The notes under the pieces: generated by a model
Database searches by the model: none
What the model saw: only the letters and a program-made list of their open reading frames with translations
What the model was told of the DNA's origin: nothing
Part shown: positions 1 to 64,000 of the stretch, one piece after another
Position numbering within the stretch: position 1 is the first letter of the stretch
How the letters are laid out: each line of letters opens with the position of its first letter
Program-made: the position numbers and the translations under genes
DNA from: Chryseobacterium ureilyticum
GTDB lineage: Bacteria > Bacteroidota > Bacteroidia > Flavobacteriales > Weeksellaceae
DNA length: 64,000 nt
Assembly (NCBI RefSeq): GCF_900156735.1
Contig: NZ_FTOL01000001.1
Coordinates: 310,001-374,000, forward strand
Direction: 5' to 3'

Positions 1-874
1 CGTGGAGATAAGTTTCAATCACCATATTCTTTAAAAATTCGGCAGATAAAATTTTACCTTGATCATCAGGTTCAATTACCCATCCTGCTTTTACGCCAGC
101 CGGATATACCTGATCTTTATCAAGAACTCCCACAGAATAAGACCCTAAAAGACCTAGAGGTAAGAAAATTTTTGCGGCAGAGTTTTTATCACCATCTCCA
201 ATGTTTTGATGATCAAAAACATAAGAGAACGGAGCAACAAGAGAACCTTTGCTGTCAATAATTGTATCTGTACCAGATCCTCCAATAATATCATCACAAA
301 TATTATTATCTTCTACAGGTACTTTATTCGGATCGAAAGCAAACGCATAATAAGCATTCATCGAACTGAATAATGATACTAAAGTAGTTTGATATAATCT
401 TACTTCATTAAAAGGTTTAGTAGTTCTTAAATGTAAAAAATTAGTATTATTCAATCCTCCAAATGCAGGAATGGATATTAAAGAACCATTGATTGAAACC
501 TCTTGAATTTGCCCATTAAGATATGTAGCTACACGTAAAGAACTTAACAGTTCTGCGGTGATTAAGTTGCCCCCGGTATCTACTTTAAAACCTGTTACAT
601 AACCTGCAGGGTAAACAATATTTGTATTTTTTACTGAAATTCCAGTTCCACTTACCAGATTAGCAAAACTACCCATACTTACTTTGTTGGTAAGATCCGA
701 ATCAATTAAAGGATTTAAACTGCCATTGTAGCATCCCAGACAAATTCCAGCCTGACCCACTGGATTTGCCTCAATACCTATTCCACGAATAGGGGTGTAT
801 CCCTGTGCAAATGCCTTCATAGAAAACACGGTCAGCACCAAGATCATTAAACTTGTAAAAAAGTTTTTTTTCAT
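1..874 (-). CDS. Secreted repeat protein, C-terminus cut by window edge
   Basis: The frame is open from an ATG at 874 down to base 1 with no stop, so at least 291 residues are present and the C-terminus lies outside the window. Residues 1-23 form a signal peptide (MKKN, then a hydrophobic stretch ending MKAFA before Gln24). The mature part has a CLGC motif followed by an LIDSDLTNK segment, and a module starting VYPAG that occurs twice (around residues 90 and 265), each followed by a glycine-aspartate turn and an LSAEFL/ITAELL-like helix. I read this as an internally repeated beta-rich surface protein typical of Chryseobacterium relatives; no function is known to me. It lies 52 bp downstream of another secreted protein on the same strand and may be co-transcribed with it. 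Confidence 0.75.
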   Translation of the reverse strand, partial: MKKNFFTSLMILVLTVFSMKAFAQGYTPIRGIGIEANPVGQAGICLGCYNGSLNPLIDSDLTNKVSMGSFANLVSGTGISVKNTNIVYPAGYVTGFKVDTGGNLITAELLSSLRVATYLNGQIQEVSINGSLISIPAFGGLNNTNFLHLRTTKPFNEVRLYQTTLVSLFSSMNAYYAFAFDPNKVPVEDNNICDDIIGGSGTDTIIDSKGSLVAPFSYVFDHQNIGDGDKNSAAKIFLPLGLLGSYSVGVLDKDQVYPAGVKAGWVIEPDDQGKILSAEFLKNMVIETYLH

Positions 875-926
875 TCCATTGTATTTAAAAAGTTAATATT
901 TAAAGAATTGCCTGAGCAATTCTGAA

Positions 927-2387
927 TTAGTATAAATTTTGCCAGGTAGAACCGTCACATCCTTGGTGTTTTTTCGTAGTCGCATTATAGCGTATAGCAC
1001 CTTCACTGGCAGGGTCGCAACTTGAGTTTGGGGTCTGAGGGACAATACGAATAGAGGTATTAACCGTTATGTCACTTTGAATAGCACTTCCTCCAGGAGT
1101 AAATGTTGATGGGTCTATATTAATACCAACTATCGTTTTTGTGTTGGTAGCTGTACTTTTGAAATAGTGAATATCATTGCTGTAAACAGTATTGAATGAT
1201 TTTCCGGAGATAGTTCCATTGTTACCCAGAACCATACTTCCAGAAGATGCTCCTATGATACCATTCTGTGAACCAAAAATATAACCTCCACTATTAGAAG
1301 TATTATTGGTTCCAACTGTATATCCGCTACCAATAGGATTCGATAACGTTCCGTTCCTGTCACCAATCACCATTCCTGATTGATTAGTGAAGTTACTGCC
1401 ACCAATAACAGTTGTGTTTGCACTTGGTACACTATTGTCATTTCCTAAAACAAAGGTTCCTCCTTGGAATGATATACCTGTATTAGAAGAGGTTATTACA
1501 TTTCTAAGACCTAATACAAAGTTTTTCTGCCCTGATACGGTATTTCCATATCCAAGAGCCATTGAATATGATCCGGAGTTAGTATTGTTTGTCCCAGCAG
1601 CATCATATCCAATTGCTATGGAGTTCGTGGATGATGCACTATTATTACTTCCTATCGCTATAGAATTATTACCGATGGCATTATTACCTGTACCTAAGGC
1701 AACAGATGTTGTTCCGCTTGCTGTATTATTTGCTCCCCATGAAAAGGAATTCAATGTTCCACCACCACCGTTCAGAGAGCCGTCTGTTCCTAGAATAGCT
1801 CTGGTGATATTATTAGTAGCAAATGCTAGTGTTTTAGCATCTTTAGTTCCGATGTAGTTTGTAGAAGCTGTTCCTAATGTTCCAGCTCCTGAAGTTGTGG
1901 TATTTCCTGTTAATTTCCAGTCACTGGTATCTGCAGTTGCAGGAATAGTATTTACTACAGTTGCACCAAGAGTTCCAGTAACGTTTCCTGCTAATGGTAG
2001 ATTAGCAGCGGAAAAATAAGAGGGAGCCGCCGCCGCCGCCGTATTGTTACCTAGAATAGTATTAGCACCTGCATTGGTCAGAGTAAAGTTCAATTCAGGT
2101 GTCGTTGTTGTTGTATTTTCAGTTGTTGTAAACAATGGAGCGAGGTCCCCTGCTGAAAAATTAGTAACAGTTCCTGGGTTTGTGGTAATTGTTGTCCAAG
2201 TACCTTTACCATCTGCATCAGAAACCAGTATCTTACCGTTACCTGCATCAGCATTTTCTAATCTGAAAGTACCTTTTACATGAAGTGTTTCGGTTGGAGT
2301 TGTTGTATTGATACCAACACCTTTTTGTGCATTAGCATTAGATAACCCTAATGCAAGAATTGCGATTGTAAATATATTTTTTTTCAT
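927..2387 (-). CDS. Secreted protein with YadA-like head repeats
   Basis: 486 residues. Residues 1-20 are a signal peptide (cut before Gln21). Residues 23-65 resemble the VGINTxxPxxxLHV plus SDAxGxxxW start of tail-fibre-like proteins of Bacteroidota. Residues about 214-400 contain many copies of the left-handed beta-roll motif of trimeric autotransporter heads (SVALGTGN, SIAIGSNN, SMALGYGN, VLGNN). The C-terminus has a GAIRYN...CDGSTW module. No YadA membrane anchor is present, so it is not a classical trimeric autotransporter; the head fold was probably borrowed by a surface or secreted adhesin. A run of five GCC codons encodes Ala117-121. Function is inferred from the fold only. Confidence 0.8.
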   Translation of the reverse strand: MKKNIFTIAILALGLSNANAQKGVGINTTTPTETLHVKGTFRLENADAGNGKILVSDADGKGTWTTITTNPGTVTNFSAGDLAPLFTTTENTTTTTPELNFTLTNAGANTILGNNTAAAAAPSYFSAANLPLAGNVTGTLGATVVNTIPATADTSDWKLTGNTTTSGAGTLGTASTNYIGTKDAKTLAFATNNITRAILGTDGSLNGGGGTLNSFSWGANNTASGTTSVALGTGNNAIGNNSIAIGSNNSASSTNSIAIGYDAAGTNNTNSGSYSMALGYGNTVSGQKNFVLGLRNVITSSNTGISFQGGTFVLGNDNSVPSANTTVIGGSNFTNQSGMVIGDRNGTLSNPIGSGYTVGTNNTSNSGGYIFGSQNGIIGASSGSMVLGNNGTISGKSFNTVYSNDIHYFKSTATNTKTIVGINIDPSTFTPGGSAIQSDITVNTSIRIVPQTPNSSCDPASEGAIRYNATTKKHQGCDGSTWQNLY

Positions 2388-3661
2388 AATTAAATATGTT
2401 TAAAAGTTGTTTTTTTTTTTTTTAAAATGTGTGTGTTTTATATTTATTTTTTCTGAAGAACAAGGGGGATATATGTAAATTGCTTATTGTTTTATGGATT
2501 CTGATTAAACGGTTTATAAGTATTCTATGATCAGATTGCTATTTGAATATTCTCAATCAATTTGTTACTTGAAATTTTTTGTTTAATAGTAATATGATTT
2601 GAATCTGTGTTGGCAGAATGTCTTCTTTATAATATTCTGATCAATATTTCTAGTCCAATCCTTAAATATCATTATTCTAATTATTGGAAATATTCTTAAA
2701 GAACGATCCCTGATAATTAGAATTAATTATTTAGCTGAATAAGGAAATAGAAAATTATTTACTCAATTCAGAGGATGAGAAGTGATGTTCTCTAAATTTG
2801 GTTTTAATGATTTACAGAAAATTGCATATTGGAAGTATTAATGCAATAGTGTGCTGAATACGAGGTAATAAGACCTGGAATGGGATCGTGATTTTTTTTC
2901 ATAATTTTTGTCTTTAAAGTCATCATTTTGTAATGCGAAGTTAATATGAGAACTCAATTGGTGATTCAATGTTGTTGTTAAATTTCATGTACAATGGTGA
3001 ATTATTTTATATACAATCTGTGTATATTTTTATGTATTTTATTGATATTTAAATAATTAGTATTTTTTAAATTTCTAATTATTACAATTGCTTTTTGAAT
3101 ATAAAATAAAATTTACCGTTGTGAGGAGTAAATTGTTGCTATAATCGTTTTATAGCTTATTGACATTTAGTCTTATATTGAGTTTTGGAGTATTATTGAT
3201 GAATTACATTGAATAGTCTTGAGAAAATCTTGTACTATGTAATTTTACTCTTTAAAATTTTTTGAATGTTTTTTATTGTCTTAAGAATTGATTGGAAGAA
3301 AGAGAAGCATTTTATATATTTTACAAATTGAAATAATCCATAAAATATATATGACCATGTACTTTTGTAATGATATGATGTTTTTTTATTTGAATAATTA
3401 ATGTTATTAGAGCCTCTATTTGTTTCATTCGTTGCTGCATAATGGAAATGTTATTAATTGTTATGTATACAAAGTGTATACATAAATGTTTTAATTATAT
3501 CATATGTTATTTGTTTTCAGTAAGTTGTTTGTTTTATTGGTTGTAGTTTTCTTGATGCTGCATTAGTAGGATTCTGTACAAAAGCTGAAATATTTATTCT
3601 AATTTTGACATGGTAATTATACTTTAGGTGTAATTCCTTAACAAAAACACAAGCTAAATTG
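2388..3661. other. 1.27-kb AT-rich intergenic region
   Basis: No convincing gene on either strand. It starts with a T tract of about 15 bases just upstream of the minus-strand gene, and contains two dyads with ATATACA/TGTATAT-type arms (3009-3027 and 3461-3485). It separates a minus-strand operon from a plus-strand regulator gene, so it should hold the promoters of both. Confidence 0.6.
3461..3485. promoter_or_regulatory. Perfect 25-bp dyad, candidate operator
   Basis: Arms TTATGTATACA (3461-3471) and TGTATACATAA (3475-3485) are perfectly complementary around a 3-bp AAG centre. It lies about 177 bp upstream of the TPR-HTH regulator gene. The symmetry with a short spacer is typical of a dimeric repressor site; the binding protein is unknown. 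Confidence 0.4.
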
Positions 3662-5467
3662 ATGAAAAGAAATACTTTTTTTTTGATAGTAATATTATTG
3701 CTGGGATCTGGTATATTACACGCACAGAGTGATAAGGATGAAGATCAGCAAACCTTATATACATTGCTTTATGCAAAACAATATCCTCAGGCAAAAAAAA
3801 TAATAGAAGATAAATTTCTCCGATCCAATGATAATTCCAGAAAAGTAATAGGTTACGCATATCTAGTTAATTATTATTCTTTTTCAAAGGATAATGAAAT
3901 CAAAAAAATTGAAGCATTGGAAAAAGCTAAAAAACTTGCTAAGGCTTCCAAAGACGAACTCGATGATGCTTATGTAGAATTTGGGAATGCTTTATATTAT
4001 GAAAATCTGGAGCTTAACGATCCGTTTGTAAAGTCGGTTAATAGAAGTATTAATATTTTTAGTAAATATTCTGACGAAAACTTTATGCTTTCTGTATTGT
4101 ACTTTATAAAATATCGTTTTATAAATCGAAATTATATTAATGTTGAAAATGAATATGTTCAATCGGATATTATTCAGACAAATAAATATGCAAAGAAGTC
4201 GGGAAATGCACTTCTGATCAATCATAGTTATAATATTCTTGCTTATTATTATCATAAAAAATTTTATGAAAATAAGACAAAGACTTCTGATGAAAGAACA
4301 AAACTTCTCGATTCTGCAGATATATATTATCAGAAATCATATGAATTTGCCAAGAAAGTTATTGAGCCGGCAGCCCAAAAAAAAGCTTTAGTTACTTATT
4401 TTTCAAACTACAGTAGTTTACTTCTTGCTATAACTCCTCTTGATAAGCAGAAGTGCCTGGATATGTATAATAATGTTTTGAAATTGAGTTTAGGGGACAC
4501 TCAGCTTATCGATTTTACCTGTGGAGCTTATAATGATATGGGGTATCTATATGAAGCAATGGGGGATTATAAATTATCAGAAAAGTATTATTTAAAGGCT
4601 TATGATATAGCTATTACTTCTAATAATCTTGGATTGACTAACAAGATTGCTGTTTTTGATAATCTTTCAAGATTGTATCAACGTATGGGGCAGTACGGAA
4701 AGGCATTTCATCTTGAAAGACGTGCAAGAAAGGAAACTGAGATGAGCATTGAAAAACTGACAAACAGCACAAGATCTCTCGATGTATTTTACCGTACTGA
4801 AAGAAAAAACCAATTGATCAACCAATTAGAAAAAGAGAAAAAATCTTTGGTCAGAGAGAACTTGCTTTATCTTGGGATGATGCTAATTTCTATTGTTGCA
4901 CTTATATTCCTGATCCGTTTAACAAAATTCAGACAAAAATTAAGCATGCAAAAAAATGAATTACTGGAAGCTGAAAAACAGGAAACCCAGCTTATATTAC
5001 AACTGGAAAGAGAAGAAAAAGCCCGGATAAAAGCAGAACAGGATTTACTCGTAGCCAATCAGGAAAAATTAAAAAAGATTGCCCTGACTACTTCTATGCG
5101 GCTGAATTATAAGACTAGCTTCATTAAAGATCTTAAGAGCAGGATGAATGATAAGCCTGATATTAAATTACAGCAAATCCTTAAAGAAGATCAGTTAAAT
5201 GATAATGACTTCTCAGAAATGGAAAATTTAATAGAGAATATTGATCCTGATTTTCACAAACGTCTGAAAGAGGTGTCAAAGAGCAGACTCTCAAATATGG
5301 ATTTTAAATATGCATCTTATTTATATCTTAATATGAGTAATCAACAGATTGCAAATATATTAAAGGTGGATTCCAATACAGTGCGTGTTACAAAATACAG
5401 ATTAAAGCAAAAAATTGGATTGGGTAAAGATGAGGATTTGCAGGCTTATATTCAAAATTTAAACTAA
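3662..5467 (+). CDS. TPR sensor protein with C-terminal LuxR-like HTH
   Basis: 601 residues from the ATG at 3662 (an adjacent TTG at 3659 is also in frame but less likely). An N-terminal signal sequence (ending LHAQ) is followed by tetratricopeptide-like helical repeats to about residue 350 (for example a YLYEAMGDYKLSEKYYLKAY unit), a membrane segment near residues 401-420, a charged coiled coil to about 475, and a C-terminal helix-turn-helix (around 550-590; NQQIANILKVDSNTVRVTKY). This layout is that of Bacteroidota membrane-bound TPR-HTH regulators, with the repeats in the periplasm and the DNA-binding domain in the cytoplasm. Target genes are unknown; the gene stands alone. Confidence 0.85.
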   Translation: MKRNTFFLIVILLLGSGILHAQSDKDEDQQTLYTLLYAKQYPQAKKIIEDKFLRSNDNSRKVIGYAYLVNYYSFSKDNEIKKIEALEKAKKLAKASKDELDDAYVEFGNALYYENLELNDPFVKSVNRSINIFSKYSDENFMLSVLYFIKYRFINRNYINVENEYVQSDIIQTNKYAKKSGNALLINHSYNILAYYYHKKFYENKTKTSDERTKLLDSADIYYQKSYEFAKKVIEPAAQKKALVTYFSNYSSLLLAITPLDKQKCLDMYNNVLKLSLGDTQLIDFTCGAYNDMGYLYEAMGDYKLSEKYYLKAYDIAITSNNLGLTNKIAVFDNLSRLYQRMGQYGKAFHLERRARKETEMSIEKLTNSTRSLDVFYRTERKNQLINQLEKEKKSLVRENLLYLGMMLISIVALIFLIRLTKFRQKLSMQKNELLEAEKQETQLILQLEREEKARIKAEQDLLVANQEKLKKIALTTSMRLNYKTSFIKDLKSRMNDKPDIKLQQILKEDQLNDNDFSEMENLIENIDPDFHKRLKEVSKSRLSNMDFKYASYLYLNMSNQQIANILKVDSNTVRVTKYRLKQKIGLGKDEDLQAYIQNLN

Positions 5468-5523
5468 TTATGATCCATTCCTCTAAAATTTATTTTATGA
5501 TATGAAACATTTTATTTTCATAT

Positions 5524-5552
5524 TTTGACTTCTTGGTTAATTCTTATTTTTG
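5524..5552 (+). promoter_or_regulatory. Flavobacterial-type promoter
   Basis: TTTG at 5524-5527, 17 bp, then TATTTTTG at 5545-5552, which matches the flavobacterial -33/-7 consensus (TTG, 17-23 bp, TAnnTTTG). It is 32 bp upstream of the ATG of the next gene. Confidence 0.5.
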
Positions 5553-5584
5553 CAAGAAATTAAGTAACAAAACCAGCTGTAAAT

Positions 5585-6283
5585 ATGAGTGAAATGTTTT
5601 CTGATAATAAACAAACTGCAATAGTTTCTGATTTTTCGGAGCTGGTTCATACTAATTTCCAGGGAACTGTGAATGCAATTTGCTGGGAAAGAAATTTAGA
5701 AGGTGATTTTAAAGAAATTGTATCTAAACTTGAGCTGAAAGATAATATTACAGTAGTTTCTCCTGAAAATCTTTTAGCATTACAATTGTCAGGAAAAGGA
5801 AGCAAGGCAAGGGATATTATTCTAAATGATTTAAAATTGTTGACGGATTTTGGAGCATTACCTTCGCTTAATCTGCTGAAAAACTATGAACGGGATGAGG
5901 AATTCGATTTCATTTCAACAGACGTTTATTCATATCATGTGGATCGTTCACCTATTGGAACAGATACTTTTTTATGTACCTACTATGGTGCTGCAAGTGA
6001 TATTTTGCCTAATGAACATGCTGTGCAAAAGGTACTTATTCCTGAAGTTCGGGCAAAAATCAAGGAGTTACATGACGGACCAGAGGATGAATTTGAAGAA
6101 TTTTTGAAAGACTGTTTCTTTGATCTACATTATCAGGCTAAACCGGATGCAAAACCTACCAATCTGGGATTAGGACATCTTTGGCGATTGGCTGTAGATC
6201 ACCCGGCACAAAAGGTTTTACCTTGCGTACATAGAGCACCTGTCGAAAATGAGGGAGAATATCGTCTACTTTTGATTTGTTAA
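5585..6283 (+). CDS. DUF1826-like protein, possible 2OG-oxygenase fold
   Basis: 232 residues, no signal peptide. The second half has a histidine-aspartate pair (YHVDRSP), an FLCTYYG strand, and near the C-terminus a CVHRAPV strand followed by YRLLLIC. This pattern resembles DUF1826 proteins (as I recall that family) and is compatible with the H-x-D, distal-H and substrate Arg arrangement of Fe(II)/2-oxoglutarate oxygenases. The enzymatic idea is inference. It is transcribed alone from the promoter just upstream; neighbours give no functional hint. Confidence 0.6.
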   Translation: MSEMFSDNKQTAIVSDFSELVHTNFQGTVNAICWERNLEGDFKEIVSKLELKDNITVVSPENLLALQLSGKGSKARDIILNDLKLLTDFGALPSLNLLKNYERDEEFDFISTDVYSYHVDRSPIGTDTFLCTYYGAASDILPNEHAVQKVLIPEVRAKIKELHDGPEDEFEEFLKDCFFDLHYQAKPDAKPTNLGLGHLWRLAVDHPAQKVLPCVHRAPVENEGEYRLLLIC

Positions 6284-6422
6284 GTTATTTGAATAAAGTA
6301 ATACTGTTTATTGTATTTGTTTTTTTATTTAAAATAAGTATATTTAAAAGATATTATTCCTATTTTACGGTCAATGGACTTGTAAAATTAATACTACAAA
6401 CTGTATTGAATTTTGATGATTA

Positions 6423-8225
6423 ATGAATAGATCGATTGTAACTTTAATTTTCTTTTTATGTGGTTTTTTCTTCTTAAATGCACAGGAAAAGAAAGATTCA
6501 CTTTATTATAAAATAGAAGAGTTTTCGGATAAAAGAAAAGTCACTAAATTTCTCCATCGTTTCATATTTCGTAGAGAAGCAGATTCAACTTCTGTAAAAT
6601 CCAGAACTGAAAAATTATCACAAGAAACTTATAATAAAAAATATATCCGAAACATAAGAATCGAAACTATTGATCCTTTCGGATATGATTCCAAAGACCA
6701 GAAAGAAAAACTGAAGTGGTATGATTGGTTTGCGGATCACCTTCATGCTACTACAAGAACTTCTACTGTTAATAATTATTTGCTTTTTAAAGAAGGAGAG
6801 GAGTATAATGCTCAGAAACTTTATGAATCTGAACGTTTGCTAAGAACAATGCCTTTTATAAACAGAGTGAATATAAGTGTTTCAGAGGATACTGCTGATC
6901 AAGATTCTATTGATGTTGTGGTAAAGGTTCTTGATTCCTGGAGCTTAAAACCTAGAGTAAGTTATTCTGGAAGTAAAATCGGATTGGGGGTTACCGAAGA
7001 AAATGTATTGGGTTTAGGACATACATTAGATTTTCTTTACAGAAATGACTCTAAAGAAAAACAGGACTATGTTTTAGGAAGCTATACTACTTATAATCTT
7101 TTTGGAACTTATATGAGTGCCCAGATTCTCGGAGAGAGGGATTTCTCAAGAAATGAAAGGATTAATTTCAATGTTAGAAGAGATTTTTTCTCTCCTCTTA
7201 CCAAATGGGCAGGTGGTTTTACTTTTGAATATTTTATGCGGAATGTTTTACTTCCTATAGAAACTGATAATGCAGAATTTCCAGAAGCTCGAATCAAGGT
7301 ATACAGTCAGGATCTGTGGGGAGGTTATCAGATACCTGTTGCATCTGATCCCAGTGAAAAAGTTACCAGCAATATTGCTGTCATAGGAAGATTCCAGAAT
7401 TATCAATATAAAGATAGTCCTGGAATTGATCAATATAAGTATTTCAGTTCCTACAATAGCTTTCTGATGTCTGTGGGACTTATTAACAGACGATTTTCGG
7501 TTCAGAAGAATATTTTTCAGTATGATTTGCCTGAGGATATTGCTTATGGAAACTCTGTAAACCTTATTGCAGGAGGCTTATCAAGAAATAAAGAGGTAAA
7601 TCCCTATGTTGGAGTTTCAGCATCTTATGGTCGCTTTACAAAGTTGGGTTATTTTACTTTAAAAGCTCAGTTTGGAAGATTTTTTAATGAAGATAATGAA
7701 AATAGAGAGTCTTTCCGTATAGATGGTACCTATTTTACAAATCTTACGGATTGGAAATTTGCGAAAGTAAGACATTTCTTTTCTCCTACATTAGCTTTAG
7801 GAAATCCGCAACATAATTATTCGTATAAAGATAGAATTAATCTTTCTTCATCAGATGAGTTTCCTGTTTATAATGCTGATTATATCGGAACGAAAAAAAT
7901 GGTCTTAAGATATCAGCTTCAGATGTTTATTAATAAAACATGGAAAAATTTTCATTTTAGTCCCTATTTAACAATGGCGGTAGGCTGGTTGGGGATGCCG
8001 GATGAAAAACTTTTAAGTACCCATGCAAATACTAAAATAGGAGTGGGGGTTTTGATTAATAATCCGTTTTTGGTTTTCAACAGAATTCAGATTTCCTTCA
8101 CCTATTATCCACGTGTTCCTTTTGATAATAACTCAATGTTTGATTTTAACAGTAACCGAAACAATCTTCTTCCGATGAACAACTTTGCAACGGAGATACC
8201 CCATTTTGTGAACTTTGGAAATTGA
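6423..8225 (+). CDS. Omp85/BamA-like outer-membrane protein
   Basis: 600 residues with a signal peptide (residues 1-20, ending LNAQ). Residues about 75-180 contain a POTRA-like unit: a stretch on growing strands (YNAQKLYESERLLRTMPFI) followed by DSIDVVVKVLDSWSL. The rest alternates aromatic and polar residues as in a beta barrel. The size suits a small Omp85/TamA-like protein with one or two POTRA domains, either assembling or translocating an outer-membrane component. The extreme C-terminus (VNFGN) lacks a clear terminal Phe/Trp barrel signal. The gene is isolated, so the substrate cannot be guessed. Confidence 0.7.
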   Translation: MNRSIVTLIFFLCGFFFLNAQEKKDSLYYKIEEFSDKRKVTKFLHRFIFRREADSTSVKSRTEKLSQETYNKKYIRNIRIETIDPFGYDSKDQKEKLKWYDWFADHLHATTRTSTVNNYLLFKEGEEYNAQKLYESERLLRTMPFINRVNISVSEDTADQDSIDVVVKVLDSWSLKPRVSYSGSKIGLGVTEENVLGLGHTLDFLYRNDSKEKQDYVLGSYTTYNLFGTYMSAQILGERDFSRNERINFNVRRDFFSPLTKWAGGFTFEYFMRNVLLPIETDNAEFPEARIKVYSQDLWGGYQIPVASDPSEKVTSNIAVIGRFQNYQYKDSPGIDQYKYFSSYNSFLMSVGLINRRFSVQKNIFQYDLPEDIAYGNSVNLIAGGLSRNKEVNPYVGVSASYGRFTKLGYFTLKAQFGRFFNEDNENRESFRIDGTYFTNLTDWKFAKVRHFFSPTLALGNPQHNYSYKDRINLSSSDEFPVYNADYIGTKKMVLRYQLQMFINKTWKNFHFSPYLTMAVGWLGMPDEKLLSTHANTKIGVGVLINNPFLVFNRIQISFTYYPRVPFDNNSMFDFNSNRNNLLPMNNFATEIPHFVNFGN

Positions 8226-8395
8226 TAGTTAATAAAATTCAACAAGTTAAATATAGCATCTGCAATTCCCATTTTCTTGTTGAAATGAATAAAGTAGAAG
8301 TCTTCTCCGAATAAGGTTTCCATTAATTCAAGCTATGGTTATTCTCCACGATCCTGAGTAATTGATTTCTCCAATGTTTTGTTTTACATTCTTCG

Positions 8396-9625
8396 TTATA
8401 TTTTATTTGACGATTTGTTTTTTTTCAATGTATAATATATGATAACAGCACTTAAAATCATCAAAATAGAAGCTAAAAAAAACGGAGCCCCTGAAAATTT
8501 AAACGGAGCCTTATCATGAGTGAAATAGTAAAAAAGATGAGTCATAATAGGTGGTCCAATGATTGAAGTTGCACTTACCAGACTTGTTAATGCTCCCTGA
8601 AGCTCACCTTGTTGATTTGAAGAAATACTTTTACTAATCATCGACTGAAGTGAAGGACCACAAATGCCACCCAATGAATAAGGAATAAGAAACAGAATCA
8701 TCATCCAGCCCTCACTTGCAAAAGAAAATAATAATAAACCTAGTGCATAAAAAATCAAGCCAGAATAGATGCTTTTTTGTTCACCTAATTTAGGTGCTGT
8801 CCATCTTATTAAAACACCTTGAACCAATCCAAGCAACAGCCCTAGTACCCCTAGCGACAAACCTACTGTTCTTTCTGACCAATTAAATTGATACATCGTA
8901 AAAAAATGCCAGTTACTTTGTACAGCTTGTAGCCCAATATATACTAAAATTAAAGCAGTCACTAAATTTGAAATTTTTGGATGTTTTGCTAAAAATTTCA
9001 GGGACCCAATTGGATTTGCGCGCCTCCAATCAAATGGTCGTCTTTTGTTTTTATCTAAACTCTCGGGAAGAATGAAATAACCATAGAGAAAGTTCAATAA
9101 ACATAGAACCGATGCGACATAAAAAGGAATTCTGGCACCATAGTGTCCTAGCAATCCTCCCATGATTGGTCCTATGATGAATCCTAAACCAAATGCAGCA
9201 CCGATTAATCCAAAATTCTTAGTTCTGGTTTCATCGGTAGATACATCGGCAATATAAGCACTTGCCGTTGAGATACTAGCCACAGTGAGCCCCGCAATGA
9301 TTCGTCCGGCAAATAACCACCCAATGGAAGGAGCTACTGCAAGTAACAGGTAATCTAATGCAAATCCCAGAAGAGAAATTAATAGGATAGGACGTCTTCC
9401 GTATTTGTCACTAAGATTACCAACTATAGGTGAAAATATGAACTGAGTAAAAGCATAAGCAAAACCCAGCCACCCACCATAGGTCGCTGCTTCAGTAATA
9501 TCACCATGAATAAGCTCTCCAATAAGTTTAGGTACAACAGGTAGTATAATTCCCCAACCTGTAATATCAATCAGCAAAGTGATAAATATAAAACCAACTG
9601 CTGCTTTTTTATCTGTTTTTTTCAT
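8396..9625 (-). CDS. TetA-like MFS drug exporter
   Basis: 409 residues with about 12 hydrophobic segments. The N-terminal half is typical of the TCR/Tet family (DHA1): a GWGIILPVVP first helix and the loop 2-3 signature GNLSDKYGRRPIL, followed by GRIIAGLT and a motif C-like GFIIGPIMGG. It is a proton-driven inner-membrane exporter; chromosomal Chryseobacterium homologues are common and do not prove tetracycline resistance. It is followed upstream (87 bp) by an AraC regulator on the same strand, which may control it. No terminator is obvious in the 170 bp separating it from the convergent gene. Confidence 0.85.
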   Translation of the reverse strand: MKKTDKKAAVGFIFITLLIDITGWGIILPVVPKLIGELIHGDITEAATYGGWLGFAYAFTQFIFSPIVGNLSDKYGRRPILLISLLGFALDYLLLAVAPSIGWLFAGRIIAGLTVASISTASAYIADVSTDETRTKNFGLIGAAFGLGFIIGPIMGGLLGHYGARIPFYVASVLCLLNFLYGYFILPESLDKNKRRPFDWRRANPIGSLKFLAKHPKISNLVTALILVYIGLQAVQSNWHFFTMYQFNWSERTVGLSLGVLGLLLGLVQGVLIRWTAPKLGEQKSIYSGLIFYALGLLLFSFASEGWMMILFLIPYSLGGICGPSLQSMISKSISSNQQGELQGALTSLVSATSIIGPPIMTHLFYYFTHDKAPFKFSGAPFFLASILMILSAVIIYYTLKKNKSSNKI

Positions 9626-9711
9626 GCCATAAAAATAGACACAGTCAAAAAAGTAGACATTGACACGTTAATGGGTTTTACGTACAATTTGTAAAGTGAT
9701 TGGCGAATTAC

Positions 9712-10605
9712 CTATGGAAGTCTGGCTATTGTCTCTTGATCTCTATATGATTTTGGAGATACCCCTGTTATTCTTTTAAAATATCTACAGAAAACGCTTG
9801 TCTCCCCAAAGTTTAATTTGTTGCTGATTTCCTTGATTGATAAATTTGTTGATTTGAGTAGTGTTTTGGCTTCCAATATCAAAATATGATCAATCCATTG
9901 CGATACAGATCTACCCGTTTTTTCTTTTAGAAAGGTGGAAAGATACTGAGGGGTTAAGTGAAGTTTCTCTGCATAAAAATTAACATTTCTTTGTTCCTTG
10001 GTGTATTTTAAAATTAATTGATAAAAGTCATCTATAATTTCGTGTGTTCGACTTTTTGACGAACCATTAGATTTGGGCATCTCAGTATATACTTCGGAAA
10101 TCATATTGATCACTACCATGACAAGATGTCGAAGAATTTCAGCTTTATTTGGACTTGGCTTTTTATTGTGAAAATTTTTTATTAAAGTTATTAATTCATT
10201 TTGTAATATTATTTCATCCTCTCGAAGCCTTATTACTGGTTGCCATCGTATCTGATTATTCATTACAAATTCACGTAGTATTGGAAATGCTGACATGAAA
10301 TCTAAAGAGATACCAATTGTTACTATTTCTGCGTCGTCACTCAAGTATTTTGTATCAATTAATAACTGTGGTGGTAACACTGCTATATCACCTGCATTTA
10401 TTTCGTAATCTAGGAAATGGATCTGCATGTTCATGGAGCCATTAATCATGAAGCCAAGTAATAATCCATCAAATAAACGGCTATGTTCGGTATATCCATT
10501 ACTTGAGTGGGGTAATTGGTGGAATATAACTATTCCGTCTGTCTTTTTTGAAGGATCAATATTATATAATTGATAAACGTTATCCAGAGTTATAAATAAT
10601 GCCAT
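9712..10605 (-). CDS. AraC-family transcriptional regulator
   Basis: 297 residues from the ATG at 10605 (an upstream in-frame ATG at 10650 would add a hydrophobic 15-residue tail overlapping a terminator, so I reject it). The first 150 residues form a cupin-like sensor domain; the last 100 carry the two HTH motifs of AraC/XylS proteins (VNFYAEKLHLTPQYLSTFLKE and IKEISNKLNFGETSVFCRYFK, then TGVSPKSYR). It precedes the TetA-like exporter on the same strand with an 86-bp gap, so it probably regulates that gene. It is the first chromosomal gene outside the integrated element. Confidence 0.88.
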   Translation of the reverse strand: MALFITLDNVYQLYNIDPSKKTDGIVIFHQLPHSSNGYTEHSRLFDGLLLGFMINGSMNMQIHFLDYEINAGDIAVLPPQLLIDTKYLSDDAEIVTIGISLDFMSAFPILREFVMNNQIRWQPVIRLREDEIILQNELITLIKNFHNKKPSPNKAEILRHLVMVVINMISEVYTEMPKSNGSSKSRTHEIIDDFYQLILKYTKEQRNVNFYAEKLHLTPQYLSTFLKEKTGRSVSQWIDHILILEAKTLLKSTNLSIKEISNKLNFGETSVFCRYFKRITGVSPKSYRDQETIARLP

Positions 10606-10652
10606 GTACAAATATTGGAAAAATATTTTTTTAAATAAAACAGAAAACAAAT

Positions 10653-10688
10653 AAAAAACCCCTTAAACATTACATTTAAAGGATTTTT
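10653..10688 (-). terminator. Probable original mnmE terminator, now displaced
   Basis: On the minus strand, CCTTTAAA and TTTAAGG form a stem (one bulged T) with a 7-nt loop followed by GGGGTTTTTT. It sits just outside the left end of the element, where mnmE would have ended before insertion. A minus-strand element transcript would also stop here, before the AraC gene. Confidence 0.5.
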
Positions 10689-10732
10689 CGTATTGTTGTA
10701 ATTGTAATCTATATACAATCTAAAACATAGTC

Positions 10733-10749
10733 TACTTTCCGATACAAAA
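10733..10749. repeat. Left attachment-site copy (17-bp direct repeat)
   Basis: TACTTTCCGATACAAAA is identical to 25355-25371, the last bases of mnmE (FCIGK codons plus two bases of the stop). This is the duplicated core left by site-specific integration. Confidence 0.85.
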
Positions 10750-10873
10750 AATAATAAAATCTATAAATCAATAAGTTGTATAAAATAGGTACAAATAAGA
10801 TACAAAATCTAACAAATTGTCAAAAAAAACCACAAAGTAAGATGAGATTTTCGGAAATATTTAAAGTGTAACC

Positions 10874-12631
10874 TTATTCACTTTCCTCGAATAACATTAC
10901 TCTCCACATATCAGGAAAATATGGTGTTTTATAATGAAAATGCGCAAGGTCTCTTAAAAAACTATATCCAGCTTTATCTGTTCTATACTCATATTCAAAC
11001 TCATCCTTCCTTTTCAATAACTTTTCTTTGAACTCTTGAAAATTAATATCAGCATTTAATTCAAAGTTTTCATAATCTACTTTAGATATTTTCAAATCTG
11101 ATTGATAACCATCGTTTACAGATTTTGAAAATAATTGTTCATCCAAATCCAGTTCTTTTTCCTCTATCAAATGTAAAGATTTAGAGTGTTTATTAAGATG
11201 AGGTACAAACAATCCCAAATCAATTTGATTATCATTTATAAATTTTTTCATAATTGAAAATCTATCCTCAATTCCTAATATTACCAAGTATTCCATTATT
11301 ACATTTAAAAGTGGGGAAGTAGAATCTGAATAATATATTGGTTTAACTCTCGATTCTGTAAATTTTATTACACTTGCAATACTATTATTAGCATCGGGTA
11401 AAATTTTATAATCCCTATGCCTTAATGTAATATAACCACATACTTCTATCAAATATTTTTTTGCTGATTCTATATCGTTAAGTGCAATAAAGAAGTTCAA
11501 AACACTTATTATCGTTTGGGAATGAATATCAATTAAGGGTCTTACTGAAACATTGTTTACTCGCAAAATTTCCGCTAAAATATTTCGAGCAATATTTTTA
11601 TCAAAATTTGGATTGAATAATATTGATAGTTTAAGATAATGCGTTAAATAGAAAATATAATCAAAAGTTCTAACAGTATAACCTATTTGTTCATATCTCC
11701 CACCTGTTTCACAAAATAAGCCGTCTTTCAATTTTGCTATCGGCAAAGTCCTAAAGAAGTATTCATCCAATAAATCGTAATAAAAAAGAAATATTTGATT
11801 ATAGTAGAACAATATCTTTTTATCATTCTCCAGTTTGTTTTTAAGAATCCAAAACCAAAATCTGATTACAACAAAAGAAATATATTTTTTTGCTATTTCT
11901 AAATTGTTGTATTCTTTTGATTCGGTATATATTATAAAAGATATTAATTTTAAAGATTGAAAAATAAGTTTCCATTTTCTTGGGATTACAGTTTTGTATC
12001 CTTTCCAAACCTCATCAAACAATAAAGCATTAACAAGCAATTCGAAATCATTTTGAATATCATCATTTACATTTAGATTAATAAGAACCTTGTTAAAAAG
12101 TTTTGTATTCTTTTTATTGGTCAAAAGATTAACCCCAAACAAATCTTCCGAAAAGAGTTTTGTAAGTTCTGAAATACCCCATCTTTCGAATTCTATATTT
12201 CCGCCTTCTGGAAATTCTTGCTTTATAAATCCATCAAATGTTTCGGAAATATTGGCTTTCATTTCTCCATTATGAACCAAAACAAGTTTCAAGGGTAGAT
12301 TATAGAAATTCTTTCGGGAAGTAATAAATTCTCTATGTTTTGCTTCTCGTAAAGATTCAACAATTCCGTCTTTTTTATGAAAAGTAGTAGTAGTTACATC
12401 TCTATCTTCCCCGCCTTTTATCTCAAAATAAAATCGTTTTAGTATTCCGTCTTCATCTTTTCCAACTGCAACTACATCTTTTCCGTACTGAGGGAAGCCT
12501 TTATATTCTTTGGGTTTTGAAAGAATAGTGAATCCTTTTGATTCTAAAAGTATTGGAAAAAGTGAATCTAATTCATCGCTTTCAGTCAATGATTCTAAAT
12601 ATTCTCGAACAATGATTGGTTTAATATCCAT
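10874..12631 (-). CDS. PD-(D/E)XK nuclease-like protein, probable defence effector
   Basis: 585 residues. The first 110 residues look like a restriction-endonuclease fold: LFPILLESKGF helix, then GKD (Asp52) and FEIKGG (Glu70-Ile-Lys72), the D...ExK catalytic pattern. The remaining 430 residues are helical and rich in Leu/Ile/Phe with no recognised domain. The start codon overlaps the stop of the upstream 627-residue gene by one base (TAATG on the minus strand), so the two are translationally coupled. I infer a two-gene anti-phage or restriction-like system: nuclease plus helical sensor/scaffold. I do not match it to a named system. It is the last gene before the left attachment site. Confidence 0.7.
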   Translation of the reverse strand: MDIKPIIVREYLESLTESDELDSLFPILLESKGFTILSKPKEYKGFPQYGKDVVAVGKDEDGILKRFYFEIKGGEDRDVTTTTFHKKDGIVESLREAKHREFITSRKNFYNLPLKLVLVHNGEMKANISETFDGFIKQEFPEGGNIEFERWGISELTKLFSEDLFGVNLLTNKKNTKLFNKVLINLNVNDDIQNDFELLVNALLFDEVWKGYKTVIPRKWKLIFQSLKLISFIIYTESKEYNNLEIAKKYISFVVIRFWFWILKNKLENDKKILFYYNQIFLFYYDLLDEYFFRTLPIAKLKDGLFCETGGRYEQIGYTVRTFDYIFYLTHYLKLSILFNPNFDKNIARNILAEILRVNNVSVRPLIDIHSQTIISVLNFFIALNDIESAKKYLIEVCGYITLRHRDYKILPDANNSIASVIKFTESRVKPIYYSDSTSPLLNVIMEYLVILGIEDRFSIMKKFINDNQIDLGLFVPHLNKHSKSLHLIEEKELDLDEQLFSKSVNDGYQSDLKISKVDYENFELNADINFQEFKEKLLKRKDEFEYEYRTDKAGYSFLRDLAHFHYKTPYFPDMWRVMLFEESE

Positions 12632-14514
12632 TAATTATCATATTTGCTTTTATCTGAATTTAAGATATATTCATATAAATCGGGGTTTTTATATGTTCTA
12701 CCGTCTAAATAAACGGAGTACTGATGACCGGTTAAAGCTCCCACATTGTCTTGCCCGTCTGATTTCCAAGCATTACCTCTTACAATAACATTTGTTTTTC
12801 CTAAATGTTCTAAAAAAGTCCCTTTACCATCTTTTATTTCTTCCATCATCTTTGCTTGATTTTCGTGTTCCAATCTATAGTATAAGTCCATCAAATTACT
12901 TTCATTATGATGAGGTGACAGGTCATTGATTTTACCTTTAAACTCACACATTTTATTGTAACTATCTAAAATTTGGGTGAAATATTTTTTTAATTTTTTA
13001 TCCGAATTTGAATTGGTTAATTGGCTTACAATAATGTTATAAATATATTCGTGATAGGCTTCAAAAATCAATCTTCCCAAAGTCAATCTACATTCTTCTT
13101 TAACGGATTTATAATTCGAATTTCTTAATTGTAATAGAAAAGGGACTGTTTTTTCAATGCTGTGAGGGAATCGTTCAAAACCTTCTATTGTTCTTAATTG
13201 TCCTATTTCCGAATCAACATTTAAGGCATTTATAGGAAAAATGCCCATTAAAAGCAAATGTATTCCACCCAATCTTAGTATAATGCTTTCGGTTGATAGA
13301 AATTCCAAAATATATTTTTCTGTTTCTATTCTATTTGTCTTCCAAAAGTTTCTTATTCCGTATTTAAATAATGATAAGTTTGTTCTAAACTCCAATTTAC
13401 TATAGGCAAATTGAAATAAATGAAAGTAATATTTCGGATCTTTGAATTTGTCAAAATAATGTTCTATTATTCTAATGTTCTTTGTTGTATTTAGGATATG
13501 ATGTAAAAAATTGTACCTTTCATATTCAAATCCATCAATATCTCTTATTAAAATGTGTATAATCCAACCTCTAATATTTTCGTCATTTTTATCAAAATAT
13601 TCGTAGAGTTTTTCAAACACTTTATTTTTTATTTCTTCCGAATCTGATTTTATTTTTAATAACTTTCCATAAAATTGAACTATTTCAGAACCACAAAGAT
13701 TGTTCTCTAGTTCTATTTTTTCAACAAAAGTAATAGCAGTTTTCAAGTCATCATCATTCTGATAGTCTATGTCCGCAAGAAAATTTATCAAAATTTTTGG
13801 ATGAATTTCAAAAACTTCAAATGCTTTTTTAAAAATCGTATGGTCTTGTTTATATAAATTGGAAAGAATAATTTTTTGCAAATATTTGAATGATAAATCG
13901 AATTCATCACCTCTCCAATATTCTACAAGTTCATTTGCGAAAATTGGTTTTTTCTCACAAATTTGATTAGCATATTGAGTTGTGTAAAACCTATGAATTT
14001 CGTCATTAATAGAATGTTTTATAGCTTTACTGATAGTTTCTTTATCAGTTTCTAGCTTTAATTGTGCATTATAATAGTGTTTCTCATAATCATAAAGATG
14101 CTTTTCTTGGTCACGCCCTTCTTCGGTTAAATTCAATAAAAATTGAGTAATTTCTTTACCATTACTATTACGTTTAGCCAAAACAAAAGCAGCGAAATTT
14201 TCTATGATTATATTATAAGAATTTGCAAATGGAGCATTATTAATCTTTTTTATTTCTTCATGAAAACTTTGACAAAATAAAAGTGAATCAGAAATTTCGC
14301 TAGGAAACTTTAAGTTTAAAATACTTTCAGCATAACTAATTAAATATTCAAAAATTAAATCCGTTTTAAGATTAACAGTTAGAAAATTTCCTTCTTTAAT
14401 TAAAATGTTTTCTTTAATTAGTTGCTCCTTATTCTGAATATCTTTATTACAAAACTGTAATTTATCATATTTAAAAATTAAGTCAAAAAGCTCTTTAATA
14501 TCGAATCTCATCAA
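12631..14514 (-). CDS. Large helical protein, partner of the nuclease
   Basis: 627 residues, starting at the ATG at 14514 (a second ATG is the next codon). No family recognised. The sequence is almost entirely amphipathic helix and reads like HEAT/ARM-type repeats (residues about 150-520), then a C-terminal segment of about 80 residues with a different character (TNVIVRGNAWKSDGQDNVGA, HQYSVYLDGRTY), probably a small beta domain. It is the first gene of a minus-strand pair and is coupled to the nuclease gene by a 1-bp overlap. It diverges from the DUF3800/RT unit over 152 bp. A sensor or regulatory role is inferred only from the pairing. Confidence 0.6.
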   Translation of the reverse strand: MMRFDIKELFDLIFKYDKLQFCNKDIQNKEQLIKENILIKEGNFLTVNLKTDLIFEYLISYAESILNLKFPSEISDSLLFCQSFHEEIKKINNAPFANSYNIIIENFAAFVLAKRNSNGKEITQFLLNLTEEGRDQEKHLYDYEKHYYNAQLKLETDKETISKAIKHSINDEIHRFYTTQYANQICEKKPIFANELVEYWRGDEFDLSFKYLQKIILSNLYKQDHTIFKKAFEVFEIHPKILINFLADIDYQNDDDLKTAITFVEKIELENNLCGSEIVQFYGKLLKIKSDSEEIKNKVFEKLYEYFDKNDENIRGWIIHILIRDIDGFEYERYNFLHHILNTTKNIRIIEHYFDKFKDPKYYFHLFQFAYSKLEFRTNLSLFKYGIRNFWKTNRIETEKYILEFLSTESIILRLGGIHLLLMGIFPINALNVDSEIGQLRTIEGFERFPHSIEKTVPFLLQLRNSNYKSVKEECRLTLGRLIFEAYHEYIYNIIVSQLTNSNSDKKLKKYFTQILDSYNKMCEFKGKINDLSPHHNESNLMDLYYRLEHENQAKMMEEIKDGKGTFLEHLGKTNVIVRGNAWKSDGQDNVGALTGHQYSVYLDGRTYKNPDLYEYILNSDKSKYDN

Positions 14515-14666
14515 AAATAATTTGATATAAATTTAAAGAAAAATATAATTTATTAGGTAGAGTTAATCTTCTATTTTAATATTATTGTATTCAATTTTTC
14601 TAAGACCTTTTTAAATTTATTTAGTTATTAATCTTAGGAATTGTTAACTTTAACAAAAACTCAATA

Positions 14667-15401
14667 ATGTCAGGAAAAAATTTTTATTACTTTATAGATG
14701 AAAGTGGGCATATTAATAATAATCAAGATATATTCTTATTTGGGTGTATTAAGACCGACACTCCAATATTAAGCGAAGAGACGATTGAAGCTCTTAGAGA
14801 AGAATTAAAAAGTGAATTATATTTTGAAGATTATCAAGATGCCCTAAATAATCCTTTTCATGCAGTGGATGACCATCCTGATGTAAGAACTGCATTTTAT
14901 AAAATAATACCATTTTTAAATTTTAGAGCTTTCTTTGAAGTCATTATAAAAAAAACAAAATATTTTAGTGACTTAAAAGCTAATAAAAATGACCATGAGA
15001 TAATTAAAGAAATGATTAGGAGATTAATTAGACCTCGTGTTTTGTTAAATCCAACTGATAAACATATTATCTTTATAGAAACTTTAGAGGTTGAAAATAA
15101 ATCCCTAAAAATAATTGTAGATGAAATAAAGACTGAATTTACTAATATTGATATAGAAATTACAATTTTAGACAAAGGAAATCATAATTTATCTTTAATT
15201 GATTATTTAAATTATATAATTTTTAATATTTTTGAAAAGGATAAAAAAAAGTTTGAAAAAAATCTGAGACAACAACAGAATTTTAATATTATTAAAGAAA
15301 AAATTGCTTTAATTCACATTTGGAATTCTGATGAATACTTTAGCAGAAGGTCATCCGAAATTAGTTTAGATAATTTAAGAAAAATTTTGGAGGAAGAGTG
15401 A
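14667..15401 (+). CDS. DUF3800 protein, retron accessory/effector
   Basis: 244 residues. It begins with the DUF3800 hallmark: a FYYFIDESG strand (Asp11-Glu12-Ser13-Gly14), and ends with a helical part containing an IHIWNSDEYF segment, compatible with the RNase H-like fold proposed for the family. As I recall the published retron classification, DUF3800 is the partner of type VII retrons, and here it lies directly upstream of a retron RT on the same strand (79 bp). The role is probably a toxic nuclease-like effector held in check by the RT and its reverse-transcribed DNA; that is inference. Its stop codon lies inside the 5' arm of the leader hairpin of the RT. A TAACTTTA -7-like box is at about 14648. 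Confidence 0.8.
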   Translation: MSGKNFYYFIDESGHINNNQDIFLFGCIKTDTPILSEETIEALREELKSELYFEDYQDALNNPFHAVDDHPDVRTAFYKIIPFLNFRAFFEVIIKKTKYFSDLKANKNDHEIIKEMIRRLIRPRVLLNPTDKHIIFIETLEVENKSLKIIVDEIKTEFTNIDIEITILDKGNHNLSLIDYLNYIIFNIFEKDKKKFEKNLRQQQNFNIIKEKIALIHIWNSDEYFSRRSSEISLDNLRKILEEE

Positions 15402-15470
15402 GGGTAATTATAGAATATGATTCCGTATTCGATTGGAAATAAACATTTACTTCTTACCTCATCTTCCTCC
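15389..15470 (+). ncRNA. Inverted-repeat leader of the retron RT, 82 nt
   Basis: GGAGGAAGAgTGAGGgTAA (15389-15407) pairs with TTACCTCATCTTCCTCC (15454-15470), 17 base pairs with two bulged G. The arms close a 47-nt loop containing a small TTCC/GGAA stem and CCGTATTCGATT. The 5' arm overlaps the last codons of the DUF3800 gene; the 3' arm ends 10 bases before the RT ATG. This is where a retron a1/a2 repeat would be expected, but 82 nt is shorter than known msr-msd RNAs. It may instead control RT translation. Confidence 0.4.
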
Positions 15471-15480
15471 GTTTATTAAT

Positions 15481-16506
15481 ATGAATCCACAAATTATTAC
15501 TGACACTAAACAATTAAGCAACGCTCTAAGAATTAATGAGGAAAGTCTTAATGAATTATCACAAAATGAATATTTAATTGATGACACGTGTGCAAAGACA
15601 TTTAACTTACATCCCGATAGTATTTTAAATTTAAAAAAATTCTGCATTCCTAAGAGAAATAAAAAGTTTGGTGAAAGGGAAGTTTATGAACCTATTGCAG
15701 AAACCTTAAAAAATTTGTTAAAAGTAACTAATTCTGGACTAAATAAAGTTTATGTAGCTCCAACCTCTGTACATGGTTTTGTAAAAGGAAAAAACATTCG
15801 AACAAACGCAACACCTCATCTCGAGAAAAAATATTTATTATCTATTGATATCGAGAATTTCTTTGAATCAATTAATAAAGAAATGGTTATTAATTGTTTT
15901 AAAGAATATGAATTTATAGAATCAATTGCCAAAGTATTAGCGAATATAACAACTGTGGATAATAAATTAATTCAAGGATTTCATACAAGTCCTACAATTG
16001 CCAATATGTATTTCAAAAAAATTGATTTAATTTTTGAAACAGTATTTCCTAATCTTACTTATTCTAGATATGCTGATGATTTATCGTTTTCTTCCAATGA
16101 AGAAATAACTGTGACACAAGTTACAGACATAATAAAGATTATAAATGATTTTGGTTTTAGTATAAATCATGATAAAACCAAAATTATGAAAAGAGGGAGA
16201 AATCAATATGTAACTGGTCTCACTATTTTTGATGGTACACTCCCACGAGTTCCCAAAAGAATAAAAAGGAAATTAAGATTACAAATATTTTATATTAATA
16301 AGTACGGGTATAGGAATCATATATTAAAAAAATTAGGACGTAAACCGCACGAATATTTCAAAAATTCAAGAGTAAAGGAAAGTGTAGATTCATATGAGGA
16401 TTATTTACATAATAATATTGTAGGTTGGCTTATGTATATAAAATCTATAGAACCACAATTTGCGGCACTTCATCTAGAATTATTAAATAATAGAAGAAGA
16501 GATTAA
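15481..16506 (+). CDS. Retron-type reverse transcriptase
   Basis: 341 residues from the ATG at 15481 (an in-frame TTG at 15433 lies within the leader hairpin and is less likely). Retron signatures are visible: NATPH at 109-113 (NAxxH motif of region X), motif A with Asp123 (SIDIENFFESI), a TSP motif (HTSPTIANMYF), the catalytic YADD at 197-200, and YVTGL at 243-247 (VTG motif) followed by a basic RVPKRIKRKLR helix. Length is normal for a stand-alone retron RT. With the DUF3800 gene upstream it forms an operon ending at the hairpin terminator at 16533. No standard msr-msd gene is seen directly upstream; see the leader hairpin and the structured region at 17.3 kb. Confidence 0.92.
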   Translation: MNPQIITDTKQLSNALRINEESLNELSQNEYLIDDTCAKTFNLHPDSILNLKKFCIPKRNKKFGEREVYEPIAETLKNLLKVTNSGLNKVYVAPTSVHGFVKGKNIRTNATPHLEKKYLLSIDIENFFESINKEMVINCFKEYEFIESIAKVLANITTVDNKLIQGFHTSPTIANMYFKKIDLIFETVFPNLTYSRYADDLSFSSNEEITVTQVTDIIKIINDFGFSINHDKTKIMKRGRNQYVTGLTIFDGTLPRVPKRIKRKLRLQIFYINKYGYRNHILKKLGRKPHEYFKNSRVKESVDSYEDYLHNNIVGWLMYIKSIEPQFAALHLELLNNRRRD

Positions 16507-16532
16507 ATATCAACTTTAATTTAAAAATATAA

Positions 16533-16561
16533 TATAAGCCCAATCTTAAGATTGGGCTTTT
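16533..16561. terminator. Bidirectional terminator between RT and DUF4468 gene
   Basis: AAGCCCAATC and GATTGGGCTT are perfectly complementary (16536-16559) with flanking T and A tracts on either side. It ends the plus-strand RT operon and the minus-strand gene, so the noncoding tract at 17.3-18.2 kb is not in the RT transcript. Confidence 0.8.
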
Positions 16562-16577
16562 AAATTACAATGACAAA

Positions 16578-17180
16578 TTACCAATTATTGCTTTTTGCCG
16601 TCTCATTTTGATTATAAATATAATCGTGTAGATTTTGATTTAAAGAATTAATATATCTTGCGATTTTTGGCATAGTATCTTTATACTGGTCACGAACTTC
16701 TCCATTACTTTTAAAATTCATCCAACCTTTTTTAAATGTAATTTCACTCCAACCTATAATATTTCCATATTTACTTGTCTCTGCACTTTCCAATTTCACA
16801 ACATCAAACTTATATTTTCCATCCTTTACAGAAATTTCAATTTCATATCGTATGTCTTCACAAATCAAAACCATTGGTTTCCTGCAATATCCTTTTGATT
16901 CTAAACCCTGAAAACGGATATAATTATTTTCCACTTGTGCTTTTATCACTTCGTTCGGCTTGTTATAGGTCTTATTAATCCATTCGACTATTTTTTTATA
17001 AAGTTCTTCTCTTGCTTTTCCTTCACAGGGAATAACAATAAAGTCAGTCAATTGTTGTTCATTATTAACTATAAATTCCGTTGGGGAGGGTGTTTCTGTG
17101 GGATTTGCTTCCTGCGAAAATACATTGTTGGAAAATACTAAAAATAACAGCGTATAAAAAGCATAGTTTCTTCGTTTCAT
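16578..17180 (-). CDS. Secreted DUF4468-like protein
   Basis: 200 residues with a signal peptide (residues 1-22, ending NNVFSQ). The mature part (KAREELYKKIVEWINKTYN, then alternating strands, then a YEIEISVKDGKYKF strand pair) resembles DUF4468 proteins, which are predicted to have a TBP-like fold and are found in Bacteroidota envelopes. An acidic/proline linker (PTETPSPTE) precedes the domain. It is convergent with the RT gene and is preceded upstream by the structured noncoding tract. Why an exported domain protein sits among element cargo is unclear. Confidence 0.65.
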   Translation of the reverse strand: MKRRNYAFYTLLFLVFSNNVFSQEANPTETPSPTEFIVNNEQQLTDFIVIPCEGKAREELYKKIVEWINKTYNKPNEVIKAQVENNYIRFQGLESKGYCRKPMVLICEDIRYEIEISVKDGKYKFDVVKLESAETSKYGNIIGWSEITFKKGWMNFKSNGEVRDQYKDTMPKIARYINSLNQNLHDYIYNQNETAKSNNW

Positions 17181-17322
17181 AATTTTTGTCTTTATATTGT
17201 TAAGTTTGAATTATTTTGTGAAAAGCAAATAAAGTATTTTGCACAAAACATCCCTACGGAAAACCATAATTGACAAAGGAATAATGTAAAATACTTTTAT
17301 CATTTTAAAAAGTTATTCTACC

Positions 17323-17527
17323 AGTTCCGAAAGTAGAGGTTATCACAATGCAAAAGGTACGGAACTAAAGCCAGTCTGCTACTGAGGTACTGCGAAGAAC
17401 CCAAAAGACAAGAAAGACTTAGCCCGTACCAGTAATTAGGCACGGGCGTAAGTCTATCGAGTTTTGTCTTTTTGAAGATTCGCAGTTTTCAGTAGCCAAA
17501 ACGATAGCTTACGCTTGTGTAATCGTT
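17323..17527. ncRNA. Strongly structured block, candidate RNA or msr-msd
   Basis: Three hairpins in series: AGTTCCG (17323-17329) with CGGAACT (17360-17366); a 119-nt interrupted hairpin from 17378 to 17496; and AACGAT with ATCGTT (17500-17527). The long hairpin has five co-linear stems: GCTACTGA/TCAGTAGC, CTGCGAA/TTCGCAG, AAAAGACAA/TTGTCTTTT, AGACTTA/TAAGTCT and GCCCGT/ACGGGC, separated by internal loops. The order small stem then long hairpin resembles an msr-msd region, but it lies 0.8 kb beyond the RT behind a terminator. A replication origin structure for the Rep-like protein is the main alternative. Confidence 0.45.
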
Positions 17528-17694
17528 AAAATTAATGTTCCAAATTTAGCATTTTTTTTAATATTTTTTGATCCTATCAGAAAATATTAAAAAAATATAT
17601 TCCCTTTTGTAATGTTAATTTTTTTGCATGTGTTTTTAATATTGATGATGAATTTTTATCCAATGATCTGATCTATAATCGAAATGATATTAAG

Positions 17695-18182
17695 ACCGTA
17701 TTCGATTTTCAAACATGGGCGAAACAGCGTTTTAAACCATGTTCGATTTCATGTTATGGGCTAGAATGCATTGTGAACCGTATTCGATTTTCAAACATGG
17801 GCGAAACAGCGTTTTAAACCATGTTCGATTTCATGTTATGGACTAGAATGCATTGTGAACTGTATTCGATTTTCAAACATGGGCGAAACAGCGTTTTAAA
17901 CCATGTTCGATTTCATGTTATGGGCTAGAATGCATTGTGAACCGTATTCGATTTTCAAACATGGGCGAAACAGCGTTTTAAACCATGTTCGATTTCATGT
18001 TATGGACTAGAATGCATTGTGAACCGTATTCGATTTTCAAACATGGGCGAAACAGCGTTTTAAACCATGTTCGATTTCATGTTATGGGCTAGAATGCATT
18101 GTGAACCGTATTCGATTTTCAAACATGGGCGAAACAGCGTTTTAAACCATGTTCGATTTCGTGTTATGGACTAGAATGCATT
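17695..18182. repeat. Six-copy 82-bp tandem array
   Basis: Copies begin at 17695, 17777, 17859, 17941, 18023 and 18105; the last is cut 4 bases short. They are almost identical; odd copies read TATGGGCTAG and even copies TATGGACTAG, so the array is really three 164-bp dimers. Each 82-bp unit is itself a diverged pair of 41-bp halves (both ACC..T.TTCGATTT....ATGGGC). Each unit has the dyad AACATGG/CCATGTT and the palindrome AATGCATT. All frames have stops. There are no unique spacers, so it is not CRISPR. Confidence 0.95.
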
Positions 18183-18769
18183 TAAACTGAATATTACTAG
18201 ACTAGAAAAGCATTGTAAAATAGTAACTTTCATTTCAGTTGTATTACTTAGTAACTTTTTTCGGTTTACGTTGTAAAACAAAACACCAATAAAACCTTTA
18301 TTCATAATGTTTACACACACATTTTTTGTCGCCCGAAATGATTTCAAAAAAATATTTGACTTTTTACACCTTATTATTTTTATAATTGGTGAATCTAAAA
18401 ATACATTTAACGAAAATATTAAAGATTTATTTATAGTTATTAAAGCTAGTAATTTTTTAAAAGGCATCAAAATTAAAAAAACATTTAAACTACCTATTGA
18501 TAATACTTACAAGTAATGTTTAAATCAAAAAAGCGCTTTTACACTAACTATTATTTTTTTAAGCTAATTATTAGAATAGATTTGTAATTTTTAAAGGAGT
18601 TTCTTTGACGTAATTATATTTAATTCTAAAGGTGGAGTGTGATTTTATTATTTACTATACCTTTTCTACTTGTTTTCATTAGTGAGCTTTAAGGTTGTAT
18701 TTTCAGGGGCTTTTCTATTAAGGTGGGTAGAAATATCTAATTTATTTACTAAATATTAAAATGTGCAGA

Positions 18770-19771
18770 TTATCCGTTTATCTCTTTTATGATGGATTTC
18801 TCAGAATAAAGATTTCCTTTATTAGTAAGGTGTCCTTGTGAGAAGTATGCACATTTTTGCAAATCAATTAGTTTATCAATTATTTGTCCTTTTATTTTCG
18901 TGTGTAGATTACCTTTTCCGCTCAAAAGTTTGTAGTATTTAACTTTGTTTTCTCCAAATGTATTGCGGTGTTTTTCCGTTATTAATTCACGCCAAAAATC
19001 TTTTTCATTCGTTTTTTGAATAAATTCCACTTCAGTTTTTTTTAAGCCGCTAAAATCAGAACTCTTATTGATTAATAATATATGTTCCCATTCAGCTATA
19101 ATTTCTTGCGCTAGTCTTTGGTAAGTTTCTGGTTTAAATAAATCTATTGCGGTATCTATTCCATATTTTTTAATATTCGCGCTTTTTTTACTTTTGATCT
19201 CGAAACGAAAAGTATTAGCATCAATTTCGGGTGCGTTTAAAACTTCATGACAATGTAAACCTTTAGCGTATGCTTTTATTTGTTTGTATTTCGTTGTATT
19301 GGTAATTTTAAAATAGGGGATTTCAGAATTGGGAACTACAAAAGATGTTTTCTTACTGTATAAAATCCAATTGATGAGACTTTTAATATCCATTTCGGGA
19401 ACAATATTTAAACCAAATTCGATATTTACTATTTTTAATAGGCTGTACTCATGGGGTTTTATCCTTAAATATGTTAGAATATCGAGTATGGTTTTAATAC
19501 AGTTTTCAGGCGTGAAATCGTTTCCATTGTGTTGGTAATTATTAAAATGATAATGAGGGCTTATCGAAATTTCCACATGATGAAAACCTATTAGTTTGCC
19601 ATTTTCAAACACCTTTCTAAAATCTAACCTCATCAATCTACCATATTTACACAGTCCTATATAATTATTATTTCGATGTTGGTAACGTTCAAAACTCTGC
19701 ATATCTAATAGTTGGCTTATTATCGTTTGGCTTTCGGAGGAAAATTTGAGGTAATCTATCATTCTAATCAT
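18770..19771 (-). CDS. Rep-like protein (replication initiation/relaxase type)
   Basis: 333 residues. No domain is certain. The middle part has a pattern seen in gene II/X and Rep_trans replication proteins: a GFHHVEISISPHYHF strand rich in His, then IVNIEFGLNI, a KQIKAYAKG segment with a candidate catalytic Tyr, and FRFEIKSKKSANIKKYG. Related proteins act as rolling-circle initiators or as relaxases of mobilizable elements. Its position between the noncoding array and the HTH genes of the mobility arm fits such a role. The assignment is tentative; a host-range or phage-satellite protein cannot be excluded. The next gene upstream is 22 bp away on the same strand. Confidence 0.45.
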   Translation of the reverse strand: MIRMIDYLKFSSESQTIISQLLDMQSFERYQHRNNNYIGLCKYGRLMRLDFRKVFENGKLIGFHHVEISISPHYHFNNYQHNGNDFTPENCIKTILDILTYLRIKPHEYSLLKIVNIEFGLNIVPEMDIKSLINWILYSKKTSFVVPNSEIPYFKITNTTKYKQIKAYAKGLHCHEVLNAPEIDANTFRFEIKSKKSANIKKYGIDTAIDLFKPETYQRLAQEIIAEWEHILLINKSSDFSGLKKTEVEFIQKTNEKDFWRELITEKHRNTFGENKVKYYKLLSGKGNLHTKIKGQIIDKLIDLQKCAYFSQGHLTNKGNLYSEKSIIKEING

Positions 19772-19793
19772 CTTTTTGGGGTCAATGGATTAC

Positions 19794-20144
19794 TTACTGT
19801 CTTCCATTTTTTTTAGAATTTGATAAATAAAGTTCTGCTTCTGCATCAATTTCTGCAGAAGATTTTCTTTTACCAGCTTTTAGATATTGTATAAGTTCGG
19901 TTCGGGAAAAGTACAGGCGTTTGCTTCTCTTCATTACAGGAAGCTCACCTTTTGAAACTTTACTATACATAGTGGGTACAGTAAGATTCAAAAGTTCTCC
20001 TGCTTCTTGAATATTTAAAAGTTTTTCGGGTTGCTGGATAGGTTGCTGCTCACTTTTATTGATTAAAAGTTGTTTTAGTTCGCTAACTTCTTTGGTTAGC
20101 CTTGTTACCGCTTCGGGTAACTGTTCAAATGTTAACTTTTCCAT
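19794..20144 (-). CDS. Excisionase-like HTH protein
   Basis: 116 residues from the ATG at 20144 (an upstream TTG/ATG extension of 10 residues is less likely). A coiled-coil N-terminus with Lys/Gln-rich linker precedes an HTH_17/MerR-type domain: LLNIQEAGELLNLTVPTMYS, then KVSKGELPVMKRSKRLYFSR. Proteins of this type act as excisionases or element regulators in Bacteroidota integrative elements. It shares the QQPEKLL linker motif with the 121-residue protein at 21130-21495, so the two may derive from a common ancestor. It is directly upstream of the Rep-like gene and probably co-transcribed. Confidence 0.8.
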   Translation of the reverse strand: MEKLTFEQLPEAVTRLTKEVSELKQLLINKSEQQPIQQPEKLLNIQEAGELLNLTVPTMYSKVSKGELPVMKRSKRLYFSRTELIQYLKAGKRKSSAEIDAEAELYLSNSKKNGRQ

Positions 20145-20259
20145 TGCTACATATTTTTTGTAAAGCTGTCGCAAAGGAATAAAGCAAAGAATACCCCTAT
20201 CAATATCCTTTTAGTATATGGGGCATATTGGGGGTATCGTATTTTATGTTTTTTTGGCT

Positions 20260-21072
20260 TTATGTTTCTCTGTTTCTTTGAGAATAACTTTTAAAAGGTA
20301 AAATATCACAAACGCAAATTCTTTCTGATGGTTTTGGTTGACCTTTATCCTTTGTGAGAATATCCCAAACAGAATTCGGATTGAATTTTTCAAGAGTTTT
20401 CGATACTCCTTTCGTTTTTGTGTACATAAAGTTCGAACAAATCCAGCTTTTTATTTCTGTTGATGAACTTAAAATAAAACCATTATACTTAGCTCTTTTG
20501 AAAACTTCAACAAACTTATTCTGATTACTTGGAAATAATAATAACCTTTTAATTGATTGTCCTTTCAAAACTTTTAGTAATTCATTTTCGGAATTTTCGA
20601 AATAGTCTTTCAATAAGGAATGTAGAACTTCTATTATTTCGTTATTTGAAAATCGTATTGATTTTTCTAGTATTTCTGGTAATTGCTTTTCAATTTTCGG
20701 AGCTGATGGAGCATTAAAAGAAAATAAATGCTTTAAATGCATTAGCTTTTTTAAAAAGTAATCGTTCGAACTCTTTATATTAATTAAAACTGGATCTGCT
20801 AAATCAACCTCAACACTTAAAATTAAGCTATCAATTATGTACAAAATTTTTTCTTTCTTTCCTCCATCATCTATAATTTCTTTAAATGATTTAGTTAATT
20901 CCTCAATCAGTAAATCAAAATAAGTTGTCGCTGTATAATTAGAAGGTATATCTGCAATTGACATACTAACTCCTGCTAAACGTTTTTTATCGATTTCTAA
21001 AAGCCTTAAGAAAATTGTATTTTCATTTATAAAGTTTTCATCTTTTTCATCTGAATTATTATGGGAAATCAT
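20260..21072 (-). CDS. Uncharacterised element protein
   Basis: 270 residues, not recognised. No signal peptide or membrane segment. It looks helical, with a Lys/Phe/Ser-rich C-terminal half (VFKRAKYNGFILSSSTEIKS, then an WICSNFMYTK segment and a NPSERICVCDILPF-like end). The C-terminal part resembles the short winged-helix-type tails seen in Bacteroidota element proteins, but I cannot support a domain. It lies between two HTH genes on the same strand. It could be a regulator or cargo protein. Confidence 0.5.
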   Translation of the reverse strand: MISHNNSDEKDENFINENTIFLRLLEIDKKRLAGVSMSIADIPSNYTATTYFDLLIEELTKSFKEIIDDGGKKEKILYIIDSLILSVEVDLADPVLINIKSSNDYFLKKLMHLKHLFSFNAPSAPKIEKQLPEILEKSIRFSNNEIIEVLHSLLKDYFENSENELLKVLKGQSIKRLLLFPSNQNKFVEVFKRAKYNGFILSSSTEIKSWICSNFMYTKTKGVSKTLEKFNPNSVWDILTKDKGQPKPSERICVCDILPFKSYSQRNRET

Positions 21073-21129
21073 TGTATTATTTTTTTTAATAAATAAAAGT
21101 AATCACGTTTGTTTGTTGAGTTCTCATCA

Positions 21130-21495
21130 TTAGAATAAACTTAATTGATTTGATTTTGGCGAATAATCAGGGTTTGTTGAAAGATACCAAGCTTCAAAGC
21201 CTGTTACTTTGCATTTCCTTTTTTCAATTTCCCAGAGCCTTCCAGCTTTTTCCAAATCTCTCTTATATCTACAAATATTTTTTTGAGGAACTCCTGTTGC
21301 TTCTGCAATCATTGAAGCCGTTGCAATATGATGTTGCAAATATTGAAATATGGTTTTCAATTGGCTTTCAATAGTTAAAAGCTTTTCAGGTTGTTGCTCA
21401 TTTTTGTTTGTATTTAAAATGTTTGCAGTAGCTTTTTTCTCAATACTATTAATAAGTATTTTTAGTTCAATAGGACTTAATGTAACATTGTGCAT
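21130..21495 (-). CDS. Winged-HTH element protein
   Basis: 121 residues. The second half is a helix-turn-helix: LKTIFQYLQHHIATASMIAE, then ATGVPQKNICRYKRDLEKAG with a basic wing (RLWEIEKRKCKVTG) and a LSTNPDY end. This small protein type is frequent in Bacteroidota conjugative and mobilizable elements near integrase genes. It probably regulates element genes or excision. It shares an EQQPEKLL linker with the excisionase-like protein at 19794-20144. Confidence 0.7.
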   Translation of the reverse strand: MHNVTLSPIELKILINSIEKKATANILNTNKNEQQPEKLLTIESQLKTIFQYLQHHIATASMIAEATGVPQKNICRYKRDLEKAGRLWEIEKRKCKVTGFEAWYLSTNPDYSPKSNQLSLF

Positions 21496-21568
21496 AATCT
21501 TTAATTTTTAAATTATGCAGTAAAATTGAGTAGGGATTTTGGTGAGGATTCTTAGGGATTTTTCCCTG

Positions 21569-23368
21569 TTATTCCTCTATTAAATTTTGCTTTTTCAAAT
21601 ACTGTTGTGTTTTTATCCAATTATTAGATAATTTTTCAACTGCATTAAGCCAATCTTTTGATATAGCTTGTAAATCTTTTATTTTGTTTAAATCAAACTT
21701 CAAAACACTTATTACTGCTCTATAAAATGTATCAGGACGAGAAAAACCTCTAAGTGAACCTATTCGTTTTAATTCCATAGCATTATAACCTCCATCTATT
21801 ACATTTACCGGTATCACTTCGCCTTTAGCATACAAATCAAAAATGTATGCTAAAGCATTTTCTTTCGCAATATATTTTCGATCAGTTTTTATTACATATA
21901 AATTATTTTCTGTTATTGTATTTTGTTTCGGCTGTTCTAATTTTAAGTTAGTGAGATTTTCATTTGCAATATCTCGTTTTCTTAATCCTTCTAAAGTTTT
22001 TAAATATACATCAATGTCAATTAAAGATTTTTTATGGAATTTTCTCATTTCTTTGAATTTATTTTCAATAGACAAATTAACTATACCTTCAATTTCACAA
22101 CCTTTATCTATTTCAGAATCTAAGGCAACTGAAAAAATGCTTTTGATTTGATTAAACTGTCGCTCTAATAAATCATAATATGAAATTTCTTTGGATGCAT
22201 TTGTTGCTAAAAGCATTTTTGAAACTAAATCAGATACTCGTTTTTTACCATTTGCTAAATTTTCTTCATAATTACGGTAAATAGATTGGTTATGTATTTC
22301 ACATTTTCTTTTTTGTGTCGCCCAATCATCATTAACATCAAAATTCTCAGGTATTGAAAAATAACCTATCGTTTCCTTAATTTGCTGAAATGGCAAAGAT
22401 TTTACGTCTGAAAACAAAGTCTTTTCCTCTTTGTTTAAATCATTTGAACGCCTAAATATATCACTTTTGTTTTTTGCACTATTGTAAAGGTTTTCATATT
22501 CAAAATATAATTTGCTAATTGCAATTACAGGGTTTAATCCTCCATTATATTTGGTTTTATAATTTTCATTAGTAAATGATAACATTAGCTTATGCTTAAA
22601 ATCTTTTACTGCACTTTCAGATAATTCTTTTATCTCATCAATTTCACTTTGAAAAGTGCTGTTTTCTAATTTTAATTTTCGTTGTTCTAATAATCTTTTT
22701 GCTTCGCTATGCCTTTCATCTATTTCCACATCATTAAATTTTGTTTTGAAGTAATTCAAAAATTCAGGGAAAGTTTCAAAGTGTAAGTTATTTGAATTGC
22801 TTGTTAATTTTGTTACTGCTTTTGCTATTCCTTGCTCATCTAAACTTTCAACAGTTACAATATTTGTTTGAAGTTTACTAAATTCATTAAAATCTCCATC
22901 TTTAAAAAACTCATAAAATTCATTTAAAGTTCTGTCTAATTCAAAGAAAAAGAATTGCAAATAAAAATCAAAATTCGTTTCATTTCTAAAGTTTAGATAT
23001 TTTTGTTTCGCTTCAAATATTGAGTGTAAATCATCTTCATTAAAATTTCTTTGAAGTTCAAATAAATCAGATTGTGCTGTCAAATTTATTATCGGTGTAC
23101 TAATATCTGCAATATTCAATTCCTTTATTTTTTCTTTTAAAGGAAGTATTATTTCTGCATCAACAATATCAAACTGCTCTGCTATTTGTATTTGTAGCTT
23201 ATCATACTCAATTTTAGACTTATAATTTTCCCTTGGTCTTATAGAACTTCGTTTTTCAAGCAATTCGTTTGTTTTATTAATCAAATTTTGTTTGCTCAAT
23301 AAATAGTCAATTTTCGAATGCAGGAAGTCAATAAATTTGAATAAATTTTTAACGTTTTCTGTAAGCAT
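21569..23368 (-). CDS. Large uncharacterised coiled-coil element protein
   Basis: 599 residues, not recognised. The sequence is helical with several coiled-coil stretches (residues about 1-80 and 230-300), Lys/Glu/Asn-rich and without membrane segments. Near the C-terminus is a more globular part (AYIFDLYAKGEVIPVNVIDG, then MELKRIGSLRGFSRPDTFYR) that may bind DNA or RNA. It lies 22 bp downstream of the integrase gene on the same strand, a place where Bacteroidota elements often carry one large conserved hypothetical protein. No function is claimed; defence cargo or a mobility factor are both possible. Confidence 0.55.
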   Translation of the reverse strand: MLTENVKNLFKFIDFLHSKIDYLLSKQNLINKTNELLEKRSSIRPRENYKSKIEYDKLQIQIAEQFDIVDAEIILPLKEKIKELNIADISTPIINLTAQSDLFELQRNFNEDDLHSIFEAKQKYLNFRNETNFDFYLQFFFFELDRTLNEFYEFFKDGDFNEFSKLQTNIVTVESLDEQGIAKAVTKLTSNSNNLHFETFPEFLNYFKTKFNDVEIDERHSEAKRLLEQRKLKLENSTFQSEIDEIKELSESAVKDFKHKLMLSFTNENYKTKYNGGLNPVIAISKLYFEYENLYNSAKNKSDIFRRSNDLNKEEKTLFSDVKSLPFQQIKETIGYFSIPENFDVNDDWATQKRKCEIHNQSIYRNYEENLANGKKRVSDLVSKMLLATNASKEISYYDLLERQFNQIKSIFSVALDSEIDKGCEIEGIVNLSIENKFKEMRKFHKKSLIDIDVYLKTLEGLRKRDIANENLTNLKLEQPKQNTITENNLYVIKTDRKYIAKENALAYIFDLYAKGEVIPVNVIDGGYNAMELKRIGSLRGFSRPDTFYRAVISVLKFDLNKIKDLQAISKDWLNAVEKLSNNWIKTQQYLKKQNLIEE

Positions 23369-23390
23369 TGTATCTTAATGATTTTAAATT

Positions 23391-24548
23391 TTACAAATCT
23401 AATTTTATTTTATCTGCGGCATTTCGCTTCTTCTCATCAACTATTTTAGCATAAATCTGCGTTGTTTTCAAATTTTTATGTCCTAACATTTTGGAAACTG
23501 TGTAAATATCTGTTCCGTTATAAAGCTGCAAAGTTGCAAACGTATGGCGAAAATTATGAAAGGATATTTTTTTTGTTATTCCAGCTTCTAAAATCCATTT
23601 TGCTAATTGTTTGTTGTGATAAGCTGAATAAGTTAGATTCTCAAAAACGTTTTTGTTTTGCTCCATCTCTTTGGGGTTTTCACTACCTTTCGTTAGATTG
23701 TACGCTTGTTCTGAAATTGGATAGACTTCAACACCTTTAGTTTTTTTATGATCAAAATTAATAAAGTAGCCTTGTCCATTTATATACTCCATCTCCCTCC
23801 AAACCATTTTTTTCACATCTGAAAATCGTAATCCTGTCAATGCAGAAAATAATACTGCCCGTTTATACAAATCATTTTTAAAAGGCGTTTTTACCAATTC
23901 GTTAAGTTCTTCAATAGTAAGATACTCTCTTCGGGTCTCTTCGGGTTTTATGGGGCTAATTTTAGCATTGAGGTCGGTTTGTAAAATCCCATCTTTAAAA
24001 GCCTGTTTTAGTGTTGCCTTGATTTTGTTAAAATATGAAACTGCTGAATTCCGAGAAAGAATTGCTTTATCACTTTTTTTGCTTTTGGTGGTTAGTAGAA
24101 AATCTTTGAAATCTTCTAAAACAGATTCGTTAAGGTCGACAAATTTTAAATTCCCATCAGTAAACGTTTCGAGATAATAAAGCGCAGAAATCCAGTTATC
24201 ATAATTACTTGCTTTACGTTTATTTGCCAACTTTTGGAAATATTCAACAAAATTTATTTCTCCTTGTTCTTTAATTTTCAGTTGTTGCTTTTCATACTCG
24301 CTGTATATCTCAGGTTTATTCAAAAGGTTTTCTCGTTTTTGTCTTATGCTTTCAGCAATCTTTATCGTTTCAGAATTATGCTGCTTATCTATTACTGCTC
24401 TAGCTTTATCAATAACATAAAGCCCTAAAAATTCTCTACGAGTCGGCTTCCCAGTTTTTGGATGTGGTATTGCTGGATAAAAATCTAAATAAAGACTTTT
24501 ACGCCCCTTAGAAATAAGCTTATCTCTTAGTGTAACTTTGGTTATCAT
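23391..24548 (-). CDS. Tyrosine site-specific integrase
   Basis: 385 residues. An N-terminal arm-binding domain (1-90) precedes a SAM-like core-binding domain (95-200) and the catalytic domain. Catalytic residues are visible: Arg241 (TGLRFSD), His331 and Arg334 (HNFRHTFA), His357 (MLGHKNL) and nucleophile Tyr366 (QIYAKI). The type is the Bacteroidota phage-integrase family with SAM-like domain. Together with the 17-bp repeat it explains insertion in the mnmE 3' end. It is the second gene from the right attachment site, in the expected position for the integrase. Confidence 0.95.
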   Translation of the reverse strand: MITKVTLRDKLISKGRKSLYLDFYPAIPHPKTGKPTRREFLGLYVIDKARAVIDKQHNSETIKIAESIRQKRENLLNKPEIYSEYEKQQLKIKEQGEINFVEYFQKLANKRKASNYDNWISALYYLETFTDGNLKFVDLNESVLEDFKDFLLTTKSKKSDKAILSRNSAVSYFNKIKATLKQAFKDGILQTDLNAKISPIKPEETRREYLTIEELNELVKTPFKNDLYKRAVLFSALTGLRFSDVKKMVWREMEYINGQGYFINFDHKKTKGVEVYPISEQAYNLTKGSENPKEMEQNKNVFENLTYSAYHNKQLAKWILEAGITKKISFHNFRHTFATLQLYNGTDIYTVSKMLGHKNLKTTQIYAKIVDEKKRNAADKIKLDL

Positions 24549-24563
24549 TTTTTACCTTTTGAT

Positions 24564-25109
24564 TTACTTAAAAATATCATTAATAATTACCTTAGGAACA
24601 TATACAAACTTTCCTTCTTTCATTTTTTGAATATTATTTCTTTTTATAATATTCTGCAATGCAGATTGAGAAACTTTAAATTTATCCTGTACTTCCGAAA
24701 TTGTATAACATTCTGAAACTTCCAGCGGTTTTATAATTTCCTGCTTTTGTTTTGGTGTATTAAATAATTTATCAATTTCCGAACGTTTTATAATTGTCTT
24801 TTTTATTAAAATATTAGTTGCTTTTAACTTTCCTGTATTGATGAGTTTATAAATATTCTGTTTTGAGCAACCAATTAATTTTGCAACTTGCATAACGGTT
24901 AAAAATTCTCTCGTTCTTAAGTCCTCATTTCGCCTTTCTTTAATATGTTGTGTTTCAGTAATAGAAACATTTATTTTCTCCGCACGTTTACGTGCTTTGT
25001 AGGCACGTTTAGCACAATCATCCGAACAACATTTTGTTACAGTAGTTCTTGCAGTAAATTCTTTACTACAATACTCGCAAATACGTTGTATTTTTATTCT
25101 GCTACTCAT
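24564..25109 (-). CDS. Zinc-ribbon plus double HTH_17 protein
   Basis: 181 residues from the ATG at 25109 (the longer frame to 25196 adds a hydrophobic 29-residue tail and is unlikely). The N-terminus has a CxxC...CCxxxC cluster (ICEYCSKEFTAR, CCSDDCAKRA) that looks like a treble-clef/zinc ribbon, then two helix-turn-helix motifs: EFLTVMQVAKLIGCSKQNIY and CYTISEVQDKFKVSQSALQN. Such proteins lie next to integrases in Bacteroidota elements and probably direct excision or regulate the mobility arm. It is 15 bp upstream of the integrase gene, so the two are likely one operon. The closest gene to the right attachment site. Confidence 0.8.
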   Translation of the reverse strand: MSSRIKIQRICEYCSKEFTARTTVTKCCSDDCAKRAYKARKRAEKINVSITETQHIKERRNEDLRTREFLTVMQVAKLIGCSKQNIYKLINTGKLKATNILIKKTIIKRSEIDKLFNTPKQKQEIIKPLEVSECYTISEVQDKFKVSQSALQNIIKRNNIQKMKEGKFVYVPKVIINDIFK

Positions 25110-25286
25110 TTCACTTTGTTTTGCATCAAATTGTATTAAAGTTTTTAATATTGTGTAAAAGTGACAACCAAAAAACCTAAAAAAATCGAAATCCATTTAA
25201 AATTTCGTTTGAGGTACAGCAAAGGTACAAATTTGTACCAATTATAACAAAACAACGCAAAAGAAACATATATTTGTAAAAAAGAA

Positions 25287-25310
25287 AAAAGCCTTATAAA
25301 TAAGGCTTTT
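25287..25310. terminator. Bidirectional hairpin at the right element end
   Basis: AAAAGCCTTAT and ATAAGGCTTTT form an 11-bp stem with a 2-nt loop. It is 44 bp downstream of the mnmE stop, inside the element, and probably replaces the mnmE terminator that was moved to 10.65 kb. Confidence 0.75.
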
Positions 25311-25353
25311 AAATGTATTAATACAGGTTTTTTGATTGTATATTTTGTAATAG

Positions 25354-26739
25354 TTACTTTCCGATACAAAACTTAGAGAAAATATTTCCTAATACCTCAT
25401 CATTTGTCACTTCTCCGGAAATTTCACCGAGATGCTCTAATGCATTTCTTAATTCATATGCCAGTAATTCAGTAGAAATCTGGAAAGAAATAGCTTCTTT
25501 TACTTTATTTACAGCATCCAATGATTTTTGAAGTGCTTCAAAATGACGTTGATTAGTAATCACAACATTATTCTCCTCAGATTTTAAATGCTCAACATAA
25601 GATGATAATTCATTTTTTAAATCCTGAATGTTTTGATTTTCAACAGCTGATATTTTAATGAAGTCAAACTCATGAGAAATAGCAGTTCTGAAGATATCTT
25701 CTACAGCCTCATATTTTGTAGGAGTAACCTCATCAATCTTTGTAGCACAGATAATTAATTTCAGATCTTCTCTCAATAAAGATTGGATCATCTCAATATC
25801 TTCAGCAAAATCTTCCGTAGCAGCATCCGCCAGATATACTAGGATATTGGCATTTTCTACCTTTTCCTTAGCTTTTTTCACCCCAATGGCTTCAATTTCA
25901 TCTACAGTTTCACGTAAACCTGCAGTATCGATTAGACGAAAAGCATGACCTTTAATATGAAGAATTTCTTCAATAGTATCTCTTGTAGTTCCGGCGATAT
26001 TACTTACAATAGCTCTTTCCTCCTTTAGTAAAGCGTTCAGTAGGGTAGATTTTCCGGCATTGGGTTTTCCGATGATAGCTACTGCTGTTCCGTTCTTAAT
26101 GGCATTTCCATATTGGAAGCTTTCAATAAGAGAGATCAGTTTATGATCAATTTTATCCAGTAATCCGCTTAAAGCAGTTCTGTCTGCAAACTCTACATCT
26201 TCTTCAGCGAAATCTAGTTCCAGCTCTATCAGTGAAACAAAATTCAATAAGTCAGTTCTTAATAAAGATATTTCGTTGGTAATTCCACCCTTCAATTGAT
26301 TGATTGCTACCTTTCTAGAGGCTTCGTTTTCAGACGCAATTACATCAGCAATGGCTTCCGCCTGGGAAAGGTCAATTCTCCCATTAATAAAAGCACGAAG
26401 GGTAAATTCTCCAGCTTTAGCCATTCTTGCGCCATTTTTAATAAGAGTCTCAAGAATACGTTTTCCAATATGTGGTGAACCGTGAAAAGCAATCTCTACA
26501 GAATTTTCTGTAGTGAAACTCTTCGGAGCCAGGAAAATCGAAAGCATAACCTCATCAATAGCTTCCTCACCATCCATAAAATATCCGTAATGAATAGTAT
26601 GAGACTTCTGTTTTTCCAGTTTTTTTGTTGGAAAACTCTTCTGAACTATTGGTAAAGCATCATCTCCTGATACTCTGATAATGCCTAAGGCACCTATTCC
26701 ATTGGCTGTAGCCAGTGCACAAATGGTATCGTTATTCAT
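25354..26739 (-). CDS. mnmE: tRNA modification GTPase MnmE
   Basis: 461 residues, full length. The N-terminal folate-binding domain (ICALATANGIGALGIIRVSG) precedes helices and a GTPase domain with G1 GKPNAGKST (about residues 222-230), G3 DTAGLRE and a CATKID G4-like motif, ending in the conserved C-terminal FCIGK whose Cys is needed for activity. MnmE with MnmG modifies the wobble uridine of certain tRNAs. The 3' end is the integration site of the element to its left, and the reading frame is intact. Transcription reads toward the element; a new hairpin terminator lies 44 bp downstream. Confidence 0.97.
   Translation of the reverse strand: MNNDTICALATANGIGALGIIRVSGDDALPIVQKSFPTKKLEKQKSHTIHYGYFMDGEEAIDEVMLSIFLAPKSFTTENSVEIAFHGSPHIGKRILETLIKNGARMAKAGEFTLRAFINGRIDLSQAEAIADVIASENEASRKVAINQLKGGITNEISLLRTDLLNFVSLIELELDFAEEDVEFADRTALSGLLDKIDHKLISLIESFQYGNAIKNGTAVAIIGKPNAGKSTLLNALLKEERAIVSNIAGTTRDTIEEILHIKGHAFRLIDTAGLRETVDEIEAIGVKKAKEKVENANILVYLADAATEDFAEDIEMIQSLLREDLKLIICATKIDEVTPTKYEAVEDIFRTAISHEFDFIKISAVENQNIQDLKNELSSYVEHLKSEENNVVITNQRHFEALQKSLDAVNKVKEAISFQISTELLAYELRNALEHLGEISGEVTNDEVLGNIFSKFCIGK
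25355..25371. repeat. Right attachment-site copy, within mnmE 3' end
   Basis: TACTTTCCGATACAAAA encodes on the minus strand the FCIGK C-terminus of MnmE and two bases of its stop. It is identical to 10733-10749. The base just outside differs between the copies (C versus T), so 17 bp is the exact core length. Confidence 0.85.
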
Positions 26740-27260
26740 GGTGCAAATTTACGGTTTTTAAAGTAAATTTTATTCAGATAAAACAATTCAGAGAATCTTT
26801 CACTTTTGAATTTGATGATTGAGATTATGAATATATAGGTTAAAACTATCAACTTTCATAGTTAAATTTTAGATCAATACGTGTGTGATATGCGAATAAA
26901 GTGTCTGAAGTTTTGTTTTTTAATGAAATTCATAAAGACGAGCCTTGTTTTTTCGCTATCAGTAAACATATATAAATGACAACTATATTGAAATTTTAAA
27001 TAATATAAAAAGATATCTTAAATATATCTTAATTTTAAGTAGATAAAATGTTGCTCTTTAGTTGTTTGTATTTCTTTTGTATTTGATGTTATAAAAAAGT
27101 ATTCTTCAATAACCGAAAAATTAGGCACAGTATTATATTGTTATTTTACTGTTGGTTACAAGTTTGGTATGTTAATTGTTGATTAGGCGATCGTGGATAT
27201 GGAAATATCATATTTTTATCAATAAAATGAAAATAATTCGTTAAAATACTATAAAAAGAC
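26740..27260. other. 521-bp AT-rich intergenic region
   Basis: Between divergent mnmE and a secreted-protein gene; should hold both promoters. It contains the palindrome AAGATATCTT (27010-27019) followed by a second ATATCTTAA, otherwise nothing distinct. Confidence 0.5.
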
Positions 27261-28313
27261 ATGGGGGATTTAAATTTTTTCAATATTAATAAGAAAATGA
27301 TTTTTCTGTTAATGGTTGCCTTTTACAGCGTCATAAACGCACAGTGTATACCGTATACAGGGCAGGTTATGACAAGTGGAAATACATATTGTATCAATGG
27401 AGGTTATACAACACTCAGTGGTGCAAATATTCCTAATGGAGCGACCCTTATTGTACAGTCCGGGCAGTTTCAGGTTTCAGGTGTTCAGGTAATGGGTACT
27501 CTTGAAATTGCTGATGGAGCAAGTGTGAAATCTAATGGGTCCATTATAATCGGGGTGTATGGAAGTAATATGGACTCAAGAGTTAAGTTGGGCACAAAAT
27601 CATTTCTTTCTCTAACGGGAGCTGTAGTTCAGGGAGATCCAAGTCAAGCCGAATTTTATCCGGGGCGTACTTCTATGATTGAGATGGGAACTAATAGTGT
27701 GGTAGAGATATGTGGAACCTTTACGCAGCAATCTACTACATATCCATCGGTTAAGTACGTAGGTATACCTACAGGTAAGGCTTACTGTATTGCCAAGGCA
27801 GATGTAAGTGGGGGTGGTGGAGCCTCTGTAATAAGTAACGACAGTCAGATTGTGGCAATCGCTATGGGGTCTGTTGTGGGATTAGGTATGGGAAATGCAA
27901 GTTTCTGTGGTCCGAATGCTACGTCAGCTACATGTCCATCTCTTTGGCCAAGTGGATTGTCAGATGATAAAGACGTTTGTGGAAATGCACCAGTGATTAT
28001 TAATGAAATAGATTCATTCTGTACGAAGGCTGGAACAACAGGAACTCCTGATAGTTTTACCAAATTCGGAATTACAGTACAGGAGAAAAACAATGCGTGG
28101 CCAGAAAATGTTCCTAATGGTTTCCTTGCTATGGAGGCAAAAAATAAAGGTTTTGTGATTACAAGAGTTCAGCACGTAAGCCAGACCCCACAACCTGGAG
28201 ATGCTATTACAGACCCAAAAGAAGGAATGTTATTATATGATATCCAGGATAAATGTGTAAAGCTTTATAATGGTACTGTGTGGAAATGTGTAGAAAGAAG
28301 TTGTAACGATTAA
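27261..28313 (+). CDS. Secreted beta-rich surface protein
   Basis: 350 residues. A signal sequence ends at about residue 27 (VINAQ); an internal ATG at codon 13 would also give a good signal peptide. The mature part starts with repeated short strand-turn units (GATLIVQSGQFQVSG, MGTLEIADGASVKSNG) that suggest a right-handed beta helix, followed by a Cys-rich segment and a C-terminal module, EGMLLYDIQDKCVKLYNGTVW. The module is shared with the next gene and the protein at 927-2387. Function is unknown; it may be a cell-surface or secreted adhesin-like protein. It and the next gene are 18 bp apart and probably one operon. Confidence 0.7.
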   Translation: MGDLNFFNINKKMIFLLMVAFYSVINAQCIPYTGQVMTSGNTYCINGGYTTLSGANIPNGATLIVQSGQFQVSGVQVMGTLEIADGASVKSNGSIIIGVYGSNMDSRVKLGTKSFLSLTGAVVQGDPSQAEFYPGRTSMIEMGTNSVVEICGTFTQQSTTYPSVKYVGIPTGKAYCIAKADVSGGGGASVISNDSQIVAIAMGSVVGLGMGNASFCGPNATSATCPSLWPSGLSDDKDVCGNAPVIINEIDSFCTKAGTTGTPDSFTKFGITVQEKNNAWPENVPNGFLAMEAKNKGFVITRVQHVSQTPQPGDAITDPKEGMLLYDIQDKCVKLYNGTVWKCVERSCND

Positions 28314-28331
28314 TCTAATTGATAAAGTATT

Positions 28332-28847
28332 ATGAAAAATATAAGAAATATAAGTATAGTAGCTGCACTTGTTATTTTTAATCTTTCTATTGCTCAAGTA
28401 GCCATTGGAAAACAAGTGGTAGACGGCAATAGCACGGTTTTGGATTTCAATAATGTGGCTGGGAATACAAAAGGATTAATCCTTCCAGCAACGTCAGGAC
28501 TTCCTACCGGAACTCTGGTAAATGGAACTTTTATTTTTGATGTGACTGATAATAAAGTGAAAGTGTATGAAAATGATACATGGAAACCACTTTCCGATGC
28601 TGGAAACTCTAGTGCTGTTGTTGCGAATACATCTGCAGAACTAGGGAAGGGAGTAATAATGGGGGCTGCCACCAGTACAGCAGACGGCGTACTGGTATTG
28701 GAATCTTCAGATAAGGCGATGATCCTTCCTCAGATAGCAACACCTCATGTAAATGTTAAAAATCCATATCCGGGGATGATATGTTATGATACAACCAGTA
28801 AAACACTGGCTATATTTGACGGAACCGTTTGGAATTACTGGAAATAA
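28332..28847 (+). CDS. Small secreted protein with two W-box modules
   Basis: 171 residues with a signal peptide (residues 1-21, ending LSIAQ). The short G-x-x-x-YD...DGxxW module occurs twice: GTFIFDVTDNKVKVYENDTW (about residues 68-87) and GMICYDTTSKTLAIFDGTVW (about 148-167). Between them is an alanine/glycine-rich segment. This type of protein is common downstream of secreted surface proteins in Chryseobacterium. It is the second gene of an operon with the 350-residue protein. No enzymatic function is visible. Confidence 0.65.
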   Translation: MKNIRNISIVAALVIFNLSIAQVAIGKQVVDGNSTVLDFNNVAGNTKGLILPATSGLPTGTLVNGTFIFDVTDNKVKVYENDTWKPLSDAGNSSAVVANTSAELGKGVIMGAATSTADGVLVLESSDKAMILPQIATPHVNVKNPYPGMICYDTTSKTLAIFDGTVWNYWK

Positions 28848-28901
28848 TAAAAGATAAATTATGCCGGAAAGCCGGCTTATATAAGTTTATAATGTGTATT
28901 G

Positions 28902-28938
28902 AAGCAGTGGTATAATGTAGTTATATCGCTGCTTTTTT
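28902..28938 (+). terminator. Rho-independent terminator
   Basis: AAGCAG pairs with CTGCTT, inner GGTATAA with TTATATC, loop TGTAG region, then a T run. It follows the small secreted protein operon. Confidence 0.7.
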
Positions 28939-28964
28939 ATAAGACTGTATTTAATAAAAAAATA

Positions 28965-28998
28965 AGAGATTACAATCAGGTAATTGTAATCTCTTTTT
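28965..28998. terminator. Second hairpin terminator
   Basis: AGAGATTACAAT (28965-28976) pairs perfectly with ATTGTAATCTCT (28983-28994), followed by TTTT. It may back up the first terminator; its near symmetry allows use from both strands. Confidence 0.75.
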
Positions 28999-29474
28999 AG
29001 CTAAACAAATAATGTAGATTACATACCTTACAAGATATCTGTTTCATCGTAGAGTATTGTGTTAATCTGGACCTCTTTTTTCTTCGTTTGTATTTTTGCA
29101 GATATTATTTAAAAGAAATCTCGTTTCTTAGGTTTTTCATGAATTAAAAGACGGATTTACTGTATCAGGAATTAAGTGAATTGCCTTTTGAGTAAATTTT
29201 TAAATGTTGATGCTTTTCACGTGACAAACATATTTAATAATCATAAATGTCTCCAAAAAAACACCTACGACACAGATACACTATATATGTGTTTATTGGT
29301 TTAATGGTTTGATTTCCAATTTGTTTAAATTGATTATGGTAAATTGAAAAAGTTTAAGATAGGCTACTAAAATAATTGAAAAATAACTTGTATATCAATA
29401 TCTACTTAATCTGTGTGTGTGAATCAATTGTTTGCGATTTTTAAATAGTTGAGTGTTGTTGGTGTAATTTCTAT

Positions 29475-29945
29475 CTATACAATCTGGGCACTTTCTTTAA
29501 TACTGCTCATCACAAAAATACTTTTGGTCTGTCCAATCCCTTCGATTTCTGATAATTTATTGATGAAAAATTCATGAAATTCATCCATATTGGGAGCTAG
29601 GATTTTCAGCATGAAATCAAAATCACCACTAATATTATAAAACTCAACAACTTCTTTCAGTTTGCTTACTTCTTCAATGAATTTTCCAGCAGTTTTTTTA
29701 TTGTGGACATTCAAAGCGATCATACAGATAACCATCATCCCTTTGTTTACTTTTTTGCGGTCCACAACAGCTGTATATTCTTTAATAATCCCTGATTTTT
29801 CCATACGTTTGATACGCTCATGGGTAGGAGTAGGGCTGAGATTGATCCTTGCAGAAATATCACGAACGCTCATTTTAGCATCTCTTTGAAGAAGCCTTAA
29901 AATAGAAAGATCTTTTTCGTCTGGAGTATAATTTTCTGTTGCCAT
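29475..29945 (-). CDS. Lrp/AsnC-family regulator
   Basis: 156 residues from the ATG at 29945 (the frame extends upstream, but that extension is polar and unlike the family). An HTH near residues 8-50 (KDLSILRLLQRDAKMSVRDI, then LSPTPTHERIKRME) is followed by the RAM/AsnC-type effector domain (VVEFYNISGDFDFMLKILAP). It is a feast/famine-type regulator that binds an amino acid or related effector. It diverges from the DHA2 exporter with 142 bp between start codons, so it probably regulates it. Confidence 0.9.
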   Translation of the reverse strand: MATENYTPDEKDLSILRLLQRDAKMSVRDISARINLSPTPTHERIKRMEKSGIIKEYTAVVDRKKVNKGMMVICMIALNVHNKKTAGKFIEEVSKLKEVVEFYNISGDFDFMLKILAPNMDEFHEFFINKLSEIEGIGQTKSIFVMSSIKESAQIV

Positions 29946-30063
29946 TTGTTCTGTTTTATGAATATTATTGTATTGAAACAGTTGTTTTGTTCTTTTTGTA
30001 TAGTTTTTATTTGTACTTTGTTCCAAATTTAATATAAAATTTTCACATATGTTCTGTTAATTT

Positions 30064-30071
30064 TAATTTTG
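30064..30071 (+). promoter_or_regulatory. -7 box of the DHA2 exporter promoter
   Basis: TAATTTTG matches the TAnnTTTG consensus, 16 bp before the ATG of the exporter. It lies in the divergent Lrp-exporter intergenic region. Confidence 0.4.
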
Positions 30072-30087
30072 CAGGAAATTTGAACGT

Positions 30088-31479
30088 ATGGATACAAGGA
30101 AGAATATAATATTAATTTTAGCATCAGTAGGAACTTTTGTAGAGGCTTTGGATATTGCCATTATTAATTTAACAATTCCTTCTATCCAGGAACAGTTTCA
30201 TATTGGAGCGGGAACCGTTCAATGGTTGCAAACCCTTTATGTCTTGTTTTTTGGAGGCTTTCTTATCATTGGTGGAAAACTTTCCGATCAGATAGGTAGA
30301 AAGAAAATGTTTCTATGGGGAGCGCTTATTTTCATGTTAACATCATTGGGAGCAGGCTTGTCTCAAAGTTTTGAAATGTTAGCATTATTCAGAGCTTTAC
30401 AAGGATTAGGTGCTGCGTTTGTGATGCCGTCTGCGTTATCCATTGTTACCAATACTTTCAGAGGTGAGCAGGAGAGAAATCGTGCGATAGGAGTTTTCAG
30501 TTCCTTTGCAGCGATTGGTTCAGGAAGTGGTCTTTCAGTAGGAGGGATTATCAGTACATATCTAAGCTGGCATTGGGTATTCCTTATTAATGTTCCGATT
30601 CTTCTGATCACATTGATCTTGTCTTATTATTACTTGCCAACAGATGAGAAAAATGAAAATAGACAGAAAACAGATGTTATTTCCGGGATATTAATGGTGA
30701 TTGGACTTTTAAGTTTAACATATGGAACGCACGAATTGGTTCATATTAAAGAACAGCCTTTTCTTGTAGTAGGCTCATTAGTGGCGGCAGTAGTACTTTT
30801 AGTAATGGTATTTTATCGATTAAGATCCGTTGCAGAGCCATTATTCGATTTAAAACTGTTTAAACACGGTTCGTTAGTGGTTTCTAATGCTGCTTTCTTT
30901 ACTCTGGGAGCATTTTTTATCGGGTTTTTATTCCTGATTTCATTAATGCTACAAAAGGATATGGGGCATAGTGCTGCCTCCGCAGGATTAATGCTTGTTC
31001 CTTTCAGTATTTTATCAGCTTTAACGGCAAAGTTTGTTTTACCACATATTTCAAAACGATTAAATTCTTCTCAAATGGGAGTTTTCGGATGGTCTTTTAT
31101 GTTGATGGGAGGTGTGTTATTATTGATTTCTGTGTTTACAGGTCATCCGCTGACTGTCGTTCTTCTGGGAGCGGCATGTATCTCAGGAGTTGGAATGACA
31201 TTCTGTTTTACAGCATTGTCTGTGCTTGGAATTCAGGATGTAGAGGCTTCAAATTATGGATTGGCATCAAGTTTGAGTTCTACAAGTTACTTCTTGGGAG
31301 CCGGAATCGGATTATCATTTATGACGTTAATGAGTCAGGTTTTTCCTTCGGAATTTGCGGTAGGAAGTCTTAATCTTATCATCTTAATTGGTTATGCTCT
31401 TTTGGCACTGGGAATGTTATCCTATTTTATATTGAAAAGCTTAAAAGTGAAGCAGACAGAAGTAGCTGTTTCATCATAA
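30088..31479 (+). CDS. DHA2-family MFS multidrug exporter
   Basis: 463 residues with about 14 membrane segments, as in DHA2/EmrB-QacA exporters. Motif A is GGKLSDQIGRKKMF; the first helix EALDIAIINLTIPSI and the motif C-like GSGLSVGGIIS region are typical of DHA2. It exports drugs or metabolites using the proton gradient. The family is common and substrates cannot be assigned. It is divergent from an Lrp-type regulator and ends at a terminator about 35 bp downstream. Confidence 0.88.
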   Translation: MDTRKNIILILASVGTFVEALDIAIINLTIPSIQEQFHIGAGTVQWLQTLYVLFFGGFLIIGGKLSDQIGRKKMFLWGALIFMLTSLGAGLSQSFEMLALFRALQGLGAAFVMPSALSIVTNTFRGEQERNRAIGVFSSFAAIGSGSGLSVGGIISTYLSWHWVFLINVPILLITLILSYYYLPTDEKNENRQKTDVISGILMVIGLLSLTYGTHELVHIKEQPFLVVGSLVAAVVLLVMVFYRLRSVAEPLFDLKLFKHGSLVVSNAAFFTLGAFFIGFLFLISLMLQKDMGHSAASAGLMLVPFSILSALTAKFVLPHISKRLNSSQMGVFGWSFMLMGGVLLLISVFTGHPLTVVLLGAACISGVGMTFCFTALSVLGIQDVEASNYGLASSLSSTSYFLGAGIGLSFMTLMSQVFPSEFAVGSLNLIILIGYALLALGMLSYFILKSLKVKQTEVAVSS

Positions 31480-31513
31480 GCGACCTTAAAATTACACAAA
31501 CTATATGATAAAG

Positions 31514-31545
31514 GAATCGGTGCTTTAGGTGTCGGTTCTTTTTTT
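31514..31545 (+). terminator. Rho-independent terminator
   Basis: GAATCG pairs with CGGTTC (one G-U pair), followed by seven T. It ends the exporter gene. Confidence 0.65.
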
Positions 31546-31616
31546 GCCTTTCGTTGATTGTACTTTTTCAAAATTTCACCTTTTTCATTACCTTCGTATA
31601 CTATAATCCGTTTTCC

Positions 31617-32543
31617 ATGGCTAAAAAACTCAGAAAAGAACCTCTTCCAGAATCCGATTTCGTCTCAAAATTAGCTTTTGATGAAGTTTTGCAACAGGTA
31701 GGGTTTGATCTTAGGATCAAAGAGTTTGTGGTAATGGAAATTGAGAAGGCGAATTATATTATAAAACCGAATATTCCTTACCGTTCAGATTATTTCTGTA
31801 TTTTTCTTGTGCAGGAGGGAAGTATTGGTTTCAGGCTGGATGATAAAAGCTATGAATTGTTTCAAGGAGATGCTATTTTTTGTCCCATGTTAGAAACCTT
31901 TTGGTTGGAAGATGTTTCGGAAAAATATAGAGCAACGTATATTTTCTTTTCAGTCGATTTTATTTCGCAGGCGGGTTTCAATTATAAGTCAAACAATGTT
32001 CTGAAGAGTCTTTCATCAGATCCTACTCATATTATCAGGAATGAACCTGACTTATTCAGGAAACTTAATTTTCATCTTGGCGAATTGAAACACCTGAATA
32101 ATAAGGAAAAAGATAATTATTACTTTAATGAAATGATCTGGTATCACTTCTCGCTGGTGATTTATGAAATAGACAATTACTTCAAGAAAATTGAAAAACC
32201 TCTTGTCGTTACCCATAGAGAAGATGAACTTACAACAAGTTTCTTTACACTGGTACAGGAGCATTTTAAAGAAGAACATAATGTGCAATTCTATGCGGAT
32301 AAGCTATTTATCAGCCGTAAATACCTTACGAAGGTCATTAATAAAACAATGAGTAAATCGCCGCGGGATATCATTCATCAGGTATTGGCGGTAGAAGCAA
32401 GGCTCTTGCTTAAAAATCCCAATCTTAACGTTAGTGAAGTTGCTGCTCAGCTTAAATTTTCAGATCAGGCATCATTCAGCAAATTTTTCAAAAAACATAC
32501 CGGAAGGTCACCTTTGGAATATAGAAAAGATGATTTATATTGA
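31617..32543 (+). CDS. AraC-family regulator of the efflux operon
   Basis: 308 residues from the ATG at 31617 (an upstream TTG frame adds 21 hydrophobic residues and is rejected). N-terminal cupin-type sensor domain, then C-terminal AraC HTH pair: VQFYADKLFISRKYLTKVIN and VSEVAAQLKFSDQASFSKFF, ending TGRSPLEYR. It is the gene immediately upstream of the RND operon on the same strand (216 bp gap), a common arrangement for a regulator activating an efflux system. The effector is unknown. Confidence 0.88.
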   Translation: MAKKLRKEPLPESDFVSKLAFDEVLQQVGFDLRIKEFVVMEIEKANYIIKPNIPYRSDYFCIFLVQEGSIGFRLDDKSYELFQGDAIFCPMLETFWLEDVSEKYRATYIFFSVDFISQAGFNYKSNNVLKSLSSDPTHIIRNEPDLFRKLNFHLGELKHLNNKEKDNYYFNEMIWYHFSLVIYEIDNYFKKIEKPLVVTHREDELTTSFFTLVQEHFKEEHNVQFYADKLFISRKYLTKVINKTMSKSPRDIIHQVLAVEARLLLKNPNLNVSEVAAQLKFSDQASFSKFFKKHTGRSPLEYRKDDLY

Positions 32544-32759
32544 AAATGAGTTGATTGTGTTTTAGATGTCTTTTTGATAAAATTAACGCTGAATTCTGAT
32601 TTAAAATATAGAAATATCTTATTTAAATTATCTATGAATGATATTTCTCAGGTTTTTAAAAATAAGGAGTCTTTTTGACAAAACAAGGAGTTTTTTGAAT
32701 AATCCGATTGAATTTTTTTCGTTCGAATTTTGTCCGGAAAATTTAAAAGGACTATTGTT

Positions 32760-33905
32760 ATGCAAAGATTTTTTATTCAGAAATCAACCATACTTTTCCT
32801 CTCGCTCATCGTCTTGGCGGGATGTAGGAAAAACAACCAAAACCAATCTTATCAACAGCAGGCACCAGAACTTCCTGTAGAAATAGTAAAACAGGGAGAT
32901 GCTACTGTTTCCAGAGAATATGCAGCATCCATTGAAGGTATTTCCAATGTAGAAATAAGACCGCAGGTAACCGGATATTTAAGCAAAATTTTTGTAGATG
33001 AAGGAGATTATGTGAGAGCAGGGCAGCCTTTATTCAAAATTGAAGACAGGATATTCGCTGAACAGCTAAAAAGTGCTCAGGCAGCTTTGATTACAGCACA
33101 AGCTAATCTTTCAACTTCAAGAATTAATCTGGATAGAAAAAAGGAGCTTTTCAGAAATAAAATGGTTTCCGAAATTCAGGTGAAAGAAGCGGAGGCAGCT
33201 TATAATGCAGCAAGAGGTGCAGTAAGCCAGTCAACATCTTCTATTGAATCAGCAAAGATCAATCTTAATTTCTCAACAATTAAAGCTCCGGTGAGCGGAT
33301 TTATCGGAAGGTTTAATTACCGTTTGGGAAGTTTAATGACACCAGGTAATCAGGAACCGATTACGTTGTTATCAGACATTCATCAGGTGTTTACTTATTT
33401 CAGTTTAAGTGAAAATGATTTCAACAATTTTCAGAAACAATATGAAGGAAGCAATATTGACGAGGTGATTAAAAATACTCCTGCAGTATCTCTATTGCTT
33501 TCTGGTGGTGAAAAATATGCTGAAGCTGGAAGAATTGATGCCGTGGAAGGACAGTTTAATAAAACTACAGGTTCTATCACGTTAAGAGCAAGATTCAACA
33601 ATCCGAATAATACTTTAAGAAGCGGAAACACAGGGAAGATCTTATTAAACCAGTTTTACAGCAATGTGGTTTTACTTCCTATCGCATCTACCAGAACTAT
33701 TCAGGATAAAGTTTTCGTGTTTACTATCAAAAATGGAAAAGCAGAAATGCTTCCTGTAGAGGTGAATGGAAAAGCTGGTGATAATTTCATTGTATCCAAA
33801 GGGTTGAAGGCTGGAGATCAGTATATCGTTTCCGGTTTCGACAGATTGCAGCCGGGAACTCCTGTAGTGGCACAAAAGAAAAATGCTCAACAGAAAAAAT
33901 CGTAA
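32760..33905 (+). CDS. RND efflux periplasmic adaptor lipoprotein
   Basis: 381 residues from the ATG at 32760 (a TTG start 30 bp upstream is unlikely). A lipoprotein signal ends LIVLAGC. It has the HlyD/MFP order: lipoyl halves (VEIRPQVTGYLSKIFVDEGD, TIKAPVSGFIGRFNYRLGSL), the intervening coiled coil (residues about 95-165), and a beta-barrel plus membrane-proximal domain. It bridges the inner-membrane RND pump and the outer-membrane channel. It is the first gene of an adaptor-pump-channel operon, 9 bp before the pump gene. Confidence 0.93.
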   Translation: MQRFFIQKSTILFLSLIVLAGCRKNNQNQSYQQQAPELPVEIVKQGDATVSREYAASIEGISNVEIRPQVTGYLSKIFVDEGDYVRAGQPLFKIEDRIFAEQLKSAQAALITAQANLSTSRINLDRKKELFRNKMVSEIQVKEAEAAYNAARGAVSQSTSSIESAKINLNFSTIKAPVSGFIGRFNYRLGSLMTPGNQEPITLLSDIHQVFTYFSLSENDFNNFQKQYEGSNIDEVIKNTPAVSLLLSGGEKYAEAGRIDAVEGQFNKTTGSITLRARFNNPNNTLRSGNTGKILLNQFYSNVVLLPIASTRTIQDKVFVFTIKNGKAEMLPVEVNGKAGDNFIVSKGLKAGDQYIVSGFDRLQPGTPVVAQKKNAQQKKS

Positions 33906-33914
33906 GAAGAAATC

Positions 33915-36900
33915 ATGTTAAAGAAAATTATAAAAAGACCCGTACTGGCAACGGTTATTTCCGTATTGCTGGTGATTCTCGGGATCGTCGGTATGGTCAG
34001 CTTGCCGATTACAAAATTCCCGGACATTGCACCGCCTACCGTTATGGTAACAGCTGCTTATCCGGGAGCCAATGCTGAAACGATTGCAAGATCTGTGGCA
34101 CCACCATTGGAAAATGCAATCAATGGGGTGGAAAATATGGACTATATTACTTCTACAGCAAGTAATGACGGTACTTTGAGTATCACTGTTATCTTTAAAT
34201 TGGGAACAGATCCCGATCAGGCGGCAATTAACGTTCAGAACAGGGTGGCACAGGTAACAAACCAGCTTCCTGCTGAGGTAATTCAAGCCGGAATCACCAC
34301 TGTGAAAAGGCAGAACAGTATGATCGCGATGGTTTCCCTCACAAGTAAAGATGGTTCTATGAATGATCTCTTTCTTGAAAACTATGCGAAAATCAATATT
34401 GTTCCGGAACTAAAAAGGGTAAAAGGAGTAGGAGATGCCATGGTGTACGGAAACAAAGATTACTCAATGCGTATCTGGCTTGATCCTAATAAACTGACCT
34501 CTTATAATCTCACACCTTCAGATGTTTCCAGAGCAATTCAGAGTCAAAACCTTGAAGCAGCACCCGGAAGACTGGGAGAAAGAAGTAAAGAGGTGATGGA
34601 ATATGTTCTTCGTTACAAAGGAAAATTCACGGAGCCTGAACAATATGAAAATATCACGATTAAAGCATTGAACGACGGTTCTGTTTTAAAATTAAAAGAT
34701 ATAGCAAAAGTTGAATTCGGAGCTTACAGTTATACCGTTTCCTCTAATTTCAACAAGAAGGCTTCTGTAACGATGGCAATTTTCCAGATGGCTGGATCAA
34801 ATGCGAATGAAGTACAGATCGCTCTTCAGGAAAGAATGAAAGAACTGGAAAAATCTTTCCCTGCAGGAATGGATTATGAAATTCCTTATGCAACAAAAGA
34901 AGCTTTGGATCAGTCTATTGAACAGGTAATTCATACATTGATTGAAGCATTTATTCTTGTATTCATTGTAGTGTATATTTTCTTACAGGATTTCAGATCA
35001 ACATTGATTCCGGCAATTGCGGTTCCGGTTTCTATCGTAGGAACGTTCTTCTTTATGAAGATTTTTGGATTCTCTATCAATATTCTTACGCTATTTGCCC
35101 TCGTGCTCGCCATTGGTATTGTGGTAGATGACGCGATTGTTGTAGTAGAAGCGGTTCATGCTAAAATGGAACATAAGAAATTGAACCCGAGGGCGGCAAC
35201 CATGTCGGCAATGAGTGAGATTACGGGAGCAATTGTTTCCATTACTTTAATCATGTCTGCGGTATTCGTTCCGGTGGCATTCATGAGTGGTTCCACAGGA
35301 TTGTTCTATCAGCAGTTTGCATTAACATTAGCAATTGCAATTGTAATTTCGGCAATTAATGCATTGACATTGAGCCCGGCTTTATGTGCTTTGTTCTTAA
35401 AACAACATCATGGCGGAGCCCATGAAAAAATGAATTTCAAAGACCGTTTCTTTGCAGGATTTAATGCAAGTTTCAATAAACTGACATTCCGATACGGAAA
35501 AGCAGTATTATTCCTTTTAAAGAAAAAATGGATCGCATTGGCAATGATTGTTGCTTTCGGAGGATTGTTTGTCTGGATGTCTATGACTACACCAAAAGGA
35601 TTTATTCCGGACGAAGATCAGAGTTTTATCATTGTGACAGCCAATCTGGCTCCGGGAGCCTCTAAAGACAGAACATCCAAAGTGGTTTCAGATACAGAAG
35701 ATCTTTTAATGAAAAATCCGGCGGTAGATAAAGTGATTTCAGTAGACGGGCTGAACCTGTTCAGTGGTTCGATGTCATCTTCGGCGGCTTCTATTTTCGT
35801 TAAATTAAAAAACTCAGGAGAAAGAGGTGCTGTTAACAATATTAATGATATTATCGGGCAGACCCAAGGAATGCTTTCTCAGGATAAAAGAGCGAATTTC
35901 CTTGTGATCAATACACCAACCGTTGATGGTTTCGGAAACACAAGTGGAATGGAACTGGTGCTTCAGGACCGTACCAACGGAGAACTTCAGAACCTTGGAA
36001 ATATCTCTTACGGAATGATGGGTGCTTTGATGCAGAGACCTGAAGTTGCCGTAGCATTTACAACATTTGATGTGACTTATCCGCAGTTTGAAGTGCTTGT
36101 AGATGAAGTGAAAGCAGCGCAGCTTGGTGTGAATGTTTCTGATGTATTAGGAGTGATGCAGGGATATTATGGAAGTATTCAGGCTTCTGATTTCAACAGA
36201 TTCGGGAAATATTACAGAGTTTTGGTACAATCTACTCCAGAAACAAGACAGGATAAAGAATCCCTGAACGGTATTTTCGTGAAAAATAATTTAGGACAAA
36301 TGGTTCCTATTAATACTTTGGTGAGCCTAAAGCAGGTAACCGGAGCTGAAGTCGTAGACCGTTTCAATCTTTTCAACTCATCAAATCTTACAGTAATGGC
36401 TGCTCCGGGTTACAGTACGGGACAGGCAATGGCTGCTGTAGAAGAAGTGAGCAAGCAGGTACTTCCTCCGGGATATACTTATGATTACAAAGGAATGAGC
36501 CGTGAAGAAGCAGGTTCAAGCTCACAGTCAGTAATGATTTTCGGACTGTGTATTGTGTTTGTATTCTTCCTGTTGTCTGCGCAATATGAAAGTTATATTC
36601 TCCCATTCGCAGTATTGATCGCTATTCCGGTAGGTTTATCAGGCGTTTTTGTGGGAATTACTTTTGCTGAATTATCCAATAATATTTACGTTCAGATTGC
36701 TTTGGTAATGTTGATTGGGCTTTTGGCGAAGAACGGTATTTTGATCGTAGAATTTGCTATTCAGAGACGTAGAGCTGGGAAAAGTCTTATTGCTTCTGCA
36801 GTTGAAGGCGCGAAGGCGCGTTTACGCCCGATTTTGATGACCTCTCTCGCATTCATTACCGGTTTGATTCCATTGATTTTTGTAGTAGGACCTTCTGCAT

Positions 36901-37055
36901 TGGGTAACCATTCCATCGGGTATGCAGCGATTTCAGGGATGCTTTTCGGAACAATCTTAGGAATTTTCGTGGTACCTGTACTTTTTGTAATGTTCCAGGC
37001 TTTGCATGAAAAAATTAACGGAAGAGTAGTAACGGATGCAGATTGGGAATATTAA
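33915..37055 (+). CDS. RND multidrug efflux permease (AcrB/HAE1 type)
   Basis: 1046 residues, full length for HAE1 pumps. First helix plus periplasmic porter entry (TKFPDIAPPTVMVTAAYPGA), central transmembrane Asp-Asp pair in motif D (LAIGIVVDDAIVVVEAV) and C-terminal repeat (PIFVVGPSALG region; GFIPDEDQSF). The proton-relay Asps are present. With the adaptor and TolC-like protein it forms a tripartite pump exporting drugs, bile acids or detergents. Probably activated by the AraC regulator upstream. Confidence 0.95.
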   Translation: MLKKIIKRPVLATVISVLLVILGIVGMVSLPITKFPDIAPPTVMVTAAYPGANAETIARSVAPPLENAINGVENMDYITSTASNDGTLSITVIFKLGTDPDQAAINVQNRVAQVTNQLPAEVIQAGITTVKRQNSMIAMVSLTSKDGSMNDLFLENYAKINIVPELKRVKGVGDAMVYGNKDYSMRIWLDPNKLTSYNLTPSDVSRAIQSQNLEAAPGRLGERSKEVMEYVLRYKGKFTEPEQYENITIKALNDGSVLKLKDIAKVEFGAYSYTVSSNFNKKASVTMAIFQMAGSNANEVQIALQERMKELEKSFPAGMDYEIPYATKEALDQSIEQVIHTLIEAFILVFIVVYIFLQDFRSTLIPAIAVPVSIVGTFFFMKIFGFSINILTLFALVLAIGIVVDDAIVVVEAVHAKMEHKKLNPRAATMSAMSEITGAIVSITLIMSAVFVPVAFMSGSTGLFYQQFALTLAIAIVISAINALTLSPALCALFLKQHHGGAHEKMNFKDRFFAGFNASFNKLTFRYGKAVLFLLKKKWIALAMIVAFGGLFVWMSMTTPKGFIPDEDQSFIIVTANLAPGASKDRTSKVVSDTEDLLMKNPAVDKVISVDGLNLFSGSMSSSAASIFVKLKNSGERGAVNNINDIIGQTQGMLSQDKRANFLVINTPTVDGFGNTSGMELVLQDRTNGELQNLGNISYGMMGALMQRPEVAVAFTTFDVTYPQFEVLVDEVKAAQLGVNVSDVLGVMQGYYGSIQASDFNRFGKYYRVLVQSTPETRQDKESLNGIFVKNNLGQMVPINTLVSLKQVTGAEVVDRFNLFNSSNLTVMAAPGYSTGQAMAAVEEVSKQVLPPGYTYDYKGMSREEAGSSSQSVMIFGLCIVFVFFLLSAQYESYILPFAVLIAIPVGLSGVFVGITFAELSNNIYVQIALVMLIGLLAKNGILIVEFAIQRRRAGKSLIASAVEGAKARLRPILMTSLAFITGLIPLIFVVGPSALGNHSIGYAAISGMLFGTILGIFVVPVLFVMFQALHEKINGRVVTDADWEY

Positions 37056-37072
37056 TTCAAATGATTTTAACA

Positions 37073-38485
37073 ATGAAAATTAAAAATATAGCATATATCA
37101 TGTTCGTTTCAGGAGCAGCGGTTTCCTGTAAAGTTCAGAAGTATGAACAACCCAAGCTCAACATGCCTGAAGCTTTCAGAAGTGATAGCATTGTGGTGGA
37201 ACAGAATGAAAATATTGCGAAGATCAGTTATAAAGACTTCTTCAAAGATCCTGTTCTGGTTGGATTGATTGATAAAGCAATGGTACAGAATAATGATCTG
37301 CAGGTTGCTTTAAAACAAATAGAATTTGCATCCCTTGCCTATACTCAAAGTAAGTGGGGAAATGTTCCTACTATTAATGCTACAGCAAACGGTAATATCA
37401 GCAGACCTTCTGATAACAGTATGAATGGAATGATGGCAGGGCAGTTTATGGGAAAAAGATACATGGAAGATTATACGGCAGCGCTTAATTTTTCATGGGA
37501 AGCAGATATCTGGGGAAAGATCAAAGGAAGAAAGGAGCAGGCACTGGCAGATTATCTTAAAACTCAGGAGGCTGCAAAAGCAGTGAAAACACAAGTGGTA
37601 GCGGCTGTTGTTCAGGGATATTATAACCTTTTGATGCTGGATACTCAACTGGAAATTACAAAATCGAATCTGACATATGCTGATAATACGTTGAAGTTTC
37701 TGGTAAAACAACAAGAGCTTGGATTGGCAACAGCTTTAGCAGTTCAGCAACAGGAAATCGTGAAAGATCAGATCCTGAAAACTATTCCGGCTATTGAAAG
37801 TTCTGTTGCTACACAGGAGAATGCTTTAAGTCTGTTAACAGGTTCTATGCCGGGAAAAATTGAAAGAAGTTCAAGTCTGAATAATGTTCAGTCTCCAGAT
37901 CATATTTCAGCAGGAATTCCATCAGAATTGTTGAGCTACAGACCGGATATTAAAACGACTGAATTAGAAGTGAGAAAAAGTGCAGCGGCAATTCATGTTG
38001 CTAAAATGAGCATGTATCCTTCATTGAATATTACAGCTCAGGGTGGTGTGAATGCTTTTCAAATCAGTAAATGGTTCAGTGTTCCGGGGTCTCTTTTCGG
38101 AATGGCGGCAGGAGCTATTGCCCAACCAATTTTGAATGGAAAACAACTTAAAACTCAGTATGAACAGTCTAAAGTATTGGCAGATCAGGCTGAAATCAGC
38201 TTTAAGCAATCTGTTTTAAAAGCGGTAGGAGAAGTTTCTGATGCGTTGGTGCAGATTCAAAAACTGGAAGAACAGCAGAAAATTGCTGAAGGGTTGGTAG
38301 TAAAATCAGGTGAAGCTGTGAAGAAAGCTGATCTATTATTTAAATATAACTCAGCAACTTATGTGGAAGTGATTATGGCTCAAACCAATAAGCTTAATGC
38401 TGAATTGGAACTGGCTTCTCTGAAAGCTCAACGATTGAATGCAATAACTGCGCTGTACCGTTCCGTAGGTGGCGGGTGGCAATAA
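37073..38485 (+). CDS. TolC-like outer-membrane efflux lipoprotein (NodT type)
   Basis: 470 residues from the ATG at 37073, chosen since it gives a lipoprotein signal MKIKNIAYIMFVSGAAVSC; an ATG at 37061 is a second option. The two outer-membrane efflux repeats are visible (AALNFSWEADIWGKIKGRKE and GAIAQPILNGKQLKTQYEQS), as in the NodT/OprM branch. It forms the outer-membrane duct of the tripartite pump. It starts 17 bp after the pump gene and is followed by a strong terminator, so the operon ends here. Confidence 0.92.
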   Translation: MKIKNIAYIMFVSGAAVSCKVQKYEQPKLNMPEAFRSDSIVVEQNENIAKISYKDFFKDPVLVGLIDKAMVQNNDLQVALKQIEFASLAYTQSKWGNVPTINATANGNISRPSDNSMNGMMAGQFMGKRYMEDYTAALNFSWEADIWGKIKGRKEQALADYLKTQEAAKAVKTQVVAAVVQGYYNLLMLDTQLEITKSNLTYADNTLKFLVKQQELGLATALAVQQQEIVKDQILKTIPAIESSVATQENALSLLTGSMPGKIERSSSLNNVQSPDHISAGIPSELLSYRPDIKTTELEVRKSAAAIHVAKMSMYPSLNITAQGGVNAFQISKWFSVPGSLFGMAAGAIAQPILNGKQLKTQYEQSKVLADQAEISFKQSVLKAVGEVSDALVQIQKLEEQQKIAEGLVVKSGEAVKKADLLFKYNSATYVEVIMAQTNKLNAELELASLKAQRLNAITALYRSVGGGWQ

Positions 38486-38494
38486 AGTAAAATT

Positions 38495-38530
38495 AAACCT
38501 GCTTCGTCTTTAATGATGCAGCAGGTTTTT
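38495..38530 (+). terminator. Terminator after the efflux operon
   Basis: AAACCTGC (38495-38502) pairs with GCAGGTTT (38521-38528), followed by T run. It separates the efflux operon from the DUF2652 gene. Confidence 0.75.
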
Positions 38531-38543
38531 AATCTTGATCACT

Positions 38544-39098
38544 ATGAAGAATACAAATATACAGGAGGGTATCATTCTAATTCCGGATTTCAGCGGATTT
38601 ACCGAATTTGTGTTCAATACCAAACTTTATACAGGAGAATATATTGTAAGACAACTACTATCTACGCTGATTGATGTGAATGATCAGTATTTTGAAATTT
38701 CTGAAATTGAAGGTGACGCCATTTTATTTTATCGTTATGATGAAAATCCGTCGTATGAGAGTATTTCAGATATGCTTTGGAAAATGAGAAACGCATTCAA
38801 CAGAAAAATAAAAGAATTGAGTAAGAGCTTAAGTACAAAGATTGATTTATCTCTGAAGTTTATCGTTCATTATGGAGCATTTTCGCAGTATAATATCGGG
38901 AATTTCAGAAAGCTTTACGGGAAAACTATTGTAGAAGCACATCAGATGTTAAAAAATGGGTTGGCAGAACAGCCTTCCTATGCTTTGTACAGCAATTCTT
39001 TTTTAGAAAACAGTAATAATCAGGAAACTGAATCAGATAAGGATCAGCATCGTCTGTCGGAAGTAGGCATGATCCATTATTTTGAAAGTTTAAACTAG
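38544..39098 (+). CDS. DUF2652 protein with cyclase-like core
   Basis: 184 residues from the ATG at 38544 (TTG at 38535 rejected). It matches DUF2652 proteins: the first strand-loop IPDFSGFTEFV and the EIEGDAILFYRYD hairpin mirror the two metal-binding Asp motifs of class III nucleotidyl cyclases (DIVGFT and GD). The remaining fold elements (KFIVHYGAF, KLYGKTIVEAHQM) also follow the class III layout, but the purine-specifying residues are not clear. Whether it is an active cyclase is unknown. It lies just behind the efflux operon terminator and probably has its own promoter or partial read-through. Confidence 0.75.
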   Translation: MKNTNIQEGIILIPDFSGFTEFVFNTKLYTGEYIVRQLLSTLIDVNDQYFEISEIEGDAILFYRYDENPSYESISDMLWKMRNAFNRKIKELSKSLSTKIDLSLKFIVHYGAFSQYNIGNFRKLYGKTIVEAHQMLKNGLAEQPSYALYSNSFLENSNNQETESDKDQHRLSEVGMIHYFESLN

Positions 39099-39420
39099 CA
39101 TATTTTTTTTTTAATCCTTGTAAATTTGCTTTTTGCTAGCAGCCCGGGTGAGATCCGGGCTTTTTTTGTGAGTAATAGATGGTCTTGATATGTTAAAGTT
39201 TGAAAATTGTAAATAACTTTTTCAATTGATTTATTATATATGTTTTGGTTGTAAATGTATTTGTTTAGTTATTTTATCTTAATAATTGTTATATTTTTAA
39301 ATTATCTCTAAAATTGATTTTTATAAAGTGTTAAAGCCTAATGGATTATTAAATCTTTTTTCTTTTTCCATGTAACAAAAACCAGTGTACAGTGGTCTTA
39401 TTGGATAAACTATAACTTTC
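39099..39420. other. 322-bp intergenic region
   Basis: A strong terminator at 39141-39167, then AT-rich DNA without ORFs, which must contain the promoter of the beta-barrel protein gene at 39421. Confidence 0.5.
39141..39167 (+). terminator. Strong rho-independent terminator
   Basis: AGCCCGG and CCGGGCT form a GC-rich 7-bp stem, loop GTGAGAT, followed by TTTTTTT. Confidence 0.85.
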
Positions 39421-41592
39421 ATGAAAATAATATTATTTCCAATAGCAGTATTAACGGGTTCTTTAGCATTTGCCCAGACTCAGGCTGTGAAAGACACTGT
39501 AAAAGGGAATACAAAAGAGATAGAAGCGGTTGCCATTGTAGCAAAAAAACCAACCGTAGAATCTAAGGTAGACAGAACTGTTTTTAACGTTGCAAACAGT
39601 GCGATTGTAGCTGGGAATACAACCTGGGATGTTTTGAGAATGACCCCATTGGTAAGTATTGATAATAATGATGCTGTAAAAGCAGAAGGGCAGACGGTAA
39701 CAGTTTATATCAACGATAGAAAGTCTGTTTTTACGGGAAAAGAATTAAAAGAATATCTTAAAACAATCCCAGCCGATAACTTGTTGAAGATAGAGGTGAT
39801 TACAAGCCCCTCTTCACGTTACGAAACTTCCGGCTCTGTTATTAATATCGTTCTGAAGAAAAGAGATGATGAAGGAATGAAAGGAAGTATCTCTCTGAAT
39901 AACAGACAAAGTACAAAGAACTCACAATACACAAACTTTAACCTCAACTATCATAAGAAAGGCTTTACCCAGACTTTTATCGGAAGTTATGGGAATAATA
40001 CCTATGTACAAAAAGGGGCTAAAAATATCAGATCTTATGATAAGTCCAATAAAGACAGCGATATTGAATATGAAACAGTAACAAAAAGTGAGAATCCATC
40101 GCTTTCTTCTACTTCAGAATTTGAACTTAATGATAAAAATAATGTAGGGCTTATTCTGGAATATTTCCAAAGCCGAAGTTTATCTTTATCTGAGACCAAT
40201 TCAACCGAATATAAGAACGGAGGTTTTTTTGATTCATATCTTCAGACTCAGAATGAAGATGGATTTTATCGTAACCTTGGAACGAATGTCTTTTATAAAT
40301 ATTATGACAAGGAAAAAAACAGGATCCTTGATGTCAACCTGGGAACAAACTATTCCGGAAATGACAGCGATCAGCTGATCAATAAAACAACGTTGAAAAA
40401 CGGGATTAAAGAAGTAGGGGTGACCAGTAATAATCAGATGCGTAATTATTATCTGAAGGTTGATTACACGCAGCCATTGGGGAAATCTGGAGGCACAATT
40501 GAAGTGGGAGCAAAAACTGAGTTCAATAATCACGCGATTCCTAATACATTATACGGTTACAGTGTGATTAATGAAGATCTTGATTACAAAGGATTGTCTA
40601 CTAATGATAAATTTCATTATGAGGACAACATTACTTCGGTGTACGCCAACTATAGTAAAACGTTTTTCAAAAAACTGGAAACCCGTATCGGACTTCGATA
40701 TGAATATACAGATCTGAGGGTAAGACAAGATGTTGCCGGAACAGAAAGAAAAGACGGCTATGGAACTTTTCTTCCTAATTTATTAATAAAATATAGCTTT
40801 TCAGATAAGTATGATGTGAGTTTAACGTACAACAGAAGTATCTGGAGACCATGGTATTCAGAGTTTAATCCTTTTGTAACACCATCTATTGATGGTACAT
40901 ATTCCAGAGGAAATATGGACTTGAATCCAAATCCTAATGACAGATTGTACCTGAAATTCGGAATTCTGAAAAAGTACTTTATCTCTGCAAGATACATGCA
41001 TACCAATCAGGATTATTGGACCACTTTTGCTACAGAAAACGGACGAAATGTATTTTTACCGGGAAACTTTAACGGAAAAGTTGAAAAATACTACCTTTTT
41101 GCAAACACCAATCAGAATTTCCTGAAAAACAAATTGAATGTAAATGTTGGATTTGGATGGTATTATATCGATAATAAAGATTTTAATGAGAAGAATCAAA
41201 TTGGAGGAAAAAGCTATATCAATTATTGGGGCGGATCTGCAAATGTTTCCTATTCGAATCTGTTCAATAAGAATATAAATATCAGTGCATGGATGGAAAT
41301 TGCCAATCAGAACAATGGAAACTCCTATGCTAATAACACCAACGTATTTCATAATATTTCTGTGACTAAATTATTCCCTAAAACACAGATGGAAGCAAGC
41401 TTACAGCTGATGAACATCTTTAAAAGACCTTATGCTGACAATACAACATACAGTCAGGTGGGAACTTTCAGAGATTATCAGAAATGGGATTGGTACGGAG
41501 TAGCTGTTACTTTCGTGAAGCGTTTTGGAAACCAGAAGGTTAAAGAGAATACAAAAACGGATGTTGAGAAAAATGCTGGAGGAGCAAAATAG
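39421..41592 (+). CDS. TonB-linked outer-membrane beta-barrel protein
   Basis: 723 residues with signal peptide (1-19, ending LAFAQ). No carboxypeptidase-like N-terminal domain. A TonB plug (about residues 40-145; VDRTVFNVANSAIVAGNTTWDVLRM, VITSPSSRYETSGSVINIVL) precedes a large beta barrel, the layout of the OMP_b-brl_3 family (outer-membrane beta-barrel proteins of Bacteroidota). Transport substrate is unknown. Monocistronic, ended by the hairpin at 41611. Confidence 0.85.
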   Translation: MKIILFPIAVLTGSLAFAQTQAVKDTVKGNTKEIEAVAIVAKKPTVESKVDRTVFNVANSAIVAGNTTWDVLRMTPLVSIDNNDAVKAEGQTVTVYINDRKSVFTGKELKEYLKTIPADNLLKIEVITSPSSRYETSGSVINIVLKKRDDEGMKGSISLNNRQSTKNSQYTNFNLNYHKKGFTQTFIGSYGNNTYVQKGAKNIRSYDKSNKDSDIEYETVTKSENPSLSSTSEFELNDKNNVGLILEYFQSRSLSLSETNSTEYKNGGFFDSYLQTQNEDGFYRNLGTNVFYKYYDKEKNRILDVNLGTNYSGNDSDQLINKTTLKNGIKEVGVTSNNQMRNYYLKVDYTQPLGKSGGTIEVGAKTEFNNHAIPNTLYGYSVINEDLDYKGLSTNDKFHYEDNITSVYANYSKTFFKKLETRIGLRYEYTDLRVRQDVAGTERKDGYGTFLPNLLIKYSFSDKYDVSLTYNRSIWRPWYSEFNPFVTPSIDGTYSRGNMDLNPNPNDRLYLKFGILKKYFISARYMHTNQDYWTTFATENGRNVFLPGNFNGKVEKYYLFANTNQNFLKNKLNVNVGFGWYYIDNKDFNEKNQIGGKSYINYWGGSANVSYSNLFNKNINISAWMEIANQNNGNSYANNTNVFHNISVTKLFPKTQMEASLQLMNIFKRPYADNTTYSQVGTFRDYQKWDWYGVAVTFVKRFGNQKVKENTKTDVEKNAGGAK

Positions 41593-41610
41593 AAAGAATT
41601 TAAATCAGTA

Positions 41611-41645
41611 AAAAAACAGGTTTCAGGTTGAAGCCTGTTTTTTTG
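41611..41645 (+). terminator. Rho-independent terminator
   Basis: AAACAGG and CCTGTTT arms with an extra TTTCA/TTGAA stem, then a T tract. It ends the beta-barrel gene. Confidence 0.75.
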
Positions 41646-41716
41646 TTTTTGAGCTAAAGATTGGATGATTTTTTTAATAGATCGATCCGTACTGTTTTTT
41701 ATGTAAGCAAATAAAA

Positions 41717-41743
41717 AAGCAGATTTCGAATAGAAACCTGCTT
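41717..41743 (-). terminator. Terminator of the GH3 gene
   Basis: On the minus strand AAGCAG and CTGCTT arms plus TTTC/GAAA inner stem are followed by TTTTTTAT. It lies 82 bp downstream of the GH3 stop. Confidence 0.7.
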
Positions 41744-41824
41744 ATAAATTCTACAAAATTAACGGATAGATTAGCTGATTGTCAAATAGTAATTTGCATC
41801 TTCATACTTCCAATTTCATCTTTA

Positions 41825-44083
41825 TTATTTAAGGGTAAACTTCACCTTTGTTTTAATAGCATCAGAAGAATTTCCGATTTGAGCTTCAAAATCTCCCGGC
41901 TCTGCTACCCAGTCGTGTTTCTGAGCATCAAAGAAACTTAAAGCAGACTTGTCAATAGTAAATGTTACTTCTTTTGTTTCACCCGGATTTAAATATACTT
42001 TTTCAAAACCTTTCAATTCTTTAGAAGGGCGGGGAACAGATGATTTTAAATCACTGATGTAAAGCTGTGCCACTTCAGCTCCTGCTTTCTTTCCTGTATT
42101 TTTAACAGTTACCGTGAAAGTAATGGTATCGTTTTGTGATAATGTTGTTTTATCAGCTTTAGCTTTTCCAAATTCAAAAGTTGTATAACTTAATCCATGC
42201 CCGAAGCTGAAAAGAGGTTTAATGTTTTTGGTATCATGCCAACGGTAACCTACAAATATTCCTTCATTATAAGTAATATTGATCGGGTTTTTCTGGTCTT
42301 TTCCTTTTCCGGCAGCTAATTCATCTTTTTGTCCCGGATATTCACCAAGTTGATGTGCTGAATTATCCTCAAGTTTCACTGGGAACGTAAACGGAAGCTT
42401 TCCTGAAGGGTTGGCATCACCTGCTAAAACAGAAGCAATGGAATTTCCTGCTTCAGAACCAAGATACCATGCCTGTACTACAGTTGGAACGTCTTTGATC
42501 CAAGGCATTGCAATAGCATTCCCTGAAACTAAAACTACAGCAAGGTTTTTATTAGCTTTCGCAAGAGCAGAGATCACATTGTCCTGATTATATGGCAATC
42601 CATAGCTTTTTCTGTCGTTTCCTTCACTGTCCTGGAAGTCTGCTTTATTCAATCCGCCAACGAAGATAACGTAGTCAGATTTTTTTGCCAGTTCTACTGC
42701 TTCGTTTAATAGTTCAGCTTCAGAACGGGAGTCTTTTAAGTCCTGCCCGGATTTTACACCATTGTATTCACCGCCAATGTCTCCTACATATCCTCTTGCA
42801 TATTGTACGTCAGATTGTTTTCCGAATCTGGATTTTATTCCGTCTAAAGGAAGAGTTTCGTATTTTACTTTTAATGAAGATGAACCTCCGCCAACAGTCA
42901 TAATTTTAATGGCATTCTCTCCAATAACTGCTATTTTTTTAGCTTTATTAATGTCAATTGGAAGTACATTGTCTTGATTTTTCAATAAAACAATTCCTTC
43001 TTCACCGATTTGCTTGGCTACAGCTTTATGTTCTTCAGAAGCAATATTCCCAAAAGGTTTATTTCGGTTCATTGTCGTTTTATAAGCAAGACGAAGTAAT
43101 CGGGTTACTTTGTCATCAAGTTCTTTGGTTCCTACTTTTCCTGCTTTGATCAGATCAAGATAAGGTTTTGCCAGATAATAATTATCATAGGCATTTTTAG
43201 TTCCGGCTGAAAGACCATTCGTCCATGATCCGAATTCAAGATCCAATCCGTTATGGATAGCCTGTTCTGTATTATTAACAGCTCCCCAATCGGAAACTAC
43301 CACTCCTTTATAGTTCCATTCTTTTTTTAGAATATCATTTAAAAGGTATTGATTCTGGCTTGCATATTGTCCTTTATACAGATCGTAAGCTCCCATGATC
43401 GTCCATGAATCTCCTTCTGTGACAGCAGCTTTAAATGGGGGAAGATAAATTTCATAAAGAGTTCTGTCATCCACATTTACATTGCTGGTATGACGGAACA
43501 TTTCCTGATTATTGAGGGCAAAATGTTTAACCGAAGTAGCGACCCCGTTAGATTGTACTCCTTTAATGTAAGGTACCACCATTTTCGAAGTCAGGTAAGG
43601 ATCTTCGCCCATGTATTCGAAGTTTCTTCCGTTCAATGGAGTTCTGTAGATATTTACACCAGGTCCCAGAAGAATATCTTTCTTTCTGTAGCGTGCCTCT
43701 TCTCCTAATGCTTTACCATAATTCCATGACATTTTTTTATTCCATGTTGCAGATAAAGCGGTAAGGGCAGGGTAGGCGATGATAGAATCATTGGTCCATC
43801 CAGCTTGGTCCCATTCGTCCCACATTACTTCAGGACGTACCCCATGAGGACCGTCCGTTGTCCAGAATTCTGGGATTCCCAATCTTGGAACACCGGGAGA
43901 ACTGAATTTTGACTGTGCGTGAAGCATTGCCACTTTCTCTTCCAGTGTCATTCTGGAAAGAGCATCCTGTATACGTTGTTCTACAGGTTTTGATTCATCT
44001 AAATAAACGGGAGTATTGGTCTGAGCCATATAAGAAACAGAAATAAGGGTGAATAACCTTACAATGGCGGTTTTCTTTAACAT
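41825..44083 (-). CDS. bglX: GH3 beta-glucosidase (BglX-like)
   Basis: 752 residues with an N-terminal signal. GH3 TIM-barrel domain (FWTTDGPHGVRPEVMWDEWD), the catalytic nucleophile Asp in GVVVSDWGAV (about residue 267), the C-terminal alpha/beta sandwich and a fibronectin-III-like end (GFEKVYLNPGETKEVTFTID). Signal peptide indicates export to the periplasm. It releases terminal beta-linked glucose from oligosaccharides; the natural substrate is not clear. Isolated gene in this window. Confidence 0.92.
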   Translation of the reverse strand: MLKKTAIVRLFTLISVSYMAQTNTPVYLDESKPVEQRIQDALSRMTLEEKVAMLHAQSKFSSPGVPRLGIPEFWTTDGPHGVRPEVMWDEWDQAGWTNDSIIAYPALTALSATWNKKMSWNYGKALGEEARYRKKDILLGPGVNIYRTPLNGRNFEYMGEDPYLTSKMVVPYIKGVQSNGVATSVKHFALNNQEMFRHTSNVNVDDRTLYEIYLPPFKAAVTEGDSWTIMGAYDLYKGQYASQNQYLLNDILKKEWNYKGVVVSDWGAVNNTEQAIHNGLDLEFGSWTNGLSAGTKNAYDNYYLAKPYLDLIKAGKVGTKELDDKVTRLLRLAYKTTMNRNKPFGNIASEEHKAVAKQIGEEGIVLLKNQDNVLPIDINKAKKIAVIGENAIKIMTVGGGSSSLKVKYETLPLDGIKSRFGKQSDVQYARGYVGDIGGEYNGVKSGQDLKDSRSEAELLNEAVELAKKSDYVIFVGGLNKADFQDSEGNDRKSYGLPYNQDNVISALAKANKNLAVVLVSGNAIAMPWIKDVPTVVQAWYLGSEAGNSIASVLAGDANPSGKLPFTFPVKLEDNSAHQLGEYPGQKDELAAGKGKDQKNPINITYNEGIFVGYRWHDTKNIKPLFSFGHGLSYTTFEFGKAKADKTTLSQNDTITFTVTVKNTGKKAGAEVAQLYISDLKSSVPRPSKELKGFEKVYLNPGETKEVTFTIDKSALSFFDAQKHDWVAEPGDFEAQIGNSSDAIKTKVKFTLK

Positions 44084-44163
44084 AATGCCTTTTTATTTGA
44101 TTGAAAGCAAAAATAAGAAAATTTCTTTATTATCTCAAATTGAGAAAATAAATTTTAAAACAT

Positions 44164-44195
44164 AAAAAAACTGCCTGCTAAATTGCTGACAGTTT
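44164..44195 (-). terminator. Terminator of the met transport operon
   Basis: On the minus strand AAACTG (44195-44190) pairs with CAGTTT (44173-44168), followed by a run of T. It is 155 bp downstream of the metQ stop. Confidence 0.65.
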
Positions 44196-44349
44196 GTTAT
44201 TTATTGTTCGGTAGAAATGTGATTTTTAATATTTTAGATAAAAGGCGAAGAGATTTTATATGTTGATAGTCAATTTTACTTCGAAAAGAATTATCAATTT
44301 GAAGTGAAGGGATTATAACCCGTATCTCGTATCTCGAATCCCTCAAACT

Positions 44350-45159
44350 TTAATCCCACCCTTTTACTGCTCCTCCTTTAAACACTTCAAGAGCTTTCTT
44401 TTCCACCTCATCAGACTGATAAGCTTTTACGAAATTTTTTACTTTCTGACTGTTCTTATTATCCTGTCTTGATACAACAAGGTTAACGTAAGGAGAATCT
44501 TTATCTTCTTTGAAAATTCCCTGTTTTTCAGAATCCAATCCGGCTTGTGCAGCAAAATTATTATTGATAATTCCTACTACAACATCCCGGTCATCCAAAA
44601 CTCTTGGGATCTGAGCTCCTTCAATTTCCATAATTTTCAGTTGTTTTGGATTTTCAACTATATCAGTCACTTTTGGAAGTAATCCGACTCCTGCTCTTAG
44701 TTTCAATAAACCGTTTTTCTGTAACAGAAGTAGGGAACGCCCACCATTGGTAGGGTCATTAGGAATAACAATAGTGCTTTCATTCTGAAGCTGGCTGATG
44801 TTCTGAATTTTCTTTGAATAGGCTACAATAGGATAAACGAATGTGTTTCCTACGACAGCAAGATGATAACCTCTTTGTTTGGATTGTTCAGTTAAATAAG
44901 GAGCATGTTGGAAAGCATTGACATCAATATCACCATTTACCAAAGCTTCATTAGGTACTACATAGTCATTGAAAGGAATCAGTTCCACTTCAAGGTTATA
45001 CTTTTCCTTTGCAACTTTTTTGGCAACTTCAGCCACTTCCTGCTCCGGTCCGTATGTAATTCCGACTCTGATGAAATTCGGATCGTCTTTTCTCCCCGAA
45101 CAGGCATTGAAAAGCAATACTCCGGCAGTTATTAAACCTAAAATCTTTATTTTTTTCAT
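44350..45159 (-). CDS. metQ: D-methionine ABC transporter substrate-binding lipoprotein
   Basis: 269 residues. A lipoprotein signal ends VLLFNAC. The NLPA/MetQ fold is clear: IRVGITYGPEQEVAEVA, NVNAFQHAPYL-type segment (DIDVNAFQHAPYL), a NDPTNGGRSLLLLQ motif. It binds methionine (D- or L-) at the outside of the inner membrane and hands it to MetI. Last gene of a four-gene operon; it starts 73 bp after metI. Confidence 0.93.
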   Translation of the reverse strand: MKKIKILGLITAGVLLFNACSGRKDDPNFIRVGITYGPEQEVAEVAKKVAKEKYNLEVELIPFNDYVVPNEALVNGDIDVNAFQHAPYLTEQSKQRGYHLAVVGNTFVYPIVAYSKKIQNISQLQNESTIVIPNDPTNGGRSLLLLQKNGLLKLRAGVGLLPKVTDIVENPKQLKIMEIEGAQIPRVLDDRDVVVGIINNNFAAQAGLDSEKQGIFKEDKDSPYVNLVVSRQDNKNSQKVKNFVKAYQSDEVEKKALEVFKGGAVKGWD

Positions 45160-45232
45160 TCTATTCTTTTTAATAATATAGAGGGTACAAAACTCATTTG
45201 TTCACAGATTAATTATTCTAAAACTCTCAAAC

Positions 45233-45889
45233 TTATCTATGGTCAAACCTTTTAGACAATCTGTCTCCCATAAACTGGATGATGAAAACCAAAAGAACAA
45301 GCAATATCAATACTGTATTCATGATGACAATATCATAACCAATATATCCGTACTGATACCCAACCTGTCCCAATCCGCCGGCACCCACAGCACCTCCCAT
45401 TGCGGAATATCCAACCAAAGTGATCAGGGTAATAGTAGCATTATTAATTAATGAAGGAAGCGATTCCGGAAGCAATACTTTCCTGATAATCTGGAAAGGT
45501 GAAGCACCAAGAGCTCTTGCTGTTTCTATTAATCCGTGAGGGACTTCAATAAGGCTGTTCTCAACTAGTCTTGCAATAAAAGGAGCAGCTCCTACACTTA
45601 ATGGAACCAATGCTGCATTTACTCCAATGGATGTTCCAGCTAAAACTCTTGTAAAAGGGATCATCCATACAATTAAAATGATGAACGGGATCGCCCGGAA
45701 AATATTAACGATAATAGATAATGTTCTGTGGTAGATTACATTTTCCAGCAGTTGTCCTTTTCTTGTTAAAAACAGCAGAATTCCTACCGGAAGCCCGAGG
45801 ACAAATCCAAAAAATCCAGACACAAATGTCATATAAACCGTTTCCCAGGTTCCTTTTGCCAAAAGGGCAATTACCGTATCACTAAGCAT
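45233..45889 (-). CDS. metI: Methionine ABC transporter permease
   Basis: 218 residues with about five membrane segments. The EAA loop is GLIETARALGASPFQIIRKV, typical of MetI. It overlaps the metN stop by 8 bases, as is usual for coupled ABC genes. With MetN and MetQ it imports methionine. The gene is on the minus strand and follows metN in the operon. Confidence 0.93.
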   Translation of the reverse strand: MLSDTVIALLAKGTWETVYMTFVSGFFGFVLGLPVGILLFLTRKGQLLENVIYHRTLSIIVNIFRAIPFIILIVWMIPFTRVLAGTSIGVNAALVPLSVGAAPFIARLVENSLIEVPHGLIETARALGASPFQIIRKVLLPESLPSLINNATITLITLVGYSAMGGAVGAGGLGQVGYQYGYIGYDIVIMNTVLILLVLLVFIIQFMGDRLSKRFDHR

Positions 45890-46910
45890 ATCCTTTTACT
45901 GTATTTTGAATTTTATTTTGATTAAAATAATAGATGGCTTTCTGGTTTTCCTCAGTTTCGCCTTGAAGTTGCAAAAGTAGTTTACCAAAATTAGAATTCC
46001 CAAAATATTCTACATCAGCTTTCAAAAGTTTGTATGGGATTTTATGTTCATTATATAACGCTGAAAGAATTTGTTCAACGCTTAAGTTTTCGTTAAGTTC
46101 TATTTCGACCAGTGGAAATAAACCATCCTGTGGTTCTTTCTGTAGTCTTTTATTAAGTTCCTGTGGCAGGGTCATGATATCTGAATTTATAAATTGTTGG
46201 ATCACCGGATTTTCTCTGTCCGAAATGATCTCGCCTAAAGTTCCTTTTGCTAATAATTTTCCTTTGTCTATAACGGCAACATGGTTGCAGACCGCTTTGA
46301 TGACTTCCATCTCATGGGTGATCAGAAGAATAGTAATACCAAGTCTTTCATTGATATCCTTCAGTAATTGTAAGATGGATTGTGTAGTAACCGGGTCAAG
46401 AGCACTCGTTGCTTCATCACAAAGCAGAAGATGAGGATCGTTGGCTAATGCCCTTGCAATGGCTACCCTCTGTTTCTGACCTCCGGAAAGACTTCTTGGA
46501 TAATCATTGGCTTTATCTTCAAGACCTACAATTTTCAGTAATTCGTTGACCTTTTTATTAATTTGATCTTTGCTGCTATGATCCAGTTCCAGAGGAAGTG
46601 CTATATTATCAAAAACAGTACGGGAAGAAAGAAGATTGAAATGCTGGAAGATCATTCCTATTTTTTTACGTTCCTCAGCGAGTTGCTTGGAACTTAATTT
46701 GGTGAAATCCTTTCCATTGATAATTACCTGCCCTTCATCCGGTCTTTCCAATAGATTAACGGTACGGATCAAAGTACTTTTTCCTGCTCCTGAAAATCCT
46801 ATAATTCCTACAATATCACCTTTGTCTATATTGAGACTCACCTGATCCAATGCTTTAAAAGCCTGTTTTTTCTGGTGGAATGTTTTTGATATGTTTCTGA
46901 TTTCTATCAT
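45882..46910 (-). CDS. metN: Methionine ABC transporter ATPase with NIL domain
   Basis: 342 residues. Walker A GFSGAGKST, signature LSGGQKQRVAIARAL, Walker B LLLCDEATSALD and switch His are present; the C-terminal part (about residues 255-342) is a NIL-type ACT-like domain that binds methionine and causes trans-inhibition. It powers methionine import with MetI. 18 bp separate it from the upstream EamA gene, which suggests a common transcript controlled by the leader at 48.0 kb. Confidence 0.95.
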   Translation of the reverse strand: MIEIRNISKTFHQKKQAFKALDQVSLNIDKGDIVGIIGFSGAGKSTLIRTVNLLERPDEGQVIINGKDFTKLSSKQLAEERKKIGMIFQHFNLLSSRTVFDNIALPLELDHSSKDQINKKVNELLKIVGLEDKANDYPRSLSGGQKQRVAIARALANDPHLLLCDEATSALDPVTTQSILQLLKDINERLGITILLITHEMEVIKAVCNHVAVIDKGKLLAKGTLGEIISDRENPVIQQFINSDIMTLPQELNKRLQKEPQDGLFPLVEIELNENLSVEQILSALYNEHKIPYKLLKADVEYFGNSNFGKLLLQLQGETEENQKAIYYFNQNKIQNTVKGYA

Positions 46911-46928
46911 TCTGATGTTTTATACTAT

Positions 46929-47927
46929 TTAAATAGGCTGATATCGTCTGCCTGTTTTGTTAAAAAATCTTTTCACTCTTCTGATTTTGACCTTAGACCG
47001 TTTCGAAAGTTTAAAGTATTTGGTAACATTTGTCAGAAGTACTCCCAGCAATATAACTGCCAAACCATATAGCTGACTACCATTGATACTTTGATTGGCT
47101 ACAATCCACCCTGCAATAACCGTAACGATAGGGTTAATATAGGTATGGGTGCTTACCAATGCAGCGGGTTTCACGGACAACAGCCAAATGTACGACAAAT
47201 ACGCGACTATAGATCCAAAGAAGATCAAAAACAAGACACCCAGCCATGCTGATAATGGGATTACTGATACTGAAAAACCTGTCCATTCCTTTCTGAATAA
47301 AGAGATAAGAAATGATGCCAATCCTGCTACAATAAGCTGTTGTGCAATATTCATAAAAGTAGATTGTGATGCCGGATTTTTCTTGGAATATAAAGATCCT
47401 AAAACCCATGCAATAGAACTCAAACCTAATACTATAAAAGCTGTAATACGGAGATGACCGTCAGCAGCTGCATGTGCCGCATGTGAATTTACACTGCCTT
47501 TTAAAAATAATATGAGTCCTGTAAAACCAATGGCAAGCCCTATCGGAATAAATTTATCTGAAAAATAATACTTCCAGTTTTTTCTGTCAATAGCAATAAA
47601 CCAAAAAGGACCGGTTGCTATACAGATAGCGGCTTCGGATGCCATCACATATTGTTCTCCCCACGCCACAAGCCCGGTTCCTCCCGTAAGAATAAGGATC
47701 CCTGTAATGGCGTTCTTCTTCCAGTTTATCAAAGAATTTGCTCTTTCTCCTTTAGAAAGAAGATATCCCATCATCAGAATGCCTGCTACCAGAAATCTCA
47801 ATCCGGAAAGTATAAATGGTGGAAAACCTTTTAAGCCAAATGAAATAGCTAAAAACGTCATCCCCCATATTACATAGATGTTTGTAAATGCTAATGGAAC
47901 TAACCATTTGTTTTTAGAATTGCTCAT
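46929..47927 (-). CDS. EamA-family transporter
   Basis: 332 residues with about 10 membrane segments in two EamA repeats (IYVIWGMTFLAISFGLKGFP, then a second repeat with STHTYINPIVTVIAGWIVAN). EamA/DMT proteins mostly export amino acids and metabolites. Here it is the first gene of the metNIQ operon, behind a possible methionine-rich leader, so export of methionine or a sulfur metabolite is a natural guess. The C-terminal 30 residues are unusually basic. Substrate is inference. Confidence 0.85.
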   Translation of the reverse strand: MSNSKNKWLVPLAFTNIYVIWGMTFLAISFGLKGFPPFILSGLRFLVAGILMMGYLLSKGERANSLINWKKNAITGILILTGGTGLVAWGEQYVMASEAAICIATGPFWFIAIDRKNWKYYFSDKFIPIGLAIGFTGLILFLKGSVNSHAAHAAADGHLRITAFIVLGLSSIAWVLGSLYSKKNPASQSTFMNIAQQLIVAGLASFLISLFRKEWTGFSVSVIPLSAWLGVLFLIFFGSIVAYLSYIWLLSVKPAALVSTHTYINPIVTVIAGWIVANQSINGSQLYGLAVILLGVLLTNVTKYFKLSKRSKVKIRRVKRFFNKTGRRYQPI

Positions 47928-47958
47928 TTTTATTTTGTTTAATGTTGTTGGTTTTAAT

Positions 47959-47989
47959 AAAAAAAGGCTCTACAACTTGGTAGGGCCTT
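47959..47989 (-). terminator. Leader terminator of the EamA-metNIQ operon
   Basis: On the minus strand AAGGC-C-CTAC pairs with GTAG-A-GCCTT, loop CAAGTT, followed by seven T. It lies 31 bp before the EamA start codon, after a short ORF, which makes it an attenuator candidate. Its 5' arm (TAAGG and CCC) can alternatively pair with the CCTTA after the ORF stop and the GGG just before it. Confidence 0.75.
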
Positions 47990-48018
47990 ATGAAAAGTAT
48001 GTCATATTAAATGTAAGG

Positions 48019-48075
48019 TCACCCACAGTATTCTTGATGCACAGGCATACAAATAGCTTTCATCATATGTTTCAT
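48019..48075 (-). CDS. Possible methionine-rich leader peptide
   Basis: An 18-codon ORF, MKHMMKAICMPVHQEYCG then TGA, starting at 48075. Four of 18 residues are Met, with two adjacent (codons 4-5) and one at codon 10. It precedes the terminator hairpin by 29 bases and the transporter operon. A stalled ribosome at the Met codons would leave the CCTTA stretch after the stop and the GGG just before it free to block the terminator. This gives a classic ribosome-mediated attenuation layout for methionine. No homology was available to test it. Confidence 0.45.
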   Translation of the reverse strand: MKHMMKAICMPVHQEYCG

Positions 48076-48314
48076 GATGTTTTTATTTGTTATATTATTC
48101 TTTGTTTCTGTGCTCATTTAGTTTTATTTTCTGAATACGCTTGCAAATATATAATATAATTTCAATTAGTCTACTAAAAACATAGACTTTTTAAAGATTA
48201 AATTATTGTTAATCATGTAATGTGTTTGTTTTCAGTAAATTGTGTATTTTGTTTTTTTCTTTTCTAATCAATTTAAAATTGTTACTTTTATTTTTAAGTA
48301 TATTTTTTAATAAA

Positions 48315-48334
48315 AAAAGAGTTTTTGCTCTTTT
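48315..48334. terminator. Small bidirectional hairpin
   Basis: AAAAGAG and CTCTTTT around a TTTTTG loop. It could act as a weak terminator in either direction between the leader promoter region and the aromatic operon. Confidence 0.4.
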
Positions 48335-48563
48335 ATGAAAAAAAGAAAAAGATTTGAAATTTTTAGGAATTGTTTAATGGGGTGAATAAGGTTAATGTCT
48401 TTTGAAGTTTTAATTAAGAAAATATACCTGTTTGTGAATTAGAGATAATAAGGCATCTGAGATAAATCGGCATAAAATGATAGCGTATATTAATTGTCAA
48501 TCATAAAAAATAAAGATCCCACTAGATAAATCTTTCTCTAATGTTAAAAATCGGGTAAGTATT

Positions 48564-48612
48564 ATTTATTAAACTAGTTAAATGTGCACATTGTTTATGA
48601 GTAGTAATTTAG
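48564..48612 (+). promoter_or_regulatory. Operator-like 23-mer and -7 box of the dioxygenase operon
   Basis: Positions 48564-48586 contain TTAAACTAGTTAAATGTG with the near-palindrome AAACTAGTT(A); 18 bp later a TAATTTAG -7-like box (48605-48612). The same 23 bp at the same distance from a -7 box precede the pirin gene (55055-55077). The 3' end of the 23-mer coincides with the -33 region, so a bound repressor would block RNA polymerase. Confidence 0.65.
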
Positions 48613-48628
48613 CATTAAAATTAAAGAC

Positions 48629-49561
48629 ATGGATAATAGAATATTAGGTCTGCATCATATTACTGCCATTGCAGACAATGCAAAAAGAAATTTAGATTTT
48701 TACACTCAGGTTTTAGGAGTGAGATTGGTAAAGAGAACTGTAAATTTTGACGATCCGGGAACCTATCATTTCTATTTTGGGAATGAAAATGGAACACCGG
48801 GAACTATTCTTACCTTCTTTCCCTGGGAAGGGATAGGGCAGGGGACTAACGGAAGCGGAATGGCTACTCATATTGGGTATTCAGTTCCTAAAGGAAGCTT
48901 AGAATTCTGGAAAAACAGATTAAATGGTTTCAATGTCAATGTAGAAGAAGGAGAGCTTTTTGGTGAGAAAATGATTTCATTTAAAGATCCTGACGGACTT
49001 CAGTTACAGTTTATAGAGTCCTCCAATGATGACAACCGAAAAGTATGGACAACCGATGATATCAAGGATGAAAATGCATTAAAAGGATTTCATAATGTAA
49101 CTCTTACTTTGAGAAAAGCAGAGCCTACTATCAAAGTTCTGACAGATATTTTAGGCTATGATCTTCAAAAACAAGAAGCCGACAGATACAGATTGGCAAC
49201 CAATGCTATTGATACAGCAAATATTATAGATATCATTGAGAATGATAAAATGCCAGCAGGAAGAAATGCAGCAGGAACCAATCATCACATTGCCTTCAGA
49301 GTGAAAGATGATAATATATTAATGGAGTACCGTGAAAAAGTATTATCCGCAGGATTGAATATTACTCCGAAGATCAACAGAGATTATTTCTATTCATTGT
49401 ATTTCCGTGAACCGGGAGGTGTTTTGTTTGAAATTGCAACGGATAATCCGGGATTCACAGTGGATGAAGATTTGGCAGAATTAGGTGAAAATTTAAAATT
49501 ACCTGCTCAGTATGAAGGGATGAGAGATAAAATAGAAGGTGTATTGCCGAAGTTATCATAG
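48629..49561 (+). CDS. Ring-cleaving dioxygenase (VOC family, MhqO-like)
   Basis: 310 residues. Two glyoxalase/VOC domains: residues about 5-135 (LGLHHITAIADNAKRNLDFY, a PGTYHFYFG strand, FKDPDGLQLQFIES) and a second (FHNVTLTLRKAEP; TNHHIAFRVKD; REPGGVLFEIATD). Metal ligands His/His/Glu are in place (LHHITAI, NHHIAF, LFEIA). Such enzymes cleave catechol- or hydroquinone-type rings, and MhqO-like members act in quinone stress in Firmicutes. First gene of a detoxification operon with the operator at 48564. Confidence 0.88.
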   Translation: MDNRILGLHHITAIADNAKRNLDFYTQVLGVRLVKRTVNFDDPGTYHFYFGNENGTPGTILTFFPWEGIGQGTNGSGMATHIGYSVPKGSLEFWKNRLNGFNVNVEEGELFGEKMISFKDPDGLQLQFIESSNDDNRKVWTTDDIKDENALKGFHNVTLTLRKAEPTIKVLTDILGYDLQKQEADRYRLATNAIDTANIIDIIENDKMPAGRNAAGTNHHIAFRVKDDNILMEYREKVLSAGLNITPKINRDYFYSLYFREPGGVLFEIATDNPGFTVDEDLAELGENLKLPAQYEGMRDKIEGVLPKLS

Positions 49562-49610
49562 ATCATTACCCTAGATTTAGAAAGATATTAATTTTGAAAA
49601 AAATAAAAAG

Positions 49611-49901
49611 ATGGAAAGAACAGAAATCGTTTTAGAAGGAAGAAAAGGAGAAATTCAACTTTTCTCAGATGATCAGAAAGCCGGTAAAATGGATATTTCA
49701 GTCATTGGAAAAAAACTGACAGTATACCATACTGAAGTAAGCCCCGAATATGAAGGACAAGGCTTTGCTAAAATATTATTGGAAAGGCTGGTTTCCTATG
49801 CAAGAGAAAATGATCTGAAAATAGTACCGTTATGTCCTTTTGTGTATGCACAGTTCAAACATCATCCGGAAGAATATAACGATGTATGGTTAAAAGAATA
49901 A
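49611..49901 (+). CDS. Small GNAT-type acetyltransferase
   Basis: 96 residues, the short GNAT type (Acetyltransf_CG / YidJ-like). Visible: an acetyl-CoA binding strand-turn HTEVSPEYEGQGFAKILLER and LKIVPLCPFVYAQFKHHPEE. It lies 49 bp after the dioxygenase gene and likely belongs to the same transcript. The acceptor is unknown. Confidence 0.82.
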   Translation: MERTEIVLEGRKGEIQLFSDDQKAGKMDISVIGKKLTVYHTEVSPEYEGQGFAKILLERLVSYARENDLKIVPLCPFVYAQFKHHPEEYNDVWLKE

Positions 49902-50019
49902 TGCTAAGCAAATAAAAGTTTAAGGAGTGTAAAGGTAAACACGCTTATTGGTAAATTTACCTTTTCACCCTTTTGCTTTCTTAGTTTTATAACAATACCA
50001 ATTAATAACAACCCTCATT

Positions 50020-50973
50020 ATGAACCTTATAACAGGACTACATCACGTTACAGCAATCACTGGCAATGCTCAGGAAAATATAGACTTTTATACCGGAGTT
50101 TTAGGACTTCGTTTAGTGAAAAAAACGGTAAACTTTGATTATTCGGAAGCGTATCACTTTTATTTCGGAGATGAATATGGAACACCCGGAACAATCATGA
50201 CAACTTTTCCGTATGGGAAAGATCTGATCAATGGAAGGCACGGGAAAGGAATGTTGAATACTACCGCTTTTTCAGTTTCTATTGATGCATTAGATTATTG
50301 GATGAGCCGTCTGGAACAATTTAATATCCCCTATAAACAACCTCAGCAAAGGTTTTCTGAAGATGTTTTCATCTATCTTGAAGATTTTGACGGATTGGGT
50401 CTTGAGCTTGTTTTTAATGATAAAGATGGAAGAAAGGGATACTATAACGGATATATTCCAAAAGACTACGCTTTAAAAGGAATCCATCATGTTGAAATTT
50501 GGCAGGATGCTTATGAAAGAACAGCAGCTCTTTTAATGACTCAGATGGATCATAAAGTTATTACTGAAAGCTCGGACCGCTTGAGATTAGGTACAGAAAA
50601 TCTTCCGGGAAAATATGTAGACTTACTTTCTACTCCCAATGTGTTGAAAGGGCTTGCTGGCAGAGGTACCGTACATCATGTGGCTTTTGCAACTCCGGAT
50701 GCAGAATCTCAGCTTAAAATGATTGAACGGTTAAATGTTTATGGATTGGAGCATACAGGAGTAAAAGACCGTAAATATTTTACTTCAGTATATTTTAAAG
50801 AACCAGGAGGTATTTTATTTGAGATTGCAACTTCAGGTCCAGGATTCGATGTAGATGAGGAAGCTGCATTTTTAGGAGAAGACCTGCAATTGCCTCAACA
50901 GTTTGAAGAGCAAAGAGAACACTTAATTTCTGTTCTTCCAAAAATAAATTATCCAACAGAAAAATTCAGATAG
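50020..50973 (+). CDS. Second ring-cleaving dioxygenase (VOC family)
   Basis: 317 residues, about half identical in pattern to the enzyme at 48629: LHHVTAITGNAQENIDFYTG, YHFYFGDEYGTPGTI, a KGIHHVEIWQDA start of the second domain, and FKEPGGILFEIATSGPGFDVDE. Metal ligands are conserved. Both copies were kept, so they may handle different quinones or hydroquinones. It is 3 bp upstream of the esterase gene and forms a coupled pair with it. Confidence 0.88.
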   Translation: MNLITGLHHVTAITGNAQENIDFYTGVLGLRLVKKTVNFDYSEAYHFYFGDEYGTPGTIMTTFPYGKDLINGRHGKGMLNTTAFSVSIDALDYWMSRLEQFNIPYKQPQQRFSEDVFIYLEDFDGLGLELVFNDKDGRKGYYNGYIPKDYALKGIHHVEIWQDAYERTAALLMTQMDHKVITESSDRLRLGTENLPGKYVDLLSTPNVLKGLAGRGTVHHVAFATPDAESQLKMIERLNVYGLEHTGVKDRKYFTSVYFKEPGGILFEIATSGPGFDVDEEAAFLGEDLQLPQQFEEQREHLISVLPKINYPTEKFR

Positions 50974-50976
50974 TAA

Positions 50977-51597
50977 ATGAGTCATACTTTAAATATAAAA
51001 ACAGCAGGAATACCATTAAAACAGGCAAAAAAAGCTTTGATTATGGTGCACGGACGAGGTGGAAGTGCTCAGGATATTTTGAGCATTTCCCAACATTTGA
51101 ATGTAAATGATTATGCGGTATTGGCTCCACAAGCCTTGAATCATACCTGGTATCCATTGTCGTTTATGGCACCCGTAGATCAGAACGAACCATGGTTGTC
51201 ATCAGCTCTTGAAATCATTGGTGAGACGGTTCAGGCTGTTACAGATGCAGGAATAGCTCCGGAGAATATTTATTTTTTCGGGTTTTCTCAAGGGGCATGT
51301 CTTGCTTTAGAGTTTTTAGTAAGAAATGCTCAGAAATTTGGTGGGGCAGTAGCTATTATTGGTGGTGTGATCGGTGATAAGATTAACCGTGAGAATTATA
51401 AAGGTGATTTTGCCGGAACTTCTGTCTTGTTAGCAACCAGTAATCCTGATTTCCATGTTCCTGTTGAAAGAGTATATGCTACAGCAAATATTCTAAAAGA
51501 GATGAACGCTGAGGTAACGGAGAAAGTATATGCCAATTTTGGGCACTTTATCAATGAGGAGGAAATACAACTTGCCAACTCAATCATATTTAAATAA
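50977..51597 (+). CDS. MhqD-like alpha/beta hydrolase
   Basis: 206 residues. Oxyanion/N-terminal HGRGGSAQDI, nucleophile elbow GFSQGACLALEF (Ser), and C-terminal catalytic His in YANFGHFINEEE; a plausible Asp is in NPDFHVPVERV. It belongs to the phospholipase/carboxylesterase family to which the quinone-response enzyme MhqD belongs. It follows the second dioxygenase gene after 3 bp; together they mirror the mhqO/mhqD pairing. The reaction product of ring cleavage may be its substrate (inference). Confidence 0.85.
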   Translation: MSHTLNIKTAGIPLKQAKKALIMVHGRGGSAQDILSISQHLNVNDYAVLAPQALNHTWYPLSFMAPVDQNEPWLSSALEIIGETVQAVTDAGIAPENIYFFGFSQGACLALEFLVRNAQKFGGAVAIIGGVIGDKINRENYKGDFAGTSVLLATSNPDFHVPVERVYATANILKEMNAEVTEKVYANFGHFINEEEIQLANSIIFK

Positions 51598-51647
51598 ATA
51601 GTCTAGCCTTGATCCGGAAAGATGTTACAAAAATAAAATTCTTAAGA

Positions 51648-51690
51648 AATGACAAAGTGTGCAGATAAATAAATCGTACAGTTTGTCATT
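51648..51690. repeat. 9-bp inverted repeat between esterase and cupin genes
   Basis: AATGACAAA (51648-51656) and TTTGTCATT (51682-51690) are perfectly complementary around 25 bp. No T run follows, so it is more likely an RNA stem or operator than a terminator. Confidence 0.4.
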
Positions 51691-51731
51691 CTGTAGAATC
51701 TAAAGAATACATTAATTAAAAAACAGAGATC

Positions 51732-52085
51732 ATGAATATTACCCGTATTTTCAGTGATAAAGAAGGAGATACACATTTTGAAAGTATTAATATTCCACTT
51801 GTAGATCAAGGAGATATCGGATTTTTATCTGAAACTTTTGATGTTCAAAAACTACAGTTTCGAAAAGTCTCTGCAAATTACAATTATGATTTTCATTGTG
51901 CTCCTCAGATACAATATATTGTGCTCCTGGATGGCGGAGTGGAAATAGAAACTTCGTTGGGTATAAAAAAGAAATTCCAAACAGGTGAGATCCTTTTGGT
52001 AGAAGACATTACAGGGAAAGGACATAAAACAAAGAATCTGGAGAAAAAGGAAAGAACATCATTGTTTATTTATGTAAAAGATTAA
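51732..52085 (+). CDS. Small cupin-domain protein
   Basis: 117 residues, single cupin barrel (FHCAPQIQYIVLLDGGVEIE, GEILLVEDITGKGHKTKN). The cupin 1 motif has a partial His set (FHCAP; GHK), so metal binding is likely but not certain. Placed between the quinone-type enzymes and an antiporter; it may bind or degrade a related compound. It is separated by 134 bp from the esterase, with an inverted repeat in between. Confidence 0.75.
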   Translation: MNITRIFSDKEGDTHFESINIPLVDQGDIGFLSETFDVQKLQFRKVSANYNYDFHCAPQIQYIVLLDGGVEIETSLGIKKKFQTGEILLVEDITGKGHKTKNLEKKERTSLFIYVKD

Positions 52086-52134
52086 ATTTTATTAAACACT
52101 AAATATCTATTTTTCAATAATCAACTTTAAAACC

Positions 52135-53745
52135 ATGCATGAGAAATTACTTTTAATTTTAGGATTATTATTAATCGTCATGATGCTGGTCATGCTGGCA
52201 CAACGAATCAAAATTGCTTATCCTATTTTTCTGGTCCTGGCAGGATTGGGAATCAGTATGATTCCAGGGGTTCCGGTTTTAAAACTGGACCCTGATATTA
52301 TATTTTTAATCTTTTTACCTCCACTATTATATGAAGCAGCTTGGTATACCTCCTGGAATGATTTCTGGAAATGGAAGCGCCCTATCGGCTTACTTGCTTT
52401 TGGATTGGTATTTCTAACGTCTTTAGTTGTAGCATATGTTTCCCAGGCTTTAATCCCGGGTTTTACTTTAGCATTAGGGTTTTTATTAGGTGGGATTGTG
52501 TCTCCTCCTGATGCTGTGGCAGCAACAACTGTACTGAAAGGTTTGAAAGTTCCAAAACGAACAATCGCCATATTGGAAGGAGAAAGTTTAATTAATGATG
52601 CTTCTTCATTAATTGTTTTCCGTTTTGCTTTAGCAGCTGTGATGACAGGTGTTTTTTCAATGCATGAAGCAACAGGACAGTTCTTTCTGGTAGCAGGAAT
52701 GGGCATTGTGGTGGGAATTGTCGGAGCACATATTTTCTATGTGATTCATAGGTTTTTACCAACTACCCCGGCTATTGATGCGGCACTTACTGTAATGACA
52801 CCTTACATTTTATTTCTTTCTGCCGAGCATTTCCACTTTTCAGGAGTAATGGCAGTGGTAAGTGGCGGATTGTTCATGTCTTTCCGTGCTCATGAGATTT
52901 TTAAAACAGGAACCACAAGAATCAATATGACAGGAGTCTGGAATACCCTGATATTTGTAATGAATGCTTTAGTATTTGTCTTAATAGGTCTTGAACTTCC
53001 TGATATTATCAATGGTTTAGGAGAAACTTCATTAATGCAGGGAATTAAATATGGTTTGATTATAAGCCTGATTGTGATTGTCGTTCGTTTGTTGTGGATT
53101 TATCCTGTTGCCCATATTCCAAGATGGATGAGTGCTAAGGCTCGTCGTGATGCTAGTCCGGGGTGGAAAAATCCATTGATTATCGGATGGGCAGGGATGA
53201 GAGGAGTAGTTTCTTTAGCAACAGCCCTTTCTATACCGGTTATGATGAATTCACAGACTGAATTTCCTATGAGAAACCTGATTATTTTTATCACATTTAT
53301 CGTTATTTTTGTAACATTGGTTTTTCAGGGACTTACATTACCTTTGATCATTAAATTAACAAAAATTGGAGAGCTTGATCATGTTCTTCCTTCTCATGAA
53401 CAACAAGCCGGAATTCAAATAAGACTTGATAAGCTGGCTGTCAACAGACTCAATCATGAATATGAAACCTCCATTACTACAAATAACCTGATAGAAAATC
53501 TTAAAAAAGCACTGGAAAATGATATCACACTTCATGAAAATCATTTAAATTCTGTAGAAATGTGTAGCAACAGACAAAGTGATATGAAAGAATATCAGAA
53601 TATTATGCTTGATATTTTTGCATTGCAAAGAAAAGAACTGTTTAAGATGAAGCGGGAAAAGGTTTTCACTGATGATGAGATTCGTAAGGCAGAGTCGCAA
53701 CTGGATTTGAATGAATTGAAAATAACAGGGAATAAACACCTGTAG
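52135..53745 (+). CDS. Na+/H+ antiporter (CPA1 family)
   Basis: 536 residues: about 12 membrane segments, the CPA1 GGIVSPPDAVAATTVLK motif with conserved Asp (PPDAVA), GESLINDASSLIVF, and a C-terminal cytoplasmic tail of about 110 residues with conserved His/Glu (LRLDKLAVNRLNHEYET). It exchanges Na+ (or K+) for protons. 49 bp follow the cupin gene, so it may be the last gene of the same operon; a strong hairpin ends it at 53754. In other bacteria antiporters in detoxification operons counter acidification after quinone or electrophile stress, which is inference here. Confidence 0.88.
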   Translation: MHEKLLLILGLLLIVMMLVMLAQRIKIAYPIFLVLAGLGISMIPGVPVLKLDPDIIFLIFLPPLLYEAAWYTSWNDFWKWKRPIGLLAFGLVFLTSLVVAYVSQALIPGFTLALGFLLGGIVSPPDAVAATTVLKGLKVPKRTIAILEGESLINDASSLIVFRFALAAVMTGVFSMHEATGQFFLVAGMGIVVGIVGAHIFYVIHRFLPTTPAIDAALTVMTPYILFLSAEHFHFSGVMAVVSGGLFMSFRAHEIFKTGTTRINMTGVWNTLIFVMNALVFVLIGLELPDIINGLGETSLMQGIKYGLIISLIVIVVRLLWIYPVAHIPRWMSAKARRDASPGWKNPLIIGWAGMRGVVSLATALSIPVMMNSQTEFPMRNLIIFITFIVIFVTLVFQGLTLPLIIKLTKIGELDHVLPSHEQQAGIQIRLDKLAVNRLNHEYETSITTNNLIENLKKALENDITLHENHLNSVEMCSNRQSDMKEYQNIMLDIFALQRKELFKMKREKVFTDDEIRKAESQLDLNELKITGNKHL

Positions 53746-53753
53746 AAAAAGTA

Positions 53754-53821
53754 AAAGTATATGAGTGCTAGTATTTTATTGAATGTCAGTCGGTCAATAG
53801 AAAACTGTACTCATATACTTT
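53754..53821 (+). terminator. Long-stem terminator after the antiporter
   Basis: AAAGTATATGAGT (53754-53766) pairs perfectly with ACTCATATACTTT (53809-53821), 13 bp, around a 42-nt loop. It closes the antiporter operon. Confidence 0.65.
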
Positions 53822-53848
53822 AAATATAACGCCTTAATTTTGAGCATA

Positions 53849-54160
53849 ATGAAAACACTACATTTTTTAGTCTTAGGAAAGAATCAGGAAATTTTGGATG
53901 TCCTAAAAAGAATTATTGAAAATAATGAAGGCTGGACTGCGGAAATTCAGAGTGATGAAGAACAAAGCTATAGATATATCAAAGAGCAGAAGGTAGATAT
54001 TGTACTTTTGAGCTCAGGGCTGGATGATCGGTTTGAAATAGACATTAAAGTATTTTGTGCTGATTTCGATAAGGATGTGAAGGTAATTGATCATTACGGA
54101 GGCGGAAGTGGACTTTTAAAGAATGAAGTTTACAGTCTTTTTCCTAATTTGCGGGAGTAA
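53849..54160 (+). CDS. Receiver-like domain protein, likely non-phosphorylated
   Basis: 103 residues from the ATG at 53849 (TTG at 53840 rejected). The pattern resembles a response-regulator receiver (LHFLVLGKNQEIL, DIVLLSSGLDD, KVIDHYG), but the acidic pocket is missing and the phospho-acceptor position reads Ser-Ser, so it is probably a pseudo-receiver. The gene sits 10 bp upstream of the Crp-family gene. It may interact with that regulator; function is unknown. Confidence 0.6.
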   Translation: MKTLHFLVLGKNQEILDVLKRIIENNEGWTAEIQSDEEQSYRYIKEQKVDIVLLSSGLDDRFEIDIKVFCADFDKDVKVIDHYGGGSGLLKNEVYSLFPNLRE

Positions 54161-54170
54161 ATTTTACTCC

Positions 54171-54755
54171 ATGTTTGAAAATATCATTAAAAATATTACA
54201 AGGTTCGCCGCCATTACACCAGAAGAAGAAAATGTATTTACAGATTTACTGGTGTGTGAGAAATATCCCAAGAAAACAGTTCTATTAAAAGAAGGCGAAA
54301 TATGTCAGTTTGAAGGCTATATTCATAAAGGATGTGTGAGAATGTACTGTCTGGACGATAATGGAACTGAAGTGACATTGCTGTTTGCCATTGAAGATTG
54401 GTGGATCAGCGATATTGCATCATTCCAGGATCAGAAACCTTCTAAAGTTTATATTGAAACGCTGGAAGACTCAGAAATTTATATGTTGAGCCCATCAACA
54501 AAAGAGCAGCTATTACATGAAATTCCCAAATTTGAAAGAGTTTTCAGAATGTTGGTTCAGAGAAACCTTACTACCTTTCAAAGTCGTCTCGTAGATACTA
54601 TTTCTAAATCTGCCTCAGACCGATACTTAGAGTTCATTAAAGTATATCCTTCCATTCCCCAAAGAGTTGCACAATACTATATAGCTTCCTATTTAGGAGT
54701 TTCAAAAGAATTTGTAAGCACTATCAGAAAACGTCTTGCCTCAAAAGAAAAATAA
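54171..54755 (+). CDS. Crp/Fnr-family transcriptional regulator
   Basis: 194 residues from the ATG at 54171 (an upstream in-frame ATG at 54123 overlaps the preceding gene and adds 16 residues). Cyclic-nucleotide-binding barrel (KKTVLLKEGEICQFEGYIHK, EVTLLFAIEDWWISDIA) plus the C-terminal HTH with YIASYLGVSKEFVSTIRKR. The second gene of a small operon with a receiver-like protein. It may govern the detoxification genes around it, but no binding site was recognised. Confidence 0.88.
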   Translation: MFENIIKNITRFAAITPEEENVFTDLLVCEKYPKKTVLLKEGEICQFEGYIHKGCVRMYCLDDNGTEVTLLFAIEDWWISDIASFQDQKPSKVYIETLEDSEIYMLSPSTKEQLLHEIPKFERVFRMLVQRNLTTFQSRLVDTISKSASDRYLEFIKVYPSIPQRVAQYYIASYLGVSKEFVSTIRKRLASKEK

Positions 54756-55136
54756 GCTGATCATATTTTCATAGAAAGTAAAGATTCAATAGCATTAATA
54801 ACTTTTTTAATGAACTGAACTTTTAAAACTCTCACAAAATAAAATCAGCAAAATCTGCGAGAGCAACATTTCGTCATTCATTAACTCCACAGAATAAAAT
54901 TATTGATGCATCTATAGTCAATCTAAAGCTCATCATACACAATCTTATCGGAGATAAAATCTTTGCGTCTTACATCAGCTGCATTTAAAATAATCTTGCG
55001 CCTTCGCGATTTCTAACAACTTCAATTATTCAACATTTATTTTAAAATAAAGCAATTTATTAAACTAGTTAAATGTGTAACCATTCCCGTTGTTCTAAAT
55101 TTGTCATATCAAAAACAAACAAATAACACTTGATAT
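54756..55136. other. 381-bp intergenic region with pirin promoter
   Basis: Contains the operator-like 23-mer and a good -7 box (55055-55103). The rest is AT-rich with no coding content. Confidence 0.6.
55055..55103 (+). promoter_or_regulatory. Operator-like 23-mer and -7 box of the pirin operon
   Basis: 55055-55077 is identical to 48564-48586 (TTAAACTAGTTAAATGTG core) and, as there, is followed after 18 bp by a -7 box, here the perfect TAAATTTG (55096-55103), 33 bp before the ATG. The shared spacing argues that both sites are promoter-operators for one regulator. Confidence 0.7.
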
Positions 55137-56012
55137 ATGGACAGAAAAGATTTTTTAAAAAAAGGGTTACTCGGAACAGGAATGTTTGTAGCATCTGCTT
55201 CTCTGGGAAATACAATGAAAAACGAAATTGACGAGATTGAGCCATTAGAGCCCATTGGATATAATCATTTGCCTAATACAGAATCAAAAATTAAAGACAA
55301 CTCTGTCATTCATAAAGCAGATTCAAGAGGGAAAGCAGATCATGGTTGGTTACTGAGCCAGCATACTTTTAGCTTTGCTAATTATCATAATCCGGAAAGA
55401 ATGCATTTTGGAGTACTGAGAGTTTTGAATGATGACAGAGTAGAAGCAGGACGTGGTTTCGGAACCCATCCACATGACAATATGGAGATCATCAGTATTC
55501 CTTTGGAAGGTGATCTTGAGCATAAAGACAGCATGGGAAACACTGCCATCATCAAAAGTGGAGATATTCAGGTGATGAGTGCCGGAACAGGAATCATGCA
55601 TAGTGAATTCAATAAAAACAGTGATCAGTTGGTGAAATTTCTACAGATTTGGGTATATCCGAAAAAAAGAAACGTAACGCCAAGATATGATCAGATTACT
55701 TTAGATAAAACAAAAAGCCAAAATAAATTTCTACAGATTCTTTCTCCAAATGCTGACGATGAAGGCGTATGGATTCATCAGGATGCATGGTTTCATCTGG
55801 GAACTTTTGATCAGGGACAGGAAATTAATTATCAGATCAGAAAAAAAGGAAATGGAGTTTATGCGTTTATCCTTAAAGGAAGCGCAGAAATCGAAGGTCA
55901 GAAAGTAGAAGAGAGAGATGGTTTTGGAGTTTGGGATATTAAAGATTTAAATATAAAAGCTACATCAGAAGGTTCGGAAATACTGTTAATGGAAGTTCCT
56001 ATGACAATGTAA
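55137..56012 (+). CDS. Pirin-family protein with an export-like N-terminus
   Basis: 291 residues. Pirin metal ligands are visible: GTHPHDNMEII (His-x-His) and GTGIMHSEFN (His and Glu), so the N-terminal cupin is intact; the C-terminal cupin follows. The first 22 residues (MDRKDFLKKGLLGTGMFVAS) look like a Tat-type signal with Arg-Lys in place of Arg-Arg; this is odd, since pirins are usually cytoplasmic. Related pirins oxidise quercetin-like flavonoids. First gene of an operon with the shared 23-mer operator. Confidence 0.8.
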   Translation: MDRKDFLKKGLLGTGMFVASASLGNTMKNEIDEIEPLEPIGYNHLPNTESKIKDNSVIHKADSRGKADHGWLLSQHTFSFANYHNPERMHFGVLRVLNDDRVEAGRGFGTHPHDNMEIISIPLEGDLEHKDSMGNTAIIKSGDIQVMSAGTGIMHSEFNKNSDQLVKFLQIWVYPKKRNVTPRYDQITLDKTKSQNKFLQILSPNADDEGVWIHQDAWFHLGTFDQGQEINYQIRKKGNGVYAFILKGSAEIEGQKVEERDGFGVWDIKDLNIKATSEGSEILLMEVPMTM

Positions 56013-56024
56013 AATTATAATATC

Positions 56025-56729
56025 ATGAAAAATTCGGTAAATAAACTATTGATAGCTATTGTATTAGTGTTTTCAAACCTGATACTTGCTCAGACTACAA
56101 GTGTAGGAACATCCAAAAATTGGGGTTCAGTAGATGGGATTTCCATGATAGGATTAGTACAAGGTCCTTCTTCTGCAAATGCTCAACTTCAGGTAGCGTG
56201 TGTTTTCGAATACACGGAAGGGGATATTTTCAACGCTTCGGCTTTACCTGCTAACCTGAACGGATTGGTACATTTAGATGAAGCTTTGAAAGGGGAACTT
56301 ACCAATATCAGAAAATCAGGACAATTTCTGGGACATTCCTTAGAAACTATTTTAATAGTGCCTCCTGCCGGATCTATGTCTGCAAAAAAACTATTATTGA
56401 TAGGCTTAGGTGATCGTAATAAATTTACGCCGGATTTAATGATCTCAGTAGGAGAGGTGGCTGCTCGTGAAGCAATGAGATTGGGTGTTTCCAATTTTGC
56501 TTTTGCCAGTGATCTGAAAGATGCCGGAATAGACTCTCCCACGGCTTTAGTAGCAGGAAATGTAGTAAGAGGTATTGTGAATGCCAGTCGTTCTGAGAAT
56601 TATTTAAAAGAACATAAGCTATCAACTACCAAAAAATTAGAAAAAGTATATCTGTTGGCTGGTCCTGCCTTCTTTGAAACTGCAGGCGATGGAATTTCAG
56701 AAGCCATTACAGAAGCCAAAAAGAAATAA
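56025..56729 (+). CDS. M17 peptidase N-terminal-domain protein, stand-alone
   Basis: 234 residues with a signal peptide (residues 1-22, ending LILAQ). The fold matches the N-terminal, non-catalytic (macro-like) domain of M17 leucyl aminopeptidases (LLLIGLGDRNKFTPDLMISV, VAAREAMRLGVSNFAFASD). The catalytic C-terminal domain is absent and there is no trace of it downstream. It is 12 bp behind the pirin gene, so an operon with a functional link is likely. What an exported isolated M17 N-domain does is unknown. Confidence 0.75.
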   Translation: MKNSVNKLLIAIVLVFSNLILAQTTSVGTSKNWGSVDGISMIGLVQGPSSANAQLQVACVFEYTEGDIFNASALPANLNGLVHLDEALKGELTNIRKSGQFLGHSLETILIVPPAGSMSAKKLLLIGLGDRNKFTPDLMISVGEVAAREAMRLGVSNFAFASDLKDAGIDSPTALVAGNVVRGIVNASRSENYLKEHKLSTTKKLEKVYLLAGPAFFETAGDGISEAITEAKKK

Positions 56730-56759
56730 TGAACAGGTTTCATTAATATTGTTGATCCT

Positions 56760-56785
56760 GCCTCCTTTTTTAAGGGGGCTTTTTG
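56760..56785 (+). terminator. Rho-independent terminator
   Basis: GCC-T-CCTT pairs with AAGG-G-GGC, followed by TTTTT. It ends the pirin operon. Confidence 0.7.
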
Positions 56786-56935
56786 CATAAACACCTTAAT
56801 AATGATGAAAATAGGAGCAAATAGTCACTATTTATGAGCCCAATAACTTCCTTCTTTCATCTTCAGGCTTCAAACTAAATTAGCTAAAGTCAAAAAAAAT
56901 CCCGATTTTTGTAGTCTTTCAATAAACCCGAGTTC

Positions 56936-59062
56936 ATGAAATTATGTATTGCCGAAAAACCCAGTGTTGCCAGAGATATCGCCAAAGTATTAGGTGCTAC
57001 CACGCCTAAACAAGGCTATATGGAAGGGAACGGCTATTGCGTGACATGGACGTTCGGACATCTTTGTACCTTAAAAGAACCTCACGATTACGGTCCGCAG
57101 TTCAAATCCTGGAATCTTTTTTCATTACCCATTATTCCGGGTAGTTTTGGGATCAAGCTGATTCCCAATAAAGGAGTTGAAAATCAATTTAAAGTAATTG
57201 AAAGACTAGTCGAAGAATGTGATGAGGTCATTAACTGTGGGGATGCCGGGCAAGAGGGAGAATTGATCCAGCGTTGGGTATTACAGAAAGCAAAATGTAA
57301 TAAACCGATCCAGCGTTTATGGATTTCTTCATTGACGGAAGAAGCGATTAAAGAAGGCTTTGCAACTTTAAAACCAGCCGAAGATTACAAAAACCTTTAT
57401 CTTGCCGGAAACGCAAGAGCAATTGGAGATTGGCTATTGGGAATCAATGCGACAAGGCTTTTTACAAAGAAATTTGGAGGAAACAAAGCAGTACTTTCCA
57501 TTGGAAGGGTTCAGACCCCTACATTGGCAATGCTGGTGCAGCGTCAGAAAGAAATTGATGCCTTTACCACAGAAGAATACTGGGAACTTAAAACGAAATA
57601 CCGTGACGTTATTTTCAATGCTGCGATTGACCGTTTAAAAACCCTGGAGCGTGCAGAAAAAGGATTGGAATACCTTAAAGTAAACCCTTTTGAGATCATT
57701 TCATTTGAAATTAAAGAAGGAAAAGAAAAGAATCCAAGACTTTTTGACCTTACCGGATTGCAGGTGGAAGCCAATAAAAAATACGGATATTCTGCAGAAA
57801 ATACCCTGAATTATATCCAGAGTCTTTATGAAAAGAAACACGTAACCTATCCACGTGTTGATACCACTTATCTATCCGAAAGTTTGTATCCGAAAATTGG
57901 CGGAATTCTTCAGAAAATGCATTTTTATCAGGATCTGATTGCTCCATTATTAGAAGCTCCGATTCCAAAATCCAAGGCAGTTTTTGATGATGCAAAAGTA
58001 ACCGATCACCATGCAATTATACCTACCGAAGTTCCACCTTCTCAAAATCTGAGCAGGGAAGAAAAACTGATCTATGACCTGATTGCAAAACGTTTTATAG
58101 CCGTTTTTTATCCTGAATGTAAAATTTCAAATACATTAGTAGAAGGAAAAGTAGGAACCATTCCTTTCAAAACCAGTGGAAGACAAATACTGGAACCGGG
58201 ATGGAGAGCTGTTTATGCAAAAGAACCTAAAGAAGAATCTACAGATAAAGAAAAAGAAAAGGAAGAAGAACAAACCATTCCTGAGTTTACTGTGGGAGAA
58301 ACAGGACCTCATGATCCAATGATCCACCAGGGAAAAACATCTCCTCCAAAACCTTATACCGAAGCAACGTTGCTGAGAGCAATGGAAACAGCCGGAAGAC
58401 AGGTAGAAGATGAAGAACTTCGTGAATTATTGAAAAACAACGGAATCGGAAGACCTTCCACCCGTGCGAATATCATCGAAACTCTTTTCAAAAGAAAATA
58501 TATCGAGAAGAAAAGAAAGAACCTAATTGCAACCCAAACCGGAATTCAGCTGATCGATACTATTGAGGACGAACTTTTAAAAAGCCCGGAGCTTACCGGA
58601 GAATGGGAATCAAAACTTCGTAAAATAGAGAAAGGCGAGTATGAAGCTAATCTTTTCAAAGAAGAACTGATTCAGATGGTGACGGAGCTTACCGATAAAG
58701 TGGTATACGGAAAAGGAAAAGTAATTACACTGCAAGAAGAAGAGAAAGAGGAAACTAAAGAAAAGAAAAAAAGAGAACCTGCACAGAAAAAAGAACTTCA
58801 GGCATGGGAAGATACCAAGTGCCCGAAATGTAAAGAACACAACCTCATCAAAGGTAAAACCGCTGTAGGCTGTTCGGACTTTAAAAACTGCGGGTTTAAA
58901 ATCACTTTTGAAATTTTCGGAAAGAAACTGTCTGATAAACAATTGATGGATCTGGTTGTAAAAGGAAAAACCTCAAAGCTGAAAGGCTTCACTACACATC
59001 CTGAAAGTCTGTCAGAAGGAGTTTTATCTTTAACAGATGATTTTCAGGTTCAGCTTTCTTAA
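56936..59062 (+). CDS. topB: DNA topoisomerase III (type IA)
   Basis: 708 residues. Toprim domain (MKLCIAEKPSVARDIAKVLG, then GDAGQEGELI acidic site), active-site Tyr in HVTYPRVDTTYLSES (about residue 310), the lysine/glutamate-rich insertion near residues 430-445, and a C-terminal zinc ribbon (CPKCKEHNLIKGKT, CSDFKNCGFKITF). It relaxes and decatenates DNA. Full length for the TopB type of Bacteroidota. It is transcribed alone and ends in the hairpin at 59112. Confidence 0.93.
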   Translation: MKLCIAEKPSVARDIAKVLGATTPKQGYMEGNGYCVTWTFGHLCTLKEPHDYGPQFKSWNLFSLPIIPGSFGIKLIPNKGVENQFKVIERLVEECDEVINCGDAGQEGELIQRWVLQKAKCNKPIQRLWISSLTEEAIKEGFATLKPAEDYKNLYLAGNARAIGDWLLGINATRLFTKKFGGNKAVLSIGRVQTPTLAMLVQRQKEIDAFTTEEYWELKTKYRDVIFNAAIDRLKTLERAEKGLEYLKVNPFEIISFEIKEGKEKNPRLFDLTGLQVEANKKYGYSAENTLNYIQSLYEKKHVTYPRVDTTYLSESLYPKIGGILQKMHFYQDLIAPLLEAPIPKSKAVFDDAKVTDHHAIIPTEVPPSQNLSREEKLIYDLIAKRFIAVFYPECKISNTLVEGKVGTIPFKTSGRQILEPGWRAVYAKEPKEESTDKEKEKEEEQTIPEFTVGETGPHDPMIHQGKTSPPKPYTEATLLRAMETAGRQVEDEELRELLKNNGIGRPSTRANIIETLFKRKYIEKKRKNLIATQTGIQLIDTIEDELLKSPELTGEWESKLRKIEKGEYEANLFKEELIQMVTELTDKVVYGKGKVITLQEEEKEETKEKKKREPAQKKELQAWEDTKCPKCKEHNLIKGKTAVGCSDFKNCGFKITFEIFGKKLSDKQLMDLVVKGKTSKLKGFTTHPESLSEGVLSLTDDFQVQLS

Positions 59063-59111
59063 ATAACTGAATCTACTTCAAACAAAAAACAATTTATTGT
59101 ATAAATACAGA

Positions 59112-59137
59112 AAAACCCGCCAATATTGGCGGGTTTT
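59112..59137. terminator. Bidirectional terminator between convergent genes
   Basis: AAAACCCGCC and GGCGGGTTTT arms around AATATT, perfect symmetry, 26 bp. Serves topB (plus) and the TonB receptor (minus). Confidence 0.85.
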
Positions 59138-59159
59138 CTATGATATAAGTGATATCCTA

Positions 59160-61769
59160 TTAGAATCTGAAAGTTGCAGCCAGAGACCACGTTCTTCCGA
59201 AACCTAAGAATCCTGTATTACCATCAGCCACACCTTGATAAACTCTTCCAGCTTCCTGGTAAGTTTTTCCGGCACCCGGACCATTGGCAATTTTATCAGT
59301 TGTATGAATATTAGAGCTTAATTCAGAAATATAATATGTATTAAATAAATTATATACGTTAGCTCTTAATGTTAATGATTTTTTAGAATCAATAGTAAAC
59401 TTATAGCTGGCACCCACATCAAATAAATGGTAGCTAGGTAATTTTACGATTCCTTTTTCCCTTGCTGCTTCAGTAAGGAAGTTGATAGGGTTGAACTGTG
59501 CATATAGCTTGTCATAATACTCCCAGTTTGCATCAATGCTGAATGCTTTTGTAATATTATAATCCGCTCCGATGCTTGCTGTTGTTTGTGCAGCGTCACC
59601 CACTTTCAGATCTTTAATATTGATGGTTCCTGTTGCTCCGGAAACCTCCTGGTTGTTCTGAACATCAATAATGTTGAAACTTGCATTTCCTTTATACTTC
59701 CAGTTTCCAAATGAAACCATCCCTCTCAATCTAAGGTTTGTGAAAGGTCTTGCTTTTGCTTCCAATTCAACTCCCTGGTGAAGTTGTCCTACATTCAGTG
59801 CATTATAGAAATAAGAATTTCCAAGTTTTAACTGAGGGAAGTTTGTGATATCTGTAGAAGTCGCGTTGAATGTTCTTGAAATAAATCTGTCATCCCATTG
59901 CGTTCTGTACGCGTTGATGTTCACATCGATATAACGGGATTTGAAACCATATCCTAATTCTACAGAGAAAATTCTTTCATTCTTCGCATCGTTGTAGATA
60001 TTCTGGTTAGATGGGAATAATGCATTGAATAACGGCTGCCTTGAAATGATTCCCGTATTGAAGAATACATTATGGTGATCATCAATATTATAGTTAGCAC
60101 CTCCTTTTACGATATAGCCCGTTTTGTGGTACCATTTTGTTTCCTGGTTCCCCGGAGTATACAGCATATAATCTCTTCTCTTATAATACTGCTCGGAAAC
60201 TGATCCCTGAACAGATGCACTTAGCTTTTCAGAGCTATATTCCACCATTCCGTAAATACCAGCCCATTTTACTAAACCTTCATTGTGAACAGAAATTTTC
60301 TGAGCATTATTAAGCTTGGTAAGAGGTTCAGGTTTTACCGTACGATCGATAAAATATCCTTTAGGAGAATTCACTGTACTGCCTACAAATAAAGCATCTG
60401 ATCCTAGCATATCGGTAGCAATATCATAAAGAGCTCCTTTATATGTTTTAAGATCAATACCTCCGTTGAAAGTCCAGTTGTTCTTTTTATAATTTAAATC
60501 GGCAATTACTCCGTACCAGTCGTGAGCGTTGATACTTTGCTTTCTGAAAATACCAGTATTTCCGTTTAAGGTAGCTACGTATTGACCATTATGATCGGTA
60601 GGAGAACCTGCAGGAGCCGTAAAGGTTGATTTCTGGAAAGTATTTCCATTGTAATCAGTTACCATACCTCCTCTGTTATAACGGTAGATCATATCCCAGT
60701 TGATGGTACCATCTCCGCCAGGACCATTGTTGGCAAAGTTCATTACATCTCCGTTAGCATTTTTGATAGAACCATTCAGTCCGGTACCACCGCCACCACG
60801 TCCCCAAGAACCATAAAGAACTGTGGAAAGTTTCAGGTTGTCATTAATATTCCAGTCCCAGTTAAGAGAGGCAATTGGCTTATGGTAGAAGTTTGGAGCT
60901 AAATTGAATTCAGAACCGTTCAGCATTCCCGTTTGAGGGTTGAATCTTCTTCCGTAAGTATCAAACTGTCTAAGTGTTGCCACATTCGCTCCCGTTGCAG
61001 AAGATCTTCTTGTGTCGTGTACCTGTGGTGCACCTGTTGCAATCAAATTGAACGCATGCTTTTCATTAGGCTTAAATCCTGTAGAGAAAAACCATGAATA
61101 TCCTTCCCCCTTAGTTCCGTTGATGTAACCATCACCTTGCCAACGAGAAAGTAATACTGTAGTTCCCCATTTGTTTTTTAATCCCGAAGAATACATTGCA
61201 GATAATCTGGAGTAGTTGTCATTACCCATCTCCGCTTTTACCATTCCTTTTTGCTCAGAATCCGTAGCTTTAGTTACAATATTAATCGTTCCTCCAACAG
61301 ACGGAACTACAAATTTAGAAGCACCTAAACCTCTCTGAATCTGAATAGAACTTGCAATATCTGCCAATCCGGTCCAGTTAGACCAGTAAACAGTACCTCC
61401 CTGCATGTCGTTCACAGGCTGTCCGTTGATGATTACCGCAATATTGGCACCATCAAAACCTCTCATGTTAATTCTACTGTCTCCAAATCCACCACCTACT
61501 TTGGTAACGTATACAGATGGTGTAGACTTCATAATCTCAGGGAACTCTCTGTTTCCTAATTTCTCCTGAATTTCAGCTGCCTTAATGTTGGAAACTGCTA
61601 CAGGCGTTTTTCTTTCTTTGGCTGTCTGGGAAAGGTTTCTTCCCACCAACATCACCTCATCAATAGATTTAGATTTTTCTAAAGAATCCTTCGTACTCTG
61701 CCCATAATACAAGGCGGCAGTTGGTAATACAAGCGCTATAAGAAGTCGCTTATTGAAAATAGTGTTCAT
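59160..61769 (-). CDS. TonB-dependent outer-membrane receptor
   Basis: 869 residues. Signal peptide (ending about residue 23, LYYGQ), TonB-box-like region (SKSIDEVMLVGRN), plug domain (RINMRGFDGANIAVIINGQP, GAsKFVVPSVGGTINIVT), and a 22-strand barrel ending in FLGFGRTWSLAATFRF with terminal Phe. No SusD partner is adjacent, so siderophore, metal or other transport is as likely as glycan. Monocistronic on the minus strand; substrate not assignable. Confidence 0.9.
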   Translation of the reverse strand: MNTIFNKRLLIALVLPTAALYYGQSTKDSLEKSKSIDEVMLVGRNLSQTAKERKTPVAVSNIKAAEIQEKLGNREFPEIMKSTPSVYVTKVGGGFGDSRINMRGFDGANIAVIINGQPVNDMQGGTVYWSNWTGLADIASSIQIQRGLGASKFVVPSVGGTINIVTKATDSEQKGMVKAEMGNDNYSRLSAMYSSGLKNKWGTTVLLSRWQGDGYINGTKGEGYSWFFSTGFKPNEKHAFNLIATGAPQVHDTRRSSATGANVATLRQFDTYGRRFNPQTGMLNGSEFNLAPNFYHKPIASLNWDWNINDNLKLSTVLYGSWGRGGGGTGLNGSIKNANGDVMNFANNGPGGDGTINWDMIYRYNRGGMVTDYNGNTFQKSTFTAPAGSPTDHNGQYVATLNGNTGIFRKQSINAHDWYGVIADLNYKKNNWTFNGGIDLKTYKGALYDIATDMLGSDALFVGSTVNSPKGYFIDRTVKPEPLTKLNNAQKISVHNEGLVKWAGIYGMVEYSSEKLSASVQGSVSEQYYKRRDYMLYTPGNQETKWYHKTGYIVKGGANYNIDDHHNVFFNTGIISRQPLFNALFPSNQNIYNDAKNERIFSVELGYGFKSRYIDVNINAYRTQWDDRFISRTFNATSTDITNFPQLKLGNSYFYNALNVGQLHQGVELEAKARPFTNLRLRGMVSFGNWKYKGNASFNIIDVQNNQEVSGATGTINIKDLKVGDAAQTTASIGADYNITKAFSIDANWEYYDKLYAQFNPINFLTEAAREKGIVKLPSYHLFDVGASYKFTIDSKKSLTLRANVYNLFNTYYISELSSNIHTTDKIANGPGAGKTYQEAGRVYQGVADGNTGFLGFGRTWSLAATFRF

Positions 61770-62166
61770 GAAATAAACTAGCGTGTTTGATTTTAAGGCT
61801 GCAAAGATGAATATTTTATTTTGAATAGAGTATTAAATCTTCACGAAGTGATTTTATGAAAAATATCATCTCAAATTATTGACGATTTTTTTGGATATCT
61901 CATATTAATTCCACTTTATTGTTTTCAATTTGGTAAGTAAGTATTCTGGCTTAAACATAATTTAATCTGCTTTTTTTATATATGATCCGCAGATTGAGCA
62001 AATTAAGCAGATGAAAACCTTGTTTTTTTAAATTTAAATTAACATTATTTATACGAAATATTAAAAAATAACTAAAGTGCTTAAAAAACGCCGTATTATC
62101 AATTTTTTAATCTTTTAATCATTCTTTTTTAAATCAATTTTTATATTTACATTCAAATTGAAAGCA
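61770..62166. other. 397-bp AT-rich intergenic region
   Basis: Between divergent TonB receptor and thioesterase genes; holds both promoters. Nothing else is supported. Confidence 0.5.
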
Positions 62167-62589
62167 ATGACCCCAGAAAAAAAGAAACTCATCACAGACA
62201 GCTTCAACCGTTCCGAAACTTTGAAATTCTATAAAGCAGAACTTCTGGAAGCAGAAACCGATTTTATATCCATTAAAATTCCTAAAATGGAGCTGATGAC
62301 CAGAAAAGCAGGAATGTTCAATGGTGCTATGATCGCTTCATTAGTAGATGTTTCCTCAGGATATGCAGCGGTGAGTCATTATCCGGAAGACTGTTATGTG
62401 GTAACTGTTGAATTAAAAGTAAATTATCTTCGTCCGGCAATTGGAGATGCTTTGGTGTCAAAATCTTATGTTATTAAAGGAGGAGCGAAAATCAGTGTTA
62501 TCAGAACGGAAATCTATGTTCAGAGTGAAGGTTCTGATTCACAAAGTCATGTGGCAACTTCACTGGTAACGATGATGAAGATAAAATAA
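62167..62589 (+). CDS. PaaI-type hotdog thioesterase
   Basis: 140 residues from the ATG at 62167 (TTG at 62158 rejected). Single hotdog fold: MFNGAMIASLVDVSSGYAAV, then YVVTVELKVNYLRPA, as in the PaaI/4HBT acyl-CoA thioesterases; the conserved Asp of the catalytic loop is in ASLVDVSSG. It hydrolyses acyl- or aryl-CoA esters. The gene is isolated; substrate unknown. Confidence 0.85.
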   Translation: MTPEKKKLITDSFNRSETLKFYKAELLEAETDFISIKIPKMELMTRKAGMFNGAMIASLVDVSSGYAAVSHYPEDCYVVTVELKVNYLRPAIGDALVSKSYVIKGGAKISVIRTEIYVQSEGSDSQSHVATSLVTMMKIK

Positions 62590-62697
62590 CCTATCTATTT
62601 CGAAAATGTTCTTTAAACAAAGGGTTTGCTGAATGTTTTTTACTGAAATGGAATGGCTTTTGCTCAACAAAACCAATAAACATTAAAAAATAACGAT

Positions 62698-63042
62698 ATG
62701 AACTTAATTATCCGATTGTTTGTTACGGCAATAGTTGCCTACCTTTTAACTAAAGTTTTACCGGGAGTACATTTTGAAGGCTTCTCATCTGCTATTATCT
62801 TTGCAATAGTACTTGGAGTTTTAAACATATTTGTAAAACCAATTTTAAGTCTGTTCGGACTTCCGCTTACTATCATTACCTTAGGATTCTTTGCATTGGT
62901 AATCAACGCAGGGATTATCCTTATTGCTGATTATTTTATAGACAGTATGGTGGTAGACGGCTTCTGGTGGGCGTTTATCTTCAGTATTTTATTATCAATT
63001 GTTACTTCACTGGCGAATTCAATGTTCTCGGATGGAGATTAG
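62698..63042 (+). CDS. Phage-holin-like small membrane protein (superfamily IV)
   Basis: 114 residues with four membrane segments (MNLIIRLFVTAIVAYLLTKV, GVLNIFVKPILSLFGLPLTI, FALVINAGIILIADYFI, FWWAFIFSILLSIVT). This is the conserved 4-TM family annotated as holin superfamily IV / DUF360, common in bacterial chromosomes. It may help maintain envelope homeostasis; no lysis genes are nearby. Ended by the hairpin at 63064. Confidence 0.85.
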   Translation: MNLIIRLFVTAIVAYLLTKVLPGVHFEGFSSAIIFAIVLGVLNIFVKPILSLFGLPLTIITLGFFALVINAGIILIADYFIDSMVVDGFWWAFIFSILLSIVTSLANSMFSDGD

Positions 63043-63348
63043 TAGATTTTATAAGATATAATATAAAAAAGTCCGTTGGTAGGTGCCAGCGGATTTTTTA
63101 TGCCTTAATGTTTTCCAATTAGAGACGGTTACAGTTAATAAAAATAATAAACTGGACTGTTTTCTTGTCTTCTCTTACTTTTAAACCTTTCTTCTTTTGA
63201 TATTTTATTGTGTATTGTCAATTTTAATTGTTAATTCTTTCGGTAATTTTTATTTTAAATATTAACTTTGGCAATCTTTGAATTTAATGAAAGGGTTTTA
63301 TGAGATCACTGTGATTTTGTAAGGTCCGATAAAAATGAATATCAACAT
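63043..63348. other. 306-bp intergenic region
   Basis: Begins with a terminator (63064-63099); the rest is AT-rich and contains the promoter region of the S9 peptidase gene. Confidence 0.5.
63064..63099 (+). terminator. Rho-independent terminator
   Basis: TCCGTTGG and CCAGCGGA form an 8-bp stem (one G-U pair) with a 6-nt loop and flanking A and T tracts. Confidence 0.75.
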
Positions 63349-64000
63349 ATGAAACTTAAGTACAGCCTGCTGGCTTTGGCAGCTCCGCTTTTAATGAATG
63401 CACAACAATTAATGACGCCTGAGATTCTTTGGACTTTGAAAAAAGTAGGAGTACAGGCAGTTTCACCAGATCAAGCTTCTCTTATCTATAAAGTAGGACA
63501 GGTAGATCTGAAGACAGAAAAAACAAAAAACGAGAACTATTTTCTTAATGTTCTTAATAATCAGTCTTCAAAAATCGATTTCGGTAAAAAATCTCTGATC
63601 CAGTGGGATAAAAACGGAATTTATGCTCAGGAAGGAGATAAAATCTATCTTTCAAAAGATGCAGGAAAAACGTGGGCAGAATTTTATACTATCGGTGAAG
63701 TAGATAACATCGTGATTTCTCCTGATGGAAAAAGAATTGCTTTCAGTAAGCAGGTTTTGGTAGAAAAATTGATGGGGAAAGACAAATACAGCGATACTCC
63801 TAAAACTACCGCTCAGGTATATACAGACCTTAATCACAGACACTGGGATTATTTCAACGAAGGGAAATACAACCATGTATTTGTGGTAAATACTGCCGAT
63901 AAAGTAGAGGCTGCTAAAGATTTGTTAGAAGGTAAAACCTGGGATTCTCCACAAAGACCTTTCGGAGGTGCTGAAGATTTTATCTGGAGCCCGGATTCTG
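63349..64000 (+). CDS. S9-family prolyl oligopeptidase-like peptidase, C-terminus missing
   Basis: The frame is open from the ATG at 63349 to the window end (217 residues). A signal peptide (residues 1-18, ending LLMNAQ) precedes a beta-propeller domain start (GVQAVSPDQASLIYKVGQVD, GKRIAFSKQVLVEK, HRHWDYFNEGKYNHVFV), which is typical of secreted S9 (DPP/acylaminoacyl-type) peptidases of Bacteroidota. The catalytic domain lies beyond the window, so activity cannot be checked. Confidence 0.85.
   Translation, partial: MKLKYSLLALAAPLLMNAQQLMTPEILWTLKKVGVQAVSPDQASLIYKVGQVDLKTEKTKNENYFLNVLNNQSSKIDFGKKSLIQWDKNGIYAQEGDKIYLSKDAGKTWAEFYTIGEVDNIVISPDGKRIAFSKQVLVEKLMGKDKYSDTPKTTAQVYTDLNHRHWDYFNEGKYNHVFVVNTADKVEAAKDLLEGKTWDSPQRPFGGAEDFIWSPDS

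What the first reader, a model, noticed from the sequence alone, without database searches (positions are those of the whole stretch)
17323..17527. 119-nt interrupted hairpin block, displaced msr-msd or origin
Five co-linear stems (8, 7, 9, 7 and 6 bp) form one long hairpin at 17378-17496, flanked by two short hairpins. The block has more G and C than its neighbours. A small stem followed by a long hairpin is the usual order in msr-msd RNAs, yet the block is 0.8 kb beyond the RT and behind a terminator. It could be a trans-acting retron RNA, an origin structure for the Rep-like protein, or a separate regulatory RNA.
Basis: partly seen in the sequence, partly recalled or inferred. Interest (0 to 1): 0.72.

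Follow-up and report, generated by a model that had tools for sequence, protein, structure and literature searches.

The report
Unlisted bacterial RNA switch family
The hairpin block is most likely not a retron part but one copy of a conserved folded RNA, found many times over in Chryseobacterium, Flavobacterium and relatives, that can fold in two mutually exclusive ways in front of genes for surface, secreted and mobile-element proteins and probably switches them.

Summary
The block is real and well beyond chance, but is read from the other strand: an RNA core at 17515-17352 (minus), with a promoter box at 17548-17541. The same RNA is in 138 of 171 genomes of the genus, 194 of 320 of the family and 63 of 395 sampled across the phylum; this genome has nine copies. 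Rfam 15 does not match it.

Compensatory changes support the long hairpin and two helices that compete with it. Of segments 1-2-3-4, pairs 1:2, 2:3 and 3:4 are all kept, in 72 copies and 21 held-out ones. Segment 4 ends in a U-rich run.

Best reading: a cis-acting leader that can form a long hairpin or a terminator-like fold. Transcription, switching and signal are untested; an independent small RNA is the main rival.

The retron (type VII-A2) has its own candidate RNA between DUF3800 and RT, so "displaced msr-msd" is not supported; "separate regulatory RNA" is. Copies do lie near RTs more often than near control places (7 of 43 within 3 kb against 0 of 40), unexplained.

The parts
17541..17548 (-). 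TAAATTTG, a TAnnTTTG promoter box (-7 box of Bacteroidota, recalled); start of transcription near 17534 is inferred
   Evidence: sequence; TAnnTTTG within 70 nt upstream in 56 of 72 copies against 113 of 2780 control windows; 16 of 21 held-out copies
17352..17515 (-). conserved RNA core (whole model R1)
   Evidence: 180 bits, E 1e-41 in own genome; 72 copies aligned
17502..17515 (-). segment 1 (AGCGTAAGCTATCG), pairs with segment 2
   Evidence: 1:2 98.5% of cells paired; z -13.3 on 72 copies
17460..17497 (-). 5' arm of the long hairpin (outer stem, S1, S2)
   Evidence: pairs with change on both sides: outer 6 of 8, S1 4 of 8, S2 7 of 8
17439..17459 (-). segment 2, pairs with 1 or with 3
17416..17430 (-). 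segment 3, pairs with 2 or with 4
   Evidence: 2:3 z -12.7, 3:4 z -16.2
17378..17415 (-). 3' arm of the long hairpin (S2, S1, outer stem)
17356..17370 (-). segment 4, pairs with 3; also complementary to the loop of hairpin 5
   Evidence: 3:4 96.4% of cells paired, 5 of 11 pairs with change on both sides
17345..17355 (-). U-rich stretch directly after segment 4 (TTTTGCATTGT), terminator-like
   Evidence: at least 3 T in the 5 nt at the core's end in 68 of 72 copies, at least 4 in 48 of 72
17317..17337 (-). hairpin 5, loop complementary to segment 4
   Evidence: loop match of 6 or more in 31 of 72 copies, 5.8% of 360 shuffled stretches
16578..17180 (-). next same-strand gene of size: secreted DUF4468 protein, candidate regulated gene, starts 171 nt after the core
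   Evidence: Pfam DUF4468 E 7e-8; offset; DUF4468 also in the first gene of a second locus (L015 by eye)

Best explanation
The block encodes one copy of a phylum-wide RNA family that acts as a 5' leader (cis-acting RNA switch). RNA polymerase starts at the TAnnTTTG promoter. Segment 1 first pairs with segment 2. Once segment 3 appears, 2:3 plus the arms zip into the long hairpin, which leaves segment 4 free and should allow read-through into the downstream gene. If something holds 1:2 together or blocks the arms, segment 3 is free to pair with segment 4, giving a stem followed by U-rich sequence: a terminator-like fold that should stop transcription. In a subset, segment 4 can instead pair with the loop of a small hairpin before the start codon. 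Shown by sequence: conservation, strand, promoter box, orientation to the next gene, covariation of all the competing helices. Inferred: transcription, termination, the direction of the switch, and any signal.
For: Long hairpin with 2:3: 93.1% of cells paired, 20 of 39 pairs with change on both sides, 0 of 500 shuffles; slid versions 34-41%. With 1:2 and 3:4 instead of 2:3: 95.1%, 24 of 48 pairs, 181 double-changed cells against a shuffled mean of 60.5. Own against other copies' segments, 72 copies: z -13.3 (1:2), -12.7 (2:3), -16.2 (3:4), own better than the median of others in 99, 100 and 100%; 21 held-out copies z -6.6, -6.4, -7.2. Prefix folds: 1:2 in 72 of 72 when segment 2 is out; 2:3 in 71 of 72 when 3 is out (1:2 still in 22); full length 2:3 in 69 of 72; fragment 3-4 alone gives 3:4 in 72 of 72. 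At least 8 bp of 1:2 and 3:4 in 72 and 72 of 72, against means of 27.3 and 37.6 with shuffled segments and 55.2 and 60.5 with segments swapped between groups. First downstream ORF co-directional in 68 of 71 (lenient rule). ATG with an open frame of 30 codons or more at 40-60 nt in 31 of 93, other 20-nt bins 6-12. A TAnnTTTG box in the 200 nt after the core: 0 of 41 divergent copies, 86 of 674 control windows.
Against: No transcript data were available. Full-length folds strongly favour the long hairpin (mean -64.1 against -50.3 kcal/mol for the 1-2 and 3-4 fragments); 3:4 appears in only 3 of 72 full folds, so a 3:4 terminator would need active help. In the window the next gene of size starts 171 nt downstream; in the close-homologue group the first ORF is 169 nt or more away in 24 of 31. 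10 of 31 close homologues have a TAnnTTTG box in the 200 nt after the core, which fits an independent small RNA. The 3' U-rich run is short in many copies. Downstream genes share no single family, so no ligand can be guessed. Copies are enriched near retron-type RTs, which this model does not explain. Repeated protein-binding sequences could mimic part of the chain of pairs.
Confidence: 0.58

Rival explanations
1. Independent trans-acting small RNA: transcribed from its own promoter, ending at the U-rich run after segment 4, refolding into the long hairpin and acting on other mRNAs or a protein; multi-copy like the FopS family of Bacteroides.
For: Own promoter box; 10 of 31 close homologues have a second box after the core, 8 of them with a palindrome before it; first ORF 169 nt or more away in 24 of 31 of that group; nine copies in this genome.
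Against: In divergent copies the start codon often sits at 40-60 nt and no TAnnTTTG box lies in the 200 nt after the core; orientation to the next ORF is kept in 68 of 71.
Confidence: 0.2
2. c4-like antisense leader: segment 4 acts mainly on the loop of hairpin 5 near the start codon to control translation, rather than on transcription termination.
For: Loop match of 6 or more to segment 4 in 31 of 72 copies against 5.8% of 360 shuffled stretches; matching changes by eye in L084, L007 and L015 and L197.
Against: Some of the 31 are chance hairpins; own mean 5.42 against 4.80 with other copies' segment 4; weaker than 3:4 (z -6.9 against -16.2); no Rfam c4 match.
Confidence: 0.1
3. DNA-level element: single-strand or rolling-circle origin, transfer origin or recombination site that works as folded DNA.
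For: Copies lie beside integrase (L131), resolvase (L135) and relaxase (L049) genes; the window copy is on a 14.6-kb island.
Against: G-U cells exceed A-C by 123 to 25 on one strand, 76 to 3 in helix 2:3, which folded DNA would not need; promoter box and orientation; copies before RHS, SusC/D or lipoprotein genes.
Confidence: 0.06
4. Part of a retron or RT system: msr-msd displaced or supplied in trans, or another RNA partner of RTs.
For: With 8 kb flanks, 10 of 43 RT places have a copy and 7 within 3 kb (window, G016, G056 and 4 of 40 others), against 3 of 20 integrase and 0 of 20 shifted places, none within 3 kb. Confidence raised from 0.04 to 0.06 for this.
Against: 33 of 43 RT places have none within 8 kb; strand and side vary (6 of the 7 near ones on the strand opposite to the RT, 5 upstream and pointing away); RT hits among L001-L090 only at the window itself; the type VII-A2 RT has its own paired candidate RNA.
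Confidence: 0.06

Closest known systems
Transcription attenuators with 1-2-3-4 segments (trp type; recalled)
   Same: Four segments; 1:2, 2:3 and 3:4 mutually exclusive; 3:4 followed by U's; upstream promoter and downstream gene
   Different: Segments 1-2 and 3-4 are separated by long complementary arms that make 2:3 a 120-nt hairpin; no shared leader peptide noticed (not searched systematically); many copies before unrelated genes
c4 antisense RNA of P1/P7-type phages (Rfam RF01695; mechanism recalled, name seen in passages of PMC2864571)
   Same: Leader-borne RNA with complementarity to a site near the downstream start codon
   Different: No Rfam match here; only a subset of copies has the complementary loop
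FopS paralogous sRNA family of Bacteroides thetaiotaomicron (PMC11697453: abstract and passages)
   Same: Multi-copy RNA family in Bacteroidota linked to SusC genes
   Different: FopS is a single-stranded 5' stretch plus a terminator hairpin and acts by base pairing on mRNAs; the paper says it was deposited in Rfam, and Rfam gives no match here
Flavo-1 and 6S-flavo motifs (Rfam RF01705, RF01685; seen in passages of PMC2864571)
   Same: Bacteroidota structured RNAs
   Different: No match in the Rfam scans
Retron type VII-A2 ncRNA
   Same: Close to the DUF3800+RT pair in three loci
   Different: Opposite strand; a separate candidate RNA is present in the gene gap

Membership tests
Retron msr-msd RNA | Located with, and on the same strand as, a retron RT | tested here: not met
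   Opposite strand here and in G016, G056; 28 of 30 RT loci have no copy within 1.5 kb, 33 of 43 none within 8 kb
Retron msr-msd RNA | It is the only candidate ncRNA of the RT | tested here: not met
   Paired candidate RNA 15389-15470 in the DUF3800-RT gap, also in L160 and L161
Retron msr-msd RNA | Branched msDNA product | not testable with these tools
   needs an experiment
Any Rfam 15 family | Covariance model match at gathering score | tested here: not met
   0 matches in the window; best E 0.55 in 17250-17650, under gathering scores; none at E up to 1 in six homologous loci
Transcription attenuator | Mutually exclusive 1:2, 2:3, 3:4 helices kept in evolution | tested here: met
Transcription attenuator | U-run directly after the 3:4 stem | tested here: inconclusive
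   at least 3 T of 5 in 68 of 72, at least 4 in 48 of 72; a full U-run only in some copies
Transcription attenuator | Same-strand gene downstream, transcribed from the leader promoter | tested here: inconclusive
   co-directional 68 of 71 (lenient), start at 40-60 nt in 31 of 93, but a second promoter box in 10 of 31 close homologues
Transcription attenuator | Regulated termination in response to a signal | not testable with these tools
   needs in vitro transcription
c4 antisense RNA | Complementarity of the RNA to a site near the downstream start codon | tested here: inconclusive
   31 of 72 by the loop test
c4 antisense RNA | Rfam RF01695 model match | tested here: not met
Replication origin | Linked to a Rep gene | tested here: not met
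   Rep-like ORF 1.25 kb away in the window (no Pfam family); by eye, few of the loci read have one; no family search for Rep genes was run on them

The most novel reading that the evidence does not exclude
A phylum-wide, horizontally spread RNA switch class with mutually competing, covariation-supported helices (plus a loop contact in a subset) that gates expression of newly acquired surface, toxin-like and mobile-element genes in Bacteroidota in response to one common, still unknown factor, and that is drawn into the islands where retron-type RTs live.
Probability: 0.33. Interest if true: 0.85.

Novelty: new variant of a known kind. Interest (0 to 1): 0.68.

Why it matters
If true, Bacteroidota carry an unlisted, multi-copy RNA regulator placed before RHS-type proteins, SusC/D operons, lipoproteins and mobile-element genes: a common control layer for acquired surface genes. 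The 1-2-3-4 layout makes direct predictions that compensatory mutants can test, and covariance models built here can find it in other genomes.

Tried and rejected
Retron RNA: disfavoured on strand, on the lack of a constant place next to RTs, and because the RT has its own candidate RNA; the enrichment near RTs stays unexplained. Replication origin or recombination site: disfavoured by the G-U bias, promoter and context. Known RNA families: no Rfam match over the block; the retron stretch gave one sub-threshold chance-like match. FopS: different architecture. Plasmid and phage collections: no DNA match to the block (blastn words of 11 only, no covariance model was run on them). Literature: the searches listed no paper that I recognised as describing this RNA (listings only, apart from PMC11697453, PMC2864571 and PMC9723704, of which I saw passages, and the abstract of the first). 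The Flavobacterium psychrophilum transcriptome (PMC9723704, passages) reports 64 structured 5' regions and 85 newly described RNAs in tables I did not see, and PMC8040213 (listing and start of abstract only) reports thousands of candidate motifs; either may include copies. A shared downstream gene family was sought and not found: 65 first genes (of 72 copies; one had no same-strand ORF of 100 aa within 700 nt), largest groups 11 (SBBP beta-propeller lipoprotein), 5 (SusC/RagA, Plug), 4 (CarbopepD_reg_2; T9SS sorting domain). A common 4:5 helix was sought in all copies; it holds only in a subset. Geometry argument (not computed): 1:2 and 3:4 are unlikely to coexist with the fully zipped arms. 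The downstream-ORF count accepted plus-strand ORFs from 60 aa and minus-strand ORFs from 100 aa, which favours co-direction; in the 20 loci, scanned with one 80-aa limit, the next downstream ORF is on the plus strand in all 20.

Full report
The long interrupted hairpin at 17378-17497 folds far better than shuffled sequence on both strands (z -6.4 plus, -7.15 minus; 0 of 200 shuffles as good). A DNA search of the genus found the block in 72 of 173 genomes, with a core of about 190 nt. In a pattern scan of named genomes the 29 matching records are Chryseobacterium and Flavobacterium (exact match to a narrow pattern).

Strand. Aligning 30 homologues (A1) showed that the conserved unit reads on the minus strand. 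A TAnnTTTG box (the -7 box of Bacteroidota promoters, recalled) lies within 70 nt upstream in 56 of 72 copies, median 32 nt before the core, against 113 of 2780 control windows. Across all helices 123 cells are G-U on the minus strand and 25 are A-C, which would be G-U on the plus strand. In the window the box is at 17548-17541 and the core at 17515-17352.

Structure. Outer stem, S1 and S2 show many compensatory changes: with the apical 2:3 stem, 93.1% of 1168 cells pair, 20 of 39 pairs have a change on both sides, 0 of 500 shuffles reach these values, and slid versions pair in 34-41%. Two further helices that cross this hairpin are also kept: 1:2 (98.5% of cells, 2 of 13 pairs with change on both sides, 8 never vary) and 3:4 (96.4%, 5 of 11); whole set 95.1%, 24 of 48 pairs. 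The apical 2:3 helix varies mostly through G-U (76 of 450 cells; 3 of 14 pairs of its main part with change on both sides), as expected if segment 3 must also follow segment 4.

Test without a helix-specific alignment. For 72 copies (A3) I compared the duplex energy of a copy's own segments with that of segments from other copies: 1:2 -16.4 against -11.4 (z -13.3), 2:3 -24.1 against -18.2 (z -12.7), 3:4 -23.0 against -16.3 (z -16.2); own better than the median of others in 99, 100 and 100%. Within the 31 close homologues alone the z values are -5.7, -4.7 and -8.4. Model R1 contains 2:3 but neither 1:2 nor 3:4, so those two are not built in. On 21 copies not used in building model R2 (25 matches, 4 dropped because already in A3) the results hold: at least 8 bp of 1:2 in 21 of 21, of 3:4 in 21 of 21, of 2:3 in the full fold in 20 of 21; z -6.6, -6.4, -7.2. 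Some held-out copies are close relatives of training copies (L204 and L088 begin alike).

Order of folding (minimum-energy folds of prefixes): when segment 2 is complete, 1:2 is present in 72 of 72; when segment 3 is complete, 2:3 in 71 of 72 (1:2 still in 22); the full RNA has 2:3 in 69 of 72 and 3:4 in 3 of 72; the 3-to-4 fragment alone gives 3:4 in 72 of 72. The full fold is on average 14 kcal/mol better than the two fragments 1-2 and 3-4, so 3:4 would need the long hairpin to be blocked. Controls: with shuffled segments 1 and 4, at least 8 bp formed in means of 27.3 (1:2) and 37.6 (3:4) of 72; with segments swapped between the two groups, 55.2 and 60.5; real 72 and 72. Segment 4 is followed by T-rich sequence: at least 3 T in 5 nt in 68 of 72, all 5 in 10.

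Hairpin 5. After the core many copies have a small hairpin whose loop is complementary to segment 4 (window 17337-17317). A run of 6 or more in a hairpin loop occurs in 31 of 72 copies and in 5.8% of 360 shuffled stretches; mean run 5.42, 4.80 with other copies' segment 4, 4.25 shuffled. Some of the 31 are chance hairpins. The general 4:5 signal is weaker (z -6.9, own better in 72%).

Context. In the 20 loci the next downstream ORF is on the RNA's strand in all 20. In the 72-copy set it is 68 of 71 (with a more lenient limit for plus-strand ORFs; L158 had none; L137, L138 and L159 are opposite). An ATG with 30 or more open codons lies 40-60 nt after the core in 31 of 93 copies, against 6-12 of 93 in other 20-nt bins. 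A TAnnTTTG box in the 200 nt after the core: 0 of 41 divergent copies, 10 of 31 close homologues, 86 of 674 control windows. Among 65 first downstream genes no family is common to most: SBBP beta-propeller lipoprotein 11, SusC/RagA 5, T9SS sorting domain 4, DUF4468 2, TM2 2. By a simple rule 39 of 65 have a signal-peptide-like start, against 17 of 81 control ORFs that were not matched for length. Family scans of ten neighbours confirm RHS repeats (L037; L048 only below the cut-off), a T9SS tail (L048), DUF4280 (L163), SusD (L161), a divergent HTH gene (L168), a resolvase (L135), an integrase (L131) and a relaxase (L049); one neighbour in L163 had none. Other labels of neighbours are by eye.

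Distribution. Model R1: 138 of 171 genomes of the genus, 194 of 320 of the family in 19 of 33 genera, 69 of 395 of the order in 16 of 108 genera. Model R2: 63 of 395 across the phylum in 32 of 170 genera. The order and phylum samples include genomes of the same genus and family. The own genome gives ten matches at E up to 0.01: nine places and the reverse complement of the block itself. Plasmid and phage collections gave no blastn match. The large searches use stricter filters, so they are lower bounds.

The retron. PADLOC names 14667-15401 DUF3800_VII (E 3e-90) and 15433-16506 RT_VII-A2 (E 9e-118). The gap between them folds as a terminal stem with an inner hairpin (15389-15470); the two closest relatives (L160, L161) have the same layout with different, still paired sequence. 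That is a natural place for the retron RNA (recalled; not shown by experiment).

Copies near RTs. This check goes partly against my reading. Of 43 RT places in the genus, 10 have a copy within about 8 kb: the three DUF3800+RT loci (RT-to-RNA gaps 0.85, 1.2 and 1.6 kb) and 7 of the 40 others (1.8, 2.3, 2.5, 2.8, 6.2, 7.0 and 7.5 kb). Seven of 43 are within 3 kb. Controls: 3 of 20 integrase places (each about 7.5 kb away) and 0 of 20 shifted places in the same genomes. With 9 copies in 5.18 Mb one would expect at most about 1.3 of 43 within 8 kb. In 6 of the 7 near cases the RNA is on the strand opposite to the RT, and in 5 it lies upstream and points away. I read this as shared islands rather than a retron RNA, but it is not explained and I raised the rival's odds for it.

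The island. The window copy sits on a 14.6-kb element between 17-bp direct repeats at 10733-10749 and 25355-25371 (the 3' end of mnmE), with an integrase at 23391-24548, OloA and OloB, the retron, and the RNA with a DUF4468 gene.

Known or not. Rfam 15 has no match. FopS (PMC11697453, abstract and passages) differs in structure. The F. psychrophilum transcriptome paper (PMC9723704, passages) reports structured 5' regions and new RNAs in tables that I did not see, so an earlier sighting of single copies is possible. My searches of the paper library listed no paper that I recognised as describing the family.

Verdict. A real, widely conserved RNA family with competing helices; most likely a cis-acting leader switch (0.58), with an independent small RNA as the main rival (0.2). 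The displaced msr-msd and origin readings are not supported.

Noticed in passing
15389-15470 (+): Candidate ncRNA of the type VII-A2 retron in the DUF3800-RT gap: terminal stem plus inner hairpin, with compensatory changes in L160 and L161.
   Followed up: partly
L234-L273, L160, L161 and window: Copies of the RNA near retron-type RTs: 10 of 43 RT places within 8 kb and 7 within 3 kb, against 3 of 20 integrase and 0 of 20 shifted places within 8 kb and none within 3 kb.
   Followed up: partly
10733-10749 and 25355-25371 (-): 17-bp direct repeat TTTTGTATCGGAAAGTA at the 3' end of mnmE and 14.6 kb away: likely att sites of an integrated island with OloA/OloB and a retron.
   Followed up: partly
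17695-18182: Six 82-bp tandem repeats, 98% matches, between the RNA promoter and the Rep-like ORF; role unknown.
   Followed up: no
10874-14514 (-): Matches to OloB and OloA of PADLOC (Olokun anti-phage system, name recalled) beside the retron.
   Followed up: no
downstream of the RNA in close homologues, for example L021, L029: Palindrome CGACA-N-TGTCG: in 9 of 31 close homologues within 200 nt after the RNA, 8 of these also with a TAnnTTTG box, 3 of 674 control windows; possible operator.
   Followed up: partly
window about 17303-17210 (-), L014, L015, L007: Short open frames starting about 48 nt after the RNA core, perhaps remains of a lost downstream gene; read by eye.
   Followed up: no
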